Source: Rugamonas rubra (GTDB lineage Bacteria > Pseudomonadota > Gammaproteobacteria > Burkholderiales > Burkholderiaceae_D). Taken from it: DNA of 64,000 bases. This document shows positions 1-64,000 of the stretch, in pieces (the stretch's first letter is position 1; each line of letters starts with the position of its first letter). The stretch covers positions 372,001 through 436,000 of the forward strand of contig NZ_FOTW01000004.1 of NCBI RefSeq assembly GCF_900114705.1. The letters run 5' to 3'. A program made the position numbers and the translations under genes. The notes beneath the pieces were generated by a model that saw only the letters and a program-made list of their open reading frames with translations, was not told the DNA's origin and ran no database searches.

Positions 1-1287
1 CAGGTCCTGCACGTAGGCGGCGGCGACCTTGAAGGTGCCGCGGTTGTCGCTGCCCGGTGCGCCGCCGGCGGTGAACGGCACCACCGGATTGACCGGGTTG
101 AACAGCGACACGGTGGCGACGTTGGTCTGCGAGCGGTTCAGGATGTCCTTGGTCTGTTGGCCGAGTTCCAGGCCGTACAGCAGCTGGTGCGGCATGCCGG
201 CCAGCGTGGCCTTTTGCGTCAACTCGGTCTGGTTGAAGTAGCCGTGCTCGTCGCGCTTGACGTTGCCGCGCGTGAGCGAGGCGGTCTTGGCCGCCTCGTT
301 GACCGAGCCGACCAGGGTGTTGTTGCGGTCGAGCGAGTAGTCGTAGTGGCGGAAGGCGTTGCGCAGCGACCAGTCCTGGTTGAGGCGGTGCTCCAGCGTG
401 AAGCCGAGCGAGTGCACCCGCGTCTCGCTGTAGTCCTTGTCCTTGGCGTTGGCGGCGCCGTAGTAGGTGCCCGGCGCCACGTCGACCACGCGGCCCTGGT
501 AGGACGGCACGCCGAAGTCGGTCAGGCGCTTGTCGTGCAGGTACTCGGCCTGCAGCAGCAGCGTGGTGGCGGCGCCCAGCTTGAACTGCAGCGACGGCGC
601 CAGCGCCTCGCGCTGCAGGAACTGCTGCTCGCGGTAGCTGCCCGAATCCTCCACCGCGCCGGTGACGCGCAGCGCCATGGCCTGCTCCGGCAGCTTGCGC
701 GCCAGGTCGAACTCGGCGCGCTTTTGCGCGTTGCTGCCGGCCTGCACGCTCACCTCGCTGCGCTCGACGCCGGGCTTTTTGCTGACCCGGTTGATCAAGC
801 CGCCCGACGAGCCGCGCCCGTACAACACCGAGGCCGGCCCCTTGACCACCTCGACCTGCTCGATGTTGGAGAGGTCGCGGAAGTACATCGAATCGTCGCG
901 CATGCCGTCGATGAACTGGTCGGCGATGGCGGAGAAGCCACGGATGGTCACCTGGTCGCGCTGGCCGTCGCCGGTCGACAGGCCGATGCCCGGCACCGCC
1001 TTCAACACGTCCTGCATCGAGCGCGCCGCCTGGTCGCGCAGCAGCTCCTGCGGCACCACGTTGACGGTCTGCGGAATGTCGCGCAGCGGCGCCTCGGTCT
1101 TGGTCGCGCTGCTGGCGCTGGTGGTGTTGTAGCCGCTGTCCTGGCTGCCGCTGACGGTCACCACCGTCATGGTTTGCTCGGCGGCGGCGGCCGGCGTTGG
1201 GCCGGCCCCGGCCGCCTGGGCGGTGGCGTAGAGCGATTGAACGGCCAGTGCGACGAGCAGCGCGAGCGGGGTCTTGTTGAGTGCCAT
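1..1287 (-). CDS. TonB-dependent siderophore receptor (3' end beyond the window)
   Basis: Outer-membrane, TonB-energised receptor, probably for a ferric siderophore of the Fiu/catecholate type. The reading frame is open from the ATG at 1287 to the left edge (429 codons seen, C-terminal beta-barrel missing). A signal peptide (MALNKTPLALLVALAVQS... to about residue 26) precedes a plug domain. Plug-typical stretches are IPQTVNVVPQELL, DQVTIRGF, the FIDGMRDD segment, VEVVKGPASVLYGRGS and GGLINRVSKKP. The family normally has 650-800 residues, so about half is visible. A Fur-box-like palindrome lies about 65 bp upstream, consistent with iron repression. Family assignment is strong; the ligand is not determinable from this fragment. 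Confidence 0.93.
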   Translation of the reverse strand, partial: MALNKTPLALLVALAVQSLYATAQAAGAGPTPAAAAEQTMTVVTVSGSQDSGYNTTSASSATKTEAPLRDIPQTVNVVPQELLRDQAARSMQDVLKAVPGIGLSTGDGQRDQVTIRGFSAIADQFIDGMRDDSMYFRDLSNIEQVEVVKGPASVLYGRGSSGGLINRVSKKPGVERSEVSVQAGSNAQKRAEFDLARKLPEQAMALRVTGAVEDSGSYREQQFLQREALAPSLQFKLGAATTLLLQAEYLHDKRLTDFGVPSYQGRVVDVAPGTYYGAANAKDKDYSETRVHSLGFTLEHRLNQDWSLRNAFRHYDYSLDRNNTLVGSVNEAAKTASLTRGNVKRDEHGYFNQTELTQKATLAGMPHQLLYGLELGQQTKDILNRSQTNVATVSLFNPVNPVVPFTAGGAPGSDNRGTFKVAAAYVQDL

Positions 1288-1350
1288 GAACAGTCCTAGT
1301 CAAATATGGGGATGCGCTGGCTACCACGCTGTGACACGCTTTGCTGGCTC

Positions 1351-1370
1351 AAATGAGAATCATTACCATT
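1351..1370 (-). promoter_or_regulatory. Fur box upstream of the siderophore receptor
   Basis: Read on the minus strand this is AATGGTAATGATTCTCATTT, which matches about 14 of 19 positions of the Fur consensus GATAATGATAATCATTATC, including the central TAATGAT/TCATT halves. It lies in an AT-richer patch directly upstream of the TonB-dependent receptor gene, the classic target type. Assignment is by motif only. Confidence 0.75.
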
Positions 1371-1609
1371 CAAATTATGGCCGGACTGTTGACGCGGCAC
1401 AAGGCCGAGTCACTTGTTTATTGATATTAATTAAGGATTCGCTGGACTTGTGGTTGCGGCGCGACGGCGGCGGCAGGGGCGGGGAGGGAGGCGGCGGCCC
1501 GGCCGGATAAGGCCGGCCGCCGGCCCGGAGCGCGCTGCCGACGGGGTGGCGGAGGGCTTGCGCTCGGGCTTGGGCCGGCGGATGGCCGGCCCGGAAGGAC
1601 TCGACTAGT
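1371..1609. other. Intergenic stretch between receptor and hydroxyproline operon
   Basis: Together with the Fur box this is a gap of about 320 bp between two minus-strand genes. It is very G/C-rich and holds no credible gene. Near its left-gene-distal end is an inverted repeat (GGGCCGGC at 1572-1579 and GCCGGCCC at 1585-1592), just past the stop of the deaminase gene. It could act as a terminator or mRNA-stabilising hairpin but lacks a T-run. Confidence 0.5.
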
Positions 1610-2521
1610 CTAGAACAGGCGGCTCAGGTCGGGGCGGGTGGCCAGCGCCTGGTTGACGATGGCGCTGACGCGCTCGCGCTCGGCGCCCTGCAGCGGCTGG
1701 CGCGGCCGGCGCACGTTCTCGTTGCCGACGCCGGCCAGGGTCTCGACCAGCTTCAGGTTCTGCACCAGCTTGGTCGACACGTCGAGGTGCATCAGCGGCA
1801 TGAACCACTGGTACAACTTGAGCGCCTCGTCCCAGCGCTTGGCCTTCATCAGCTTGTACAGCGCCACGGTCTCCTTGGGGAAGGCCACCACCAGGCCGGC
1901 CAGCAGGCCGTCGGCGCCCACCGCCAGGCCTTCGAAGGACAGGTCGTCGACGCCCATGAACAGCTGGTAGCGCTGGCCGACGGCGTTGCGCAGGTCGGTG
2001 ATGCGGCGCACGTTGTCGCTCGACTCCTTGATGGCGACGATCCACTCGCAGTCGGCCAGGTCCTGGAAGTCCTCCGGCGTCAGGTCGACCTTGTAGGTGA
2101 CCGGATTGTTATACACCATGATCGGCAGGCGCGCCGCGTCGGCGATGGTGCGCAGGTTCTCCTTGGCCTCGCGCGCATCGGCCGCGTACAGCACCGACGG
2201 CATCACCATCAGGCCCTGCACGCCCATCTCGTGCGCCTGGGCGGCGAAGCGGCAGGCGTTCAGCGTGCGCGTCTCGCTGACGTTGACCAGCACCGGCACG
2301 CGGCCGGCGGCGACGCGCAGCGCGGTCTGGGTGACGGCCAGCTTCTCGTCGAAGGACAGCGTGCTGGCTTCGCCGAGCGAGCCGCAGGTGAGCAGGGCGT
2401 GCACGCCGCTGTCGATCTGGAAGGCGAAGTGGCGCTCCATGGCGTCGTGGTCGAGATCCTCGTTCGGCTTGAACTTGGTGGTGACTGCGGGGAATACGCC
2501 TTCCCATTTTGCTGCGGCCAT
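1610..2521 (-). CDS. Dihydrodipicolinate synthase-family lyase, probable 1-pyrroline-4-hydroxy-2-carboxylate deaminase
   Basis: DapA/NanA-superfamily class I aldolase, 303 residues, the usual length. Visible signatures are GSLGEASTLS (residues 47-56), the Tyr of VYNNP (Y137) and the Schiff-base Lys of AIKES (K165). The start at 2521 is chosen because it has an AGGAGA ribosome-binding site and begins exactly with the conserved N-terminus; the frame stays open further upstream, but that part overlaps the flavoprotein gene and looks non-coding. As the last gene of a minus-strand operon with hydroxyproline epimerase and a three-part dehydrogenase, its likely job is deamination/dehydration of the pyrroline product to alpha-ketoglutarate semialdehyde (LhpC type). 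5-keto-4-deoxyglucarate dehydratase is the main alternative; context favours the deaminase. The expected semialdehyde dehydrogenase is not in the window. Confidence 0.82.
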   Translation of the reverse strand: MAAAKWEGVFPAVTTKFKPNEDLDHDAMERHFAFQIDSGVHALLTCGSLGEASTLSFDEKLAVTQTALRVAAGRVPVLVNVSETRTLNACRFAAQAHEMGVQGLMVMPSVLYAADAREAKENLRTIADAARLPIMVYNNPVTYKVDLTPEDFQDLADCEWIVAIKESSDNVRRITDLRNAVGQRYQLFMGVDDLSFEGLAVGADGLLAGLVVAFPKETVALYKLMKAKRWDEALKLYQWFMPLMHLDVSTKLVQNLKLVETLAGVGNENVRRPRQPLQGAERERVSAIVNQALATRPDLSRLF

Positions 2522-2549
2522 GCTGTTCTCCTGGTTGTTGTGACTGCGG

Positions 2550-3866
2550 TTATGAAGCGGTGATGCTGTCGATGCGCGCCGGCGAAATCGGCAGACGCAC
2601 GGAGTCGGGACGCCAGCCGTACAACAGCTCGGTGGCGCCGCCGCAGATGCGGCCCTGGCAGGGGCCCATGCCGCATCTGCTGTGTAGCTTGGCGCTGCGC
2701 CAGCTGTTGTGCTGCCGCAGCTCGCCATGGCAAACGTCCTCGCAGCGGCAGACGATGGTGTCGTCGTCGGCCAGTGCGGTTAATTCGGGGCGCAGCACGA
2801 AGGCGCGCGCCAGGCGGCCGGCGAAGGCCTGCCAGCGCGCCCGTTCGGCGAAGTGCCGGCGCGCCTGCTCGGCCAGGCCGGCGGCGGCCAGGCCGGCGAT
2901 GCGCCCTTCGGCCAGCGCCAGGTCGACGCCGCCGACGCCGGTGCCCTCGCCGGCGCAGTAGACGCCGGCCACGGAGCTGTGCTGCCACTGGTCGACGCGC
3001 ACCGCGCCGGCTGCGCTGGCGCAGCCGAGCGCCAGCGCCAGTTCCAGATTGGGCAGCAGGCCGTAGCCGCAGGCCAGGTAGTCGCAGTCCAGCGTTTCGC
3101 TGGCGCCGCCGCGTTGCACGGTGACGCGCAGGGCCGCGCCGCCGCCATCGTTGGCGGCGGCGCGCACGAAACTGTCGCGCCAATACGGCACGCCGCGCAG
3201 GCGCCGCGTCAGCTGCCAGGCTTGGGTCAGCTTGGACGGCGTGGCCAGCAGACCGAGCGCGAAGCGCGCCAGCCGGGGCGGGGCGGCCTGTTCGACAATG
3301 GCGACGACCAGCGCGCCGCGCTCGCTCAGCGTGGCGGCCACCGCCAGCAGCAGCGGGCCGGAACCGGCCACCACCACGCGCTTGCCGGCCAGCGGATAGC
3401 CGCCCTTGGCCAGCGCCTGTAGGCCGCCGGCGCCGGTCACGCCGGGCAGGGTCCAGCCGGGGAAGGGCAGCAGGCGCTCGCGCGCGCCGGTGGCGAGTAT
3501 CAGTCTTTGGTAGGCCAGCGTTGCGGCGCCGTCCGGTGTTTGCACCAGCAGCTGGCCCGGCGCCGGCGCGTACAGCACCCGCGCCTGGTGCAGGAAGCCG
3601 ACCTTGGGGGTGGCGTGCAGCGCGTCCCACAGCGCGCGGGCGCGCGGGTCCGGCTGGTGTTGCGGGCCGCCGCGCCAGATCTGGCCGCCGGCCTGCGGGT
3701 TGTCGTCGACCACCAGCACCTGCGCGCCGCTGGACGCGGCGGCGTGGGCGGCGGCCAAGCCGGCCGGGCCGGCGCCGACCACCAGCAGGTCGACGGCGCG
3801 CGTCGCGCCGCGCGCCGTGGTTGGCGTTGTCGCTTGCGTTGTTTCTAGCTTTGTAGCGCCGCTCAT
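2550..3866 (-). CDS. NAD(P)/FAD-dependent oxidoreductase, D-hydroxyproline dehydrogenase subunit with BFD-like domain
   Basis: 438-residue pyridine-nucleotide-disulfide-type flavoprotein. An N-terminal FAD motif (VVGAGPAGLAAAHAA, about residues 20-35) is followed by a second nucleotide-binding motif (VVVAGSGPLLLAVA) and a C-terminal [2Fe-2S] BFD-like segment (CRCEDV ... CGMGPCQGRICG). This layout is typical of the large subunit of HcnB/OoxA-type amine dehydrogenases. The ATG at 3866 overlaps the stop of the upstream ferredoxin-like gene by 4 bp (ATGA) and has an AGGAGG site. The overlap implies translational coupling and a heteromeric enzyme with the two preceding genes. The substrate is inferred from the hydroxyproline epimerase in the same operon. 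Confidence 0.85.
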   Translation of the reverse strand: MSGATKLETTQATTPTTARGATRAVDLLVVGAGPAGLAAAHAAASSGAQVLVVDDNPQAGGQIWRGGPQHQPDPRARALWDALHATPKVGFLHQARVLYAPAPGQLLVQTPDGAATLAYQRLILATGARERLLPFPGWTLPGVTGAGGLQALAKGGYPLAGKRVVVAGSGPLLLAVAATLSERGALVVAIVEQAAPPRLARFALGLLATPSKLTQAWQLTRRLRGVPYWRDSFVRAAANDGGGAALRVTVQRGGASETLDCDYLACGYGLLPNLELALALGCASAAGAVRVDQWQHSSVAGVYCAGEGTGVGGVDLALAEGRIAGLAAAGLAEQARRHFAERARWQAFAGRLARAFVLRPELTALADDDTIVCRCEDVCHGELRQHNSWRSAKLHSRCGMGPCQGRICGGATELLYGWRPDSVRLPISPARIDSITAS

Positions 3867-4159
3867 CGCGCCTCCTGCGATTGCGCCGTCACCACCCGCA
3901 TGCCGGCCGCGCACGGCGTCTGGCAGGCCAGCTGGTGCGGCAGGTCGTCGATGCAAACGCGGCACTCGTGGCACACGCCCATGCCGCACAAGGGTGCGCG
4001 CGGCATACCGCCGACCGAGCGGCGCGTCACCGGGCTGCCGCTCATGGCGATGGCGGCGGCCACGCTGGTGCCGGCGGCGACGCAGACCTCGCGGCCGTCG
4101 ATGCGCAGGCTGACCTTGGCGCCAACCATGCTGGCGCCATCCATGCCGGCGTTATGCAT
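3863..4159 (-). CDS. Small (2Fe-2S)-binding subunit of D-hydroxyproline dehydrogenase
   Basis: 98-residue ferredoxin-like protein of the HcnA/SoxA type. The cluster ligands are visible in CGMGVCHECRVCIDD followed by LACQTPC. The DGREVCVAAGTSVAAAI segment is the usual start of the domain. The ATG at 4159 is preferred because it overlaps the upstream flavoprotein stop by only 8 bp; an in-frame TTG at 4177 would overlap by 26 bp. The gene is sandwiched by overlaps on both sides, the standard arrangement of the three subunits of heteromeric proline/opine/hydroxyproline dehydrogenases. It probably transfers electrons between the two flavin subunits. Confidence 0.85.
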   Translation of the reverse strand: MHNAGMDGASMVGAKVSLRIDGREVCVAAGTSVAAAIAMSGSPVTRRSVGGMPRAPLCGMGVCHECRVCIDDLPHQLACQTPCAAGMRVVTAQSQEAR

Positions 4160-5288
4160 GGCCGGCCGCCATGACAAGGGCGCTTTGCGCTTCGAAGCGC
4201 TGCGGCAGATACGGCTGGCAGGGGATCGCCGATCGCTCGCCGCAGATCTGCGCGGCCAGCAGTTGGGCCGTGGCCAGCGAGGTGGTGATGCCCAGGCCCT
4301 CGTGGCCGGTGGCCAACCACAGGCCGTGGCGCAAGGCGCTGGGGCCGATCAGCGGCAGGCCGTCCGGGCTGGCGGCGCGCAGGCCGGTCCAGCAGCGCAG
4401 CAGGTTCATCTTGCCCAGCGCCGGCGTGAAGCCGGTGGCGTGGCGCAGCATGCGCGTCATCATCGCCGGGTCGATGGCCAGGTCGCTGCTGCCGAACTGG
4501 CGCGACGAGCCGATCAAGATTTGTCCGGTCGGGCGAGGTTGCAGGTTGAAGGCCACCGAGTCGCCGCTGGCGGCGTGGGCGCTCTTGATGTAGCCCAGCT
4601 CCACCAGTTGATGGCGCACGAAACCGGGGTAGCGGTCGGTGATGGCGACGTGGCCCTTCTTCGGCTGGATCGGCAGTTGCGGCAGCAGCGCGCTGGCGCG
4701 CGTGCCGGCGGCCAGCACCACGTGCGGCGCTTGCAGGCGGCCGCCGTCGGCCAGCAGCACGCCATGGTCCTCGATGGCGGCCACTTCGGCGCAGAGCAGG
4801 GTGGCGCCACGGGCCAGCGCCTTGTCGAGCAGGATGCGGGCGCTCTTGGGCGGATACACCAGCGCGTCGCCGCCCACCAGCAGGCCGCCGGCCAGGCCGG
4901 CGCGCAGCTGCGGTTCGTGCGCATACAGCGCTGCGGCGCCGAGCAGTTCGCAGGCCAAGCCGTGGCCGGCCAGGGTCTCCGCCTTGGCGCGGGCGGCGGC
5001 CATCTCCTCCTCGTCGGCGGCGATCCAGATGGTGCCGCAGCGGCTGTACTCGTGGCGCAGCGGCGCCGCCTCGACCAGCTCGTTCCACAGCCGGATCGAA
5101 TAGGCCGACAGGGCCAGCTCGGCGGCGCTGTCGTCCATCACCACCAAGTGGCCCATGCCGGCCGCCGTGGCGCCGCCGCCCACGCCGTCCTGCTCGACCA
5201 GGGTGACGCGCAGGCCGCGCATGCTCAGCGCGTCGGCGCAGGCGGCGCCGACGATGCCGGCGCCGACCACGATCACGTCCGCCGTCAT
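4152..5288 (-). CDS. FAD-dependent (DAO-family) oxidoreductase, catalytic subunit of D-hydroxyproline dehydrogenase
   Basis: 378-residue D-amino-acid-oxidase-fold protein. The Rossmann motif VIVVGAGIVGAACADAL sits at residues 5-21 and the C-terminal GLWLATGHEGLGITTSLATA stretch is typical of the family (sarcosine oxidase beta, HcnC, LhpB-like). It should oxidise the D-amino acid produced by the epimerase upstream (cis-4-hydroxy-D-proline) to 1-pyrroline-4-hydroxy-2-carboxylate. It starts 73 bp after the epimerase gene and overlaps the 2Fe-2S gene. Family is certain; substrate is inferred from the operon. Confidence 0.86.
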   Translation of the reverse strand: MTADVIVVGAGIVGAACADALSMRGLRVTLVEQDGVGGGATAAGMGHLVVMDDSAAELALSAYSIRLWNELVEAAPLRHEYSRCGTIWIAADEEEMAAARAKAETLAGHGLACELLGAAALYAHEPQLRAGLAGGLLVGGDALVYPPKSARILLDKALARGATLLCAEVAAIEDHGVLLADGGRLQAPHVVLAAGTRASALLPQLPIQPKKGHVAITDRYPGFVRHQLVELGYIKSAHAASGDSVAFNLQPRPTGQILIGSSRQFGSSDLAIDPAMMTRMLRHATGFTPALGKMNLLRCWTGLRAASPDGLPLIGPSALRHGLWLATGHEGLGITTSLATAQLLAAQICGERSAIPCQPYLPQRFEAQSALVMAAGHA

Positions 5289-5361
5289 GGCGCGCTCCGG
5301 TGGAAGAGACCGGTCGCGCGGACTCCCCCACGCGGCCGGCGCAAACGCAGCAGCACGGCCA

Positions 5362-6294
5362 TCAGCGGATGCCCCAGACGAAGGGATCGCTGGTGTCGAG
5401 GATCAGCTGGCCCTGGGCGTTGACCCAGGCCTGGCCACGGATGCTGGGAATCAGTTGGCCGTCGCGGTAGCGGTAGGAGGCGCTGAAGACGCTGCCGATG
5501 ACGCTCTCCTGGCGCCACAGCGCGTGCTCGGCCAGCTTGCCGTCGGCCGCCAGGCAGGCCAGCTTGGCGCTGGTGCCGGTGCCGCAGGGCGAGCGGTCGT
5601 AGGCCTTGCCGGGGCAGAGCACGAAGTTCTGGCTGTCGGCGCCGCTGCGCGAGGGGCCGAACAGTTCGATGTGGTCGATCTCGGCGCCGTCGGCGCCGGT
5701 GATGCCGGCCTGCGCCAGCGCCGCGCCGACGCGGGCGGCGAAGGCGGTCAGCGCCTCGACGTTGTCGACGCGCAGTTCGAGGCCGTGCTCGGCGACCAGG
5801 AAGAACCAGTTGCCGCCCCAGGCGACGTCGCCGACCACCGCGCCGTGGCCGGGCACGTTCACGCTGACTTGTTGTTGGCTGCGGTAGGAGGCGACGTTGT
5901 CGACGGTGACGCTGCCGTCGGCGTGCAGCTCGGCCTCGACCACGCCGACCGGCGTGTCGATGCGGTGGCGGCCGACGCCGATGCGTCCCATGTAGGCCAG
6001 CGAGGCGACCAGGCCGATGGTGCCGTGGCCGCACATGCCGAGATAGCCGACGTTGTTGAAGAAGATGACGCCGGCGACGCAGTCGGCGGCGTGCGCTTCG
6101 CACAGCAGGGCGCCGACCAGCACGTCCGAGCCGCGCGGTTCGCACACCACCGCCGAGCGGAACCGGTCGTGCTCGCGGCGCAGCGTGGCCAGGCGTTCGG
6201 CAAGGGGGCCGTTGCCCAGGTCGGGGCCGCCGGCGGTGACCAGGCGGGTCGGTTCGCCGCCGGTGTGGGAGTCGATGATGGAGATGAGTTTCAT
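5362..6294 (-). CDS. lhpA: 4-hydroxyproline 2-epimerase (proline racemase family)
   Basis: 310-residue proline-racemase-family enzyme, the first gene of the hydroxyproline operon. The two catalytic cysteines are both present: C88 in MCGHGTIG and C237 in [11 protein letters not shown] Cys/Cys pair is what separates epimerases/racemases from the Thr-containing dehydratases of the family. The start at 6294 ([17 protein letters not shown]) matches the conserved N-terminus; the frame stays open further upstream but is not conserved-looking. It would convert trans-4-hydroxy-L-proline to cis-4-hydroxy-D-proline, feeding the dehydrogenase genes downstream. A divergent AraC-type regulator and an 11-bp tandem repeat lie upstream. 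Confidence 0.9.
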
Positions 6295-6360
6295 GGCTAA
6301 ATCATATGCCCGCCGCGCCACGCTGTCTTGCACGCGCCCGCCATCAAAGATGACGAAATC

Positions 6361-6404
6361 GGCACAATCGCGGCACAATCGCGGCACAATCGCGGTGCAA
6401 TTCC
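6361..6404. repeat. 11-bp tandem repeat in the divergent lhpA/araC promoter region
   Basis: Three exact copies of GGCACAATCGC (6361-6371, 6372-6382, 6383-6393) are followed by a degenerate fourth copy (GGTGCAATTCC). It lies between the epimerase gene (start 6294) and the divergent AraC-family gene (start 6477). The 11-bp period is one helical turn, so the copies would face the same side of the DNA. They may be operator half-sites for the adjacent regulator or simply slippage products. Confidence 0.85.
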
Positions 6405-6476
6405 GGTGTGACAGAAAGGCCAAACGGTGGTTTAATCGAAGGCCACCGCAGTGGCAAACACACAGCAAGGAGTCAG

Positions 6477-7244
6477 ATGGCCCAAGCACAGCTGCAAGAA
6501 CGAGAGCAAGCCGCCGACGCCCGCGACGCGCTCGGCGCCCGCATCGTCGACGCCTTCTTCGCCGAGCACTTGTTCGACGCGCTGCCCGACGTGGTCTTTT
6601 TCGTCAAGGACGTCGAGGGCCGCTACGTGGTGGTCAACCAGGCGCTGGTCAAGCGCTGCGGCGTCAAGCAGAAGGCGGCGCTGATCAGCCGCACGCCGGC
6701 CGAGGTGTTCGCCCATCCCTTCGGCCAGACCTATCTGGCGCAGGATTTGGCGGTGCTGGCCGGCGGCGCCGACATCGACGACCAGCTGGAGTTGCACCTG
6801 TACCCGAACCGCGACCCCGGCTGGTGCCTGACGCGCAAGGTGGCGCTGCGCGACGCGGCCGGCGCCATCGTCGGCCTGAGCGGCGTGTCGCGCGACCTGG
6901 CGATGGCCGACCAAAAGAATCCGGCCTACGCCAGGGTGGCCGCCGCCGCGCGCATGATCCAGGAGCGCTTCGACCAGCCGCTGCCGTTGACCCAGCTGGC
7001 GCGCACGGCGAATATGTCGGTGGCGCAGATCGAGCGCTACTTCCTGCGCATCTTCCACCTGACGCCGCGTCAGATGATCATCAAGGCCCGCCTGGACGCC
7101 GCCTCGCGCCTGTTGATGGGGCCGGCCAGCGTGGCCGAGATCGCCCAGGCCTGCGGCTACGGCGACCACAGCGCCTTCACCCGGCAGTTCAAGGCGACGG
7201 TGGGCGTAACGCCCAGCCAGTACCGCTTGATGTTGCGGGGGTGA
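6477..7244 (+). CDS. PAS-domain AraC-family transcriptional regulator
   Basis: 255 residues. An N-terminal PAS-like sensor (about residues 25-145, containing [20 protein letters not shown] and the [10 protein letters not shown] end) is joined to a C-terminal two-helix-turn-helix AraC domain (about 155-255, with [19 protein letters not shown] and [20 protein letters not shown]). The ATG at 6477 has an AAGGAG site five bases upstream; an upstream in-frame ATG at 6408 lacks one. Divergent to the hydroxyproline operon, so it most likely activates that operon in response to hydroxyproline or an intermediate. Ligand and target are inferred from context. Confidence 0.88.
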
Positions 7245-7321
7245 GACAGATTGCCTATTTTTTTATCAGTTGGACCGGCGGCCAAGGCCGTTTCGCGGCC
7301 GCCGAGCCAACTTGTCGAGCG

Positions 7322-7334
7322 TTGGTAGGACCAA
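7322..7334. promoter_or_regulatory. LldR-type operator TTGGT-N3-ACCAA (distal)
   Basis: A perfect palindrome TTGGTAGGACCAA, fitting the TNGT-N3-ACNA pattern bound by FadR-subfamily lactate regulators. It lies just past the 3' end of the GntR-family gene, about 785 bp from a second site next to that gene's promoter. Motif recognition only. Confidence 0.5.
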
Positions 7335-7361
7335 TTCCGCCGGCACGCGCGACTAGCCGGG

Positions 7362-8072
7362 CTAGTCCAGCTCCGGCCCGAAGCGGCTGCGCACGAAGTC
7401 GATATGCGTCTGCATGGCGGTGCGCGCCTCCTCCGGCCGGTTCGAATAGATCGATTCGGCCACGCTGCGGTGCTGTTGCAGCAGCTGCTCGGCGACGCTG
7501 GCGTCGATCTCGCGCAGGCCGTTGCCGTTCAGGGTGATGTGCTCGCGCAGCATGCTCAATATGCTGGTGTGCAGGTGCAGGAACATCGAGTTGTGCGAGG
7601 CCAGCGCGATCGCCTCGTGCAGGCGGGTGTCGGCGTTGGCCTCGGCCGGCCGGTTGTCGTCGCGCCGCGCCTGCTCCAGCTCCTGCATCAGGCCCTTGAT
7701 GTTGGCGCGCTCCTCGCTGGTGGCGCGCTGCGCCGCGAAGTAGGCGGTGGCGCCCTCCAGCACGCGGCGGAACTCGAGGATGTCCTCGCGCACGCCGGGG
7801 TGGTCGGCCACCAGCTCGCCCCACGGCGTGCTGATGCCGGTGCGCAGCTGGTCGGTGACGTAGACGCCGGCGCCGGGCCGGCTGCGCAGCAAGCCGCGCG
7901 CGCCCAAGCGCTGGATCGCCTCGCGCACCGTGTTGCGCGACACCTGGTACTGCTCGGCCAGCACGCGCTCGGCCGGCAGCTTGGCGTTGGCCGGCAGCGA
8001 GCCGTCCAGCATGGCCGCCTCCAGCCGCTGTATCACCTCCGCCACCCGTCCAACCGCCTGCCTGCCGCGCAT
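7362..8072 (-). CDS. FadR-subfamily GntR transcriptional regulator, probable L-lactate repressor (LldR-like)
   Basis: 236 residues. The N-terminal winged helix (residues about 5-72) includes KLPAERVLAEQYQVSRNTVREAI and GLLRSRPGAGVYV. A C-terminal FCD ligand-binding domain follows (EFRRVLEGATAYFAAQRA, HEAIALASHNSMFLHLHTSIL, RPEEARTAMQTHIDF), with the acidic and histidine metal/ligand residues expected. The start at 8072 has an AGGGGA site; the frame is open further upstream but runs through the operator region. It is divergent from the lut/lld genes and flanked by TTGGT-N3-ACCAA-like palindromes, so it probably represses lactate utilisation and responds to L-lactate. The effector is an inference. 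Confidence 0.85.
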   Translation of the reverse strand: MRGRQAVGRVAEVIQRLEAAMLDGSLPANAKLPAERVLAEQYQVSRNTVREAIQRLGARGLLRSRPGAGVYVTDQLRTGISTPWGELVADHPGVREDILEFRRVLEGATAYFAAQRATSEERANIKGLMQELEQARRDDNRPAEANADTRLHEAIALASHNSMFLHLHTSILSMLREHITLNGNGLREIDASVAEQLLQQHRSVAESIYSNRPEEARTAMQTHIDFVRSRFGPELD

Positions 8073-8106
8073 CGCCGTCCCCTCGTTTTTTTGTCCGATT
8101 GTGCGA

Positions 8107-8119
8107 CTGGTCCAACCAA
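8107..8119. promoter_or_regulatory. LldR-type operator (promoter-proximal)
   Basis: CTGGTCCAACCAA matches TTGGT-N3-ACCAA at 9 of 10 half-site positions. It is centred between the start of the GntR-family gene (8072) and the start of lutA (8197), where a repressor would control both directions. Confidence 0.6.
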
Positions 8120-8196
8120 TTTGTGGCCCGCCGCATACGCTGGGATTATGGACGCTATAAAAACAATACGCAAACCGCCCCCATCGAGGAGACACC

Positions 8197-8982
8197 ATGC
8201 AGGACCGAGACTATCCCACCGCCCCCAAGCAGGTCTACCTGTTCGGCACCTGCGTGATCGACCTGTTCATGCCCGAAGCCGGGCTGGACGCCGTGCGCCT
8301 GCTCGAACGCGAGGGCCTGACGGTGCACTTCCCGCGCGGCCAGAGCTGCTGCGGCCAGCCGGCCTACAGCAGCGGCAATCCCGACGAGGCGCGCGCCGTG
8401 GCGCTGGCCCAGCTCGACCTGTTTGCCCAACCCTGGCCGGTGGTGGTGCCGTCCGGCTCCTGCGCCGGCATGATGCGCCACCACTGGCCGCAGCTGTTCG
8501 CCGACGACCCGGCCAACGCCGCCAAGGCGCAGGAGCTGGCCGGCCGCGTCTACGAACTGAGCGAATTCCTGCTGCACGTGCTGAAGGTGGACTACCGCGC
8601 CGCCGTCGGCGCGCCGGCCGAGGACGTGGTGCTGCACACCTCCTGCGGCGCGCGCCGCGAGATGGGCACCCGCACCCACGGCGTGGCGCTGGTCGACGCG
8701 CTGCCCGGCGTGCGCCGCATCGAACACGAACACGAATCGGAATGCTGCGGCTTCGGCGGCACCTTCGCGCTCAAGCACGCCGACATCTCCGGCGCCATGG
8801 TCAAGGACAAGGTGGCCGCCGCCTGCGCCACCGGCGCCGGCCGGCTGGTCTCGGCCGACTGCGGCTGTCTGCTCAACATCGGCCACGCCGCCCGCTTCCA
8901 GCAGGCGCCGCTGGAGGTCGAGCACATGGCCAGCTTCCTCTGGCGCCGCGTCAACGGCAAGGCCGCCGGGAGCGCCAAATGA
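8197..8982 (+). CDS. lldE: Lactate utilisation Fe-S protein LutA/LldE
   Basis: 261-residue (Fe-S)-binding protein with two CCG-type cysteine-rich domains, SCCGQPAY near residue 50 and ECCGFGGTF near residue 187, plus the SADCGCLLNIGH motif near the C-terminus. It is a subunit of the LutABC (LldEFG) L-lactate dehydrogenase complex, which oxidises L-lactate to pyruvate. A GAGGAG ribosome-binding site precedes the ATG. Its stop overlaps the next gene by ATGA. The gene order here is A-C-B rather than the A-B-C order of Bacillus. Confidence 0.93.
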   Translation: MQDRDYPTAPKQVYLFGTCVIDLFMPEAGLDAVRLLEREGLTVHFPRGQSCCGQPAYSSGNPDEARAVALAQLDLFAQPWPVVVPSGSCAGMMRHHWPQLFADDPANAAKAQELAGRVYELSEFLLHVLKVDYRAAVGAPAEDVVLHTSCGARREMGTRTHGVALVDALPGVRRIEHEHESECCGFGGTFALKHADISGAMVKDKVAAACATGAGRLVSADCGCLLNIGHAARFQQAPLEVEHMASFLWRRVNGKAAGSAK

Positions 8983-9722
8983 GCGGCCCGGGCGCGCGCG
9001 AACAAATGCTCGGCCGCCTGCGCGCCGCCGCGCCGGCCGACGGCGGCGACGTGGCGCAGCTGCAGCAGCGCATCGACGACTACTACGCCGGCCGCCACGC
9101 CGCCCAGCCGCTCGCGCCGCTGGACCTGGTGCACTCCATGCAGGAGGCGATGAGCGCCTCGCACGCCGACGTTTGGCTGGCCAACGGCGCGGACTGGCCG
9201 CGGCTGCTGGCCGACAAGCTCGCCGCCAAGGGCGTGCGCCGCCTGCTGCTCGACCCGGCCAGCGCCGAGGGCGCCGCGCTGGCCCAGGCCCTGCCTGACT
9301 CGGTGCAGCCGCTGGCCTTCGACTGGCCGCTGGAACACTGGAAGGCCGAGTTGTTCGACAGCGTCGGCGCCGGCTTCACCGTGGCCCGCTCCGGCATCGC
9401 CGCCACCGGCACGCTGGTGCTGGCGCCGGACCGCGGCACGCCGCGCACCGTCTCGCTGGTGCCGCCGCTGCACGTCGCCCTGGTCTACGCCAGCACGCTG
9501 CACCGCGACTTGTACGCCGCCGCGCAGGCCGAGCGCTGGGGCGAGGGCATGCCGAGCAACCTGGTGCTGGCCTCCGGCCCGTCGAAGACCTCGGACATCC
9601 AGCAGACGTTGGCCTACGGCGCCCACGGCCCGCGCTGGATGTGGGTGGTGATCGTGCTCGACGGCGAACTGGCCGGCGCCGCCGCCGGCCTGTCGCTGGC
9701 CTCGCAGGGAGGCCTGCAATGA
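8979..9722 (+). CDS. lldG: Lactate utilisation protein LutC/LldG
   Basis: 247 residues of the LUD-domain family. Family-like stretches include GFTVARSGIAATGTLVLAP, TVSLVPPLHVALV and LASGPSKTSDIQQTLAYGAHGP. The ATG at 8979 is fixed by the 4-bp overlap with the lutA stop, and its own stop overlaps the lutB start in the same way, so the three lut genes are translationally coupled. It acts with LutA and LutB in L-lactate oxidation. Confidence 0.92.
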   Translation: MSGPGAREQMLGRLRAAAPADGGDVAQLQQRIDDYYAGRHAAQPLAPLDLVHSMQEAMSASHADVWLANGADWPRLLADKLAAKGVRRLLLDPASAEGAALAQALPDSVQPLAFDWPLEHWKAELFDSVGAGFTVARSGIAATGTLVLAPDRGTPRTVSLVPPLHVALVYASTLHRDLYAAAQAERWGEGMPSNLVLASGPSKTSDIQQTLAYGAHGPRWMWVVIVLDGELAGAAAGLSLASQGGLQ

Positions 9723-11164
9723 GCGCCGCCCCGCTTCACTTCGTGCCGGCGGCGGATTTCCGCAGCCGCGCCCGCGCCGCGTTGGACGACCCCAAGCTGC
9801 GCAAGAGCTTCCGTGGCGCGATGGACTTCTTGCAGGCCAAGCGCGTCGTGCAGTTCCCCGACGGCGCCGAGCTGGAACAGATGCGCGACCTGGGCGAGGC
9901 GATCCGCCAGCACGCGCTGGCCAACCTGCCCGACCTGCTGGTGCAGCTCGAGGCCAATCTGTCCGCCGCCGGCGTGCAGGTGCACTGGGCCGCCGACGCC
10001 GACCAGGCCAACGCCATCATCCTGGCCATCGCCCGCCAGGCCGACGCGCGCAAGGTCATCAAGGGCAAGTCGATGGCCAGCGAGGAGATCGAGCTGAACC
10101 ACTTCCTCGAGGGGCACGGCGTGACCTGCCTGGAGTCGGACATGGGCGAGTACATCGTGCAGATGGCCGGCGAGAAGCCCTCGCACATCGTCATGCCGGC
10201 GATCCACAAGACCAAGGCCGACATCGGCGCCCTGTTCGAGCAGAACATCCCCGACACGCCCTACACCGAGGACGTCGACAGCCTGATCCAGACCGGCCGG
10301 CGCGCGCTGCGCCAGGCCTTCGTCGACGCCGACATCGGCCTGTCCGGCGTGAACTTCGCGGCGGCCGACACCGGCACGCTGTGGCTGGTCGAGAACGAGG
10401 GCAACGGCCGCCTGAGCACCACGGTGCCGGATACCCATATCGCCATCATGGGTATGGAGAAGGTGGTGGCCAAGCTGGAGCACATCGTGCCGCTGGCCAG
10501 CCTGCTGACCCGCTCGGCCACCGGCCAGGCGATCACCACCTACTTCAACCTGATCTCCGGCCCGCGCCGGGGCGACGAGCGCGACGGCCCGCGCGCCGTC
10601 CACCTGGTCCTGCTCGACAACGGCCGCAGCCAGGCCTACGCCGACGAGCAGCTGCGCTCGACCCTGCAGTGCATCCGCTGCGGCGCCTGCATGAACCACT
10701 GCCCGGTGTACGCCCGCGTCGGCGGCCACGCCTACGGCACCACCTATCCCGGCCCGATCGGCAAGATCATCTCGCCGCACCTGCTGGGATTGGCCGCCAC
10801 CGCCGACCTGGCCACCGCCTCGAGCCTGTGCGGCGCCTGCGGCGAGGTGTGCCCGGTGCGCATCCCGATTCCGCAACTGCTGATCCGCCTGCGCACCGAG
10901 GCCAACCGCGATCCGGCGCAACAGGTCGACAACCCGCTGCGCGGCCAGGGCGCCCAGTTCTCGCGCGCCGACAAGCTGGTGTGGCGCTTCTGGAGCGGCG
11001 CCTTCGCCCGGCCCCAGGTGTACCGCCTGTTCCGCTGGGCCGCCACGCGCCTGCGCGCCTTCGCGCCCAAGCAGCAGCTGGGCTGGACCGCGCACCGCGC
11101 CCCGCTCAAGCCGGCCGCGCGCAGCCTGGCCGACCTGCTGCGCGAGCGCGACCAGCCCGAGTAG
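9719..11164 (+). CDS. lldF: Lactate utilisation iron-sulfur protein LutB/LldF
   Basis: 481 residues: an N-terminal LUD domain (KVIKGKSMASEEIELNHFLE, GVNFAAADTGTLWLVENEGN) followed by a ferredoxin-like region with two 4Fe-4S motifs (CIRCGACMNHCPVY about residue 320 and LCGACGEVCPVRIPI about residue 370) and a C-terminal tail. Length is normal for LutB. The ATG at 9719 overlaps the lutC stop by 4 bp. It is the electron-transfer subunit of the lactate dehydrogenase complex. About 180 bp separate it from the lactate permease gene. Confidence 0.94.
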   Translation: MSAAPLHFVPAADFRSRARAALDDPKLRKSFRGAMDFLQAKRVVQFPDGAELEQMRDLGEAIRQHALANLPDLLVQLEANLSAAGVQVHWAADADQANAIILAIARQADARKVIKGKSMASEEIELNHFLEGHGVTCLESDMGEYIVQMAGEKPSHIVMPAIHKTKADIGALFEQNIPDTPYTEDVDSLIQTGRRALRQAFVDADIGLSGVNFAAADTGTLWLVENEGNGRLSTTVPDTHIAIMGMEKVVAKLEHIVPLASLLTRSATGQAITTYFNLISGPRRGDERDGPRAVHLVLLDNGRSQAYADEQLRSTLQCIRCGACMNHCPVYARVGGHAYGTTYPGPIGKIISPHLLGLAATADLATASSLCGACGEVCPVRIPIPQLLIRLRTEANRDPAQQVDNPLRGQGAQFSRADKLVWRFWSGAFARPQVYRLFRWAATRLRAFAPKQQLGWTAHRAPLKPAARSLADLLRERDQPE

Positions 11165-11185
11165 GCCGTCGAGTCGAAGTCGTTG

Positions 11186-11214
11186 CGGCGCTTTCCCTGA
11201 GCCCGAAAGCGTCG
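11186..11214. other. Stem-loop between lutB and lldP
   Basis: CGGCGCTTTC (11186-11195) pairs with GAAAGCGTCG (11205-11214), nine of ten positions complementary, with a 9-nt loop. No T-run follows, so it is a weak terminator at best. It may attenuate or stabilise the mRNA between the lut genes and the permease gene. Confidence 0.45.
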
Positions 11215-11343
11215 TCCACGTAGCACCCGCAAGCCGCCGCGCCGCCCGCCGGCCCGGCCGCCCGCGTCCGCAGATTTTGTTGTTTTGCCTGTCCCGTCGT
11301 ACCACATAAAAATAGTTCAACAAGCATCCTTGGAGGAGTCACC

Positions 11344-13071
11344 ATGCAAGCCTGGAGTCAAATATACACACCGCTCGGCAGCCTAGGGCTGTCGGCGTTC
11401 GTGGCCGCCGTACCCATCATCTTCTTCTTCCTCGCGCTGGCCGTTTGGCGCATCAAGGGCCACATCGCCGCCGCCGTCACGCTGACGCTGGCGCTGGTGG
11501 TGGCCATCTTCGCCTACGGCATGCCGGTGTCGCAGGCGCTGGCGGCGGCCGGCTACGGCTTCGCCTACGGCCTGTGGCCGGTGGCCTGGATCATCGTCAC
11601 GGCGGTGTTCCTCTACAAGGTGGTCGACCAGACCGGCCAGCTCGACGTGATCCGCGCCTCCGTGGTGGCGATCACCGACGACCAGCGCCTGCAGATGCTG
11701 CTGATCGGCTTCGCCTTCGGCGCCTTCCTCGAGGGCGCGGCCGGCTTCGGCGCGCCGGTGGCGATCACCGCCGCGCTGCTGGTCGGGCTGGGCTTCAACC
11801 CGCTGTACGCGGCCGGCCTGTGCCTGATCGCCAACACCGCGCCGGTGGCCTTCGGCGCCATGGGCATCCCCATCATCGTCGCCGGCCAGGTGACCGGCAT
11901 CGACCCGATGCTGATCGGCGCCATGGCCGGCCGCCAGCTGCCGCTGCTGTCGCTGCTGGTGCCGTTCTGGCTGGTGTTCATGATGGACGGCTTCCGCGGC
12001 ATCCGCGAGGTGTGGCCCGCCGCCCTGGTGGCCGGCGCCAGCTTCGCCGTGACCCAGTACGTCACCTCCAACTTCATCGGCCCGGAACTGCCGGACATCA
12101 CCTCGGCCCTGGTCTGCCTGGTCTCGCTGACCGGCTTCCTGAAAGTCTGGCAGCCGGCCAGCGCCAAGGCCGCCGCGCGCGGCAGCGTCTCGCTCGGTGG
12201 CGGCGCCGCCGCGCTGGGCGGTTTCGGTGGTGCCGGCGGCGCAGGTGGCTTTAGCGGAGGCGCCAAGCCTGACGGCCGCAAGGCCTCGCCGTTCACACTG
12301 GCGCAGACGGTGCGCGCCTGGTCGCCGTTCCTGATCCTGACCGCCGTGGTCACGGTGTGGAGCCTGCCGTGGTTCAAGGGCCTGTTCGCCGGCAAGGGCG
12401 CGCTGGCCGACACGGTGCTCAAGTTCCACGTGCCCTACCTCGACAAGCTGGTCATCAAGACCGCCCCCATCGTCGCCTCGCCGAAGGCCTACGACGCCGT
12501 GCTCAAGCTCGACTTCCTGTCGGCCGTCGGCACCGCCATCCTGCTGACGGCGCTGATCGCCGTGGTGTTGTTGAAGATGAAGCCGGCCGCCGCCGTCAAG
12601 GCCTTCGGCCAGACCATCGTCGAACTCAAGCGTCCCATCCTGTCGATCGGCCTGGTGCTGGCCTTCGCCTTCGTCGCCAACTACTCCGGCATGTCGTCGA
12701 CCCTGGCGCTGGTGCTGGCCGGGACCGGCGTCGCCTTCCCGTTCTTCTCGCCCTTCCTCGGCTGGCTGGGCGTGTTCCTGACCGGTTCGGACACCTCGTC
12801 GAACGCGCTGTTCTGCTCGCTGCAAAACACCACCGCGCACCAGCTCGGCCTGTCGGACACGCTGATGGTGACGGCCAACACCACTGGCGGCGTGACCGGC
12901 AAGATGATCTCGCCGCAGTCGATCGCCGTGGCCTGCGCCGCCACCGGCCTGGTGGGCAAGGAGTCGGAGCTGTTCCGCTTCACGCTCAAGCACAGCCTGA
13001 TGTTCGCCACCATCGTCGGCATCATCACCACCGTCCAGGCCTACTTCCTGACCGGGATGATTCCGCACTGA
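11344..13071 (+). CDS. lldP: L-lactate permease
   Basis: 575-residue LctP/GlcA-family transporter with about a dozen hydrophobic segments. Family-typical stretches include [27 protein letters not shown], the [12 protein letters not shown] region and [13 protein letters not shown]. It imports L-lactate for the adjacent LutABC enzymes. The ATG at 11344 has a GGAGGAG site. A glycine/alanine-rich insert near residues 279-308 ([22 protein letters not shown]) lies in a cytoplasm-type loop and is unusual in composition. A promoter may lie in the 180-bp gap upstream, so expression could be partly independent of the lut genes. Confidence 0.94.
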
Positions 13072-13099
13072 GGAGTTTGATCGCGATGAGGCTGCCGCC

Positions 13100-13273
13100 A
13101 TGCGCGCGGCACTTTCATCCGACCGCCTCGCGTTTGCGCTGGCGGTCTTTTTCCTCGCCTGCGGCGTGCTGAGCGTTGACGTCGCCCGAGACGTATTGCG
13201 TTGGCGCGCCAGCCATGCTGGAGGCACGCGTTGGTATGGTGTGCCCGCCTTGGTTAAGGGAACAGATTTTTGA
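13100..13273 (+). CDS. Small hydrophobic ORF, possible gene remnant
   Basis: 57 codons with a single clear hydrophobic segment (LAFALAVFFLACGVLS, residues 10-25) followed by a polar tail. The first 40 codons have the high GC of the host genes, while the end overlaps the 3' end of the opposite toxin-like gene. It may be a genuine membrane peptide or the 5' stub of a host gene cut by the toxin-antitoxin insertion. No convincing ribosome-binding site; not recognised. Confidence 0.25.
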   Translation: MRAALSSDRLAFALAVFFLACGVLSVDVARDVLRWRASHAGGTRWYGVPALVKGTDF

Positions 13274-13637
13274 ACACTCGCTTGATTTTCCGGGAGATTT
13301 GAAATCCCGCCTTGATGTTTTCTACAACTGCCAAATCCACCGGTGGCGGGCGCAAAATGAAATAGCCGCTCGCAAGGCAGGCATCAATGTGCTGCGCCGG
13401 TTCAACCCGCACGTCTTGGTAGTACACATAGCTTGGTTGCTGGATAAAGGGATGAACGTCCGGCATCAGCACGCAAGTGGGATCGTGTGGAACGTGCGAG
13501 CGAATGGAACTGATGTTTACCAGGATGCAATGGTCGCGAGCGCCATATCCGGATATGGGCATCGGGTCATTGAGGACAATAAACAGGTGTCTGGCGGGGC
13601 CAGAAGGAATCAATATGGCGTCGCCCGCCGCCGGCAT
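13254..13637 (-). CDS. Putative toxin paired with Panacea-type antitoxin
   Basis: 127 residues, not assigned to a named family with certainty. The layout (GDAILIPSGPARHLFIVLNDP, then HCILVNISSIRS, then HDPTCVLMPDVHPFI, then SYVYYQDVRVEP) alternates short strands in a way reminiscent of small MazF/PemK-like barrels. Its ATG directly follows the antitoxin stop (TAAATG), so the two are co-translated. GC and codon use are lower than in neighbouring housekeeping genes. The toxin role is inferred from the partner and the small bicistronic layout; the enzymatic activity is unknown. Confidence 0.6.
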   Translation of the reverse strand: MPAAGDAILIPSGPARHLFIVLNDPMPISGYGARDHCILVNISSIRSHVPHDPTCVLMPDVHPFIQQPSYVYYQDVRVEPAQHIDACLASGYFILRPPPVDLAVVENIKAGFQISRKIKRVFKNLFP

Positions 13638-14222
13638 TTACGCGCAAGCCTGTTTGAAGCTGCGGGAGATCGCATTGCGCTCCTCCAACAGCGCGAGACT
13701 GTCGCGCTTCCGTTCCTGCGAAAATCCCAGTGCATCGAATAGATCGTTATGGCTTATCGGGATCATCAGCGCGCCGGGATTCTTCCATTCCGAGCAATTT
13801 TCTTGCGTATAGGCCAGCAGTTCATGTTGCGACATTTGGCCAAACGTAGTCCAGGTTTTCTCAAGTGTGTCGAGATCGGAATCGCTCAGTTCCTGCAGAT
13901 CGTCGACTTGTGAGCGGAGCACACCATCTTGCAATCCAATGTCGTTGCCCACTCTGAGCGCCAGCCATGAATCCCAGCCGCCGATTGTCGAGTCAAGCTC
14001 GCCATTCATGTGCCGACAGGTGATCGAGAGGGCGGGGCCGTGAGGCAGCGATACCAGGCAGTCCCCAATCAGCGGCTCGCTGTGCAATTGAAACGAGAGT
14101 CTCTCGGCGAGATAGAGCAATGCCAGCAACTGTAGCGCGGGCATTCGGCCGCCGGACTGAAGTAAAAAGTAGGCCGCCGCCTCGGATGCCTTCTTCTCGT
14201 CAAAGATATCAGTAGAGAACAT
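13638..14222 (-). CDS. Panacea/SocA-domain antitoxin-like protein
   Basis: 194 residues resembling the SocA/Panacea (DUF4065-type) domain. Characteristic features are the N-terminal helix pair (KKASEAAAYFLLQSGGRMPALQLLALLYLAERLSF, residues 10-44) and the SLPHGPALS segment (about 58-66). Panacea proteins are known as promiscuous antitoxins that neutralise unrelated toxins encoded beside them. The ATG at 14222 has GGAG seven bases upstream. First gene of a two-gene minus-strand unit whose second gene starts immediately at the stop codon. Lower GC than the flanks suggests acquisition, next to the tRNA-Met pair. Confidence 0.75.
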   Translation of the reverse strand: MFSTDIFDEKKASEAAAYFLLQSGGRMPALQLLALLYLAERLSFQLHSEPLIGDCLVSLPHGPALSITCRHMNGELDSTIGGWDSWLALRVGNDIGLQDGVLRSQVDDLQELSDSDLDTLEKTWTTFGQMSQHELLAYTQENCSEWKNPGALMIPISHNDLFDALGFSQERKRDSLALLEERNAISRSFKQACA

Positions 14223-14320
14223 TGCTCACTCCGATCCAATCCAATACAAATTTTGCTGATTTCATAGCATAGCACCATGGTATCGTATTCTGTACTGCGC
14301 AGAGTATGCAAGGAGGAGTC

Positions 14321-14524
14321 ATGAGAACCACCGTCACAATTGACGACGAACTGTACAACAAAGCCCTTGAGGTCGCAGACCCATCCATGGACAAAGCAGA
14401 CCTCTTCCGCGAAGCCATCAAGACCTTTGTGCGCGTGCGAGCCAACAAGCGCCTGGCGGCGTTGGGTGGAACGATGCCCGAGATATCAGAAGTACCTTGC
14501 CGCCGGTCCGAGCCGGTCACATGA
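14321..14524 (+). CDS. vapB: VapB-type antitoxin (toxin partner lost)
   Basis: 67 residues. The N-terminal ribbon-helix-helix region [20 protein letters not shown] and the [26 protein letters not shown] segment are typical of VapB antitoxins. A strong AGGAGG site precedes the ATG at 14321. The stop overlaps a following ATG (ATGA), as in coupled vapBC operons, but the downstream reading frame ends after nine codons. It is therefore an orphan or cross-acting antitoxin. Confidence 0.75.
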
Positions 14525-14550
14525 GTGGTGTACTCGTCGGGCGGCCATGA
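14521..14550 (+). pseudogene. vapC toxin gene stub
   Basis: The frame coupled to vapB reads MSGVLVGRP and then stops. MSGVLV followed by D-[ST]-S-V-W is the standard N-terminus of PIN-domain VapC toxins, so the first six codons appear to be the intact start and the rest of the gene has been deleted. The stop abuts the T-run of the tRNA terminator on the other strand, placing the deletion boundary near 14540. Confidence 0.6.
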
Positions 14551-14579
14551 AAAAACCGCCGACCCTTGCGGGACGGCGG
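14550..14579 (-). terminator. Rho-independent terminator of the tRNA-Met pair
   Basis: On the minus strand GC-rich arms (14570-14579 and 14556-14565, one mismatch in ten) flank a 4-nt loop and are followed by six Ts (A-run at 14550-14555). It lies directly 3' of the tRNA genes. Confidence 0.8.
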
Positions 14580-14590
14580 CTTCTCGGTAT

Positions 14591-14667
14591 TGGTGGTGAT
14601 AGGTGGACTTGAACCACCGACCCCAGCATTATGAATGCTGTGCTCTAACCAACTGAGCTATATCACC
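14591..14667 (-). tRNA. tRNA-Met (CAT), copy 2 of tandem pair
   Basis: 77-nt cloverleaf ending in an encoded CCA. Acceptor GGTGATA pairs with TATCACC; D arm TAGCTCAGTTGGTTAGAGCA; anticodon stem CAGCA/TGCTG with loop TTCATAA (anticodon CAT); T arm with GGTTCAAGTCC. It resembles elongator tRNA-Met (E. coli metT type) rather than the initiator. Identical to the copy at 14720-14796. Confidence 0.95.
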
Positions 14668-14719
14668 GAAACAAAAATGGCCCGAACGGTGTAGGCTCGG
14701 ACCAGTTTTGATGTGTTCT

Positions 14720-14796
14720 TGGTGGTGATAGGTGGACTTGAACCACCGACCCCAGCATTATGAATGCTGTGCTCTAACCAACTGAGCTATATCACC
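14720..14796 (-). tRNA. tRNA-Met (CAT), copy 1 of tandem pair
   Basis: Same 77-nt sequence as the copy at 14591-14667, including the encoded CCA, separated from it by a 52-nt spacer. The two are probably cotranscribed leftward and terminated at 14550. A tandem duplication of one elongator tRNA-Met. Confidence 0.95.
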
Positions 14797-14968
14797 TGCA
14801 ACGCCCAGCATTATCGGGCGTGGGCGAAAAGCTGTCAAGGCTGGCCCGGAGAAATTTGCGCGATTTTCCGTCCCGCCGGCGTTTTCCGCCAGCGCGGCGC
14901 CGAAAAATTGGCAAATTGGTATGCTGGGGCGTGGCCGCGCGCGACGGCCGTCTTTTACGGGAGAGAGC

Positions 14969-15373
14969 ATGGCCACCAACATCTTCGTCAACCTGCCGGT
15001 GCGGGACCTGGGCAAGTCGATCGCCTTCTTCAGCAGCCTGGGTTATAGCTTCAAGCAACAGTTCACCGACGAGACGGCCACCTGCATGGTGGTCGCCGAG
15101 AACATCTTCGTCATGCTGCTGAGCGAGGAGAAGTTCCGCAGCTTCACGCCAAAGCCGATCTGCGACGCCCACACCAGCACCGAGGTGTTGATCTGCCTGC
15201 AGGTCGACAGCCGCGAGCAGGTCGACGCCCTGGTCGGCAAGGCGCAGGCGGCCGGCGGCGCGCTGTACAAGGCGGCGCAGGACCACGGCTTCATGTACGG
15301 CCACGGCTTCCAGGACCTCGACGGCCATATTTGGGAAATCATTTATATGGATGGCGCCGGCGCGCCGGCTTGA
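14969..15373 (+). CDS. VOC-family (glyoxalase/bleomycin-resistance-like) protein
   Basis: 134 residues, one vicinal-oxygen-chelate domain. Visible features are IFVNLPVRDLGKSIAFFSSLGY at the start and the GHGFQDLDGHIWEIIYMD end, with an acidic metal ligand in WEI. It belongs to the group annotated only as VOC or lactoylglutathione-lyase-like; no specific substrate can be assigned. GGGAGAGAG provides the ribosome-binding site. Monocistronic, between the tRNA pair and miaA. Confidence 0.82.
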   Translation: MATNIFVNLPVRDLGKSIAFFSSLGYSFKQQFTDETATCMVVAENIFVMLLSEEKFRSFTPKPICDAHTSTEVLICLQVDSREQVDALVGKAQAAGGALYKAAQDHGFMYGHGFQDLDGHIWEIIYMDGAGAPA

Positions 15374-15481
15374 CGCGCGCTTTGGCCGGCGGCGCACGCG
15401 GAATCGTTTGGGCTGTTAAAATTTTGGCAAGATCGAAGGTTCGAAGCCGGCCCGCTAAGTTGGCGTAACACCGGCGCCGGC

Positions 15482-16438
15482 CTAGCGGCCGTGCGCCGCG
15501 ATCTGCGCCAGCATCGTCGCGGCCGGATCGCTTCCCAGGCAATCGATGACGCCCCGCTGCGGCATCGAGCGCAGCCAGGTCAGCTGGCGCTTGGCCAGCT
15601 GGCGCGTGGCGATGATGCCGGTCTCGCGCATGGTCTTGTAGTCGATCTCCCCGTCCAAATACTCCCACGCCTGGCGGTAGCCGACGCAGCGCATCGAGGG
15701 CAGGCCCGGATGCAGGTCGCCCCGCCGGCGCAACACCTCCACCTCGCGGATCAGATTGTCGTCGTTGCCCTCGTCGAGCATGATGTCGAAGCGGCGCGCG
15801 ATGCGCTCGTGCAGCACGGCGCGGTCGGACGGCTCCAGCGCGAACGACAACAGTTCGAACGGCAGCTCGGTTTTTTCGCGCAGCGCCAACAGCTCGGACA
15901 TCGGCTTGCCGCTCAGCGCGCAGATCTCCAGCGCGCGCTGGATGCGTTGGGCGTCGTTGGGCGCCAGCCGCGCCGCCGTCACCGGGTCGAGCGCGGCCAG
16001 GCGCTGGTGCATGGCGGGCCAGCCGTGCCGCGCCGCCTCGTCCTCCAGTTCGGCGCGCAGCGCCGGGTCGGCGCCGGGCAGCTCGTCGAGGCCGTCGGCC
16101 AGTCCCTTGAAGTACAACATGGTGCCGCCCACCAGCAACGGCAGCTTGCCGCGCCCGACGATGTCGTCGACCAGGCGCAGCGTGTCGTTGCGGAACTGCG
16201 CCACCGAGTAGGCGTCGAGCGGGTCGATGATGTCGATCAGGTGGTGCGGCGCGGCGGCGCGCTCGGCGCGGGTCGGCTTGGCGGTGCCGATGTCCATGCC
16301 CCGGTACACCAGCGCCGAGTCGACCGAGATGATCTCGGAGGGGATGCGCGCGGCGATGGCGAGGGCGGCGGCGGTCTTGCCGGAGGCGGTCGGCCCCATG
16401 ATGGCGACGGCCAGCGGACGGTGTGCTTGAGTAGTCAT
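15482..16438 (-). CDS. miaA: tRNA dimethylallyltransferase MiaA
   Basis: 318 residues. It transfers a dimethylallyl group to A37 of tRNAs reading UNN codons. The P-loop is [12 protein letters not shown] (about residues 15-26), followed by [19 protein letters not shown], the PHHLIDI motif, [12 protein letters not shown] and the [13 protein letters not shown] stretch, all diagnostic. The start at 16438 is chosen by family length; the upstream extension reads into mutL. It lies 11 bp after the mutL stop on the same strand, the common mutL-miaA arrangement. Confidence 0.96.
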
Positions 16439-16449
16439 GAATCGTTTCT

Positions 16450-18507
16450 TTATTGGCCGCGCAGGAACAGCTTGTCGAGCGCGGCGATCTCCACCTGCAC
16501 CCAGGTCGGGCGGCCGTGGTTGCACTGGTCGGCGCGCTCGGTCGCCTCCATCTGGCGCAGCAGGGCGTTCATCTCCTGGGTCGACAGGATGCGGTTGGCG
16601 CGCACCGCCGTGTGGCAGGCCAGGGTGCCGAGCAGCTCGTTGCGCCGCTCGATGAGCACGCGCGAGCCGCCGAATTCGCGCACGTCGCGCAGCACGTCGC
16701 GCGCCAGGGTTTGCGCGTCGGCGTTCTTCAGCAGCACCGGCACGGCGCGCACCGCCAGCGTGGTCGGCGACAGCGCGGCGATGTCGAAGCCGAGCGCGTG
16801 CAGCGTGTCCTGGTTCTCCTGCACCGTGGCCACCTCCAGCGCGTCGGCGTAGAAGGTGATGGGGATCAGCAGCGGCTGGATCTGCATGTCGTGGCCGGCC
16901 ACCTGGCCGTCGAGGGCGCTCTTCAGTTGTTCGTAGAGGATGCGCTCGTGGGCGGCGTGCATGTCCACCAGCACCAGGCCCTTGCTGTTCTGCGCCAGGA
17001 TGTAGATGCCGTGCAGCTGGGCCAGGGCGAAGCCGAGCGGGAACTCCTCCTGCGCCATCGCCTCGGGCGTGGCGGTGTAGGCCGAGGCCTGCGGCAGCGT
17101 CTTGTCCAGGTCGAAGCTGCTGCTGGGGCCGAAGCCGGTGCTGGCGGCGCTGCTGCTACCGAAGCCCGCGCCGGCGGAGGTGCTGCGTTCGGCGCCGAAG
17201 CCGCCGCCGAAACCGGCGGAGCCGGTCGAACCGCCGCCCGAGCCGCCCGAGCCGCCGCCGGAGCGCGCGGCCGAGCCGGAGTCGGAGAACAACGCGCCAT
17301 AGCGCTCGCTGCTCTGCGCCACGCCGCCGCCGCTGCCGCGCGCGCCGAACGGCGACGGCGAGAAGGTCGGCGTGTAGTGCGGCGAGAGCAGGGCGCCGAA
17401 GCTGGTCTGCTCCTGTTCGCGCATGGCTGGGGCGGGCGCTCCGCCCAGCCCGGCGCCGGCCGCCTGCGGCGCCGGCACGGTGCCGTTGGCGGTGGCCGAG
17501 GTTTGCGCCAGCGCGCGCTGCACGGCGTGGAAGACGAACTGGTGCACCGCGCGGCTGTCGCGGAAGCGCACCTCGATCTTGGACGGGTGGACGTTGACGT
17601 CGACCAGCACCGGGTCCAGTTCGAGCGCCAGCACGTAGGACGGGAAGCGGTCGCCGTGCAGCACGTCCTGGTAGGCCGCCTTGACGGCGTGGACCAGCAG
17701 CTTGTCGCGCACGAAGCGGCCGTTCACATAGAAGAACTGGGCGTCGGCGCGCGCCTTGGAGGCGGTCGGCAGGCCGACGTAGCCGTGCACGCGCAGCGGC
17801 CCTGCCTGCTCGTCGATGGCCAGGCGCGCCTCGGCGAAGCCGTCGCCGAGGATGTGGGCGCTGCGCTTGGCCATCTCGCTGACGTTCCAATGGTCGACGG
17901 TGCGGCCGTTGTGGCTGAGCGAGAACGACACGTCGGGCCGCGCCAGGGCGATGCGCCGCACCACCTCGGCGCAGTGGCCGAACTCGGTCTGCTCGGACTT
18001 GAGGAACTTGCGCCGCGCCGGCGTGTTGAAGTACAGGTCCTGCACGTCGACGGTGGTGCCGTGCGCGCCGGAGGAGGGCGCCACGGTGCCGTGGTGCGAG
18101 CCGACGATCTCCCAGGCGTGGACGGCGTCGGCGGTGCGCGAGGTCAGCGTGACCGAGGCCACCGAGGCGATCGAGGCCAGCGCCTCGCCACGGAAGCCCA
18201 GCGTGCCGACGTTCTCCAGGTCGTCGAGCGAGGCGATCTTCGAGGTGGCGTGGCGCGCCAGCGCCAGCGGCAGCTGCTCGGGGGCGATGCCGCGGCCGTT
18301 GTCGGTGATGGCGATGCGCTTGACGCCGCCCTCCTCGATGCGCACGGTGATCTGGGTGGCGCCCGAGTCGAGCGCGTTCTCCAGCAGCTCCTTGACCACG
18401 GCGGAGGGCCGCTCGACCACCTCGCCGGCGGCGATCTGGGAAATCAGCTGGTCGGGCAGGGCCTGGATGGGGCGGGGGGGGCGGGGGGGGGGGTCGGGCG
18501 CGTTCAT
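16450..18507 (-). CDS. mutL: DNA mismatch repair protein MutL
   Basis: 685 residues. The GHKL ATPase N-terminus is clear ([54 protein letters not shown]). A long Gly/Ser/Ala-rich linker (about residues 345-480) leads to the C-terminal dimerisation domain ([46 protein letters not shown]). It couples MutS mismatch recognition to strand incision. The first 13 codons contain runs of 11 and 8 cytosines encoding Pro/Arg, immediately before the conserved core. A change of one C in either run would shift the frame at the very start. Confidence 0.97.
18474..18493 (-). repeat. Poly-C tracts (C8 and C11) in the first codons of mutL
   Basis: Read on the coding strand, an 11-C run (18483-18493) and an 8-C run (18474-18481) are separated by one G within codons 5-12 of mutL. 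Homopolymers of this length are slippage-prone and would produce frameshifts. They could also reflect sequencing or assembly error. Confidence 0.9.
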
Positions 18508-18534
18508 GCCGCGATTATACCGGGTAGCGGGCGG

Positions 18535-19536
18535 CTATTTGGCGGCCTGCTCGCGCACCGGGATGGGAGCGTTGCACAGCTCGATGTAGCCGGCCGCGTA
18601 CTTGTTCCACGGCCCGCCACGGTTGCGCTGCGCCTCGACGGCGGCCTGGTAGGTGGGCGAGTCGCTGCGCATCACCTCGAGCCGGCTGCGCTCGGCCTCG
18701 GGCAGCTCGGCGGCCAGGCGCAGCGATTTGATCGGTGTGCGTTGCTCCGGCTTGTCGTAGTAGCCCATCGGCGCGGCGCCGCGCGGCAGCGCCGACAGCA
18801 GCGGCATGCCGGCCACCACGCGGCCGACCACGGTGATGTTGCGGTCGAGCTGGCGCGGCGCGTGGCCGGTCACGGCGTACAGTTCGGCGCCGTTGCCGCT
18901 GTCGCTGTCGTTGTCGCGGCCGACGCCGACCATGCCGTAGCAGTGGGCCAGCCAGGTGCTGCGCATTTTCGGGTCGCGCCCTACCGGGAAGCCGTTCGAG
19001 TGGCCCACCAGCGGGGCGTAGCCGTCGTGGTCGGGCAGGCGCACGAAGTGCTTGTCGCTGGCCATCGGCACGGTGAACTCGCCGGCCACCTTGGCCTTGG
19101 CGTTCTTGAACGGCTTGGGGTTCTTCTCGTCCGGGTCGCCCCACTGGGCGACGAAGTTGTCCTGCGAGCGCAGCACGGCCAGGCCGTCGTAGTAGCGCTC
19201 CTGCACCAGCGCCTTGATGTTGGCGATGTTGTTGGGGGCGAAGTCGGGCGCCAATTCGATCACCACGCGGCCGCCCGGCAACTCCATGTACAGGGTGTTG
19301 TTCGGGTCGAGCGGGCGCCAGTCGCCCGGCTTGGAGGCCTTGACGACGTCGGCCACGGTGGCCTTGGCGGCCGGTACGGGCGCCGGGGCCGACTTGGCCT
19401 CGCTGGCGGCGTTGGCGCGGGCGGCGCCGGCCGGCGCCAGCACCAGCGCGCCCAGCGTCAGCGCCAGCATTCGCAGAGGCAACAGGGTCGGCGCCGGGGC
19501 GGCGCGTGGGCGGGTTTGGGCGGTCGAAACTTGCAT
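18535..19536 (-). CDS. Periplasmic cyclophilin-type peptidyl-prolyl cis-trans isomerase
   Basis: 333 residues with an N-terminal signal region ([21 protein letters not shown], about residues 22-42). The cyclophilin-like domain runs from [31 protein letters not shown] through [22 protein letters not shown] to the [15 protein letters not shown] segment. It is longer than PpiA/PpiB because of inserts around [17 protein letters not shown] and an extended C-terminus. The start at 19536 has an AGGAGA site; upstream in-frame codons look non-coding. It probably assists folding of secreted proteins. Confidence 0.85.
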
Positions 19537-19727
19537 CCGGGTCTCCTGGTGGGAATGGCGGCGGGGCCGGCCGCGACGCGGCGCGCGGCGGGACCATCCG
19601 TCGCCAATTGTAATCCGCAATATGGCCGAAATGGAAACTTACAATTTCCCCTGCAAATATCCCCCGCCGGCCGGCCGCCGGGCCCGCCGGTGGTGTATGA
19701 TTCCGCCGCAACCTCAATGGGAAGAAT

Positions 19728-20372
19728 ATGGATTTGATGCAATTTTTGGACATGATCCTTCATGTCGACAAGACGCTCGAACTGCTGATTCAGCAATATG
19801 GCACGCTGGTGTATGCCGTGTTGTTCGCCATCATCTTTTGCGAGACCGGCCTGGTGGTGCTGTTCTTCTTCCCCGGCGACACGCTGCTGTTCATCGCCGG
19901 CGCGCTGTGCGCGGTGGGCGAGATGAACCTGGCGCTGCTGATGTTCCTGCTGGTGACGGCGGCCATCACGGGCAACACGCTGAACTATTGGATCGGCGAG
20001 AAGATCGGGCAGAGGGTGTTCACCCACGATTACCGCTGGCTCAACAAGGACGCGCTGCGCCGCACCCACGACTTCTTCGAGAAGCACGGCGGCAAGACCA
20101 TCATCCTGGCCCGCTTCGTGCCGGTGGTGCGCACCTTCGCCCCCTTCGTCGCCGGCGTGTCCGACATGACCCATGCCCGCTTCCAGCTCTACAACATCAC
20201 CGGCGCCCTGCTGTGGGTGGTGGCGCTGACCACGGCCGGCTACTTCTTCGGCAACATCGCCATCGTGCGCGAACACCTGACCGAGATCGTGCTGTTCGGC
20301 GTCGGCATCGCCGTCGTGCCGATGGCGCTGGGCGGCATGTGGAAGCTGTCGCGCCGCATGCTGGGCCGCTGA
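19728..20372 (+). CDS. DedA-family membrane protein
   Basis: 214 residues with about four to five hydrophobic segments. DedA/VTT signatures are FCETGLVVLFFFPGDTLLFIAGAL (residues about 37-60), GEKIGQRVF, FFEKHGGKTIILARFVPVVRTFAPFVAGV and a C-terminal transmembrane helix. DedA proteins are inner-membrane lipid-flipping or proton-coupled transporters linked to undecaprenyl-phosphate recycling and envelope stress. Monocistronic, with its own terminator downstream. Confidence 0.92.
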   Translation: MDLMQFLDMILHVDKTLELLIQQYGTLVYAVLFAIIFCETGLVVLFFFPGDTLLFIAGALCAVGEMNLALLMFLLVTAAITGNTLNYWIGEKIGQRVFTHDYRWLNKDALRRTHDFFEKHGGKTIILARFVPVVRTFAPFVAGVSDMTHARFQLYNITGALLWVVALTTAGYFFGNIAIVREHLTEIVLFGVGIAVVPMALGGMWKLSRRMLGR

Positions 20373-20422
20373 GCGCCCGATGGACCGTCCGGCCCGGCGC
20401 CGGACCGAACGCCTGAATCCGA

Positions 20423-20448
20423 CGCCACGGCCCCCGCCGTGGCGTTTT
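20423..20448 (+). terminator. Rho-independent terminator after dedA
   Basis: CGCCACGGC (20423-20431) pairs perfectly with GCCGTGGCG (20436-20444) around a CCCC loop, followed by TTTT. It is 51 bp past the dedA stop. Confidence 0.8.
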
Positions 20449-20570
20449 CGCGCGCGCCCGGTTTTTCCCCAAAGCATATATATTCTCCAATGCAAGGCCC
20501 GCATGGCTCAAGTTTTGCCCTAGTGCATCCGTAAACCAGTATGTAATTCTCTTTTACTACCTGGATCCCC

Positions 20571-21629
20571 ATGCGTACTCTGATCGCCCTGATAGCCTGC
20601 TGTTTCGTCATCGCGACGGCAAGCGCGAACGATCCTCCGCCCATCAAGGCGGCGCCCGCCAAGGGCATCGAACCGGTCCGTCCACAGTATCCCGGTCCCG
20701 GCAACCAGGGCGCCAAGACGGGCGGCTCGTCCTCGTCGTCGTCCGCGTCGTCCTCCTCGTCCTCGTCTTCCTCGGCGTCCAGCCCGCGCATGAGCGAGCG
20801 CGAACGCGAGGCCCAGGCCGAGGCCGAGCTGTCGGCCAAGATCGCCGCCCGGCTGGCCGTGATGCGCGCCAACCAGGCCGCCCGCGTCGCCGCCCAGGCC
20901 CGCGCCAGGAAGGCCGCCGCCGTGGTCGCCGCCACGCCGCCGCCTCAGTTCCGCAGCAACCACTGGTCCTACGAGGGCGAGACGGGGCCGGCCAACTGGG
21001 GCCGCATCAATCCGGACTGGGCCAAGTGCGGCAGCGGCAACCGCCAGTCGCCGATCGACATCCGCGACGGCATGAAGGTCGAGCTGGAGCAGATCGCCTT
21101 CGACTACAAGCCGTCCTCGTTCAGCGTGACCGACAACGGCCACACCGTGCAGGTGATGCTCAGTGGCGGCAATTTCATCACCATCCAGAACCGCATGTAC
21201 GAGCTGGTGCAGTTCCACTTCCACCGGCCGTCGGAGGAGCGCATCAACGGCAAGGGTTACGAGATGGTGCTGCACCTGGTGCACAAGGACGCCGAGGGCC
21301 GCCTGGCCGTGGTGGCGCTGATGCTGGAACGGGGCCGGCCGCAGCCGACCATCCAGACGGTGTGGAACAACCTGCCGCTGGAGAAGCACGAGACCAGCAC
21401 GCCGTCGATCGTGCTCGACCCGGCCGACCTGATCCCGCAGCGGCGCGACTACTTCACCTATATGGGCTCGTTGACCACGCCGCCGTGCAGCGAGGGCGTG
21501 TTGTGGTTGGTGATGAAGGAGCCGCTGCAGGCCTCGCCGGCGCAAATGGCGCTGTTCAGCCGCTTGTATCCGCTCAACGCGCGCCCCGTCCAGCCCGGCT
21601 CGGGACGGATGATCAAGGAATCGAACTAG
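20571..21629 (+). CDS. Alpha-type carbonic anhydrase with serine-rich linker
   Basis: 352 residues, exported. A signal peptide (MRTLIALIACCFVIATASA) is followed by a low-complexity linker rich in serine (about residues 52-71), a charged Ala/Arg/Glu helix (about 74-120), then the alpha-carbonic anhydrase domain from HWSYEG (about 130). All three zinc histidines are present: two in QFHFHRP and one in LHLVHKD. The gatekeeper region SLTTPPCSEGVLW is also intact. It would interconvert CO2 and bicarbonate in the periplasm. The Ser tract and the charged helix are not part of the normal enzyme (about 230 residues) and may be a spacer to the cell wall or membrane. Confidence 0.92.
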   Translation: MRTLIALIACCFVIATASANDPPPIKAAPAKGIEPVRPQYPGPGNQGAKTGGSSSSSSASSSSSSSSSASSPRMSEREREAQAEAELSAKIAARLAVMRANQAARVAAQARARKAAAVVAATPPPQFRSNHWSYEGETGPANWGRINPDWAKCGSGNRQSPIDIRDGMKVELEQIAFDYKPSSFSVTDNGHTVQVMLSGGNFITIQNRMYELVQFHFHRPSEERINGKGYEMVLHLVHKDAEGRLAVVALMLERGRPQPTIQTVWNNLPLEKHETSTPSIVLDPADLIPQRRDYFTYMGSLTTPPCSEGVLWLVMKEPLQASPAQMALFSRLYPLNARPVQPGSGRMIKESN

Positions 21630-21655
21630 GCACCCCCACCCGGGACGCGGAAGCC

Positions 21656-21685
21656 GGGGTCTGACCCCATGCGGGGTCAGACCCC
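21656..21685. repeat. GGGTCAGACCC-family palindrome, copy 1
   Basis: GGGGTCTGACCCC (21656-21668) and GGGGTCAGACCCC (21673-21685) form a perfect inverted repeat with a 4-nt ATGC loop. It sits between the convergent carbonic anhydrase and mutarotase genes. One of five copies of the same core in this window (others at 41500, 48028, 53885 and 61879). Confidence 0.9.
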
Positions 21686-21730
21686 TAGCGTGCGGGGTTC
21701 AAGCCGGCGTTCCGCTCGCTCGCGAGGAAG

Positions 21731-22582
21731 CTAGCCGCGCGGCGCGCAGACGATGCGGTGGCGGCCGCTCCACTCGGCGCCGGCGGCCAGCGCCTGCTGG
21801 TCGACCCGCGCCGGCTCGATGCAGACGAAGCGCAGATACTCGTCGTCGGCCAGGTCGGCCAGCGCCGCCGCGTCGGCCGCGCCCGGATTCCACACCACCC
21901 ACTCGTTGAAGCCCTGCTGCTCCAGGCGCAGCGCGGCGTCGGCCGTGTGCAGCGTCAGCGCCGGCGGCGCCTGGTAGAGGCGGTCGTGCTTCTGCTCGAA
22001 ACGCAAGGAGGCCTGCTCCTGCACGCTGGTGTTCAACTGGTGGTCGGTGTAGCGGGCGCCCTGCAGGCCGTCGATGCGGACGGCGTCCAGTTGGCCGACG
22101 TCGAAGTAGGTGTGCAGCGCGACGCCGAAGGGGAAGGCCTCGGCGCCGGTGTTGCGCACCTTGAAGTCGATCTCCAGCGTGTCGCCCTGCAGCGCGCAGC
22201 GCAGGCGCACCGCGAAGGCGTGCGGCCAGGCCTGCGCCGTGGCCGGCGCCAGGTCGTCCGGCGTCAGCGCGAACTCGGCCCAGGCCAGCGCGCCGTCAGT
22301 GCCGCTGTCGGCCAGGCGCCAGGCGCTGACGCGGGCGAAGCCGTGGCGCTGGCCGTCGCCGCGCACATTGAACTGGGGGAAGATGACCGGCACGCCGCCA
22401 CGGATGGCCTTGCTGCCGTCGAGCGCCGACTGGCTGCTGCAGAACAGGCGTTCCTTGCCGTCGGCCGTTTGCCAAGACAGCAGGTGGGCGCCGAACAGCG
22501 CCACCGTGGCCTGGGCGCCGTCGGCGGCGCTAATGCGCACCGCCGGCAGGCTGCCGTATTCAACCATCGTCACTACTGCCAT
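21731..22582 (-). CDS. D-hexose-6-phosphate mutarotase (YeaD-like)
   Basis: 283 residues of the aldose-1-epimerase superfamily, YeaD/glucose-6-phosphate 1-epimerase branch. Recognisable stretches are ALFGAHLLSWQTADGKERLFCS (residues 28-49), KAIRGGVPVIFPQF, GFARVSAWRL, ALHTYFDVG and NEWVVWNPG. The catalytic His/Glu pair expected in the HGFAR and VWNPG regions is consistent. It interconverts the alpha and beta anomers of hexose 6-phosphates. Monocistronic, transcribed leftward toward the palindrome. Confidence 0.88.
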   Translation of the reverse strand: MAVVTMVEYGSLPAVRISAADGAQATVALFGAHLLSWQTADGKERLFCSSQSALDGSKAIRGGVPVIFPQFNVRGDGQRHGFARVSAWRLADSGTDGALAWAEFALTPDDLAPATAQAWPHAFAVRLRCALQGDTLEIDFKVRNTGAEAFPFGVALHTYFDVGQLDAVRIDGLQGARYTDHQLNTSVQEQASLRFEQKHDRLYQAPPALTLHTADAALRLEQQGFNEWVVWNPGAADAAALADLADDEYLRFVCIEPARVDQQALAAGAEWSGRHRIVCAPRG

Positions 22583-22620
22583 CGTCTGCTTCCTTTGTGG
22601 GTCGGTGTGTTGGACTGCGC

Positions 22621-24150
22621 TCAGGTCAGGCGGTTTTTCGACAGCGGCGGATTCTTGGCGAAGTAGCGGCGGATGCCCTTGACGATGGCGTCGGCGATCT
22701 GGTCCTGGTAGCCGTTGTCGAGCAGCTTGGCCTCCTCCTCCGGGTTGGAGATGAAGGCCGTCTCGATCAGGATGGACGGGATGTCCGGCGCCTTCAGCAC
22801 GGCGAAGCCGGCCTGCTCGACCGAGCCCTTGTGCAGGCGGTTGATGCCGCCGATCTCGCCCAGCACCGCCTTGCCCAGCTTGAGGCTGTCGTTGATCTGC
22901 GCCGTGGTGGACAGGTCGAACAGCACGCTGGCGAGCTGCTTGTCGTGGCCGGAGGCGTTGACGCCGCCGATGGCGTCGGCCAGGTTTTCCTTGTTGGCCA
23001 GCCAGCGCGCGGCGCCCGAACTGGCGCCTTTTTCCGACAGCACGAACACCGACGAGCCGCGCGCGCTCGGCTCGACGAAGGCGTCGGCGTGGATCGAGAC
23101 GAACAGGTCGGCCTGCACCTTGCGCGCCTTGTCGACGCGGGTGCCGAGCGGGACGAAGTAGTCGCCGTCGCGGGTCAGCATGACGCGCATGTTGGGATGC
23201 TCCTCCAGCTTGGCCTTGAGCCGCTTGGCGATCGACAGCACGATGTCCTTCTCGCGGCTGCCGTTCTTGCCGGAGGCGCCGGGGTCCTCGCCGCCGTGGC
23301 CGGGGTCGAGGGCGATGGTCAGCATGCGCACCATCTTCTGCGCCGGGCCGCCCTTGGCCTCGGCGCGGGCCTCCTGTTTGGCCTCCAGCTTGGCTTCGGC
23401 TTTCGCCTCGGCCCTGGCTTCGGCCCTCTCTTCGGCCTTGACCTCGGCCTCGGCCTTGGCCTTGGTGCCTGGCTTGCCGTCGGCCTTGCCATCAACCTTG
23501 CCGTCGCCGCGCATGATGGCGGCGATGTCCGGCTTGGTCAGCTCGCCCTTGTGCACTTCCGGAAGGTGGGCGGGGGCTTCGGCGGTTTTAGGCGGTGTCG
23601 GCTCGGCTTTGGCGGCCGGCGTCCTGGCCGTCGGCGTGTCGCTCGACCAGTCGCGTTTTTCGATCATCGCCGTCAACGGATCGACCGGCTTGACCGGATA
23701 CAGGTCGAAGATCAGGCGGTGCTTGTAGTTGCCGGCCGGGGCCAGCGTGAACACCTGCGGCGTGATCTCCTCCTTCAGGTCGAACACCAGGCGCACCACG
23801 TTGGGCCGGTTCTGGCCGACGCGCACTTGTTTGATGTAGGGGTCGTTGGACTGGATCTTGGCGACCAGGCTTTTCAGCGTGGGGTTTAGCTCCAGGCCCT
23901 CGATGTCGACCACCAGCCGCTCCGGGTCCTTGACCACGAAGTGGCTGGCCTTCAGGCTGGCGTCGTTCTCCAGCGTGACGCGGGTGTAGTCGTCGGCCGG
24001 CCAGACCCGCACCGCCAGGATCTGCGCGGCGAGCGCGGGCAGCGGCGACAGCACAGACAGCAGCAGCGTGCCGCCGGCCTTGAGCACGGTGCGGCGCGTG
24101 ATGGTGCGCTCGCTCACAGGTTGGGGGCGAATTTGAGGCGTTGAAGACAT
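22621..24150 (-). CDS. amiC: N-acetylmuramoyl-L-alanine amidase AmiC
   Basis: 509 residues. A Tat-like signal (TRRTVLKAGGTLLLSVLSPLPALA, about residues 18-41) is followed by an AMIN domain (ILAVRVWPADDYTRVTLEND to about 155). A long Lys/Ala/Glu repeat linker (about 225-270) leads to the amidase_3 catalytic domain (IALDPGHGGEDPGASG, VMLTRDGD, FVSIHADAF, SILIETAFISNPEE). The zinc ligands His, Glu, His and the catalytic Glu are in these motifs. It splits septal peptidoglycan during daughter-cell separation and is directed to the septum by AMIN. Its start overlaps tsaE by 37 bp. Confidence 0.96.
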   Translation of the reverse strand: MSSTPQIRPQPVSERTITRRTVLKAGGTLLLSVLSPLPALAAQILAVRVWPADDYTRVTLENDASLKASHFVVKDPERLVVDIEGLELNPTLKSLVAKIQSNDPYIKQVRVGQNRPNVVRLVFDLKEEITPQVFTLAPAGNYKHRLIFDLYPVKPVDPLTAMIEKRDWSSDTPTARTPAAKAEPTPPKTAEAPAHLPEVHKGELTKPDIAAIMRGDGKVDGKADGKPGTKAKAEAEVKAEERAEARAEAKAEAKLEAKQEARAEAKGGPAQKMVRMLTIALDPGHGGEDPGASGKNGSREKDIVLSIAKRLKAKLEEHPNMRVMLTRDGDYFVPLGTRVDKARKVQADLFVSIHADAFVEPSARGSSVFVLSEKGASSGAARWLANKENLADAIGGVNASGHDKQLASVLFDLSTTAQINDSLKLGKAVLGEIGGINRLHKGSVEQAGFAVLKAPDIPSILIETAFISNPEEEAKLLDNGYQDQIADAIVKGIRRYFAKNPPLSKNRLT

Positions 24151-24599
24151 GAGATACCCAAGGCGGTCGACGCCTGCAATTCTACATCACGGCCCTGGCC
24201 GGCAACGGCCAGGAAAATATTCAGGTCCGGCGGCGGCAGCACCGGGTCGGCCTTTTCCGGCCACTCGACGATGCAGATGTTGTCGCCGTTGAAGTCCTCG
24301 CGGAAGCCGGCGTCGAGAAACTCCTCGGCGCTGCCCATGCGGTACAGGTCGAAGTGGATGACGCCGACGGCGCGTCCGCCGATCTGCACCTGGTAGGGCT
24401 CGGACAGCGTGTAGGTCGGGCTCTTGACGTGGCCGACGTGGCCGGCGGCGTGCAGCAGGGCGCGGGTGAGCGCGGTCTTGCCGGCGCCAAGGTCGCCGTG
24501 CAGGTGGATCGCCAGGCCGGGCGCCAGGGCGCGCGCCAGCGCGGCGCCCAGGGCGGCGGTGGCTTCTTCGTCGTGGAGGTGGGCTTTAAAATGCGGCAT
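24114..24599 (-). CDS. tsaE: tRNA threonylcarbamoyladenosine biosynthesis ATPase TsaE
   Basis: 161 residues. The P-loop GDLGAGKTALTRALL (about residues 36-50), VKSPTYTLSEPY and the VIHFDLYRM segment are diagnostic. TsaE is the ATPase that recycles the TsaD-TsaB complex in t6A37 formation; tsaD lies 30 kb away at 53966. The gene overlaps the amiC start and is divergent from queG. The tsaE-amiC pairing is common in proteobacteria. Confidence 0.95.
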   Translation of the reverse strand: MPHFKAHLHDEEATAALGAALARALAPGLAIHLHGDLGAGKTALTRALLHAAGHVGHVKSPTYTLSEPYQVQIGGRAVGVIHFDLYRMGSAEEFLDAGFREDFNGDNICIVEWPEKADPVLPPPDLNIFLAVAGQGRDVELQASTALGISCLQRLKFAPNL

Positions 24600-24677
24600 G
24601 GAATAGAATGTGGGTCTGAAGATCGTTCGCGGGCCGCGCCGGCCCGCCTGCCTGCATTGTAAAGCCTGTCTACGCCG

Positions 24678-25811
24678 ATGTCCCTGTCTGAATCCAAATT
24701 AGCCGAACTTGCCGTCCGCATCAAGCAATGGGGCGTCGAGCTGGGCTTCGCCGAGCTGCGCGTCGCCGACATCGACCTGAGCGCCCAGGAGGCCGGCCTG
24801 CAGGCCTGGCTGGACGCCGGCATGCACGGTGAAATGGACTACATGGCCAGCCACGGCATGAAGCGGGCCCGTCCGGACGAGCTGGTGCCGGGCACGGTGC
24901 GGGTCATCTGCGCGCGCATGAACTACCTGCCGAAGGACGTAGCGGGGGGCGGCGCGAAAGCCGCCACCGCCACCGATGCGGCGACGGTCGGCGACTGGCG
25001 CGCGGCCGAGGCGGCGCGGCTGGCCGACCCGGGCGCGGCGGTGATCTCGGTCTACGCCCGGGGTCGCGACTACCACAAGGTGCTGCGCGCCCGTTTGCAG
25101 CAGCTGGCCGACCGCATCCGCGCCGAGTGCGGCGAGTTCGGCTACCGCGTCTTCACCGACTCGGCGCCGGTGATGGAGCTGCCGCTGGCGCAGAAGGCCG
25201 GCCTGGGCTGGCGCGGCAAGCACACCCTGCTGATCAACCGCGACGGCGGCTCGCTGTTCTTCATGGGCGAGATCCTGGTCGACATCCCGCTGCCGGTCGA
25301 CGAGCCGGTGGGCGCCCACTGCGGCGGCTGCGACGCCTGCATCACGGCCTGCCCGACCCAGGCCATCCTCGGTCCGGGGCGGCTCGACGCGCGGCGCTGC
25401 ATCTCCTACCTGACCATCGAGTCGAAGAGCGCCATTCCGGTCGAGCTGCGGCCGCTGATCGGCAACCGCGTCTACGGCTGCGACGACTGCCAGAGCGTCT
25501 GCCCGTGGAACAAGTTCGCCCAGCGCGCCGTGCTGCCCGACTTCGACGAGCGCCACGGCCTGGGCAGCGCCTCGATGGTCGAGTTGTTCGCCTGGAGCGA
25601 GGAGGAGTTCAACCGCAAGATGGAGGGCAGCCCGATCCGCCGCATCGGCCACGTCAGCTGGCTGCGCAACCTGGCGGTCGGCATGGGCAACGCGGCGGCG
25701 GCCGGCGTCAAGGGCGACGCGGCCATCGTCGCGGCGCTGCTGTCGCGCCGCGCGCACGAGTCGGAACTGGTGCGCGAGCATGTGGAGTGGGCGCTGGCCT
25801 GCCATGAATAG
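24678..25811 (+). CDS. queG: Epoxyqueuosine reductase QueG
   Basis: 377 residues. Cobalamin-dependent iron-sulfur enzyme that reduces epoxyqueuosine to queuosine in tRNA. Features are the N-terminal domain (GFAELRVADIDLS), VYARGRDYHKVLRARLQQL, GWRGKHTLLINRDGGS, and two 4Fe-4S motifs (CGGCDACITACPTQAI and CDDCQSVCPWN). HEAT-like C-terminus (RIGHVSWLRNLAVGMGN) is present. Normal length. Divergent from tsaE across about 80 bp. Confidence 0.96.
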   Translation: MSLSESKLAELAVRIKQWGVELGFAELRVADIDLSAQEAGLQAWLDAGMHGEMDYMASHGMKRARPDELVPGTVRVICARMNYLPKDVAGGGAKAATATDAATVGDWRAAEAARLADPGAAVISVYARGRDYHKVLRARLQQLADRIRAECGEFGYRVFTDSAPVMELPLAQKAGLGWRGKHTLLINRDGGSLFFMGEILVDIPLPVDEPVGAHCGGCDACITACPTQAILGPGRLDARRCISYLTIESKSAIPVELRPLIGNRVYGCDDCQSVCPWNKFAQRAVLPDFDERHGLGSASMVELFAWSEEEFNRKMEGSPIRRIGHVSWLRNLAVGMGNAAAAGVKGDAAIVAALLSRRAHESELVREHVEWALACHE

Positions 25812-25851
25812 GCCTGAATGCGGCTAGGCTAAGAAAACCCTGCGGCAAAAC

Positions 25852-25882
25852 CCAGGGACGGACCCGCCGGGTCCGTCCCTGG
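25852..25882. terminator. 14-bp perfect hairpin between convergent genes
   Basis: CCAGGGACGGACCC (25852-25865) and its exact complement (25869-25882) flank a GCC loop. It lies between queG and the response regulator gene, which converge. It resembles the GGGTCAGACCC elements in position and symmetry but has a different core (GGGACGGACCC). Probably a bidirectional terminator or REP-like element. Confidence 0.7.
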
Positions 25883-25957
25883 ATTCACGCAGTTGGGTGG
25901 TGTTGGCGTTGCCGGCGTCTTCAACTGGCGCCATTGGCAACAGGCGCACTCCACCCC

Positions 25958-26545
25958 CTACTTCAACAAACCAGCCAGCTCGACCGCCGTCTTGACCTGC
26001 ATCTTGTCGAAGATGTGGGCGCGGTGGACCTCGACGGTGCGCATGCTGATGCCCAGCTGGTCGGCCACCACCTTGTTCATTTTGCCGGCCAGGATCAGCT
26101 CGAGCACCTCGCGCTCGCGCGAGGACAGCGTGGCCAGGCGGGCGTGCACCGCCGCCAGCGCGCTGGCCTGGCGCGAGCCGGCCAGACCCTCCTGCACGCG
26201 GTCCATCAGCTGGTTGTCGTTGAAGGGCTTCTCGAAGAAGTCGAAGGCGCCGCGCTTGAGCGTGTCGACCGCCATCGGCACGTCGCCGTGGCCGGTCAGG
26301 AAGATCACCGGCAGGCGCTGCGCCAGGCCGCGCCCGGCCAGCAGGTCGAACAGGGCGACGCCGTTCATGTCCGGCATGCGCACGTCGAGCAGCACGCAGT
26401 CGCCCTCGGGGTCGAACTGGCCCTCCTTGACGTAGTCCAGGAACTGGGCGGCGCAGTCGTAGGCGCGCGCCGGGATGGCGCGCGAGGCGGCCAGCCAGGA
26501 CAGCGAATCGCGCACCACCGCTTCATCGTCGACGATATGCAGCAT
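25958..26545 (-). CDS. FixJ-family two-component response regulator
   Basis: 195 residues. Receiver domain (residues 1-120) has the phospho-acceptor Asp in VLLDVRMPDMNGV, the conserved Thr in FLTGHGDVPMAV and the Lys in FFEKPF. The LuxR-type HTH follows (LSSREREVLELILAGKMNKVVADQLGISMRTVEVHRAHIFDKM). It starts one base after the stop of the sensor kinase gene, so it is its cognate regulator. Divergent to the dctPQM operon, so it probably activates C4-dicarboxylate uptake (DctR/TtrR-like). Confidence 0.92.
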   Translation of the reverse strand: MLHIVDDEAVVRDSLSWLAASRAIPARAYDCAAQFLDYVKEGQFDPEGDCVLLDVRMPDMNGVALFDLLAGRGLAQRLPVIFLTGHGDVPMAVDTLKRGAFDFFEKPFNDNQLMDRVQEGLAGSRQASALAAVHARLATLSSREREVLELILAGKMNKVVADQLGISMRTVEVHRAHIFDKMQVKTAVELAGLLK

Positions 26546-26546
26546 G

Positions 26547-28580
26547 TTATTTGTCTCCTTCTGGCGCCGTCCGGTCCGGGGCGGCCGGCAGCGCGAATGT
26601 GAATATGGTACCGCCGTTCGGGTTGGCGCGGTGGTTCAGCGTGCCGCCGTGGAACTCGATGGCGGTGCGGCAGATGTTCAGGCCCATGCCCATGCCCTCG
26701 GCCTTGGTCGAGAAGAAGGGCGAGAACAGCCGCTCGGCCACCTCCCGCGGAATGCCGTGGCCCTGGTCGATCACCGACACCACCACCTGGCCGGCGCCGG
26801 CGTCATATTCGGCCAGCACGCTGAGCACGCGGCGCTGCGGCGGAATGTGGGCCATCGCCTCGATGGCGTTGCGCGTCAGGTTGAGCAGCACCTGCTCGAT
26901 CAGCATGCGGTCGGCCAGCACCGGCGGCAGCCCGGCCGGCAGGCTGGTCTGGAAGGCGACGTAGTATTGGCGCGCCTGCAGCTCGATCAGCGCGCGGATG
27001 CCGTCGAGCAGCCCGGCGATGGCCACCGCCTGCCGCTCCGGTTCGCGCTTCTTGACGAACTCGTGCACGCTGCGGATGATCTGGCCGGCGCGCTGGGCCT
27101 GGGCGCCGGCCTGCTCCAAGGCCGGGCGCAGCATGGCGCCGTCGACCGCCGCGCCGGACTGCTCGGCCCGCGCCAGCACGTTGAGGGCGCCGGTGGTGTA
27201 GCTGGAGATGGCCGCCAGCGGCTGGTTCAGCTCGTGCGCCAGCATCGACGAGATCTCGCCCATCGTCGCCAGGCGGGCGCTGGCCTGCAGCTTTTCCTGC
27301 TGTTGGCGGTTGAGCTCCTCGATGCGCTTGCGGTCGGAGATGTCGAGGATCGAGCCCATCCAGCCGGTCTGGCGGCCGTCCTTGTCGACCAGCGGCGCCT
27401 CGAAGATCAGCACCGGCACCCGTTCGCCGTCGGCGCGCTGGAAGATGGTCTCGAACTGCGGCGTGATGGTGCCGGCCAGCACGCCGGCGAAGCGCTGCTG
27501 GTACTCGGCCATGGCCTCCGGCGCCCAGTAGGGCATGGGCGGCAGCTTGCCCACCAGCTCCTCCGGCGGGTAGCCGACGATCTGGCAGAAGGCCGGGTTG
27601 ACGTAGGTGACGCGGCCCTCCAGGTCGCGCGCGCGCAGGCCGGTCACCAGCGAGTTCTCCATCGCCGTGCGGAACGACATCTGCTGGCGCAGCGCGCCCT
27701 CGGCGGCCAGCCGGCGCGAGATGTGGCCCCACAGCGCGAGCAGGCTCCACAGCAGCCCCAGCGACAGCACGATGACCGAGCCGACCAGCAGGTTGGGCAG
27801 CAGCTTGGGCGCGCTCTTGACACTGTCGGTGACCAGGGTGATGGTGGCGCCGGGCAGGTCGAGCGCGCGCTTGTGGGTGTAGACGCCGTGGCCCGGGCCG
27901 GCGGCGGCGCGCCGCGCCAGCACCTTGTCGTCGCGGTCGATCAGGGTCACCTGGTTGTCCTGGGCAAACCACCAGGGCACCATTTCCTCGAGCAGGTCGG
28001 CGGTCTGGTAGGTCGCCACCAGGCTGCCCAGGTAGGTCTCGCCGCGGTAGATCGGCTGGTGGTAGTCCATCATCACGGCGGCCGGCGCGGCGCGCGGCGC
28101 GGCCGTCTGCGCCTCCGGCTGCACGTAGCGGCCGTTGCGCGTGCGCCGCGCCTGGTCGGCGGTGGTGCGCGAGGCCTCGGACAGGGCGGCCGGGGCGCCC
28201 GGCGCCGGCTCGCCGTCGCTGGCGGCCTGGACGCGGCCCTGCGGGTCGATCCAGACGATTTTTTGCAGCTCGTGGCCGTTCTTCAGCAGGCGCGCCATGC
28301 GCTCGCGCAGGCGCTCGCCCGACAGTTGGCCGGCGGCGATCTCGCCGGCCAGGCCGCGCAGGCTGTCCTCGTCGCGGCCGAGCTGGAAGCGGATGGTCTG
28401 CTCGACCCACAGGGTGTCGGCGATCAGCTGCTCCTGCCGCTCGTTGCTCTCCATCTGGCGCGCCTGCCAGGGCAGCCAGATGAGAATCGCCAGAAAAAAC
28501 AACAGTAGAACGACGGGCAGCAGCCAGCGCAGCGGGGTGCTGAACTGGAGGCGGCGGGCTAGGGTGGGGGGCATGGGCAT
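26547..28580 (-). CDS. PAS sensor histidine kinase (DctS/DctB-like)
   Basis: 677 residues in the chosen frame. A transmembrane helix (LRWLLPVVLLLFFLAILIWLPW, about 18-39), a periplasmic sensor region and a second helix (VGSVIVLSLGLLWSLLALWGH, about 270-290) are followed by a PAS/PAC domain (SLVTGLRARDLEGRVTYVNPAF, MGSILDIS), a HisKA domain with phospho-His in HELNQPL, and the ATPase (NLTRNAIEAM, VIDQGHGIP, GMGMGLNICR). The frame stays open upstream of 28580; MPMPPTLARRL is the most plausible start, but no strong ribosome-binding site is seen. It partners the FixJ-type regulator and faces dctPQM, so it probably senses a dicarboxylate. Confidence 0.9.
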   Translation of the reverse strand: MPMPPTLARRLQFSTPLRWLLPVVLLLFFLAILIWLPWQARQMESNERQEQLIADTLWVEQTIRFQLGRDEDSLRGLAGEIAAGQLSGERLRERMARLLKNGHELQKIVWIDPQGRVQAASDGEPAPGAPAALSEASRTTADQARRTRNGRYVQPEAQTAAPRAAPAAVMMDYHQPIYRGETYLGSLVATYQTADLLEEMVPWWFAQDNQVTLIDRDDKVLARRAAAGPGHGVYTHKRALDLPGATITLVTDSVKSAPKLLPNLLVGSVIVLSLGLLWSLLALWGHISRRLAAEGALRQQMSFRTAMENSLVTGLRARDLEGRVTYVNPAFCQIVGYPPEELVGKLPPMPYWAPEAMAEYQQRFAGVLAGTITPQFETIFQRADGERVPVLIFEAPLVDKDGRQTGWMGSILDISDRKRIEELNRQQQEKLQASARLATMGEISSMLAHELNQPLAAISSYTTGALNVLARAEQSGAAVDGAMLRPALEQAGAQAQRAGQIIRSVHEFVKKREPERQAVAIAGLLDGIRALIELQARQYYVAFQTSLPAGLPPVLADRMLIEQVLLNLTRNAIEAMAHIPPQRRVLSVLAEYDAGAGQVVVSVIDQGHGIPREVAERLFSPFFSTKAEGMGMGLNICRTAIEFHGGTLNHRANPNGGTIFTFALPAAPDRTAPEGDK

Positions 28581-28734
28581 GGGCCGGTCAGGGTAGCGGC
28601 TGGCGCTTGTGGCGGTATTGTGGTTTTCCACAGTTGCGCCGCAGAACGCATTCGGTGAATATCGGCGATAATCCGGCCGATTCGTTATTGGGCCTGGGCA
28701 CAATAATAAAGTATTTATCCACCTTGGAGACACT

Positions 28735-29721
28735 ATGAAATTGCAAGCCACCCTGGCCGCGCTGTGCGCCGCCTTCTGCCTCAACGCCTCCGCGCAAGCG
28801 CCCATCGTCATCAAGTTCAGCCACGTGGTCGCCATCGACACGCCGAAGGGCCAGGCCGCCGAGCGCTTCAAGCAGCTGGCTGAGAAGGGCACCAACGGCC
28901 GCGTCAAGGTCGAGCTGTATCCGAACAGCCAACTGTACAAGGACAAGGAAGAGCTCGAGGCGCTGCAACTGGGCGCCGTGCAGATGCTGGCGCCGTCGCT
29001 GGCCAAGTTCGGCCCGCTGGGCGTCAAGGAGTTCGAGGCCTTCGACCTGCCGTTCATCTTCCCCAGCAAGACCGCGCTGTACAACGTGACCGAGGGCGAG
29101 ATCGGCAAGGGCCTGCTGAAAAAACTCGAAGGCAAGGGCATCACCGGCCTGGCCTTCTGGGACAACGGCTTCAAGGTGATGTCGGCCAACAAGCCGCTGC
29201 GCGCGCCGGCCGACTTCAAGGGCCTGAAGATGCGCATCCAGTCGTCCAAGGTGCTCGACGCGCAGATGCGCGCGCTGGGCGCCAACCCGCAGGTGCTGGC
29301 CTTCTCCGAGGTCTACCAGGCGCTGCAGACCGGCGTGGTCGACGGCACCGAGAACCCGCCGTCGAACATGTACACGCAGAAGATGCACGAGGTGCAAAAG
29401 CACGTCACGGTGTCCAACCACGGCTACCTGGGCTACGCCGTGATCGTCAACAAGAAGTTCTGGGACGGCCTGCCGCCGGACATCCGCAGCGCCCTCGACA
29501 AGGCGATGAAGGAAGCCACCACCTTCGAAAAAGCCATCGCCCAGCGCGACAACGACCTGGCCCTGGAAGCGATCAAAAAGACCGGCAAGACCGCGATCTA
29601 CACCCTCAGCGTGAAGGAGCAGGCCGAATGGCGCCGCCTGCTGCTGCCGGTGCAGAAGGACATGGAAGGCCGTATCGGGAAAGACCTGATCTCGGCCATC
29701 AACAAGGAAGCGGCCAAGTAA
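28735..29721 (+). CDS. dctP: TRAP transporter C4-dicarboxylate-binding protein DctP
   Basis: 328 residues with a signal peptide (MKLQATLAALCAAFCLNASA). DctP-family hallmarks are IKFSHVVAIDTPKGQAAERF, VELYPNSQLYKDKEELEALQLG, the FDLPFIF segment, LRAPADFKGLKMRIQSSKV (with the carboxylate-binding Arg) and VVDGTENPPSNMYTQK. It captures C4-dicarboxylates in the periplasm and delivers them to DctQM. First gene of dctPQM; a CTTGGAG site precedes the ATG. Confidence 0.95.
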   Translation: MKLQATLAALCAAFCLNASAQAPIVIKFSHVVAIDTPKGQAAERFKQLAEKGTNGRVKVELYPNSQLYKDKEELEALQLGAVQMLAPSLAKFGPLGVKEFEAFDLPFIFPSKTALYNVTEGEIGKGLLKKLEGKGITGLAFWDNGFKVMSANKPLRAPADFKGLKMRIQSSKVLDAQMRALGANPQVLAFSEVYQALQTGVVDGTENPPSNMYTQKMHEVQKHVTVSNHGYLGYAVIVNKKFWDGLPPDIRSALDKAMKEATTFEKAIAQRDNDLALEAIKKTGKTAIYTLSVKEQAEWRRLLLPVQKDMEGRIGKDLISAINKEAAK

Positions 29722-29733
29722 TTCTGCGCCCGC

Positions 29734-29756
29734 GCGGGACGGCAGCGCCGTCCCGC
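29734..29756 (+). terminator. Intra-operon hairpin between dctP and dctQ
   Basis: GCGGGACGGC (29734-29743) pairs perfectly with GCCGTCCCGC (29747-29756) around a 3-nt loop, followed by CTTGTTTC. A hairpin at this position would stabilise or partially terminate the transcript, giving more DctP than DctQM, as binding-protein genes often need. Confidence 0.7.
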
Positions 29757-29783
29757 CTTGTTTCCCTTCTCTGAAAGACCACC

Positions 29784-30356
29784 ATGAAATTCCTGGACCA
29801 CCTGGAAGAATGGTTGATCGCGTCCCTGATGGGCGCGGCCACCATCATCGTCTTCATCGCGGTGCTGCACCGCTACCTGGCCGGCCTGCCCATCCCCGGC
29901 CTGCAAGACTACCTAATTCAAATCAACACCAGCTGGGCGCAAGAGCTGTGCATCTATATGTTCGTCTGGATGGCCAAGTTCGGCGCCGCCTACGGCGTGC
30001 GCACCGGCATCCACGTCGGCGTCGACGTGCTGATCAACCGCATGAACCCGCGCTGGCACAAGCGTTTCGTGTTCTTCGGCCTGCTCGCCGGCGCCGTCTT
30101 CACCGGCATCGTCGGCACCCTGGGCGCCAGCTTCGTGTGGGAAATCGGCCACACCGACCAGACCTCGTCCGACCTGGAAGTGCCGATGTGGATCGTCTAC
30201 CTGGCCGTGCCGCTCGGCTCCTACCTGATGTGCTTCCGCTTCCTGCAGGTGGTGGTGTCCTACGCCCGCACCGGGGCGCTGCCCAAACATGACCATTCCC
30301 ACGTCGAGGGACTGGAAGAAGAACTCGCGCACGACGCGCCGGGAGCCAAAGCATGA
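29784..30356 (+). CDS. dctQ: TRAP transporter small membrane subunit DctQ
   Basis: 190 residues with four predicted transmembrane segments (around residues 12-32, 54-75, 94-115, 137-158). The SWAQELCIYMFVWMAKFGAAYGVRTG stretch is characteristic of DctQ. It forms the membrane complex with DctM. A hydrophilic His/Glu-rich C-terminal tail is present. Its stop overlaps the dctM start by ATGA. Confidence 0.94.
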   Translation: MKFLDHLEEWLIASLMGAATIIVFIAVLHRYLAGLPIPGLQDYLIQINTSWAQELCIYMFVWMAKFGAAYGVRTGIHVGVDVLINRMNPRWHKRFVFFGLLAGAVFTGIVGTLGASFVWEIGHTDQTSSDLEVPMWIVYLAVPLGSYLMCFRFLQVVVSYARTGALPKHDHSHVEGLEEELAHDAPGAKA

Positions 30357-31633
30357 ACGCCATGATCATTTTCGTCCTGCTGCTGGCGCTGATGCTGACC
30401 GGCATGCCGATCTCCATCTCGCTCGGCCTGACCGTGCTGACCTTCCTGTTCACCATGACCAGCGTGCCGATCGAATCGGTGGCGCTGAAGATCTTCACCG
30501 GCATCGAGAAGTTCGAGATCATGGCGATCCCGTTCTTCATCCTGGCCGGCAACTTCCTCACCCATGGCGGGGTGGCGCGGCGCATGATCAACTTCGCCAG
30601 CTCGATGGTCGGCCACTGGCACGGCGGCCTGGCGCTGGCCGGCGTGCTGGCCTGCGCGCTGTTCGCCGCCGTCTCGGGCTCGAGCCCGGCGACGGTGGTG
30701 GCGATCGGTTCGATCATCCTGCCGGCCATGGTCAAGCAGGGCTATCCGAAGGGCTTCGGCGCCGGCGTGATCACCACCTCGGGCGCGCTGGGCATCCTGA
30801 TCCCGCCGTCGATCGTGATGGTGATGTACTCGGTCACCACCAACACCTCGGTGGGCAAGCTGTTCATGGCCGGCGTCATCCCCGGCATCATGCTGGCCTT
30901 CCTGCTCGGCCTGACCACCTGGTTCCTGGCGCGCAAGCACAACTATCCGCGCCTGCGCAAGGCCAGTTGGGGAGAGCGTTTCGCCGCCTTCAAGAAGAGC
31001 GCCTGGGGCTTGTTGCTGATCGTCATCGTCATGGGCGGCATCTACACCGGCGCCTTCACGCCGACCGAGGCCGCCGCGATGGCCGCCGTCTACGCCTTCG
31101 TCATCGCCGTGTTCGTCTACAAGGACTTGAAGATCAAACAAGTCGGCAAGGTGCTGCTGGACTCGGCGGCGATGTCGGCGATGCTGCTCTACATCATCAC
31201 CAACGCCGTGCTGTTCTCCTTCCTGATGACCAGCGAAAACATCCCGCAGGCCATGGCGGAATGGATCACCGGCCAGGGCCTGGGGGTCGTCACGTTCCTT
31301 CTGGTTGTCAATATTTTGCTGCTATTGGCCGGCAACGTCATGGAACCGTCGTCGATCGTGCTGATTATGGCGCCCATCCTGTTCCCGGTGGCGATGAAGC
31401 TGGGGATCGATCCGGTGCACTTCGGCATCCTGATCGTGGTCAATATGGAGGTCGGCATGTGCCATCCGCCGGTCGGCCTGAACCTGTACGTGGCCTCCGG
31501 CATCACCAAGATGGGCATCTCCGAGTTGACCGTCGCCGTGCTGCCGTGGCTGCTGACTATGCTCGGCTTCCTGGTGTTGATCACTTACGTACCACAGATT
31601 TCGCTGTGGTTGCCAAATTTAATTTACTCTTAA
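30353..31633 (+). CDS. dctM: TRAP transporter large permease DctM
   Basis: 426 residues with about 11-12 hydrophobic segments. DctM hallmarks include FEIMAIPFFILAGNFLTHGGVARR, SGSSPATVVAIGSIILPAM, GALGILIPPSIVMVMYSV, GAFTPTEAAAMAAVYAF and GMCHPPVGLNLYV. It carries out Na+- or H+-coupled dicarboxylate import. Translationally coupled to dctQ. The closest strong terminator is about 280 bp downstream. Confidence 0.96.
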   Translation: MNAMIIFVLLLALMLTGMPISISLGLTVLTFLFTMTSVPIESVALKIFTGIEKFEIMAIPFFILAGNFLTHGGVARRMINFASSMVGHWHGGLALAGVLACALFAAVSGSSPATVVAIGSIILPAMVKQGYPKGFGAGVITTSGALGILIPPSIVMVMYSVTTNTSVGKLFMAGVIPGIMLAFLLGLTTWFLARKHNYPRLRKASWGERFAAFKKSAWGLLLIVIVMGGIYTGAFTPTEAAAMAAVYAFVIAVFVYKDLKIKQVGKVLLDSAAMSAMLLYIITNAVLFSFLMTSENIPQAMAEWITGQGLGVVTFLLVVNILLLLAGNVMEPSSIVLIMAPILFPVAMKLGIDPVHFGILIVVNMEVGMCHPPVGLNLYVASGITKMGISELTVAVLPWLLTMLGFLVLITYVPQISLWLPNLIYS

Positions 31634-31915
31634 ACTAGGCGTGTTCCGGCGCTCAAAAAAAGCTGGGAAAAAGCCATTCAGGTACGTTATGATGGCGTCG
31701 CTGTCGGACATATAACTCATAAGGATATGTTCCCGACGAGCAAAGGACACGCAGTATTAGTTGGTGGGGAGTGTGTATAAAAACGGCTTCAAAGCCGGCC
31801 ATATATCGAGGAGACACACGTTTTACAGAATGCTGTTGGCATCATCGCTGCAAGCGCACCACAAGCGCGCTACAGCCAGAGTCAAACGGCCGGAAACGTG
31901 AAGCAGGATTTCGGG
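31634..31915 (+). other. Long gap after dctM with inverted repeats; possible small RNA or long 3' UTR
   Basis: No credible protein gene. A -10-like TATGAT (31688-31693) is followed by a hairpin pairing TCGGACATAT (31704-31713) with ATATGTTCCCGA (31725-31736), then a second element pairing CGGCTT with AAGCCG near 31784-31797 inside GTGTGT/ACACAC flanks. The stretch ends at a strong terminator (31916-31940). Either it is the dctM 3' UTR or an independent RNA of roughly 240 nt. Confidence 0.35.
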
Positions 31916-31940
31916 GCGCACCGCAAGGTGCGCTTTTTTT
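31916..31940 (+). terminator. Strong rho-independent terminator
   Basis: GCGCACC (31916-31922), loop GCAA, GGTGCGC (31927-31933), then seven Ts. Canonical intrinsic terminator upstream of ogt and 283 bp downstream of dctM. Confidence 0.9.
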
Positions 31941-32017
31941 CGTCCAGAGGTTCTACAATGTGTGCAGAATTGCCACAAGCGCTGTAGTTTGGATGAGACA
32001 AAAGGACAACTTGCGTG

Positions 32018-32539
32018 ATGAAAAAACAACAGGGTAGCGAGCTTTTTTCCGCCATCGTGGAGCTGCCCTTCGGCAAGCTCGGGGTCCGCACGGCGGGCCA
32101 GCTGGTGACCGAATTGTGCTACCTGGCGCCGCACTTCGAGGCCAAGCCGGCGCAGGACGCGGTGGCCGAGCTGGCCGCCGGCCAGTTGGCGCGCTACTGC
32201 GCCGACCCGGACTTCGTCTTCGCGCTGCCGCTGGCGCGGGTCGGCAGCGAGTTCCAGCGCAAGGTGTGGGACAGCATCGCCGCGATTCCGCGCGGCAGCG
32301 TGCGCACCTACGGCGAGCTGGCGCGCCATATCGGCTCGGCGCCGCGCGCGGTGGGCCAGGCCTGCGGCGCCAACTGGTTCCCGCTGGTGGTGCCCTGCCA
32401 CCGCGTGACGTCGGCCTCCGGCCTGGGCGGCTTCGCCCACAGCGACGACCAGAACGGCTTCCTGCTCGGCGTCAAGCGCTGGCTGCTGGCACACGAGGGG
32501 GCGAGCGAATACGCATGGCAACAGACAACCCTGCTCTGA
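32018..32539 (+). CDS. ogt: Methylated-DNA--[protein]-cysteine S-methyltransferase
   Basis: 173 residues. The active-site motif is VPCHRV with acceptor Cys at residue 127; the DNA-binding helix RKVWDSIAAIPRGSVRTYGELA (about 81-102) and the SASGLGGFA tail are typical. It repairs O6-alkylguanine and O4-alkylthymine by suicide transfer. NWFPLVVP replaces the usual NPxPxxxP before the catalytic site, as in some Ogt-type proteins. The ATG at 32018 has AAGGAC upstream. Its 3' end overlaps xerD by 25 bp. Confidence 0.93.
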   Translation: MKKQQGSELFSAIVELPFGKLGVRTAGQLVTELCYLAPHFEAKPAQDAVAELAAGQLARYCADPDFVFALPLARVGSEFQRKVWDSIAAIPRGSVRTYGELARHIGSAPRAVGQACGANWFPLVVPCHRVTSASGLGGFAHSDDQNGFLLGVKRWLLAHEGASEYAWQQTTLL

Positions 32540-33417
32540 TCGACGAGTTCTGCGACAGCCTGTGGCTGGAGGACGGCCTGTCGAAGAACACCCTGGAGGC
32601 CTACCGGCGCGACCTGCGCCTGTTCGCCCGCTGGCTCGAGGTCAAGCGGCCCGAGCTGGCCAACCTGCACGCCGTGACCACGCCCGACATCGACGCCTAC
32701 TTCGCCGCGCGCCACGAGGAGACCAAGGCCAGCTCGTCGAACCGGCGCCTGTCGGTGCTCAAGCGCTTCTACCAGCTGGCGCTGCGGCAGCGCCACATCG
32801 CCGCCGACCCCTGCCTGAACCTAGCCTCGGCCAAGCAGGCGACGCGCTTCGTCCACACGCTCAGCGAGGCGCAGGTGGAGGCGCTGCTGGCCGCGCCCGA
32901 CGTGGCCACGCCGCTCGGCCTGCGCGAGCGCACCATGCTGGAGTTGATGTACGCCAGCGGCTTGCGGGTGTCCGAGCTGACCACCTTGAAGACCCTGGAG
33001 CTGAGCCTGAACGACGGCGTGCTGCGCATCACCGGCAAGGGCGCCAAGACGCGGCTGGTGCCGTTCGGCGCGCAGGCGCGCCTGTGGCTGGAGCGCTACA
33101 TGAAGGAGGCGCGCGGCGTGATCCTCGACGGCCAGGTCGACGACGCCCTGTTCGTTACCCGGCGCGGCGGGGCGATGACGCGGCAGATGTTCTGGGTGTT
33201 GATTAAAAAGCACGCGCAGAAGGCCGGCATCACGGCGCCGCTGTCGCCGCACACCCTGCGCCACGCCTTCGCCACCCATCTGTTGAACCACGGCGCCGAC
33301 CTGCGCGTCGTGCAGTTGCTTCTGGGACACTCCGACATCTCGACCACGCAGATCTATACCCATGTGGCGCGGGAACGACTGAAACGCCTGCACGCCGAGC
33401 ACCATCCGCGTGGCTGA
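32515..33417 (+). CDS. xerD: Site-specific tyrosine recombinase XerD
   Basis: 300 residues, the usual length. The SAM-like N-terminal domain (residues 5-90) and catalytic domain are complete: R151 (ASGLRVSEL), K175 (TGKGAKTR), H246/R249 (HTLRHAFATH), H272 (LGHSDISTTQ) and nucleophile Y281 (IYTH). With XerC it resolves chromosome dimers at dif. The start lies inside the end of ogt (25-bp overlap), implying coupled expression of a DNA-repair enzyme and the recombinase. Confidence 0.96.
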   Translation: MATDNPALIDEFCDSLWLEDGLSKNTLEAYRRDLRLFARWLEVKRPELANLHAVTTPDIDAYFAARHEETKASSSNRRLSVLKRFYQLALRQRHIAADPCLNLASAKQATRFVHTLSEAQVEALLAAPDVATPLGLRERTMLELMYASGLRVSELTTLKTLELSLNDGVLRITGKGAKTRLVPFGAQARLWLERYMKEARGVILDGQVDDALFVTRRGGAMTRQMFWVLIKKHAQKAGITAPLSPHTLRHAFATHLLNHGADLRVVQLLLGHSDISTTQIYTHVARERLKRLHAEHHPRG

Positions 33418-33511
33418 GCGGGGGTTTTGCTGTTCTGGATTACTTGTGTCGGTCATATCTGCGTCATAATGTGACCTAAGTAAGTCAACATCGTGAATAT
33501 AGAGGTAGCAA

Positions 33512-33694
33512 ATGGCAAAGACAAATTTCCAGTACGAGAAGCGGCAACGCGAGTTAGAGAAGAAGAAGAAGGCCGACGAAAAAGCCAAGCGCAAGGCAGA
33601 ATTGAAGAACACGCCGGGCGGCGAGGGCGAAGCGGAGCCGGATGAGGCCGACGCTGACGGCGACGCCGCCGAGGGCGAGACGCCGGCGGCATAA
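33512..33694 (+). CDS. Small highly charged protein of unknown function
   Basis: 60 residues. The N-terminal half (MAKTNFQYEKRQRELEKKKK, then further Lys/Glu/Ala) should form a basic helix; the C-terminal half is acidic and Gly/Asp/Glu-rich (about residues 35-57). GAGGT precedes the ATG. Similar short Lys-rich proteins beginning MAKxxFQYEKRQRE are annotated as hypothetical in betaproteobacteria, so it is likely real, but no function can be assigned; nucleic-acid binding is only suggested by its charge. Confidence 0.75.
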   Translation: MAKTNFQYEKRQRELEKKKKADEKAKRKAELKNTPGGEGEAEPDEADADGDAAEGETPAA

Positions 33695-33787
33695 GGCGCT
33701 GCGGCGGACGGCGAAAGGCGCTAGAGCAGCCCCGGCCCCAGCGTGGGCGGGTTTCGCCTGTCACCGCCGATGCCGAAGAGACTGGCT

Positions 33788-33821
33788 AAAATGCCGTTCA
33801 GTTGATGCTGGGCGGCATTTT
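33788..33821. terminator. Probable terminator after the small charged protein
   Basis: AAAATGCCG (33788-33796) pairs with CGGCATTTT (33813-33821), extended by further Ts. The A-rich 5' side would serve the opposite strand too. Confidence 0.6.
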
Positions 33822-33856
33822 TGCTTTTAGGGGAACCTGGTTCAGGAACCGGAACC

Positions 33857-33978
33857 GGGAACCGGGGTCAGGGAACCGGGGTCAGTGCCGACATTCGGAC
33901 ACTGACTCAGCAGTAAAGAAGCTTGGTGGCGTAGGGTCTATGGTTGAGGTCGTGTCCGAATGTCGGCACTGACCCCGG
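33857..33978. mobile_element. MITE/REP-like element with 27-bp perfect terminal inverted repeats
   Basis: Arms at 33876-33902 and 33952-33978 are exact reverse complements over 27 bp (left arm begins CCGGGGTCAGTGCCGACATT). They enclose a 49-bp centre without coding capacity. Directly left is a tandem duplication of GGGAACCGGGGTCA (33857-33870 and 33871-33884). The arms begin with GGGGTCAG, the same half-core as the dispersed palindromes. It lies between convergent genes (small charged protein and RND permease). It looks like a non-autonomous element moved by a transposase elsewhere in the genome. Confidence 0.75.
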
Positions 33979-34012
33979 GGTTCTAGGCTGGATGCAAGCT
34001 TGATGCAGTGCA

Positions 34013-34047
34013 TAAAAAAACCGGGCGCAGGCCCGGTTTGGTCTTTT
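34013..34047 (-). terminator. Terminator downstream of the RND permease
   Basis: AAACCGGGC (34018-34026) and GCCCGGTTT (34031-34039) form a perfect 9-bp stem. On the minus strand it is followed by a T-run (A-run 34013-34020); GGTCTTTT follows on the plus strand, so it may work both ways. Confidence 0.8.
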
Positions 34048-34117
34048 AACGGCAAGGGCAAGGCCGCCGCATCGTCCCCGCCAGCGCGGGGACGAGTCAA
34101 GCGACCGTTGCGGCGGC

Positions 34118-37100
34118 TCAGGCCGCGTTGTGCTCCTTGTTGTGCTCCTGCTGCGGCGCGCCGTGGTGCTCGTCGATGCTGGCCACGCCGTGCGGCTCCG
34201 GCGCGCCCTGGAAGAAGCGCTTGGCGCGCTTGCCCAGGCTGTCCAGGTAGGTGTAGGCGACCGGCACCACCACCAGGGTCAGCAGGGTCGAGGTGAGCAC
34301 GCCGCCGATCACGGCGCGGCCCATCGGCGCCTGCGTCTCGCCGCCGTCGCCCATGCCGATGGCCATCGGCAGCATGCCGAACACCATCGCCAGCGTGGTC
34401 ATCAAAATCGGCCGCAGGCGCACCTGGCCGGCCTCCATGATGGCCTCGTACTGGCCCTTGCCGGCGCGCTGGCCGTGGTTGGTGAAGTCGACCAGCAAGA
34501 TGGCGTTCTTGGTCACCAGGCCCATCAGCATGATGAAGCCGATCACCGAGAAGATGTTCAGCGTGCTGCCGGTCACCAGCAGCGCCAGCAGCACGCCGAT
34601 CAGCGACAGCGGCAGCGACACCATGATGGCGATCGGCTGCAGGAAGCTGCCGAACTGCGAGGCCAGCACCAGGTAGATGAAGATCACCGCGATGCCCAGC
34701 GCCATCATGGCGCCCGCCATGGTCTCTTCCATCTGCTGGGCGTTGCCGGCCACGTCGAAGCGCACCCCGGCCGGCAGTTCGATCGACTCCATCGCCTTCT
34801 TGACGTCCTGGTCGACGTCGCCGCCGGGACGGCCCTCGACGCCGGCGTACACCGCGACGCGCCGTTGCAGCGCCTGGCGCTTCAACACCTGCGGGCTCGA
34901 CGAGGGCACGAACTCGACCACCTGGCGCAGCGGCACCATGATCGGCCGGCCGTTGGCGTCGTTGCGGCTGGAGGCCAGCGACAGGTCGGCCAGGTCGGCG
35001 ATCTTCTGCCGGCCCGACTTGGGCAGCTGCACGTTGACGTCGTAGTTCTGGCCGTCGCCGGCCAGCCAGTGGCTCACCGTGTCGCCGGCGACGAAGGGCC
35101 GCAGCGCGCTGCCGATCTGCTGCACCGACAGGCCCAGGTCGCTGGCCAGCTCGTTGTTGAGCTTGATGGTGGTCGACGGGGTGGCGCCCTCCTGGCTGTA
35201 CTCCAGGTCGGCGACGCCCTTGATCTTGCGCATCTTGTCCATCAGCCGGTGGGCCACGTCGTCGAGCTTGCCCTCGTCGACGCCGAGGATGGCGATGAAG
35301 ATCGGCTTCTGGCCGAACGACAGGGTGATGCCGGCGATGGTCGACATGCGCTCGCGGATCAGCTTCTCCAGCTCCTTCTGGGTGCGCCGCTTGTGCAGCT
35401 TGTGGTCGACCAGCTTGAGGTCGATGCGGGCGTGGTTGCGCACGTCGCCCGGCGGGGCGACGACGGCGATCCGGCTGTCGATCTCGGGGAAGGCCTTGAG
35501 CGCCTCCTCGACCTGCAGCACCTTGCTGTTGGTGTATTCCAGGCTGGAGCCGACCGGGGTCTTGAAGGTCAGGTTGATCCAGCCCTCGTCGGTCTCGGGG
35601 AACATCTCGCCGCCGATCATCGGCACCAGCATCAGGCTGCCGACGAACAGGCCGAGCGCCGCCGCCAGGGTGCTCTTGCGCCAGCGCAGGGCCAGCGCCA
35701 GCACCCGGCCGTACCAGACGTGCAGGCGGTCGATGCCGGTCTCGATCCAGGCCATGAAGCGGCCCAGCCACGGCAGGTACTTGAAGCGGTCCTTGACCGG
35801 ATCGCGCCAGACCGAGGAGAGCATCGGGTCGAGCGTGAAGCTGACGAACAGCGAGACCAGCACGGCGACGGCGACGGTGATGCCGAACTGCAGGAAGAAG
35901 CGGCCGATGATGCCCTTCATGAAGGCCACCGGGATGAACACGGCGACGATGGCGAAGGTGGTGGCCATGACGGCCAGGCCGATCTCGTTGGTGCCGTCGT
36001 TGGCCGCCTTGAAGTGGCTCTTGCCCATGCCGAGGTGGCGCACGATGTTCTCGCGCACCACGATGGCGTCGTCGATCAGCAGGCCGATGCACAGCGACAG
36101 CGCCATCAGCGTGAGGAAGTTCAGGGTGAAGCCGAAGAACTTCATGGCGATGAAGCTGGCCATCACCGAGATCGGCAGGGTCAGGCCGGTGATGATGGTG
36201 CTGCGCCAGGAGTGCAGGAAGAAGAAGACGATCACCATGGTCAGCACGGCGCCCTCGACGATGGTGTGCTTGACGTTGTTGAGCTGGTTCTGCACGCGCT
36301 CGGACTCGTCGTCGAGCAGGCGCAGCTTGATGTCGGCCGGCAGCGACTTCTGCAGCTCGCGGGTGATGCGCTGGATGCCGGTGCCGACCTCGACGACGTT
36401 GGCGTCCTGCACCTTGGTGATCTCGATGCTGATGGCGCGCTGGCCGTTCAGGCGCGAGATCGACAGCTCCTCCTGCTCGCCGTCGACCACGCCGGCGACC
36501 TGCTCGAGGTAGACCGGGCCGTTGGCGCGGCGCGCCACGATGATCTTGTTGAAGTCGCGCGCCTGCTTCATCTTGCCCTCGACGCGCACCAGCTGCTCGG
36601 CGGCGCCGAAGCTGATGTTGCCGGCCGGCAGGTTGGTGTTGCTGGCCTGGATGGCGCGGATCACCTCGTCGACGCCGACGCCCTGCGCCGTCATGTCCTC
36701 GGGGCGCAGGCTGATCAGGATCTGCCGCGCGGTGGTGCCGTTCAGCTTGACCTGGCCGACCCCGGCCACGCTCTGGAAGCGCTTGCTGATGATCTGCTCG
36801 GTCATGGTCGACAGCTCGCGCAGGGTGTGCTCGCCGGCGGTCAGGCTGAGGGTGGCGATGGCGCGCTCGTTGTCGCCCTCGGCGCGGGCGATGTAGGGGT
36901 CCTTGGCCTCCTTGGGGAAGCGCGGGCGCACCAGCGCGACCTTGTCGCGCAGCTCCTGCATGGCCTTGTCCATATTGGTCGACAGCTCGAACTCGAGGTA
37001 GATGCCGGCCTTGCCCTCCCACGAGTTGGCGCGGATGGTCTTGATGCCGCTGACCGTGTTGACGACGTCCTCGACCGGCCGGGTGATGTCGTTCTCGACC

Positions 37101-37273
37101 GCCTCGGGCGAGGCGCCCGGGTAGTTGACCTCGATGGCGGCGAAGGGGAAGGTGACGCTGGGCATGCTCTCGACGCCCAGGCCCTGGTAGGAGAACAGGC
37201 CGAGCACGACCAGGGCCACCATCACCATGGTGGCGAAGACCGGATTTTGGATGCTGGTTTTAGTGATCCACAT
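34118..37273 (-). CDS. RND-family efflux transporter permease (HAE1/MdtB-like)
   Basis: 1051 residues with the 12-TM AcrB-type plan: N-terminal helix (FATMVMVALVVLGLFSYQGL), porter domains, LMALSLCIGLLIDDAIVVRENIVRH (the charged TM4 proton-relay region with paired Asp), a second repeat, VSLPLSLIGVLLALLVTGSTLNIFSVIGFIMLMGLVTKNAILLVDF and GRAVIGGVLTSTLLTL. It should pump substrates out in exchange for protons, together with the adaptor encoded 3 bp upstream and a TolC-type channel encoded elsewhere. Substrate unknown. No regulator gene is adjacent. Confidence 0.93.
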   Translation of the reverse strand: MWITKTSIQNPVFATMVMVALVVLGLFSYQGLGVESMPSVTFPFAAIEVNYPGASPEAVENDITRPVEDVVNTVSGIKTIRANSWEGKAGIYLEFELSTNMDKAMQELRDKVALVRPRFPKEAKDPYIARAEGDNERAIATLSLTAGEHTLRELSTMTEQIISKRFQSVAGVGQVKLNGTTARQILISLRPEDMTAQGVGVDEVIRAIQASNTNLPAGNISFGAAEQLVRVEGKMKQARDFNKIIVARRANGPVYLEQVAGVVDGEQEELSISRLNGQRAISIEITKVQDANVVEVGTGIQRITRELQKSLPADIKLRLLDDESERVQNQLNNVKHTIVEGAVLTMVIVFFFLHSWRSTIITGLTLPISVMASFIAMKFFGFTLNFLTLMALSLCIGLLIDDAIVVRENIVRHLGMGKSHFKAANDGTNEIGLAVMATTFAIVAVFIPVAFMKGIIGRFFLQFGITVAVAVLVSLFVSFTLDPMLSSVWRDPVKDRFKYLPWLGRFMAWIETGIDRLHVWYGRVLALALRWRKSTLAAALGLFVGSLMLVPMIGGEMFPETDEGWINLTFKTPVGSSLEYTNSKVLQVEEALKAFPEIDSRIAVVAPPGDVRNHARIDLKLVDHKLHKRRTQKELEKLIRERMSTIAGITLSFGQKPIFIAILGVDEGKLDDVAHRLMDKMRKIKGVADLEYSQEGATPSTTIKLNNELASDLGLSVQQIGSALRPFVAGDTVSHWLAGDGQNYDVNVQLPKSGRQKIADLADLSLASSRNDANGRPIMVPLRQVVEFVPSSSPQVLKRQALQRRVAVYAGVEGRPGGDVDQDVKKAMESIELPAGVRFDVAGNAQQMEETMAGAMMALGIAVIFIYLVLASQFGSFLQPIAIMVSLPLSLIGVLLALLVTGSTLNIFSVIGFIMLMGLVTKNAILLVDFTNHGQRAGKGQYEAIMEAGQVRLRPILMTTLAMVFGMLPMAIGMGDGGETQAPMGRAVIGGVLTSTLLTLVVVPVAYTYLDSLGKRAKRFFQGAPEPHGVASIDEHHGAPQQEHNKEHNAA

Positions 37274-37276
37274 GGC

Positions 37277-38494
37277 CTAGTCCTTCCGCGCCAGCATGGC
37301 CGCTTGGTCCTTGGCCGGCGCCGCCGGCGCGGCCGGCAGCTTGACCTGGCTGCCCGGCTTGACGCCGTCGAGCTTGGAGACGATCACGCTGGCGCCGGGC
37401 GCCAGGCCGTCGAGCACCTCGGCGTAGCCCTCGTCCTCGTTGCGCAGGCCCAGCTTGACCGCCTGGGCGACGATCTTGCCGTGCTCCACCTTGTAGACGA
37501 CCTGGCGGCCCTGCTCCTCGCGCAGCGCCTGCAGCGGCAGCAGCGGCATCACCGCCGAGCGGGCGGTGGTGATGGCGCCCTTGGCGAACATGCCGCCGCG
37601 CAGGGCGCCGTCGGCGTTGGCCACGGCGATGTAGACCAGCATGGCGCGCGAGCCGGCCTCGGTGGTCGGGTTGACGCGCGCCACCTTGCCGACGAAGTCG
37701 CGGCCCTGGAAGCCGTCGACCTTGAACTGCACCTCCTGGCCGATCTTGATGCGCGGGATCTCGGCGGCCGGCACCTGGGCCTCGAGCACCAGCTCGGACA
37801 GGTCGACGATGGTATAGACGGCCATGTCGGGCGCCACCTTCTCGCCGGCCTGGACGTGGCGCTTGCTGACGATGCCGCCGATCGGCGCGCGGATCGCCGC
37901 GTCGGCCAGCGCGATGCGCGCCAGCTCGACCTGGGCCGAGGCGGCCTTGACGCCGGCGCGCGCCAGCTCGACGCTGTTGTGCGTGCTGTCGTAGGCGTTC
38001 TGCGAGATGTAGTTCTGCTTGAGCAGGGCCTGGTTGTTGACCTCGTTCTTGCTGGCCAGCGACAGCTTGGCCTGCGCCTCGTCGAGCGCGGCCTGCTGCT
38101 GGCTCAGGCGGGCGCGCAGCTCGGCCGTGTCGAGCCGCAGCAGCAGCTGGCCGGCCGCCACGGCGGTGCCCTCCTGCGCCGTGGTGGCCTCGATCTGGCC
38201 CGACACCTTGGCCTTGACGGTGGCCTGGCTGAGCGGTTGCAGCGAGCCCGACAGCGGCAGCCTCAGCGCCAGCGCGCGCGCCTCGACGGCGGCGACGTCG
38301 CCGCCGGACAGCTCGAAGACCTCCTGCTTGGGCGTTTTCTTGGCGTCGTCGGCGGCGGCCGGCTTGGCGCGCGACTGCACGACGGTCCAGCCGCCGCCGG
38401 CCAGGGCCAGCACGACCAGGCCGATCAGCGGGGCGCGCCAGCGTTTGCCGCGCGTTGCGGTGGGGAGGGACGGGGGCAGGGTCTCAAGTTTCAT
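37277..38494 (-). CDS. RND efflux periplasmic adaptor subunit
   Basis: 405-residue membrane-fusion protein. An N-terminal anchor (LIGLVVLALAGGGWTVVQ) precedes a biotinyl-lipoyl-like half motif (LPLSGSLQPLSQATVKAKVSG), a coiled-coil hairpin (LSQQQAALDEAQAKLSLASKNEVNNQALLKQ), the second half (ALADAAIRAPIGGIVSKRHVQAGEKV), beta-barrel and membrane-proximal domains. Bridges the RND pump and the outer-membrane channel. First gene of a two-gene operon; no outer-membrane factor gene follows. Confidence 0.93.
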   Translation of the reverse strand: MKLETLPPSLPTATRGKRWRAPLIGLVVLALAGGGWTVVQSRAKPAAADDAKKTPKQEVFELSGGDVAAVEARALALRLPLSGSLQPLSQATVKAKVSGQIEATTAQEGTAVAAGQLLLRLDTAELRARLSQQQAALDEAQAKLSLASKNEVNNQALLKQNYISQNAYDSTHNSVELARAGVKAASAQVELARIALADAAIRAPIGGIVSKRHVQAGEKVAPDMAVYTIVDLSELVLEAQVPAAEIPRIKIGQEVQFKVDGFQGRDFVGKVARVNPTTEAGSRAMLVYIAVANADGALRGGMFAKGAITTARSAVMPLLPLQALREEQGRQVVYKVEHGKIVAQAVKLGLRNEDEGYAEVLDGLAPGASVIVSKLDGVKPGSQVKLPAAPAAPAKDQAAMLARKD

Positions 38495-38956
38495 ATTGTT
38501 TTCTGGTCAAGGTTTGCCAAGGTCGGCAAGATCGCAACAAGGGCACGGCGCGAAAAACAGCGGGCGCGGCGCGGACGGTCAGGCTGGCGCTCAAGCTTGC
38601 GGGGTGCGCACCACGGCGGTGGTTGGTGGGAAGACACGCCTGCCCTCCCTGGAGAACCGCGGTAGTGCGCATGGTGGCACTGTATGGATTTGACAAGTGT
38701 AGCGCCAGCGCCGTGCGACAGGGCGGCAAAAGGCGGGCCTGAACTGCAGAAAAGGCGGATCAACGGCCGTTTTGGCGCGACGGGCCGCGCGCCGGCGGGA
38801 CCGGCGCCGGCCCGGTGTTGGTCGCCGGTAACGACACTTGCGCCGCGATACAGGCGCTTCGGCCTTCCTTGCGCCACGTCAAGCGCGCAATCCTGTGGCG
38901 GGCAAGAATGGGCTGTCTGCCTGCAAAGGCGCAACCGCAACGCGAGCGAGGCCAAG
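38495..38956. other. Divergent intergenic region between RND operon and GGDEF/EAL gene
   Basis: About 460 bp with no gene I can support. An in-frame ATG at 38684 would extend the downstream GGDEF/EAL protein by 91 residues, but that stretch is Arg/Ala/Pro-rich and looks non-coding. Promoters for both directions must lie here; TTGACA at 38690-38695 has no good -10 partner. Confidence 0.4.
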
Positions 38957-41521
38957 GTGGGTGACCAGGAATGTAGCGTGGCCGCGCCGGCCCAAGGCGA
39001 GTCCGGCCGGCCGGGCCAGCAGGCGCTGGACCTGATCGCCCGCATCGTCGCGGCGATCGAACTGACCCCGCTGGTGGCGGTGCACAGCGTCGACCGCGGC
39101 GGCCGGGTGTGTTTCTGGAACCAGACCTGCGTCCAGTTGTACGGCGTGGCGGCGGAGCAGGCGCTGGGCCAGCCGCTGGCGCAGCTGCTGCAGCCGCAGC
39201 AGCGCGCCGCCGAGCACGCCGCCGCGCTGGAGCAGGTGTGGCACAGCGGCCGGCCCAGCCCGGCGCGCGACTGGCAGTTGCGCAGCGCCGCCGGACGCCT
39301 GTTGTGGGTCTACTCGAGCATGTTCCCGGTCTACCGCGGCGGCGAGCTGCAACAGGTGTTCTGCATGGACATCGACGTCACCGCGCGCCGCCGCGAGGAG
39401 GGCGCGCTGCTGTCGGTGGGCGCCAACTTCCGCCAGATGTTCGAGCAGTCCAGCGACGCCATCCTGGTCATCGAGCGCGACCGCATCGCCGAACTCAATC
39501 CGGCCGCGCTGGCGCTGTTCGACTGCGCCGACCCCGGCCGCATGCTGGGCAAGAGCCTGGCCGACTTCTCGCCGCTGCGCCAGGACGGCGGCGCGCTGTC
39601 GGCCCAGGCCGGGCTGGCCATGGCGCAGCAGGCCCACCGCCTGGGCAACTGGCGCTACGACTGGCGCTACACCAGCTGCGGCGGGCGCCAGTTTTGGGCC
39701 GAGGTGCTGCTGACCTCGATCACGCTGGACCACGAGTTCCTGTTCTACGCGGTGGTGCGCGACGTCTCCGCCCGCAAGCTGGCCGAGCAGCGCCTGTACC
39801 TGGCCGCCCAGGTGTTCGAGAACAGCCGCGACGCCATCCTGCTGGCCGACCGCGGCCCCAGCGTGATCGCCGTCAACCAGGCCTACGCCGCCGTCACCGG
39901 GCTCAGTCCGGCCGAGATGGTCGGCCAGGCCCTCGACGGCGAGCGCGTCGGCATCGAGGACGGCGAGTTGTTCCGCCAGATCTGGTGCGCGATGCAGGAC
40001 CAGGGCCACTGGCAGGGCGAGATCTGGGCGCAGCGCCGCGGCGGCGCGCGCTATCCGGCCTGGCTGTCGCTGGCCGCCATCGCCGACCAGCAGGGCGTGG
40101 TGTCGAACTATATGCTGATCCTGTCGGACATCAGCGAACGCAAGCGCTCCGAGGAGACCACCCGCCACCAGGCCGAGCACGACTTCCTGACCGACCTGCC
40201 GAACCGGGTGCTGCTGCTCGACCGCCTCAGCCTGGCGCTGACGGCGGCGCGGCGCAACCACAGCATGCTGGCCATCCTGTTCCTCGACCTGGACCGTTTC
40301 AAGCACATCAACGACACCCTGGGCCACCACGTCGGCGACCTGCTGCTCAAGGAGGTGGCGGCGCGGCTGGTCAAGTGCGTGCGCGCGGTCGACACGGTGA
40401 GCCGCCAGGGCGGCGACGAGTTCGTCATCATCCTGGCCGACATCGGCGGCATCGACCAGGCCGCCCACGTCGCCGCCAGCGTGCTGCAGGCGATCACCCA
40501 GACCTACGAGCTGGAGCTGCACCGGCTCGACGTCACCACCTCGATCGGCATCAGCATCTTCCCCGACGACGGCGCCGACATCGAGACCCTGGTGAAGAAC
40601 GCCGACCTGGCCATGTACCACGCCAAGGAGGGCGGGCGCAACCGCTTCCAGTTCTTCAGCGCCGAGATGAACGCCCAGATCGTCGAGCGGGTCGCCTTCG
40701 AGAACGGCCTCCGCGGCGCGCTGCGCGAGGGCCAGTTCGAGCTCGAGTTCCAGCCCGAGGTCGACATCGCCAGCGGCGCCACGCTGGGCGCCGAGGCCTT
40801 GATCCGCTGGCGCCACCCGCAACTGGGCCTGCTGCTGCCGGAGCGCTTCATCGCCGTGGCGGAGGACTGCGGCCTGATGGTCGGCATCGGCAACTGGGTG
40901 CTGCGCGAGGCCTGCCGCCAGGCGCGCCGCTGGCAGGAGCAGGGCCGGCCGCTGGTGGTGGCGGTCAACATCTCGCTGGCCCAGCTGATGCAGAACAACC
41001 TGGCGCACAGCGTGGCCGAGGCGCTCGAGGTGAGCGGCCTGGCGCCCGGCCTGCTCGAACTGGAGCTGACCGAGGCGATCATCATGCGCCAGGGCGGCGC
41101 CGCGCCGGCCAAGCTGCAGGCGCTGCGCGCGCTCGGCGTCGGCCTGACCATCGACGACTTCGGCACCGGCTACTCGCGCCTGGGCCACCTGCGCGACTAC
41201 CCGGTCGACAAGCTGAAGATCGACCGCTCCTTCATGGCCGACCTGGCCGCCGAGCCGGGCGACGCCGCCGTGGTCACCGCCATCATCGGCGTGGCGCGCA
41301 GCCTGAAGCTGACCGTGGTGGCCGAGGGGGTGGAGACGGCGGAGCAGCTGGCGTTCCTGCGCCAGCACGGCTGCGACCGCTACCAGGGGCGCTACATCGC
41401 GCTGGCGGCGGCGAACGGCGCGGCGAACGGCGCCGACGCCGACGGGGCCGTCGCCGCGCAGGCCGCCGAGGGCAGGGTGCCGGCGCCGGGCGGAGCGCCA
41501 GGGTCAGACCCTAGGGTCTGA
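38957..41521 (+). CDS. Multi-PAS diguanylate cyclase/phosphodiesterase (GGDEF-EAL)
   Basis: 854 residues from a GTG with GAGG five bases upstream. Three PAS domains (about 20-145, 150-270, 280-400) precede a GGDEF domain (about 405-570, intact GGDEF at about 485, DFLTDLPNRV at its start) and an EAL domain (about 585-815, intact EALIRW, DDFGTGYSRL, KIDRSFM, VVAEGVET). Both catalytic motifs are intact, so it could make or degrade cyclic di-GMP. The EAL C-terminus is atypical: after CDRYQG the usual YxFSxPLP segment is replaced by an Ala/Gly-rich tail, and the last codons and stop lie inside a GGGTCAGACCC palindrome. No transmembrane segment. Confidence 0.88.
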   Translation: MGDQECSVAAPAQGESGRPGQQALDLIARIVAAIELTPLVAVHSVDRGGRVCFWNQTCVQLYGVAAEQALGQPLAQLLQPQQRAAEHAAALEQVWHSGRPSPARDWQLRSAAGRLLWVYSSMFPVYRGGELQQVFCMDIDVTARRREEGALLSVGANFRQMFEQSSDAILVIERDRIAELNPAALALFDCADPGRMLGKSLADFSPLRQDGGALSAQAGLAMAQQAHRLGNWRYDWRYTSCGGRQFWAEVLLTSITLDHEFLFYAVVRDVSARKLAEQRLYLAAQVFENSRDAILLADRGPSVIAVNQAYAAVTGLSPAEMVGQALDGERVGIEDGELFRQIWCAMQDQGHWQGEIWAQRRGGARYPAWLSLAAIADQQGVVSNYMLILSDISERKRSEETTRHQAEHDFLTDLPNRVLLLDRLSLALTAARRNHSMLAILFLDLDRFKHINDTLGHHVGDLLLKEVAARLVKCVRAVDTVSRQGGDEFVIILADIGGIDQAAHVAASVLQAITQTYELELHRLDVTTSIGISIFPDDGADIETLVKNADLAMYHAKEGGRNRFQFFSAEMNAQIVERVAFENGLRGALREGQFELEFQPEVDIASGATLGAEALIRWRHPQLGLLLPERFIAVAEDCGLMVGIGNWVLREACRQARRWQEQGRPLVVAVNISLAQLMQNNLAHSVAEALEVSGLAPGLLELELTEAIIMRQGGAAPAKLQALRALGVGLTIDDFGTGYSRLGHLRDYPVDKLKIDRSFMADLAAEPGDAAVVTAIIGVARSLKLTVVAEGVETAEQLAFLRQHGCDRYQGRYIALAAANGAANGADADGAVAAQAAEGRVPAPGGAPGSDPRV

Positions 41522-41525
41522 CCCT
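41500..41525. repeat. GGGTCAGACCC-family palindrome, copy 2
   Basis: AGGGTCAGACCCT (41500-41512) is followed directly by AGGGTCTGACCCT (41513-41525), a perfect inverted repeat without spacer. It contains the stop codon of the GGDEF-EAL gene and lies between that gene and the convergent phosphoesterase gene. Confidence 0.9.
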
Positions 41526-41557
41526 CGATTCGTGCCGTCGCTGTTCTTGGGCCGGCC

Positions 41558-42550
41558 TCAAGCCTCGGCCCGGTCGCGCGCGCCGTACAGGCGCAGGCGC
41601 ACCAGCACCTGGCCGTGGTCCGAGGTCTCCGGGCGTTGCTGCAGCAGGTGGTCGTTCAGGTAGCTGACGTCGAGCACCTCGCCGATGGCGTAGCGCGAGG
41701 CCGGGTTGAACTCCTCCGACACCAGCACGTGGTCGATGGTCATGTAGTGGCCCTCGTGGATGTTGGTGTAGCCGACGTGGCGCAAGCGGTCCTGGCGCAG
41801 CTGGATCTGGTTGCAGTCGAACATGCGGCCGCTCAGCTCGTCGCCCGGCTGGCACCAGGCGCCGGCGCCCAGCACGATGGTGGTGGTGACGGCGTCGGCG
41901 GTGTCGTTGAAGTCGCCCAGCACGATGCGCGGCCGGCGCCCGCCCCGTTCCGCCTCGCTCAATTGGCTCAGCAGCACGCGCAGCGCCACCGCCTCGGTGC
42001 CGCGGCGGATCAGCGAGCGCAGGTTGGCCTGGGCGTACAGCAGCGGGTCGTCGCCGCAGTCGCCGTTGCGGTAGTCGGGCCGCTTGGATTTCAGATGGAC
42101 CACGATGACGTCGAGCACGCGCCGGTCCGGCAGCAGGATCTGGGCGTGCAGCGGGGCGCGGGCGAAGCGGTCGGCGTCGCGGCTGCCGGCCGGCATGGCG
42201 ACGCCGTCGGGGAAGGCCGGGTAGGCCGCCGGCGTGGCCGCCAGCGGCAGGCGCGAGACCAGCGCCACCTGCGGCGTCAGGCGCTCGGCGCCGGCCTCGG
42301 CTTCGACGCCGGCCAGCATGGCGTCGCGGTAGCGGCTGCTGCGCGCCAGCACGTCGCGCAGCGCCGCCAGCGAAAAGATCTCCTGCAGGCCGATCACGTC
42401 GGCGTCGAGCTGGTCGAGCTGGTGGGCGGTCCAGGCGACCTTCGCCTCGTACTCCTGCGCCGTCAGCGGCGCCAGGTTGTCATACAGTTTCGCCCCGGCC
42501 GGCGCCAGGTTGCACACGTTGAAGGTGGCAAAGCGAAGTTCTTGCTGCAT
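41558..42550 (-). CDS. Endonuclease/exonuclease/phosphatase-family hydrolase
   Basis: 330 residues of the Mg2+-dependent EEP fold. The motif series is FATFNVCNL (near the N-terminus), the IGLQEIF metal-binding Glu, VVHLKSKRPD, VLGDFND (Asp/Asn pair), YMTIDHVLVS and the terminal SDHGQV His. No signal peptide. Substrate (nuclease or phosphodiesterase) cannot be told. Divergent from ybaK. Confidence 0.87.
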   Translation of the reverse strand: MQQELRFATFNVCNLAPAGAKLYDNLAPLTAQEYEAKVAWTAHQLDQLDADVIGLQEIFSLAALRDVLARSSRYRDAMLAGVEAEAGAERLTPQVALVSRLPLAATPAAYPAFPDGVAMPAGSRDADRFARAPLHAQILLPDRRVLDVIVVHLKSKRPDYRNGDCGDDPLLYAQANLRSLIRRGTEAVALRVLLSQLSEAERGGRRPRIVLGDFNDTADAVTTTIVLGAGAWCQPGDELSGRMFDCNQIQLRQDRLRHVGYTNIHEGHYMTIDHVLVSEEFNPASRYAIGEVLDVSYLNDHLLQQRPETSDHGQVLVRLRLYGARDRAEA

Positions 42551-42588
42551 AATTCGATACTCCTCATTGAATCTTTAGCGTATCACGC

Positions 42589-43080
42589 ATGGCCAAAAAA
42601 GAGCATATTTCCGAAACCCAGGCGACGCAGCTGCTGCGCAAGCACAAGATCGCCTTCTCGGAGCACCCCTATCCCTACGAGGAGCACGGCGGCACCAGCG
42701 TCTCGGCGCGCGAGCTGGGCGTGGCCGAGCACCACGTCGTCAAAACGCTGGTGATGCAGGACGAGGCGGCCAAGCCGCTGATCGTGCTGATGCACGGCGA
42801 CTGCAAGGTGTCGACCAAGAACCTGGCGCGGGCGATCGGCTGCAAGTCGGTCGAGCCGTGCAAGCCGGAGGTGGCGACGCGCCACTCCGGCTACATGATA
42901 GGCGGCACCTCGCCGTTCGGCACCAAGAAGGCCATGCCGGTGTACGTCGAGCAGGGCATCCTGGCGCTGGAAACGATATATATCAATGGCGGGCGGCGCG
43001 GCTTCCTGATCGGCATCGCGCCGCGGGTGCTGCTCGACGTGCTGGCGGCCAAGCCGGTGCAGTGCGCCCTGGCCGACTGA
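42589..43080 (+). CDS. ybaK: Cys-tRNA(Pro)/Cys-tRNA(Cys) deacylase YbaK
   Basis: 163 residues of the YbaK/EbsC trans-editing family. Typical segments are the KTLVMQDEAAKPLIVLMHGDCKVSTKNLAR stretch, IGGTSPFGTKKAMPVYVE and the INGGRRGFLIGIAP end. It hydrolyses mischarged Cys-tRNA(Pro). The conserved catalytic Lys lies in the K-V-S-T-K region. Monocistronic. Confidence 0.93.
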   Translation: MAKKEHISETQATQLLRKHKIAFSEHPYPYEEHGGTSVSARELGVAEHHVVKTLVMQDEAAKPLIVLMHGDCKVSTKNLARAIGCKSVEPCKPEVATRHSGYMIGGTSPFGTKKAMPVYVEQGILALETIYINGGRRGFLIGIAPRVLLDVLAAKPVQCALAD

Positions 43081-43199
43081 GGGCCGACGCGCTTGCCCTG
43101 CGTCAATACCGCCGCACTTTGTTGGCGTGGAGACACGCGCATGGTGTATATTCAGCAGCCCCGGCGGAGAGCCCCGGGAACAATAATTAGAGGGAAACA

Positions 43200-43844
43200 A
43201 TGAATACAGTACTGATGACCGTGGCCGCCTATCTGATCGGCTCGATCTCCTTTGCCGTGGTGATGAGCAAGTTGTTCGGCATCGCCGACCCGCGCACCTA
43301 CGGCTCGAAGAACCCGGGCGCCACCAACGTGCTGCGCAGCGGCAACAAGGGCGCCGCCATCATGACCCTGCTGGGCGACGGCGCCAAGGGCTGGCTGGCG
43401 GTCTGGCTGGCCTACCGCTACCAGGAGCAACTGGGCGTGGGCGACATGGCCGTGGCGCTGGTGGCCATCGCCGTCTTCCTCGGCCACCTGTGGCCGGTGT
43501 TCTTCCGCTTCGTCGGCGGCAAGGGCGTGGCCACCGCGCTGGGCGTGCTGCTCGGCCTGAACCCGTGGCTGGGCCTGGCCACCCTGGTGACCTGGTTGGC
43601 GGTCGCCTTCGCCTTCCGCTACTCCTCGTTGGCCGCGCTGATCGCCGCGCTGTTCGCGCCGTTCTACTACGGCCTGCTGTTCGGCGTCGAGCCGCAGTTG
43701 TTCGCCGTCACCGCGATGAGCGTACTGTTGGCCTACCGCCACAGCCAGAATATCAGCAACCTTCTGGCCGGCAAGGAAAGCCGTATCGGCGGCAAGGGCG
43801 CCGCCGCCAAGGAAGCGAGCCCGGCCAAGGGCAGGAAGAAGTAA
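43200..43844 (+). CDS. plsY: Glycerol-3-phosphate acyltransferase PlsY
   Basis: 214 residues, about five membrane segments. The three PlsY motifs are present: SIS with [42 protein letters not shown] and the [19 protein letters not shown] tail. It acylates glycerol 3-phosphate with acyl-phosphate in phospholipid synthesis. AGAGGG precedes the ATG. A terminator follows at 43874. The Lys-rich C-terminal tail is slightly longer than usual. Confidence 0.95.
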
Positions 43845-43873
43845 GCCCTTCTTCAGTTGGGTGGCATACCAGA

Positions 43874-43897
43874 AACCAGGCCGAGGCCTGGTTTTTT
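43874..43897 (+). terminator. Terminator after plsY
   Basis: AACCAGGCC and GGCCTGGTT form a perfect inverted repeat around a 2-nt centre (43874-43893), followed by a T-run. 30 bp past the plsY stop. Confidence 0.85.
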
Positions 43898-44063
43898 GCT
43901 ATGCGGCGTCGAATTCCTCTCGGCGGAACAATGGATGCCAGTTCAGTGTAATTATTTCAATAATTGCAATTGATCCCGTCGGCGACTTGATTTCGCTTTT
44001 GCTGCCATCATATGCTTGCCATAGCGCCGCCGGGCGGCGCCCACCCATTGCGAAGGCCCACCC

Positions 44064-44711
44064 ATGAGTACACCCATCAAGATCGACTTTGTCTCCGACG
44101 TCTCCTGCCCCTGGTGCGCCATCGGCCTGAAGTCGCTCGAGGCGGCGCTGGCCAACATCGGCGCGGCGGCCCAGCCCGAGCTGCACTTCCAGCCCTTCGA
44201 GTTGAATCCGAAGATGGGCGCCGAGGGCCAGGACATCGGCGAGCACATCGCCGAGAAGTACGGCGCCACGCCGGAACAGCAGGCGCAGTCGCGCGAAATG
44301 ATACGGGCGCGCGGCGCCGAGGTCGGCTTCACCTTCGCGATGGACCAGCGCAGCCGCATCTACAACACCTTCGACGCCCACCGCCTGCTGCACTGGGCCG
44401 AGCTGGAGGGGCGCCAGAAGGAGCTCAAGCACGCGCTGCTGGAGGCCTACTTCACCCAGGGCGAAAACCCCAGCTCGCGCGAGGTGCTGGCGCGGGTGGC
44501 CGGCGCCGCCGGGTTGGACGAGGCCGCCGCCGCCGAGGTGCTGGCGTCCAACCGCTACGCCGACGAGGTGCGCGAGCGCGAGCACTTCTATATCCAACAG
44601 GGCATCAACTCGGTGCCGGCGGTGATCATCAACGACCGCCACCTGATCTCCGGCGGCCAGCCGGCCGAGGTGTTCGAACAGGCGCTGCGGCAGATTCTGG
44701 CGGCGGCCTAA
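44064..44711 (+). CDS. DsbA-family oxidoreductase (FrnE-like)
   Basis: 215 residues with a thioredoxin fold and the DsbA-like CPWC active site near residue 13 (SDVSCPWCAIGL). The FQPFELNPKMGAEGQDIGEHIAEKYG and NTFDAHRLLHWAE segments and the INSVPAVIINDRHLISGGQP end are typical of FrnE/2-hydroxychromene-isomerase-like proteins. No signal peptide, so cytoplasmic. FrnE homologues are linked to oxidative-stress resistance. Monocistronic. Confidence 0.9.
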   Translation: MSTPIKIDFVSDVSCPWCAIGLKSLEAALANIGAAAQPELHFQPFELNPKMGAEGQDIGEHIAEKYGATPEQQAQSREMIRARGAEVGFTFAMDQRSRIYNTFDAHRLLHWAELEGRQKELKHALLEAYFTQGENPSSREVLARVAGAAGLDEAAAAEVLASNRYADEVREREHFYIQQGINSVPAVIINDRHLISGGQPAEVFEQALRQILAAA

Positions 44712-44816
44712 ACGGCCGGCCACGGCGGCGGCGGCCAAGTCTCCCGCCGCCGCGCTTTTGCGCTACACTCAGGCCACCATAGCGCGGGTACCCGCAGCGG
44801 CGATCCAGGGAGGCTC

Positions 44817-45860
44817 ATGCCGGCAGCACAAAAAATCCACATACTCGGCGTCGCCAGACCGCCGGCCGACCAGTTCCGCGTCGCCGCGCTGCAGCGCTAC
44901 AAGATCCTCGACACGCCGCCCTGCGACGACTTCAGCTTCCTCGCCGAGCTGGCCGCCAAGCTGTGCGGCGTGCCCTACGCCGCCGTCGCGCTGGTCGACG
45001 CCGAGCGGGTCTGGCTGAAGGCCGGCCACGGCCTGCCGCTGGGCAGCGTGCCGCGCCAGGACAGCTACTGCGCGCTGGCGGTGCTGGGCGAGGCCGCCAC
45101 CGAGATCGCCGATTTGAGCGCGGACTACCGCACCGCCCACCTGCCGCTGACCGTCGGCGCGCCGCACATGCGCATGTACAGCGGCGTGGCGCTGACCTCG
45201 CCGGACGGCTTCCAGATCGGCTCGCTGTGCGTGATGGACAGCCGGCCCGGCGCGCTCGACGAGGAGCAGCGCCGCACGCTGGCGCGGCTGGGCCGCCAGG
45301 TGATGGCCCTGATCGAGCTGCGCGCCAACCAGCGCACGCTCGACAGCTCGCAGCGCGAGTTGGAGCAGCTGGCGCTGGGCGACGAGCTGACCGGCCTGCA
45401 CAACCGCCGCTCGCTGCTGCAGCGCCTGCAGTTCGAGGTGGCGCGCGCCAAGCGCTTCCGCACGCCGCTGTCGGCGCTGATGATCGACCTGGACGACTTC
45501 AAGGGCGTCAACGACGGCTACGGCCACGCCGCCGGCGACATGGTGCTGGCCAACGTCGGCCGCCTGCTGCGCGAGAGCGTGCGGGTGATCGACATCGCCG
45601 GCCGCTACGGCGGCGAGGTGCTGTGCGTGGTGCTGCCCAACACGCCGCGCGAGGGCGCCGGCAAGCTGGCCGAGACGCTGCGCGCCAAGCTGGCGGCGCA
45701 GCTGCACACGGCCGGCGCGCGCGTGGTGGAAGTCACCGCCAGCATCGGCGTAGGCGCCTTCGACCACATGGGCATCGCCGACGCCGAGAGCCTGCTGCGC
45801 CAGGCCGACGAGGCACTGCGGCGCGCCAAGGACGGCGGCCGCAACCGCGTCGCGTCGTGA
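44817..45860 (+). CDS. GAF-GGDEF protein with degenerate active-site motif
   Basis: 347 residues: an N-terminal GAF domain (about 25-170; FLAELAAKLCGVPYAAVALVDAERVWLKAG ... GSLCVMD) and a GGDEF domain (about 185-345; LGDELTGLHNRRSLLQRLQFEV, LDDFKGVNDGYGHAAGDMVL). The signature motif reads GGEVL instead of GGDEF/GGEEF: the third acidic residue is kept, but the fourth is Val and the fifth Leu. Diguanylate cyclase activity is therefore doubtful; it may be a GTP- or cyclic-di-GMP-binding sensor. No EAL domain or membrane segment. Confidence 0.88.
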   Translation: MPAAQKIHILGVARPPADQFRVAALQRYKILDTPPCDDFSFLAELAAKLCGVPYAAVALVDAERVWLKAGHGLPLGSVPRQDSYCALAVLGEAATEIADLSADYRTAHLPLTVGAPHMRMYSGVALTSPDGFQIGSLCVMDSRPGALDEEQRRTLARLGRQVMALIELRANQRTLDSSQRELEQLALGDELTGLHNRRSLLQRLQFEVARAKRFRTPLSALMIDLDDFKGVNDGYGHAAGDMVLANVGRLLRESVRVIDIAGRYGGEVLCVVLPNTPREGAGKLAETLRAKLAAQLHTAGARVVEVTASIGVGAFDHMGIADAESLLRQADEALRRAKDGGRNRVAS

Positions 45861-45926
45861 GCCCGGCACTGGAAACGAACATGCCAACAGCCCTCTGGAA
45901 CGCCGCCGCCGGCGGAAGCCGCTAGC

Positions 45927-46661
45927 ATGGCGCTGCAGGCCAGGCCGTATTTGCAGCAGGTCAGGGCGAGCTACGGCGCCGACATCGACCTGCGGCGCCA
46001 CCCGTACAACGTGCCGGCCCTGCGCCAGCTCGACAGCGTCGCCTTCCACGCCGACGTGACCTTCTTCATCGGCGAGAACGGCGCCGGCAAGTCGACCCTG
46101 CTGGAGGCGATCGCGCTGGCGCTGGGCTACAGCATCGAGGGCGGCACCCGCAACGTGCGGCTCAATTCGGCCGGCGAGCAGAGCCCGCTGCACCAGTCGC
46201 TGCGCCTGTCGAAGAGCTACCAGGTGCCGAGCGACGGCTACTTCTTCCGCGCCGAGAGTTTTTCCAACGTCGCCACCCTGGCCGACCAGACCGGCTATCT
46301 GGCGGGCTACGGCGGCAAGTCCCTGCACCAGCAGTCGCACGGCGAGGCCTTCATGGCGGTGTTGCTGAACAAATTCCGCGGCCGCGGCCTGTACCTGCTC
46401 GACGAGCCGGAAGCGGCGCTGTCGCCCAGCCGGCAGCTGGCCGCGCTGACGGCGATCCACCGGCTGGTGGGCGAGCAGTCGCAGTTCATCATCGCCACCC
46501 ATTCGCCGATCCTGCTGGCCTACCCGAACGCGAAGATTCTGCGCTTCGACGACGCCGGCATCAACGAGGTGGCCTACGAGGACACCGAACACTACGCGGT
46601 CACCCGCGATTTTTTGAACCACTACCCGCGCCGGCTGGAGCAGCTGCTGGCGCCGGATTGA
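45927..46661 (+). CDS. AAA/ABC-type ATPase of unknown role (COG3910-like)
   Basis: 244 residues. The P-loop is GENGAGKSTLLEAIALALGYS (about 50-70), the Walker B GLYLLDEPEAALSPSRQLA and the switch His lies in IIATHSPILLAYP. The QSHGEAFMAVLLNKF segment plays the signature role. This soluble single-domain group is widespread but uncharacterised. It is followed 15 bp later by a membrane hydrolase gene, so the two are probably cotranscribed. Confidence 0.85.
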   Translation: MALQARPYLQQVRASYGADIDLRRHPYNVPALRQLDSVAFHADVTFFIGENGAGKSTLLEAIALALGYSIEGGTRNVRLNSAGEQSPLHQSLRLSKSYQVPSDGYFFRAESFSNVATLADQTGYLAGYGGKSLHQQSHGEAFMAVLLNKFRGRGLYLLDEPEAALSPSRQLAALTAIHRLVGEQSQFIIATHSPILLAYPNAKILRFDDAGINEVAYEDTEHYAVTRDFLNHYPRRLEQLLAPD

Positions 46662-46676
46662 AGCCGACCAGGAACG

Positions 46677-47966
46677 ATGGACAACATCACCCACTCGCTG
46701 ATCGGCCTGGGCGCCGGCGAATTGATCCACCGCAGCCTGGCGCCCGAGCCAGACAGCGCCGGCCAGCGCACGCGCCACCGCCTGCTGCTGACAGCCTGCG
46801 CGCTGGCCAGCAACTTCCCCGACCTCGACCTGTTCCTCACCAAGCTGCTGCCCGACCCGCTCGGTTATCTGCTGAACCACCGGGGCCACACCCACACGCT
46901 GCTGTTCGCGCTGCCGCAGGCCTTGCTGCTGCTGGCGCTGTTGTGGGGACTGTGGCCGGCGGCGCGCGCGCTCTTGCGGCGCAGCGGCGCGGCGCGGGTC
47001 GGCCTGGCGGCCAGCATCCTGCTCGGCCTCGGCCTGCACCTGCTGATGGACTTCACCAACTCCTACGGCATCCACCCCTTCTATCCCTTCGACGGGCGCT
47101 GGTTCTACGGCGACATGGTGTTCATCGTCGAGCCGTTGTTCTGGGTCGCCTTCGGCGTGCCGCTGGCCTGGCTGACGGGGGCGCGCACGGCGCGCGCGCT
47201 CGGCCTGGGCCTGCTGGCGGCGGCGCTGCTGTTCTTCACGTGGAAGGGCTATCTGGCGCCGGGCGCGCTGGCCGCCTTGCTGGCGGTCGCCGCGCTGATG
47301 GCCGCGCTGCAGCGGCGCGACGGCGCGCGCGGACGCGGCGCCCTGTTGCTGGCGCTGCTGCTCGGCGTCGTCTTCGTCGGCGCGCAGGGCGTCGGCTCGG
47401 TGCTGGGCGCGCAGCGCATCCGCGCCGCGCTGCGGCAGATCGATCCGGCTGCGCGCACGGTCGACGTGGCGATGACGGCCTTCCCCAGCCAGCCGCTGTG
47501 CTGGAACTTTGTCGCGGTGGAGCTCGACGAGGCGGCCGACCGCTACCGCATGCGGCGCGGCGTGCTCAGTTTGGCGCCGCAGTGGCTGGCGCCGCAGGCC
47601 TGCCCGCGCGGCCTGCTCGACCAGGCGCCGGCACAGCCGCTGACGGCGGCGCTGATCCAATACGGCGAGCGCCGCGCCAGCCTGTCCGCCCTGCGCGGGC
47701 TGCGGCGCGACAGCTGCTATGTGGACGCCTGGCTGCGCTTCGCCCGCGCCCCGGCGCTGGCGGACGGCGAGCTGTCGGACTACCGCTTCGCCGGCACGCC
47801 GCGCGGCAATTTTTCATCGTTGCGCATCGCCGACAGCCGGCAGGCGGCCTGTCCGCAGAACGTGCCCGGCTGGGGCTATCCGCGCGCCGACCTGCTGGCG
47901 CCGCCGGCCGCCGTGGCGCCGGCAAGGGCGCCAGTCCTTGCGAGGGCCGGGCGGCCGTCGCGTTGA
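46677..47966 (+). CDS. Membrane-bound metal-dependent hydrolase (YdjM/DUF457-like)
   Basis: 429 residues. The N-terminal half holds the metal-binding membrane core: MDNITHSLIGLG, ASNFPDLDLFL, NHRGHTHTLLFALP, LHLLMDFTNSYGIHPF, with the conserved His and Asp residues. Several further hydrophobic segments follow (about 75-260), then a soluble C-terminal domain (about 260-429) and a low-complexity Ala/Pro/Arg tail. Family members are annotated as LexA-regulated membrane-bound hydrolases; the substrate is unknown. Confidence 0.85.
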   Translation: MDNITHSLIGLGAGELIHRSLAPEPDSAGQRTRHRLLLTACALASNFPDLDLFLTKLLPDPLGYLLNHRGHTHTLLFALPQALLLLALLWGLWPAARALLRRSGAARVGLAASILLGLGLHLLMDFTNSYGIHPFYPFDGRWFYGDMVFIVEPLFWVAFGVPLAWLTGARTARALGLGLLAAALLFFTWKGYLAPGALAALLAVAALMAALQRRDGARGRGALLLALLLGVVFVGAQGVGSVLGAQRIRAALRQIDPAARTVDVAMTAFPSQPLCWNFVAVELDEAADRYRMRRGVLSLAPQWLAPQACPRGLLDQAPAQPLTAALIQYGERRASLSALRGLRRDSCYVDAWLRFARAPALADGELSDYRFAGTPRGNFSSLRIADSRQAACPQNVPGWGYPRADLLAPPAAVAPARAPVLARAGRPSR

Positions 47967-48027
47967 CGCGGCGGCGCCGCCTTGCAAGCGACGCAGCCAA
48001 GCCAACAAGACCCTCAGGCGCGCACCT

Positions 48028-48054
48028 AGGGTCAGACCCTGAGGGTCTGACCCT
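48028..48054. repeat. GGGTCAGACCC-family palindrome, copy 3
   Basis: AGGGTCAGACCCT (48028-48040), one G, AGGGTCTGACCCT (48042-48054). Perfect inverted repeat between the convergent membrane hydrolase and SDR genes. Confidence 0.9.
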
Positions 48055-48102
48055 GGCTTTCTGCCGTTGGGTGGTTCTGGAGCCGCTGGCGCCTTAAGGG
48101 GG

Positions 48103-48987
48103 CTATGCCTTGACCGCCGCCGCCACGTCGTCGTGGTCGGTGGAGATGGCCAGCGCCAGCCACTCCGCCATCTCCGCCTCGACCGCGCGGTTCTTCTCGC
48201 GCACGCCGGCCACGGTGTCGCTGCCCAGTTGCAGGCGCAGCGGCGGGGCGGCGCTGTCGACCAGGGTCAGCACCGCCTTGGCCAGCTTTTGCGGGTCGCC
48301 CGGCTGGCGGTGGTTGACGCCGGCGGCGTGGGCGCGCATGGCGCCGACCGTCTCGGCGTAGGCATCGATGCGGTTGCGCGTGCTGACCAGCGAGGCGGCG
48401 TCGAGGAAGTCGGTGCGGAAGTAGCCCGGCTCGACCGCCGTGACGTGGATGCCCAGCGGCGCCAGCTCCATCGCCTGCGCCTCGCTCAGCGCCTCGACGG
48501 CGAACTTGCTGGCGCAGTAGATGCCCCAGCCGGCGTAGGAGCGGTAGCCGCCCACCGACGACAGGTTGACCAGGTGGCCGCTGCCCTGCCGGCGCATGAG
48601 CGGCAGCACCGCGCGGCTGACGTTGAGCAGGCCGAAGACGTTGGTGTCGAACAGCGCGCGCACCTCCTCCGAGTTGGCCTCCTCGACGGCGCCGAGCAGG
48701 CCGTAGCCGGCGTTGTTGACCAACACGTCGATGCGGCCGAAGCGCTCCAGCGCGCGCTGCGCCACGCCGATCGCCTGCGCCTCGTGGCGCACGTCCAGCT
48801 TCAGTGCCAGCAATTGCGGGTGCTGGCCCAGCGCGTCGATGACGGTTTGCGGGTCGCGCGCGGTGGCCACCACGGCATCGCCCCGGGCCAGCGCGTCGCG
48901 CGCGATCAGCGCGCCGAAGCCGCGCGAGGCGCCGGTGATGAGCCATACCTTGTTGTTGCTATTGTTGCCGTTGTTTGCGTTTGCCAT
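48103..48987 (-). CDS. Short-chain dehydrogenase/reductase
   Basis: 294 residues of the classical SDR family. The cofactor motif TGASRGFGALIARDAL (about 18-33), NNAGYG (about 90), the catalytic Ser of NLSSVGGYRS and the YCASK motif (Tyr and Lys) are all present. The Arg in ATARDP suggests NADP preference. The start at 48987 has an AAGGAA site; MANANNGNNSNNK is an Asn-rich leader. Divergent from a LysR-type gene that is now broken, which would have been its natural regulator. Confidence 0.92.
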   Translation of the reverse strand: MANANNGNNSNNKVWLITGASRGFGALIARDALARGDAVVATARDPQTVIDALGQHPQLLALKLDVRHEAQAIGVAQRALERFGRIDVLVNNAGYGLLGAVEEANSEEVRALFDTNVFGLLNVSRAVLPLMRRQGSGHLVNLSSVGGYRSYAGWGIYCASKFAVEALSEAQAMELAPLGIHVTAVEPGYFRTDFLDAASLVSTRNRIDAYAETVGAMRAHAAGVNHRQPGDPQKLAKAVLTLVDSAAPPLRLQLGSDTVAGVREKNRAVEAEMAEWLALAISTDHDDVAAAVKA

Positions 48988-49121
48988 GATCGTTTTCCTT
49001 TGAGAGGGGAGGGGCTGTGGAATGTACAGGGGCCAGTGTAGGGTGGGCGGAGCTGCTACACTAGCCATAGGAAAGCTGTTTTATTTTCATCTGTTGGTTG
49101 TAAATGGAAGGCCGCACCGGC

Positions 49122-49677
49122 ATGGATAAAGCCCGCGTCATCACCCTGTTCATCGGCGTCGTCCGCGCCGGCAGCTTCAGCGCCGCCGCCGCCGAGGCGG
49201 GCCTGACGCCGCAGGCCGTTAGCAAGGCGGTGCGCCAGCTTGAGGAGAACCTGGGCGTGCGCCTGTTCGCGCGACGTCGCCGAGTTGGCCGGGGCGGGCC
49301 GCCGCTGCACCGGCTTCCGCCACCCGAACACGGGCCGGCTGATGCCGTGGGAGCTGACCATCGACGGCGCCACCGTCTACCAGGACGTGCCGGTGGTGGC
49401 CAGCTTCAACACGGTGGAGGGCGAGCTGGAGGCGGTGCGCGCCGGCGTCGGCCAGCTGATAGGCTACATGGCCGAGGCCGACCTGGCCAGCGGCGCCCTG
49501 GTGCGCCTGCTGCCGCAGCAGGCTAGCAGCGAGCACGGCCTGTTCCTGTACTATCAGCGGCGCACCCAGATGCCGCTGCGGGTGCGCCATTTCATCGACT
49601 TCATCGCCGCCGCCGGCGCGCGCCTGTTCCCCGCCTACCGGCCGCGCCGGCCGGCCCACCACCCGCAAGGAAAATGA
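49122..49677 (+). pseudogene. LysR-family regulator with internal deletion and frameshift
   Basis: The first frame encodes a complete LysR HTH (MDKARVITLFIGVVRAGSFSAAAAEAGLTPQAVSKAVRQLEENLGVRLFAR), then runs out of register near 49270. A second frame continues with the end of a LysR effector domain (CTGFRHPNTGRLMPWELTIDG, then VASFNTVEGELEAVRAGVGQLIGY and GLFLYYQRRTQMPLRVRHFIDF). The linker helix and the first effector subdomain, about 110-120 residues, are missing. The junction has no long repeat. Adjacent to the divergent SDR gene. Confidence 0.85.
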
Positions 49678-50588
49678 CGCCCGCCATGGACCGACTACAT
49701 TTGATGACCGTCCTCGTCGCCGTCGGCGACGAGCAAAGCTTCGCCGGCGGCGCGCGCCGCCTCGGCATGTCGCCGCCGGCCGTCACGCGCGCCATCGCCG
49801 CGCTGGAGGAGCGCCTCGGCGTCAAGCTGCTCGACCGCACCACGCGCCACGTGCGCGTCACCGAGGCCGGCCGGCGCTATCTGGACGACGCCCGCCGCAT
49901 CATCGCCGAGGTCGACGAGGCCGACGAGGCGGCCGCCGGCACCAACGCCGAACCGCGCGGCCACTTGGCCGTCACCGCGCCGGTCCTGTTCGGCAAGCTG
50001 TACGTCATGCCCGGCATCGTCGACTATCTGGCGCGCTATCCGGCGATGGAGGTGTCGGCGCTGCTGGTCGACCGCGTCACCAATCTGCTGGAGGAGGGGC
50101 TCGACGTCGGCGTGCGCATCGGCGAGCTGCCCGATTCGAGCATGCAGGCGATCGGCGTGGGCCGGGTGCGGCGCATGGTCTACGCCGCGCCGGCCTACCT
50201 GGAGCGGCACGGCGTGCCGCACTCGCCGGCCGAGCTGGCGCGCCACACGGTGATCCTGGCATCGAGCGTGAGCATGTCGCCGGAGTGGAAGTTCGGCCGG
50301 CAGGGCCAGACGGTGTCGGTGCGGGTCAAGCCGCGCCTGGTGGTGAGCACCAACGACGGCGCCATCGAGGCGGCCGTGCTGGGGCTGGGCATCACCCGGC
50401 TGATGTCCTACCAGGCCGCGCGCCACGTCGAGACGGGCCAGCTGGTGCCGCTGCTGCGCGACTACGAGCCGGAAGCCGTGCCGATCAGCGTGGTGCACCG
50501 CGACGGCCGGCGTGGCTCGGCCAGGCTGCGCAGTTTCATCGACCTGATCGTCGCCCGCCTGCGCGCCGACCAGGCGCTGAACGGCTAA
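49674..50588 (+). CDS. LysR-family transcriptional regulator
   Basis: 304 residues. The N-terminal HTH (VAVGDEQSFAGGARRLGMSPPAVTRAIAALEERLGVKLLDRTTRHVRVTEAG) and the effector domain (GHLAVTAPVLFGKLYVMPGIVDYL ... GLGITRLMSYQAA) are complete. The ATG at 49674 overlaps the stop of the broken LysR gene and has AAGGA just upstream; ATG 49686 is an alternative. It belongs to the common AaeR/DmlR-like group, ligand unknown. It precedes the nitrate-type transporter operon, but that operon has its own sigma-54 promoter, so a regulatory link is not implied. Confidence 0.92.
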   Translation: MTPAMDRLHLMTVLVAVGDEQSFAGGARRLGMSPPAVTRAIAALEERLGVKLLDRTTRHVRVTEAGRRYLDDARRIIAEVDEADEAAAGTNAEPRGHLAVTAPVLFGKLYVMPGIVDYLARYPAMEVSALLVDRVTNLLEEGLDVGVRIGELPDSSMQAIGVGRVRRMVYAAPAYLERHGVPHSPAELARHTVILASSVSMSPEWKFGRQGQTVSVRVKPRLVVSTNDGAIEAAVLGLGITRLMSYQAARHVETGQLVPLLRDYEPEAVPISVVHRDGRRGSARLRSFIDLIVARLRADQALNG

Positions 50589-50629
50589 CTGGCGCCTGCG
50601 CGCTGGCGGTGCGCGCGCGATGCTGCTGT

Positions 50630-50644
50630 GCACAAAAACGGTGC
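50630..50644. promoter_or_regulatory. NtrC-type enhancer site upstream of the nitrate ABC operon
   Basis: GCAC-AAAAACG-GTGC matches the GCAC-N7-GTGC half-sites of the NtrC consensus. It lies 83 bp upstream of the -24 element, a normal enhancer distance for sigma-54 promoters. Confidence 0.65.
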
Positions 50645-50726
50645 CGAAAAATTCATCAACGTCGTCCTGCGCGCCAACACGGAGCGCAAACGTCTCGAAT
50701 CGGGGCGCGATGCTCTCCGCGTTTGC

Positions 50727-50742
50727 TGGCACACCAATTGCT
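50727..50742 (+). promoter_or_regulatory. Sigma-54 (-24/-12) promoter of the nitrate-type ABC operon
   Basis: TGGCAC-ACCAA-TTGC has the invariant GG and GC separated by exactly 10 nt. Transcription should start near 50752, about 48 bp before the ATG at 50800. The leader then contains a perfect 8-bp hairpin (50757-50764 with 50769-50776). Confidence 0.82.
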
Positions 50743-50756
50743 GTAGAGAGGTGGAA

Positions 50757-50776
50757 GGGCCGCCACCCGGCGGCCC
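50757..50776 (+). other. Leader hairpin of the nitrate-type ABC operon
   Basis: GGGCCGCC and GGCGGCCC pair perfectly around an ACCC loop, just after the predicted sigma-54 start. Could protect the 5' end or take part in attenuation; no T-run follows, so it is not an intrinsic terminator by itself. Confidence 0.55.
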
Positions 50777-50799
50777 ATAGCGACCAGCACGAGGATACG

Positions 50800-52047
50800 A
50801 TGAGCAGCGATACCCCATTTAAGCCGATCCGCCGCCAACTACTGAAAGCCGGCGCCGCCGTCGGCGCCACCGGGCTGGGCTGCCTGGTCGGAGGCGGCGC
50901 CTGGGCCGCCGGCTCGGACAAGCCGGAAAAAGAGGAGGTCAAGGTCGGCTTCATTCCGCTGACCGACTGCGCCTCCGTGGTGATGGCCTCGGTGCTCGGC
51001 TTCGACAAGAAGTACGGCATCAAGATCGTGCCGAGCAAGGAGTCTTCCTGGGCCAGCGTGCGCGACAAGCTGGTCAACGGTGAACTCGACGCGGCCCATG
51101 TGCTGTATGGCCTGGTGTATGGCGTCCACCTCGGCGTGGGCGGGCCGAAGAAGGACATGGCGGTGCTGATGAACCTGAACCACAACGGCCAGGCCATCAC
51201 GTTGTCGAAGAAGATCGCCGACAAGGGCGCGGTGGACGGCACCTCGCTGGCCAAGCTGATGGCCACCGACAAGCGCGAGTACTCCTTCGCCCAGACCTTC
51301 CCGACCGGCACCCACGCCATGTGGTTGTACTACTGGCTGGCGGCGCACGGCGTCAACCCGTTCAAGGACGCCAAGATCATCACCGTGCCGCCACCGCAGA
51401 TGGTGGCCAATATGCGGGTTGGGAACATGGACGGCTTCTGCGTCGGCGAACCGTGGGGCCACCGCGCCATTGTCGACGGCGTCGGCATCACCGCCGCCAC
51501 CACCCAGGACATCTGGCGCGACCACCCGGAGAAGGTGCTCGGCACCAGCGCTGAGTGGGTCAAGAAGTATCCGAATACGGCGCGCGCGCTGACCGCCGCC
51601 ATCCTCGACGCCGGCCGCTGGATCGACGCCTCGCTGTCGAACAAGCAGAAAATGGCCGAGACCATCGCCGACAAGTCCTACGTCAACACCTCGGTCGACG
51701 TGATCAACCAGCGCATCCTGGGACGCTACCAGAACGGCCTGGGCAAGACCTGGGACGACCCGAACTATATGAAGTTCTTCAACGACGGCAGCGTCAACTT
51801 CCCCTACCTGTCCGACGGCATGTGGTTCCTCACGCAGCAGAAGCGCTGGGGCTTGCTGAAGAGCGAGCCGGACTACCTGGCGGTGGCGACGCAGATCAAC
51901 CAGATCGGCGTCTATACGGACGCCGCCGCGATGGCCAAGGTCAGCGTGCCGAAGTCGCCAATGCGTAGCACCAAGCTGATGGACGGCACGGTCTGGGATG
52001 GCAAGAACCCCAAGGCCTACGCCGACTCGTTCAAAATCAAAGCCTGA
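50800..52047 (+). CDS. Nitrate/sulfonate-type ABC transporter substrate-binding protein (NrtA/CmpA family)
   Basis: 415 residues. A Tat signal is visible (IRRQLLKAGAAVGATGLGCLVGGGAWA, residues about 10-36). The mature domain has the family segments VKVGFIPLTDCASVVMASVLGFDKKYGI, ESSWASVRDKLVNGELDAAHVLYGLVYGVHLG and FCVGEPWGHRAIVDGVGI. Binds nitrate (or nitrite/bicarbonate in relatives) for import. GAGGA precedes the ATG at 50800. The frame is open upstream but crosses the sigma-54 promoter, so the later start is correct. Confidence 0.93.
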   Translation: MSSDTPFKPIRRQLLKAGAAVGATGLGCLVGGGAWAAGSDKPEKEEVKVGFIPLTDCASVVMASVLGFDKKYGIKIVPSKESSWASVRDKLVNGELDAAHVLYGLVYGVHLGVGGPKKDMAVLMNLNHNGQAITLSKKIADKGAVDGTSLAKLMATDKREYSFAQTFPTGTHAMWLYYWLAAHGVNPFKDAKIITVPPPQMVANMRVGNMDGFCVGEPWGHRAIVDGVGITAATTQDIWRDHPEKVLGTSAEWVKKYPNTARALTAAILDAGRWIDASLSNKQKMAETIADKSYVNTSVDVINQRILGRYQNGLGKTWDDPNYMKFFNDGSVNFPYLSDGMWFLTQQKRWGLLKSEPDYLAVATQINQIGVYTDAAAMAKVSVPKSPMRSTKLMDGTVWDGKNPKAYADSFKIKA

Positions 52048-52060
52048 GGAGGGACCGCAT

Positions 52061-53035
52061 ATGAGCGCAGTGTTCAACAATCTGGCCGCGCCGGCGGTGG
52101 CGGCGGACGCGCCGGCAGCCGCCGTTCCGGCGGCAACGGCCGTAGCGACGGCAGCGACGGCATCGGCCGTGGCACCCGTCGCGGCGGCGCCGGCCAAGCC
52201 GCCGCGCAGCGCGCGCCTGGCCGCCAAGGGCGTGGTGCTGGCCGGCGGCAAGTCGCGTCTGCGTCCCCACGTGATGAAGTACCTGCCGCCGCTGCTCGGC
52301 CTGGCCCTGCTGGTGCTGGTGTGGCAGATCCTGGCCAGCGGGAACAACGGCATCCCGACGCCGCTGGTCACCTGGCAGGAGGCCGTGCGCCTGTTCTCCG
52401 ATCCCTTCTACCGCAAGGGGCCGAACGACCAGGGCATCGGCTGGAACGTGCTGGCCTCGCTCAAACGGGTCGGCATGGGCTTCGGCCTGGCCGCCGTGAT
52501 CGGCATTCCGCTCGGCTTCCTGATCGGCCGCTTCAAGTTCCTCGGCGGGATGTTCAACCCGATCATCAGCCTGTTGAAGCCGGTGTCGCCGTTGGCCTGG
52601 CTGCCGATCGGCCTGCTGGTGTTCAAGTCGGCCGACCCGGCCGCCATCTGGTCGATCTTCATCTGCTCGATCTGGCCGATGATCATCAACACCGCCGTCG
52701 GCGTGCAGCGCGTGCCGCAGGACTACATGAACGTGGCGCGCGTGCTCAACCTGTCGGAGTGGAAGATCGTCACCAAGATCCTGCTGCCGTCCGTGCTGCC
52801 CTACATGCTGACCGGCGTGCGCCTGGCCATCGGCACGGCCTGGCTGGTGATCGTCGCGGCGGAGATGCTGACCGGCGGCGTGGGCATCGGCTTCTGGGTC
52901 TGGGACGAGTGGAACAACCTGAACGTGCCGCACATCCTGATCGCCATCGTCATCATCGGTGTGGTCGGGCTGGTGCTGGAGCAGATCCTGGTCGCCGTGG
53001 CCAGATCGTTCACCTACGAAGAAGTGGAGGGCTGA
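52061..53035 (+). CDS. ntrB: Nitrate-type ABC transporter permease (NrtB family)
   Basis: 324 residues. An Ala/Val/Pro-rich N-terminal extension (about 1-70) precedes the permease. Six hydrophobic segments and the family stretches GWNVLASLKRVGMGFGLAAVIGIPLGFLIGRF, LLKPVSPLAWLPIGLLVF and VARVLNLSEWKIVTKILLPSVLPYMLTGVRLAIGTAWLVIVAAEML (EAA-loop region) are clear. It starts 13 bp after the binding-protein gene with GAGGAGGGA upstream. Confidence 0.93.
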   Translation: MSAVFNNLAAPAVAADAPAAAVPAATAVATAATASAVAPVAAAPAKPPRSARLAAKGVVLAGGKSRLRPHVMKYLPPLLGLALLVLVWQILASGNNGIPTPLVTWQEAVRLFSDPFYRKGPNDQGIGWNVLASLKRVGMGFGLAAVIGIPLGFLIGRFKFLGGMFNPIISLLKPVSPLAWLPIGLLVFKSADPAAIWSIFICSIWPMIINTAVGVQRVPQDYMNVARVLNLSEWKIVTKILLPSVLPYMLTGVRLAIGTAWLVIVAAEMLTGGVGIGFWVWDEWNNLNVPHILIAIVIIGVVGLVLEQILVAVARSFTYEEVEG

Positions 53036-53036
53036 C

Positions 53037-53846
53037 ATGGGCGCCAATAAATTCATCGAGATCACGCACGCCGAGATGGTCTTCAACACCAAGAAGGGCA
53101 GCTTCCACGCCCTCAGCGACGTCAACCTGACGGTGCAGAAGGGCGAGTTCATCACCCTGATCGGCCACTCCGGCTGCGGCAAGTCGACCCTGCTCAATTT
53201 GATCGCCGGGCTGACCACGGCCAGCGAGGGCGTGCTGCTGTGCGGCGGGCGCGAGATCGCCGGGCCGTCGCCGGAGCGGGCGGTGGTGTTCCAGAACCAT
53301 TCGCTGCTGCCCTGGTTGACCTGCTACGAGAACGTGCATCTGGCGGTCGAGCGTGTCTTCGGCGGCAAGGAGTCGGGCGCGCAGTTGAAGGAGCGGGTGA
53401 TGGCGGCGTTGGCCATGGTCGGCTTGACGGCGGCGGCGGCCAAGCGGCCGCACGAGATCTCGGGCGGCATGAAGCAGCGCGTCGGCATCGCCCGCGCGCT
53501 GTCGATGGAGCCGAAGGTGTTGTTGATGGACGAGCCCTTCGGCGCGCTCGACGCGCTCACCCGCGCGCATTTGCAGGACGAGCTGTTGCGCATCGTCGCG
53601 GCGACGCAGTCGACGGTGGTGATGGTGACGCACGACGTGGACGAGGCGGTGCTGCTGTCGGACCGCATCGTGATGATGACCAACGGGCCGGCGGCGACCA
53701 TCGGCGAGATCTTGCAGGTGCGGCTGGCGCGACCGCGCGACCGGCTGGCGCTGGCGCAGGACCCGCTGTACATCGAGTACCGCACCAGCGTGCTGCACTT
53801 CCTCTACCAGCGCCAGGCGCGGCCGGCGCAGCGCGAGGCGGCGTGA
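53037..53846 (+). CDS. Nitrate-type ABC transporter ATP-binding protein (NrtD family)
   Basis: 269 residues. Walker A GHSGCGKSTLLNLIAGL (about 43-59), signature SGGMKQRVGIARAL, Walker B VLLMDEPFGALDAL and the switch VTHDVDEAVLLSD are intact. It is the single-domain NrtD/SsuB type with no fused binding protein. It starts one base after the permease stop. Last gene of the operon; the stop is followed by a GGGTCAGACCC palindrome. Confidence 0.94.
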   Translation: MGANKFIEITHAEMVFNTKKGSFHALSDVNLTVQKGEFITLIGHSGCGKSTLLNLIAGLTTASEGVLLCGGREIAGPSPERAVVFQNHSLLPWLTCYENVHLAVERVFGGKESGAQLKERVMAALAMVGLTAAAAKRPHEISGGMKQRVGIARALSMEPKVLLMDEPFGALDALTRAHLQDELLRIVAATQSTVVMVTHDVDEAVLLSDRIVMMTNGPAATIGEILQVRLARPRDRLALAQDPLYIEYRTSVLHFLYQRQARPAQREAA

Positions 53847-53884
53847 TTGGTGTTGTGGGTATGCTGGCGCACCCCGGGTGAGGC

Positions 53885-53914
53885 GGGGTCAGACCCCGTA
53901 CGGGGTCTGACCCC
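53885..53914. repeat. GGGTCAGACCC-family palindrome, copy 4
   Basis: GGGGTCAGACCCC (53885-53897), loop GTAC, GGGGTCTGACCCC (53902-53914). Perfect inverted repeat between the convergent ABC ATPase and tsaD genes. Confidence 0.9.
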
Positions 53915-53965
53915 AGTCCGCGCCGCGGGCTCAGTCGGCTGGCGGGTGTTGCGGGGTTGGACGGC

Positions 53966-55006
<1,041 letters not shown>

Positions 55007-55087
55007 GAAGGGTGCACATTTGAAGGAGTAATCCGCCATTGTAAAGGAAAGTGCCCGGCCCGACTCCCCGAACTGGCGCAGGTCGGC

Positions 55088-55102
55088 GCACTATGGCTGT
55101 GC
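55088..55102. promoter_or_regulatory. NtrC-type enhancer site upstream of the NirD-like gene
   Basis: GCAC-TATGGCT-GTGC fits the GCAC-N7-GTGC NtrC pattern and sits 38 bp upstream of a sigma-54 -24 element. An additional inverted repeat (TTTTTCTCAA and TTGAGAGAAAAA, 55104-55127) lies between the two. Confidence 0.6.
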
Positions 55103-55140
55103 ATTTTTCTCAATGTTGAGAGAAAAACGCGGCCGGCGCG

Positions 55141-55157
55141 TGGCACCGTTCTTGCAT
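55141..55157 (+). promoter_or_regulatory. Sigma-54 (-24/-12) promoter of the NirD-like gene
   Basis: TGGCAC-CGTTC-TTGCAT is a textbook -24/-12 element with 10 nt between GG and GC. The start site would be near 55167, about 24 bp before the ATG at 55191, leaving room for the GGGAGGTGA ribosome-binding site. Confidence 0.85.
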
Positions 55158-55190
55158 CAAGGATGGATGGCTTTACGAGGGAGGTGAACG

Positions 55191-55601
55191 ATGTCTGGAC
55201 AATGGAAACTGATCTGCCGGCTCAAGGACTTGGCGCCGCTAGGCACGCGGCAGGTGCCGCGCGGCTTGGCCTGGCAGGACCTGCCGGGAGTGCTGCTGAT
55301 GCGCGGCGAGGACGAGCGCGTGGTCGCGCTGCTGGAGGGCGGACCCTACCTGGACGGCACGCCGGTGCGCGCCGCGCCGCCGAGCGAGACGCCGGCCGCC
55401 GGCCGGCGGCGCTGGAACAAGGCGCTGGCGCTGGCCTGCGCGCCGCAGGGGCAGGAGGGCTATCCGCGCTCGTACACGGTGCGGCTGGAGGACGGCAGGA
55501 TCTATCTGGATCTGGAGGAGCTGAACGAACCGGCCAGCCGCGCCGAGGCGGCGCTGGCCGGTTCCTTCGCGCCGCATGCGCGCGTGCCGGTGTTCGGCTA
55601 G
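55191..55601 (+). CDS. NirD-like protein lacking Rieske iron-sulfur ligands
   Basis: 136 residues. The ends resemble the small subunit of assimilatory nitrite reductase: WKLICRLKDLAPLGTRQVPRG at the start and YPRSYTVRLEDGRIYLDLEEL near the end. The CxH and CxxH ligand motifs of a Rieske [2Fe-2S] domain are missing: where NirD has CPHK and CPLH, this protein has LLEGGPYLDG and ACAPQGQEG. It is thus a clusterless NirD-fold relative, possibly structural or regulatory. Sigma-54 and NtrC signals upstream put it under nitrogen control. No nitrite reductase large subunit is in the window. Confidence 0.65.
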   Translation: MSGQWKLICRLKDLAPLGTRQVPRGLAWQDLPGVLLMRGEDERVVALLEGGPYLDGTPVRAAPPSETPAAGRRRWNKALALACAPQGQEGYPRSYTVRLEDGRIYLDLEELNEPASRAEAALAGSFAPHARVPVFG

Positions 55602-55625
55602 GCCGCGCCGGCGCGGCGGGACGGC

Positions 55626-56684
55626 CTAGGGGCGCTGCTTGAGCTGGGCGTGGGCGTCGCGCAGCATCTTCTCGGTGGTGTCCCAGTCGATGCAGCCGTC
55701 GGTCACCGAGCAGCCGTATTTGAGCTCGCTGAGGTCCTGCGGGATCTTCTGGTTGCCGCCGACGATGTTCGATTCGATCATCACGCCGACCAGCGAGCGG
55801 TTGCCGTGGACGATCTGGTTGACCACGTCGGCCATCACCAGCGGCTGCAGCTCGGGCTTCTTGTAGCTGTTGGCGTGCGAGCAGTCGACCACCAGGTTGG
55901 CCGGCAGCTTGGCCTTGTCCAGCGCCTGCTCGGCGATGGCGATCGAGACCGAGTCGTAGTTGGGCCGGCCGTCGCCGCCGCGCAGCACGACGTGGCCGTA
56001 GGCGTTGCCGCGGGTGCGTACGACGGCGACGTTGCCGGCGCTGTTGATGCCCAGGAAGGAGTGCGGGTGGGCCGAGGACAGGATGGCGTTGATGGCGATG
56101 CTGATGTCGCCGTCGGTGCCGTTCTTGAAGCCGACCGGGGTCGACAGGCCGGACGACATCTCGCGGTGGGTCTGCGACTCCGTGGTGCGGGCGCCGATGG
56201 CGGTCCAGGCGATCAGGTCGCCCAGGTACTGCGGCGAGATCGGGTCGAGCGCCTCGGTGGCGGTGGGCAGGCCCAGCTCGCAGACGTCGAGCAGGAACTG
56301 GCGCGCCTTCTCCATGCCGGCGTCGACGCGGAAGGAGTCGTCCATGTCCGGGTCGTTGATGTAGCCCTTCCAGCCGGTGGTGGTGCGCGGCTTCTCGAAG
56401 TACACGCGCATCACCAGCAGCATGGTGTCGGCCACCTCGGCCTGCAGTTGCAGCAGGCGGCGGGCGTAGTCGAGGCCGGCGACCGGGTCGTGGATCGAGC
56501 ACGGCCCGACCACCACGAACAGGCGCTTGTCCTTGCGGTCGATGATGTTGCGCAGCGCCTCGCGGCCCTTCATCACGGTGGCCGAGGCGCGCTCGGTCAA
56601 CGGCAGCTTGGCGTGCAGCGCGGCCGGCGTCGGCATCGGCGCGAACGAGGTGACGTTGATGTTTTCGATGTCTGGGGAGATCAT
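55626..56684 (-). CDS. aroG: 3-deoxy-7-phosphoheptulonate synthase (class I DAHP synthase)
   Basis: 352 residues. First enzyme of the shikimate pathway (PEP + erythrose 4-phosphate). Diagnostic stretches are LFVVVGPCSIHDPVAGLDYARRL, VMRVYFEKPRTTTGWKGYINDP, GARTTESQTHREMSSGLSTPVGFKNGTDG and VDCSHANSYKK. This is the AroF/G/H type. Which aromatic amino acid inhibits it cannot be read safely. Monocistronic, 24 bp past the stop of the convergent NirD-like gene. Confidence 0.96.
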   Translation of the reverse strand: MISPDIENINVTSFAPMPTPAALHAKLPLTERASATVMKGREALRNIIDRKDKRLFVVVGPCSIHDPVAGLDYARRLLQLQAEVADTMLLVMRVYFEKPRTTTGWKGYINDPDMDDSFRVDAGMEKARQFLLDVCELGLPTATEALDPISPQYLGDLIAWTAIGARTTESQTHREMSSGLSTPVGFKNGTDGDISIAINAILSSAHPHSFLGINSAGNVAVVRTRGNAYGHVVLRGGDGRPNYDSVSIAIAEQALDKAKLPANLVVDCSHANSYKKPELQPLVMADVVNQIVHGNRSLVGVMIESNIVGGNQKIPQDLSELKYGCSVTDGCIDWDTTEKMLRDAHAQLKQRP

Positions 56685-56907
56685 GGTTCTCTGCTTCTCT
56701 ATCTACAATGATGGCGCAATGTTTGCGTCGGGGGATTCATAGTGTAGCTGAAATGCAGCATTTTGGCCTCGACAGTGGCCCGCTTGGCCGGCCCGGCGCG
56801 GCTTTTCGGCCACGCGCGTTTCCACGCGGAAAGCCTTTTGCCGGCGGGCGAAGCGCCGTCGACGCTGGGCTGGAAGGTGTGGCCGGTTTGCGTGTAAGCT
56901 GTCGGGC

Positions 56908-57894
56908 ATGACGACACTCCACGACCCCTTCCCGGCCGCCCGCCTGATCAAAGAGATCGGCCGCGGCAAGAACGGCGCGCGCAGCATGACGCGCGACGAC
57001 GCCCACGACCTGTACGCCGCCATGCTGGTCGGCCGCGTCTCCGACCTCGAGCTGGGCGGCGTGCTGCTGGCCATGCGCATCAAGGGCGAGTCGGTGGAGG
57101 AGATCGCCGGCTTCCTCGACGCCGCCGAGGCCTGCTTCGCGCCGCTGACGGCGCCGCCGGGCCCGTTCGCGCCGGTCTGCATCCCCAGCTACAACGGCGC
57201 CCGCAAGATGGCCAACCTGACGCCGCTGCTGGCCATGTTGCTGGCGCGCGAGGGCGTGCCGGTGCTGGTGCACGGCGTGGCGCGCGACGCCGGCCGGGTC
57301 GCCTCGGCCGAGGTGTTCGAGGCGCTCGGCGTGGCCGCCGCGCAGGACCACGCCGAGGCGGAGGAGGCGCTGGCGCAGGGCCACGTCGCCTTCATCACCA
57401 TCGACAAGTTGGCGCCGCCCTTGGCGCACATGCTGTCGCTGCGCCGCATCCTCGGCGTGCGCAACTCGACCCACACCCTGGTCAAGATCATGCAGCCCTT
57501 CGCCGGGCCGGCGCTGCGGCTGGTCTCCTACACCCACCCGGAATACCTGGAGATGCTGGGCGAGTACTTCACCACGGCGGCGCTGCACGAGCGCGGCGAC
57601 GCCTTCCTGATGCGTGGCACCGAGGGCGAGACGGTGGCCAACGCCAACAAGGCGCAGCAGATCGACTGGTTCCACGGCGGCCTGCGCAGCATGCTGGTGC
57701 CCAAGCAGACCCAGGTGGGCGCGCTGCCGGCGCTGCCGGAGGAGCGCGACGCCGCCACCACCGCCGCCTGGATAACCGCCGTGCTGCGCGGCGAGGTGCC
57801 GGTGCCGGAATCGATCGCCGAGCAGGTGGCGCAGTGCCTGCTGGTGTCGCGCACGCTGCAGTCGCGCCAGCGCGTCAGCGAGCCGCTCGAATAG
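56908..57894 (+). CDS. ybiB: DNA-binding protein YbiB (TrpD2-like)
   Basis: 328 residues of the anthranilate phosphoribosyltransferase fold, YbiB/TrpD2 branch. Segments include ARLIKEIGRGKNGARSMTRDDAHDLYAAML, SYNGARKMANLTPLLAMLLAREGVPVLVHG, LRRILGVRNSTHTLVKIMQPF and SYTHPEYLEMLGEYF. TrpD2 proteins lack anthranilate transferase activity and bind nucleic acids; YbiB of E. coli is LexA-regulated. Ends 8 bp before the convergent Abi gene. Confidence 0.9.
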   Translation: MTTLHDPFPAARLIKEIGRGKNGARSMTRDDAHDLYAAMLVGRVSDLELGGVLLAMRIKGESVEEIAGFLDAAEACFAPLTAPPGPFAPVCIPSYNGARKMANLTPLLAMLLAREGVPVLVHGVARDAGRVASAEVFEALGVAAAQDHAEAEEALAQGHVAFITIDKLAPPLAHMLSLRRILGVRNSTHTLVKIMQPFAGPALRLVSYTHPEYLEMLGEYFTTAALHERGDAFLMRGTEGETVANANKAQQIDWFHGGLRSMLVPKQTQVGALPALPEERDAATTAAWITAVLRGEVPVPESIAEQVAQCLLVSRTLQSRQRVSEPLE

Positions 57895-57902
57895 CCCCCC
57901 TT

Positions 57903-58553
57903 TTACGGGCGCGCAGCCAGGGCGAAGGTCACGATTTCCCACTGTGACAACCATTGCTCGGTTTGCTCGCAGCGCAGCTTGATGAGCCGCTGTATCCGCG
58001 CCTGGTGCTGTGCAAGCGGGTACGCGAAGATCGGTTCGTGGTGGGCAATACGGTTGCGGAAACCCCGCAACGCCTCCATGTCGTCGTACAGCATCTTCCG
58101 GGCGGTCGACACTTTCAGCGGGAAGGGGAGGAACGGGAACACGGTATTCAAGTGTGCGTTCCAAATATGCTGGTCTTGACCTGCGGTGAACAGCTTGCAC
58201 CAAAAGCCAAACTTCAATTCAGCGATAACCTTGCCGGTGGAACCAATGGGAATGCCCTTCCGGGCTAATTGCAGTTCGCCCTTGTACCACTTGGACAGCG
58301 TGCGCTCGAAACCAGCGTCCCAAGGCCAGCTGCTGCCATACTTAAGCTCGAGTGCATGTGAGATTGCATTTCTAATAACAATTTCACAAACGTGCAGAGC
58401 CGAGAAGAAGGCACCAGAAACTAGGGCGTTCCAGGCGTAGATGTCAAGCGCTGTCGCTTCAGCCCCAAAACCTGTTGCACTGAAATACGTCCCCATCCTC
58501 GCCGGAGAAAGGGTGGATGTGATGACCGTGATTTGGTGTGATGAGAGTGCCAT
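57903..58553 (-). CDS. Abi-family protein with HEPN-type RNase motif
   Basis: 216 residues, lower GC than the flanks. FFSALHVCEIVIRNAISHAL (about 49-68), WYKGELQLARKG, FGFWCKLF and ALRGFRNRIAHHEPIF (about 161-176) are typical of Abi_2/AbiD-F-like proteins. The RNRIAH sequence (R166...H171) fits the R-x4-H active motif of HEPN ribonucleases. Such proteins abort phage infection by RNA cleavage. The ATG at 58553 has AAGG five bases upstream. Alone in a 1.5-kb accessory island; a defence role is inferred from the family. Confidence 0.82.
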   Translation of the reverse strand: MALSSHQITVITSTLSPARMGTYFSATGFGAEATALDIYAWNALVSGAFFSALHVCEIVIRNAISHALELKYGSSWPWDAGFERTLSKWYKGELQLARKGIPIGSTGKVIAELKFGFWCKLFTAGQDQHIWNAHLNTVFPFLPFPLKVSTARKMLYDDMEALRGFRNRIAHHEPIFAYPLAQHQARIQRLIKLRCEQTEQWLSQWEIVTFALAARP

Positions 58554-59007
58554 GTAAACCTTGCTTCTGAAAAAATGGTGCATGTTCACGAAAGGGGATA
58601 TAATTTTTGCTGTGAGTTCTGGGACTTGTTGGCGTGAGCCTCCCCCCAGAAACAAGAGAGTTAGAATGGCCCACTTCGGTGGGCCATTCGCATTCTGGCC
58701 TCAAATTTTTGTTGCCCCATCTCCTCCCCCCCCCTGATTGGCTGGACTGGGGCGGCGCTGGCGCTGGCTGCGGCATGGCGGCTGCAACCTTGGCTGCTGC
58801 TGCATCGCGCTCGGCCTGCCACGTGTCTTGAACGCAAATCGTCTGCATTGCGATAGGCAAGATGCGAGGAATGCTGATGTATCCGGCGTCACGTTTGCGG
58901 CTCCACACCCAGAAATCAGGCCAGCCTGGAAAATGCAGATCCATTTTCTGCTGCGCCCGTTCCGTCATCTTCATGCGAACAGCCTGTACTTGCTTTACGT
59001 TGGTCAT
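58459..59007 (-). CDS. Phage-like hypothetical protein, probably frameshifted at a G9 tract
   Basis: The uninterrupted frame is 182 codons. The N-terminus (ERAQQKMDLHFPGWPDFWVWSRKRDAGYISIPRILPIAMQ) looks like a genuine conserved phage/island protein. It then becomes Ala/Pro/Gln-rich (DAAAAKVAAAMPQPAPAPPQ) and reaches a run of nine Gs (58726-58734). Beyond it this frame overlaps the Abi gene by 95 bp and looks non-coding. A one-base shift gives EEMGQQKFEARMRMAHRSGPF and a stop at 58661, inside the hairpin leader and clear of the Abi gene. The true protein is probably about 118 residues. Confidence 0.35.
   Translation of the reverse strand: MTNVKQVQAVRMKMTERAQQKMDLHFPGWPDFWVWSRKRDAGYISIPRILPIAMQTICVQDTWQAERDAAAAKVAAAMPQPAPAPPQSSQSGGGRRWGNKNLRPECEWPTEVGHSNSLVSGGRLTPTSPRTHSKNYIPFREHAPFFQKQGLHGTLITPNHGHHIHPFSGEDGDVFQCNRFWG
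58665..58688. terminator. TTCG-loop hairpin upstream of the Abi gene
   Basis: AATGGCCCAC and GTGGGCCATT pair perfectly around a TTCG tetraloop. Located between the phage-like gene and the Abi gene; a likely terminator or attenuator, in either direction. Confidence 0.6.
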
Positions 59008-59133
59008 AATTGTCTCGCTCTATTCGATGTCAGTATCATCGGTCGGAATTGGTGGGGCGGTTCTGTCGTGTCACGGCTATCGACTCAATCTCATCACCGA
59101 ACGTTCAGTATCGAGGTGACGGAGATCCGTGCA

Positions 59134-59387
59134 ATGTTCAGCGGCCAGCTCGAACCGAAGCGCATGGTCAAGATCCGCGAGCGCATGCTGGCGGCGGGTT
59201 TGCCGATGTGGGCCGTTATTGCCGTTGGCGCAAGTCATGCGTGCATGGAATGCGAGCTGGTGCCGTCGATTGCAAGCTCATTTGCAGGCAGTGTGAACAT
59301 GCGCGCCCAGTCGTTTGCAATTCATTCGAGCCGAAATCGGTGTCGAATGCGAGCATGGCCGTTTTCGAACGCAAACCTTCCGAATAG
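59134..59387 (+). pseudogene. Cysteine-rich hypothetical gene, probably frameshifted
   Basis: The frame from ATG 59134 reads MFSGQLEPKRMVKIRERMLAAG and then loses coding character. One base out of frame, a Cys-rich continuation appears: FADVGRYCRWRKSCVHG, then AGAVDCKLICRQCEH, ending at 59387. A single-base deletion near 59198-59202 would explain it. Divergent from the phage-like gene at 59007. Not recognised; possibly a phage or island protein with a zinc-binding motif. Confidence 0.35.
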
Positions 59388-59471
59388 CGCCTGCCCAGCG
59401 CCGGCCGGCGGCCCCGGCGGCAAAGCCGTTTACAATCACGCCTTTGAAACAGTGCAGGTGCGGGGTTGAAT

Positions 59472-60683
59472 ATGGCAAAACAGTTTGATGTGGCGGTAAT
59501 CGGGGCGGGCGCGGCCGGCATGATGTGCGCGGCGGTGGTCGCGCAGCGGGGCAAACGCGTGGTGCTGATCGACCACGCCGGCAAGCTGGCCGAGAAGATC
59601 CGCATCTCCGGCGGCGGCCGTTGCAACTTCACCAATATCAACGCCGGGCCGCAGAACTTCCTGTCGCAGAACCCGCACTTCTGCAAGAGCGCGCTGTCGC
59701 GCTACACGCCGCAGGACTTCCTCGCGCTGGTGAAAAAATACCGCATCGGCTACCACGAGAAGCACAAGGGCCAGTTGTTCTGCGACGAGTCCGCCGAGCT
59801 GATCATCGAGATGCTCAAGGACGAGTGCGCCGCCGGCGACGTGCACTGGCGCATGCCGTGCAAGGTCGAGGCGGTCGAGCGGATCGACGGCGGCGGCTTC
59901 ACGCTGCGCACCGACAGCGGCGACATCGAGGCCGACAGCGTGGTCATCGCCACCGGCGGCCTGTCGATCCCGAAGATAGGCGCGACCGACTTCGGCTACC
60001 GCGTCGCCAAACAGTTCGGGCTGAAGCTGGTCGAGCCGCGCCCGGCGCTGGTGCCGCTGACCTTCGACGACGCCAGCTGGGCGCCGTTCGCCGCGCTGTC
60101 GGGCATCGCGCTGGAGGTCGACGTCGAGACCGGCTCGCTGAAGGGCCGCAACCCGAGCGGCGCGCGCTTCCGCGAGGACCTGTTGTTCACCCACCGCGGC
60201 CTGTCCGGCCCGGCGATCCTGCAGATCTCCAGCTTCTGGCAGCCCGGCACGCCCATCGTCGTCAACCTGCTGCCGGAGATGGACCTGGCGCAGACCTTGA
60301 TCGAGGGCAAGGGCAGCATCAAGAAGCAGCTCGGCAACGTGGTGTCGCAGTGGCTGCCGACCCGCTTGGCCGAAGGCCTGCTGCAGGCCCACGGGCTGGC
60401 GCTGGACGCCCGCCTGGCCGACCTGCCGGACGCCGCGCTGCGCAAGCTGGGCCTGGCCGTCAACCAGTGGACCATCGTGCCGAGCGGCTCGGAGGGCTAC
60501 CGCAAGGCCGAGGTGACGCGCGGCGGCGTCGACACGCGCGAGCTGTCGCAGCAGACCATGATGGCCAACAAGGTGCCGGGCCTGTACTTCGTCGGCGAGA
60601 GCGTCGACGTCACCGGCTGGCTGGGCGGCTACAACTTCCAGTGGGCCTGGGCCTCGGGCGTGGCGGCGGGGCAGGCGGTCTAG
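59472..60683 (+). CDS. NAD(P)/FAD-dependent oxidoreductase (HI0933/BaiN family)
   Basis: 403 residues. The FAD-binding motif VAVIGAGAAGMMCAAVVAQRGKRVVLID (about 6-33) is followed by the family hallmark KIRISGGGRCNFTN and by FREDLLFTHRGLSGPAILQISS and VGESVDVTGWLGGYNFQWAWASG at the end. Aminoacetone-oxidase/BaiN-like flavoproteins; the physiological substrate is not known. The ATG at 59472 is preferred over a TTG two codons upstream. Confidence 0.9.
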   Translation: MAKQFDVAVIGAGAAGMMCAAVVAQRGKRVVLIDHAGKLAEKIRISGGGRCNFTNINAGPQNFLSQNPHFCKSALSRYTPQDFLALVKKYRIGYHEKHKGQLFCDESAELIIEMLKDECAAGDVHWRMPCKVEAVERIDGGGFTLRTDSGDIEADSVVIATGGLSIPKIGATDFGYRVAKQFGLKLVEPRPALVPLTFDDASWAPFAALSGIALEVDVETGSLKGRNPSGARFREDLLFTHRGLSGPAILQISSFWQPGTPIVVNLLPEMDLAQTLIEGKGSIKKQLGNVVSQWLPTRLAEGLLQAHGLALDARLADLPDAALRKLGLAVNQWTIVPSGSEGYRKAEVTRGGVDTRELSQQTMMANKVPGLYFVGESVDVTGWLGGYNFQWAWASGVAAGQAV

Positions 60684-60988
60684 GCGCTCCAAGGCGGCCC
60701 GGCAGCGCCCGGCGGGCAGCGCCGACTGTTGCGCCGGCGCCGCTTCGTTTGCCTGGTTTGCCAACGGAGTCGGCGGCGGCCCGCATTGCTGCTATAATTT
60801 CCCTTCGGAGAGCGAACCCAGTCGCCGCAAACATGCTTGGCGACGCGGATATTCCGCCTGGTCCAGCGACGTTGTTTTCACGACGAAATGCGCTTTCCAG
60901 GCCGGTTCGGCTGCCAGACCTCTTCCATTTCTGGCAAAAAGCTGCTACTATCTCTCTCTTCCTATAAATCAACGGTTTGAATTTTTAC
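60684..60988 (+). promoter_or_regulatory. Upstream region of the rpsU operon
   Basis: About 305 bp without a gene. A perfect -10 hexamer TATAAT at 60793-60798 (no clear -35 at 17 bp) is the best promoter candidate for the rpsU-yqeY-dnaG operon; it would give a leader of about 185 nt. Confidence 0.45.
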
Positions 60989-61201
60989 ATGACCACTATT
61001 CGCCTTAAAGAAAACGAGCCGTTCGAAGTCGCAATGCGTCGCTTCAAACGCACCATCGAAAAAACCGGTCTGCTGACCGAACTGCGCGCACGCGAGTTCT
61101 ACGAAAAGCCAACGGCTGAGCGCAAGCGCAAGCTGGCAGCTGCAGTCAAGCGCCACTACAAGCGCATCCGCAGCCAGCAACTGCCGAAAAAATTATTCTA
61201 A
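60989..61201 (+). CDS. rpsU: 30S ribosomal protein S21
   Basis: 70 residues, [22 protein letters not shown] to SQQLPKKLF, with the S21 signature ([31 protein letters not shown]) complete. Small basic protein of the 30S subunit needed for translation initiation. First gene of the macromolecular synthesis operon with dnaG (and presumably rpoD beyond the window). Confidence 0.97.
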
Positions 61202-61385
61202 GACTGTTCATTCAGAACAGGCCCCGGTAGTACGGCGCATTGGCCGCCACGGGTTGTGTTCTGTTTCGTTTGGATGCGGTTCCGTCCAAATGAGTCGCCT
61301 GCCCGCTCCGGTTCGCCGCAGCGGGTTTTCGCATTTATAACGCATTAATATTGTGATTCATATTGTGTCATTCCAGGAGAAAACG
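61202..61385 (+). other. rpsU-yqeY spacer with two hairpins
   Basis: A stem TTTGGA/TCCAAA (61269-61290) is followed by CCCGCT...AGCGGG (61302-61325) and TTTT, a terminator-like structure. Consistent with partial termination after rpsU, as in E. coli, so that S21 is made in excess over primase. An AT-rich segment after it may carry a second promoter for yqeY. Confidence 0.55.
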
Positions 61386-61835
61386 ATGGGCTTGAGAGAA
61401 CAAATCACCGAAGACATGAAAGCCGCGATGCGCGCCAAGGAAACCGGCAAGCTCAACACGATCCGCCTGCTGCTCGCCGAGATCAAGCGCAAGGAAGTCG
61501 ACGAGCGCATCGAAGTCAACGACACCCAGGTGGTGGCGATCGTCGAGAAAATGATCAAGCAGCGCAAGGATTCGATCACCCAGTTCGAAGCCGGCGGCCG
61601 CGCCGACCTGGCCGACATCGAAAAGGCCGAGCTGGCCGTGCTGGTGGCCTACATGCCCGCCGGCCTGTCCGACGAGGAGGTGGCCGCCGAGGTGGCCGCC
61701 GCCGTGGCCGCCTCCGGCGCCACCGGTCCGCAGGACATGGGCAAGGTGATGGCCATCGTCAAGCCGAAGCTGGCCGGCCGCGCCGACATGGGCGCCGTCT
61801 CGGCCCTGATCAAGAAGGCCCTGGCGCCGGCCTAA
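61386..61835 (+). CDS. GatB/YqeY domain-containing protein
   Basis: 149 residues. LREQITEDMKAAMRAKETGKLNTIRLLLAEIKRKEVDER (residues 3-41) and IEKAELAVLVAYMPAGLSDEEV are typical of the YqeY family, a stand-alone relative of the GatB tail domain that binds tRNA. Commonly encoded between rpsU and dnaG. The ATG at 61386 has AGGAG; an ATG 33 bp upstream does not. Confidence 0.94.
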   Translation: MGLREQITEDMKAAMRAKETGKLNTIRLLLAEIKRKEVDERIEVNDTQVVAIVEKMIKQRKDSITQFEAGGRADLADIEKAELAVLVAYMPAGLSDEEVAAEVAAAVAASGATGPQDMGKVMAIVKPKLAGRADMGAVSALIKKALAPA

Positions 61836-61878
61836 GGCAAGAGCGCCGGCGTCCCGAGCCCAAGCTGCGGCGGAGTCG

Positions 61879-61904
61879 AGGGTCAGACCCTAGGGTCTGA
61901 CCCT
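61879..61904. repeat. GGGTCAGACCC-family palindrome, copy 5
   Basis: AGGGTCAGACCCT (61879-61891) followed directly by AGGGTCTGACCCT (61892-61904). The only copy lying between codirectional genes (yqeY and dnaG), within the macromolecular synthesis operon. Confidence 0.9.
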
Positions 61905-62016
61905 GGTCCTTGCCCTTGTGGGTTGCTGCCGTCCCCCGCGCCACACTCTGCGCCGGATCAAGTCCGGTGCGGGGTGCGGCGGTATAGTCTGATCCATAAC
62001 AAGACCGCCCAGCCAA

Positions 62017-63813
62017 GTGATACCACAATCCTTCATCTCCGACCTGCTGAACCGCGTCGACATCGTCGACGTCGTCGGCCGCTATGTGCAGCTGAAAAAA
62101 GGCGGCGCCAACTTCATGGGCCTGTGCCCCTTCCACAGTGAAAAATCGCCCAGCTTCACGGTCAGCCCGACCAAGCAGTTCTACCACTGCTTTGGCTGCG
62201 GCGCGCACGGCACCTCGATCGGCTTTTTGATCGAATACTCCGGCATGGGCTTCGTCGACGCCGTCAAGGATTTGGCGCAGAACGTCGGCATGGTGGTGCC
62301 CGAGCAGGACGACAAGATTCCGCCGGCCCAGCGCGCCCAGATGCAGGCGCACAGCATGGCGCTGACCGAGGCCATGACGCACGCCTGCGACTTCTACCGC
62401 GGCCAGTTGCGCGGCGCCGCCGGCGCCATCGCCTACCTGAAGAACCGCGGCCTGACCGGCGAGATCGCCGCCCGCTTCGGCCTGGGCTTCGCGCCTAGCG
62501 GTTGGGACAACCTGCGCTCGGTGTTCCCCGACTACGAGGCGGTGGTGCTGGCCGAGTCCGGCCTAGTGATCGACAAGGTCGACGAGGACGGCGGCAACCG
62601 CAAGCGCTACGACCGTTTCCGCGAACGCATCATGTTTCCGATCAAGAACACCAAGGGCCAGGTGATCGCCTTCGGCGGCAGGGTGCTGGACCACGGCGAG
62701 CCGAAGTACTTGAATTCCCCCGAAACGCCGCTATTTTCAAAGGGCTTCGAGCTGTACGGCCTGTTCGAGGCACGCCAGGCGATCCGCGACGCCGGCTACG
62801 TGCTGGTGACGGAGGGCTATATGGACGTGGTTGCGCTGGCGCAGATGGGTTTCCCGCAGGCGGTGGCGACCTTGGGCACGGCCTGCACCACCAACCACGT
62901 GCAGAAACTGTTGCGCCAAACCGACACGGTGATCTTCAGCTTCGACGGCGACAAGGCCGGCCGCCGCGCCGCCCGCCGCGCGCTGGAGGCCTGCCTGCCG
63001 CACGTGTCGGACAACAAGACGATCAAGTTCCTGTTCCTGCCGACCGAGCACGACCCGGACAGCTATGTGCGCGCCAACGGCGCCGAGGCCTTCGAACAGG
63101 AGATCCACGACGCCATGCCGCTGTCGCAGTTCCTGCTCAAGGAGGTGTGCGGCGAGCATGATTTGAACGGGCCGGAGGGCAGGGCGCGCGCCCAGTTCGA
63201 CGCCAAGCCGCTGCTGCAGGCGATGACGCCGTCGTCGCTGCGCCTGCAGATCGTGCGCGGCCTGGCGCAGTTGACGCAGAGCTCGCCGTCGGAGATCGAG
63301 GTGCTGTTCGAGCTGGCCAAGCCGGTCGCCGTGGCGCGCAAGGCGCCGCCGCGCAGCGGCCGGCCGGTGCCGGTGGGGCTGGAGCTGCAGATCGTGCGCC
63401 ACCTGGTGGCCCATCCGCCGCTGGCGCTGGACATCGACGAGGCGGCGCTGGCCAGCTTCGCCTATTTCGGCGCCGAGCCGGCCGAGCGGCTGGCGCAGCT
63501 GGTGGCGGCCGGCCAGTCGCTGGGCCAGCACGGCGGTTTTGCGGCTTTCGCGCAACATTTGAAGTCGCAGGGCGCCGAATACGACGAGATCATCAGCGAG
63601 ATCGTCAAGGAGCCGGAGTCGGACTTCGACGCCGTGCGGCTGTGGTTGAAGGGGGCGATCCGCCAGATCAAGATGGACGCGCTGAAGCAGGAGTTGAGCC
63701 AGTTGTTCGCCGCCGGCCTGTCGTCCGACGAGATCGGCGTGCGCTACCGGGAAATCACCTCGCAGCAAGACCAATTGCTGCGCGAGGCCGAGGCCGAGCT
63801 GGCCAACCGCTAA
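62017..63813 (+). CDS. dnaG: DNA primase DnaG
   Basis: 598 residues from a GTG start. The CHC2 zinc finger is complete (C37, H40, C58, C61 in LCPFHSEKSPSF and YHCFGCGAHG). The TOPRIM core shows VLVTEGYMDVVAL, TLGTACTTNHVQKL and the acidic FSFDGDKAGRRAA. A C-terminal helicase-binding domain (about 440-598) follows. It makes RNA primers for replication. No ribosome-binding site of AGGAGG type precedes the GTG (AGCCAAG only), consistent with low expression of primase. rpoD is expected next. Confidence 0.97.
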   Translation: MIPQSFISDLLNRVDIVDVVGRYVQLKKGGANFMGLCPFHSEKSPSFTVSPTKQFYHCFGCGAHGTSIGFLIEYSGMGFVDAVKDLAQNVGMVVPEQDDKIPPAQRAQMQAHSMALTEAMTHACDFYRGQLRGAAGAIAYLKNRGLTGEIAARFGLGFAPSGWDNLRSVFPDYEAVVLAESGLVIDKVDEDGGNRKRYDRFRERIMFPIKNTKGQVIAFGGRVLDHGEPKYLNSPETPLFSKGFELYGLFEARQAIRDAGYVLVTEGYMDVVALAQMGFPQAVATLGTACTTNHVQKLLRQTDTVIFSFDGDKAGRRAARRALEACLPHVSDNKTIKFLFLPTEHDPDSYVRANGAEAFEQEIHDAMPLSQFLLKEVCGEHDLNGPEGRARAQFDAKPLLQAMTPSSLRLQIVRGLAQLTQSSPSEIEVLFELAKPVAVARKAPPRSGRPVPVGLELQIVRHLVAHPPLALDIDEAALASFAYFGAEPAERLAQLVAAGQSLGQHGGFAAFAQHLKSQGAEYDEIISEIVKEPESDFDAVRLWLKGAIRQIKMDALKQELSQLFAAGLSSDEIGVRYREITSQQDQLLREAEAELANR

Positions 63814-63865
63814 CTGGCATGGGGCAGGGGTGAAAATGGTGCCCGGCGCCACCTCCTCTCGCCCC

Positions 63866-63894
63866 CTGGAAATTGCAAAACAGCGTGCTATAAT
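63866..63894 (+). promoter_or_regulatory. Sigma-70-type promoter downstream of dnaG (probably rpoD)
   Basis: A perfect -10 TATAAT (63889-63894) in an AT-rich island; at 17 bp spacing the -35 is CTGGAA (63866-63871), a weak match. The following 100 bp contain no start of a gene before the window ends. By the usual operon order the next gene is rpoD. Confidence 0.5.
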
Positions 63895-64000
63895 AAAACG
63901 CTAAGTGTTGTGTTTTTTGGCATTGTTTTTTAATTCAGAATTTGTATTTGTTTTCAGTAAGTTAGGCTCTTGATCGGCGCAGCAAGGCGGCGTCGGCGGC

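Follow-up and report, generated by a model that had tools for sequence, protein, structure and literature searches.

A REPIN-like dimer of terminal inverted repeats in Rugamonas rubra, its probable TIRYT-type transposase, and a flank repeat at its ends

TIRYT transposases and TIRtrons, together with the GGGGWSAS motif and dispersed families of terminal inverted repeats (TIRs) that include dimers, were defined by Di Nocera and coworkers (2013; PMC3733652, accessible portion). According to the available text of Quentin et al. (2018; PMC6006769), TIRYT corresponds to subclass 2.1 of the TnpAREP proteins, possesses a C-terminal helix-turn-helix (HTH), and has no REP-like sequence near its genes. 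The C-terminal HTH of TIRYT is of the HTH_23, HTH_28 or Bac_DnaA_C type. REPIN/RAYT systems, as presented in the available sections of Nunvar et al. (2010; PMC2817692) and Bertels and Rainey (2011; PMC3116915), consist of inverted hairpin doublets and a single cognate transposase gene which has the same flanking repeats. Repeats and protein covary in these systems, and the number of repeats follows the gene; the second of these papers also describes tandem clusters of REPINs that include their flanks. E. coli TnpAREP cleaves at C|T and requires the joining strand to carry a 3' C, as reported in the available part of PMC8266576.

The window, which is the whole 64,000-nucleotide stretch of Rugamonas rubra DNA that was analyzed, contains an element of 103 bp (33876-33978) made up of two inverted arms and a centre, and the alignment with full-length relatives from other parts of the genome covers approximately the same stretch (about 100 bp, centre included). 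Exact comparison bears out the preliminary description of 27-bp perfect inverted arms around 49 bp. The left arm (33876-33902, plus strand) and the right arm (33952-33978, minus strand) are exact reverse complements, their complementarity continues to 34 nt at 91%, and the 49-bp centre (33903-33951) is conserved in part among full-length copies. The left arm is the 25-bp arm of the family (33878-33902) preceded by CC, and the C beside the head is common to most copies. Both arms begin with the 8-bp head GGGGTCAG (33878-33885 on the plus strand and 33969-33976 on the minus strand), which fits the GGGGWSAS of TIRYT repeats. When an isolated 25-nt arm is folded, 7 bases are predicted to stay unpaired and nucleotides 8-25 to form a hairpin with a one-base bulge (33885-33902, plus strand, in the left arm). 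A few weak pairs in the head are predicted if the arm is followed by GAGCTC, as in other copies, and a stem that reaches into the head if it is followed by TGACTC, as in the window copy. The single-strand fold of the element (33876-33978) lies 11 SD below shuffles, and that of the surrounding region (33840-34000) 7.6 SD below. Scanning the window for the arm with up to 3 mismatches returned two places only, which are the element's own arms (shuffles 0 in 100), and GGGGTCAG occurs 8 times in the window against 2.87 expected.

The element lies at a convergent junction, as had been proposed, where a 60-codon ORF on the plus strand (33512-33694, read by eye) faces a gene on the minus strand (34118-37273) which we take, by recognition of its function, to be RND-efflux-like. 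Terminator-like hairpins flank the element, that of the left gene at 33788-33821 on the plus strand and that of the right gene at 34039-34018 on the minus strand. Rfam gave no match on the element and three matches at the right-hand terminator, all far below gathering scores.

The arm is dispersed throughout the R. rubra genome (6.83 Mb in 82 contigs; G000). Its 25-bp core GGGGTCAGTGCCGACATTCGGACAC was found with up to 3 mismatches at 147 places (76 forward, 71 reverse), and the reversed core, searched at the same threshold, at none. A 116-bp query around the element gave 113 matches; roughly 40 of these run close to full length if both readings of a single site are counted, so the centre is also common to copies. 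The 240 kb read around listed copies holds 123 arms (up to 5 mismatches), grouped into 57 clusters, and both orientations are present in 51 of these. The plus arm precedes the minus arm in all 51, and the heads therefore point outward; these pairs span 61 to 130 bp, most commonly 97 bp. Each of the other 6 clusters consists of one arm, and two of these solitary arms bracket the transposase gene described below. The base just outside the head is C at 51/55 left ends and 48/51 right ends, which recalls the cut of TnpAREP at C|T, although the resemblance is suggestive only. Bulged hairpins in inverted doublets, as in canonical REP/RAYT, and dispersed repeats in dimers or clusters, as in TIRYT/TIRtrons, were both found in the family. 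We classify the element as a non-autonomous, REPIN-like dimer of TIRs, and its family as a new member of the already known TIRYT/TIRtron kind with an end pattern that was not found described.

A gene with the same ends is present in this genome. Searching it with PF01797 gave five matches, one of which is an intact 286-aa gene on contig C80 (about 113384-114244, minus strand; L035:1000-1860) flanked by exact 25-bp arms (L035 971-995 and 1947-1971) in the same outward arrangement as in the elements. No arm was found at up to 5 mismatches in the other four stretches, two of which end at contig ends. Two further Y1 genes without these arms (L033:1195-1866 and L034:1459-2157, encoding 224 and 233 aa) were seen, and the 233-aa protein attains the NCBIfam cut-off for REP-associated transposases. 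The C80 protein scores 37.1 bits against PF01797 (Y1; cut-off 23) and 73.1 bits against the NCBIfam equivalog for REP-associated tyrosine transposases, below the cut-off of 80. Its C-terminal region matches HTH_Tnp_4 (E 9.2e-5), HTH_28 (0.0031) and HTH_23 (0.019), all below the curated Pfam cut-offs, and the structure model (mean pLDDT 85.8) places helices there at residues 240-249, 255-262 and 266-283. The RAYT bound to a REP hairpin in 4er8 matches the protein by sequence (E 4.9e-4) and is also the best fold match of the model (E 1.2e-7, TM 0.74 by target length); 2vju and 2xqc, which are IS200/IS605 proteins of the Y1/HUH fold, are among the fold matches. Residues H60, H62 and Y119 are invariant across 34 aligned relatives. 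The fold, the putative C-terminal HTH-like region and the GGGGWSAS-type head together place the system with the TIRYT/TIRtron group. Comparison of the gene with that of a sister genome (G051, about 170 contigs), the closest genome found by transposase gene and window locus, gave dN 0.085 and dS 0.61, values which indicate that the gene is under purifying selection.

Matches to the C80 protein at E <= 1e-20 are found in 73/74 genomes of the genus, and the genera in which named relatives of the gene occur include Massilia, Duganella, Pseudoduganella and Undibacterium. The arm is present in 33/74 genus genomes (up to 3 mismatches) and in 16/294 family genomes from 4/44 genera (up to 2 mismatches). 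At 33/49 related transposase loci the arms are paired and inverted and have a G[GT]G..CAG-type head, the conservation of the head being partly a matter of selection because heads were sought by a pattern list. The list revealed no arm pair at the remaining 16/49, some of which carry arms with different heads. C is the base outside the head at 49/58 ends beside related transposase genes. Distance between arms tracks distance between proteins (Mantel r 0.38 and 0.40; 10 and 4 of 5000 permutations, n=29). Ten genomes whose TIRYT arms lie within 3 mismatches hold 12-147 arms against 0-86 in the other 20 (p=6.6e-5), a comparison in which one TIRYT was examined per genome and genomes hold several.

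The sister genome lacks the element at the window site, where it retains the two neighbouring genes with their terminators. An unrelated linker of about 26 bp takes the place of the element, because of which the junction is unreadable to the base. The arm was found in 0/29 flank-matched loci in stretches from other species (the sister genome included; loci were accepted on the flank match, whether or not the efflux-like gene adjoined it). At 26 further sites the element is present in both G000 and G051, which is not a rate of 26/27 filled sites, a reading that was rejected because nearly all sister stretches were chosen for holding arms. Across the 50 ends of these shared sites most arm positions are identical in 92-100% and the less conserved ones in 80-86%, a figure inflated because the sites were found via well-matched arms, and the centre is 44-54% identical at most positions, without gaps. 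The 6-bp flank is identical at 2/50 of the shared ends. Hypermutation of the flank between the sister genomes was considered and dropped, since a dS of 0.61 makes the difference unremarkable. The preliminary description had presented the element as MITE-like and perhaps mobilisable. The recurrence of the arm core in the genome, the transposase gene with the same ends and the empty site in the closest genome found all agree with a dispersed, MITE-like mobile unit; an arm that occurs once only at a locus identical in relatives, which would speak against it, is not what the genomes hold.

A further feature of the family lies outside the arms. Repeats of the local flank together with precisely the 8-bp head extend outward from the element end, a pattern referred to here as flank stutter. 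In the window, the 14-bp direct duplication GGGAACCGGGGTCA that had been noted earlier is present as two exact copies (33857-33870 and 33871-33884) with an 86% copy at 33831, and it is one stutter unit with a prefix length of 8. It comprises an extra head GGGGTCAG outside the left arm (33864-33871, plus strand) and, between this head and the arm, the flank copy GGAACC (33872-33877, plus strand); headless repeats of GGAACC lie farther out on the same strand within 33845-33863 (33845-33850, 33851-33856 and 33858-33863). A target-site duplication was rejected as an explanation of the 14-bp repeat, as left and right flanks match no better than in shuffled pairing (51 left/right pairs, lengths 0/1/2/3 in 40/2/5/4 against 40.2/1.9/5.9/3.1).

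Across the family, the last 5 bp of the flank recur within 100 bp outward at 55/106 ends in G000, compared with 435/1806 random points and 1258/5300 shuffles. The recurring flank is most often followed either by nothing or by the element's initial 8 bp and no more; 38/124 repeats have length 8 and two have length 7 or 9. The flank recurs at 69/95 ends in G051, where 41/141 repeats have length 8, and at 27/93 ends in nine other arm-bearing species, which is near background. Stutter with the 8-bp prefix was found at 25/106 ends in G000, 32/95 in G051 and 2/93 in the nine other species (57/201 against 2/93, p about 1e-8), and is thus mainly a feature of the G000/G051 lineage. These end counts cover the best-matching arms, namely the 123 arms read in G000 (genome total 147 at up to 3 mismatches) and the listed part of 130 arms in G051, with the two clusters that flank the TIRYT gene left aside. 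Within 150 bp outside the elements, GGGGTCAG occurs 62 times in the orientation of the head and 0 times in the opposite one in G000, and 94 and 9 times, respectively, in G051. In arrays directly adjoining the element, 5-8 bp of flank intervene in 24/24 cases (G000) and 28/31 (G051), and this flank fully equals the one before the previous head in 20/24 and 23/31. The junction of fully matched arrays has 0-1 nt of shared sequence in 33/43, a 1-nt match being common, and the end of the unit coincides exactly with the start of the hairpin that the isolated arm forms (nucleotide 8). Longer prefixes, which extend up to about the second arm, account for sites with arms in the order '++-' or '+--'.

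The four bases outside the head are loose in the two genomes with stutter (G000 3.1 bits, G051 2.7) and nearly fixed in three other species (G031, CTTC/GTTC, 5.8 bits; G038, GTTC, 6.1; G050, AACC/CACC, 5.7), that is, 2.7-3.1 against 5.7-6.1 bits. In these three species the four bases are species-specific and equal at both ends although the arm is identical, which hints that they may belong to the recognized end or the cutting site. Loose flanks and stutter co-occur in two sister genomes, which amount to one lineage and are no proof of cause.

Other repeats in the genome touch on the element. The window holds two short palindromes with GGGGTCAG (about 21657-21686 and 53885-53914) from a family with 38 exact genome places of one arrangement (sampled at L268-L291), GGGGTCAGACCCC-N2..8-GGGGTCTGACCCC. 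Flank words such as ACCCCGCA recur beside them, so the family could form the core of some longer repeat. The preliminary description regarded the element as the larger or ancestral form of these palindromes. The shared 8-bp GGGGTCAG start stands and may reflect a common origin of the heads; derivation from the element is not supported, since the palindromes form a separate family without stutter and no copy with both was seen. Among 25 copies, the flank recurs at 8/50 ends, and neither the 8-bp stutter (0/50 ends) nor a head in the flanks was found. None of the Y1 genes inspected in G000 showed the short-palindrome end. A related short palindrome, AGGGTCAGACCCTAGGGTCTGACCCT, adjoins some elements (L097 near 1470; flanks of L027 and L030). 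Finally, TTAAGT(CA)ACGGCATT or its complement adjoins AGGGTCAG heads, several times at contig ends (L099:300-330, near L078 289, L105 1615 and L101 1590; in other species L198, L224 and L261), as if an insertion sequence with this end targeted the head. A 103-aa frame beside it has no Pfam match. Insertion of IS elements into REPs is mentioned in the accessible portion of PMC3733652.

The element is very probably a non-autonomous hairpin moved in trans by a single TIRYT-type Y1/HUH transposase, the one encoded on C80 between the same arms. This reading draws on sequence comparisons, namely copy number, outward dimers, the gene with the same ends, covariation of arm and protein, purifying selection and the unoccupied site in the sister genome. 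The mobile unit would be two REP-like arms, each composed of the 8-bp head GGGGTCAG followed by a bulged hairpin, directed outward around a short centre. By analogy with TnpAREP and IS200/IS605, the enzyme would bind the arm as a single-stranded hairpin, cut beside it, and join a 3' end terminating in C. The flank stutter could be a by-product of this cutting, a proposal we hold tentatively. The enzyme would nick the DNA 5-8 nt beyond the head, a short stretch of displacement synthesis would proceed across flank and head to the foot of the hairpin, and the new end would be re-joined to the covalently held 5' end. Somewhat more speculative is the fuller version, in which the stutter is a genomic record of transposase cutting in the cell, each unit represents one round of nicking, synthesis and re-joining that left the element unmoved, and the TIRYT of this lineage is relaxed for the four bases beside the head.

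Alternatively, the element could be an immobile relic, or a hairpin recruited by the host (e.g., as a roadblock or mRNA 3' end between convergent genes) whose arms are under host selection. This possibility would fit the finding that 29/46 sites with both neighbours called by a simple ORF rule are convergent (p=5.6e-8 against an assumed 25%), and also the conservation of arms at the 26 sites shared with the sister genome despite diverged centres and a dS of 0.61. The arm figure is inflated, however, each of the two genes beside the window element already has its own terminator-like hairpin, the sister genome manages there with no element, and the transposase gene is under purifying selection; we consider this explanation unlikely. 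A MITE of the ordinary type, descended from a TIR-bearing DDE transposon, would likewise be non-coding and present in many copies with perfect TIRs, but the 51 pairs of flanks give no target-site duplication, the transposase found between these ends belongs to the Y1/HUH and not to the DDE class, and the stretches read showed no DDE transposase gene bounded by the arms, which makes such an origin extremely improbable. Movement by the TIRYT-type enzyme is the reading that we prefer for the element.

The origin of the stutter is less certain. At the hairpin, ordinary slippage of replication or a switch of template could produce the repeats with no need of the transposase, and this is nearly as likely as the enzymatic account. 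The repeat ends exactly at the start of the isolated-arm hairpin, a 1-nt match at the junction is common, and the pattern is rare in other species that have the same arm and their own TIRYT, so arm and TIRYT are not sufficient for it. Against slippage, another strong palindrome that starts with the same 8 bp shows no stutter at any of 50 ends, the junctions of most fully matched arrays share only 0-1 nt, and the repeated unit starts 5-8 nt outside the head in 24/24 arrays (G000) and 28/31 (G051). It is very improbable that the stutter is an artefact of draft assembly. Both genomes are in many contigs and runs of N occur in some sister sites, but the regular unit length and breakpoint are flank-specific and found in two separate assemblies, and a similar array (L206) is present in G073, a one-contig assembly.

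The preferred reading, a TIR dimer moved by a TIRYT-type transposase, can be set against the known systems. Like TIRYT/TIRtrons, the family has a RAYT-like gene between long inverted repeats, the GGGGWSAS motif, dispersed dimers or clusters, and possibly a C-terminal HTH-like region; unlike subclass 2.1 in the available text of Quentin et al., its arm folds as a bulged hairpin behind the head. With REPIN/RAYT, as covered by the available sections of the two papers cited above, it shares the inverted hairpin doublets, the cognate single gene with the same flanking repeats, the covariation of repeat and protein, and a repeat number that follows the gene. It differs in having GGGGTCAG as its head instead of the canonical foot GT[AG]G, and in a longer protein with a putative HTH-like region and a score below the NCBIfam cut-off for REP transposases. 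Tandem units are mostly 12-16 bp of flank and head here, compared with whole REPINs in REPIN tandems. The flank stutter is not mentioned in the accessible parts of PMC3733652 and PMC6006769, and no prior description was found among the listed hits of open-licence PMC papers; among titles and abstract starts, no relevant literature on REP repeats in Massilia was found. IS200/IS605 elements (IS608, ISDra2) resemble the system in the Y1/HUH fold of the mover and in hairpin ends with unpaired sequence 5' of the hairpin, but the element here is gene-free, and its two ends carry inverted arms that face outward. It is like MITEs in being small, non-coding, bounded by terminal inverted repeats and present in many copies, and unlike them in its Y1/HUH mover and in lacking a target-site duplication.

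A repeat that was spotted by eye is now tied to its likely mover. TIRYT repeats, which were reported without REP-like structure, can follow the REPIN plan, in which outward-facing arms each combine a short head with a bulged hairpin. Should the enzyme be the source of the stutter, the pattern would provide a readout, from sequence only and open to testing in harmless soil bacteria, of the positions at which a poorly known group of HUH transposases cuts and rejoins DNA in cells.
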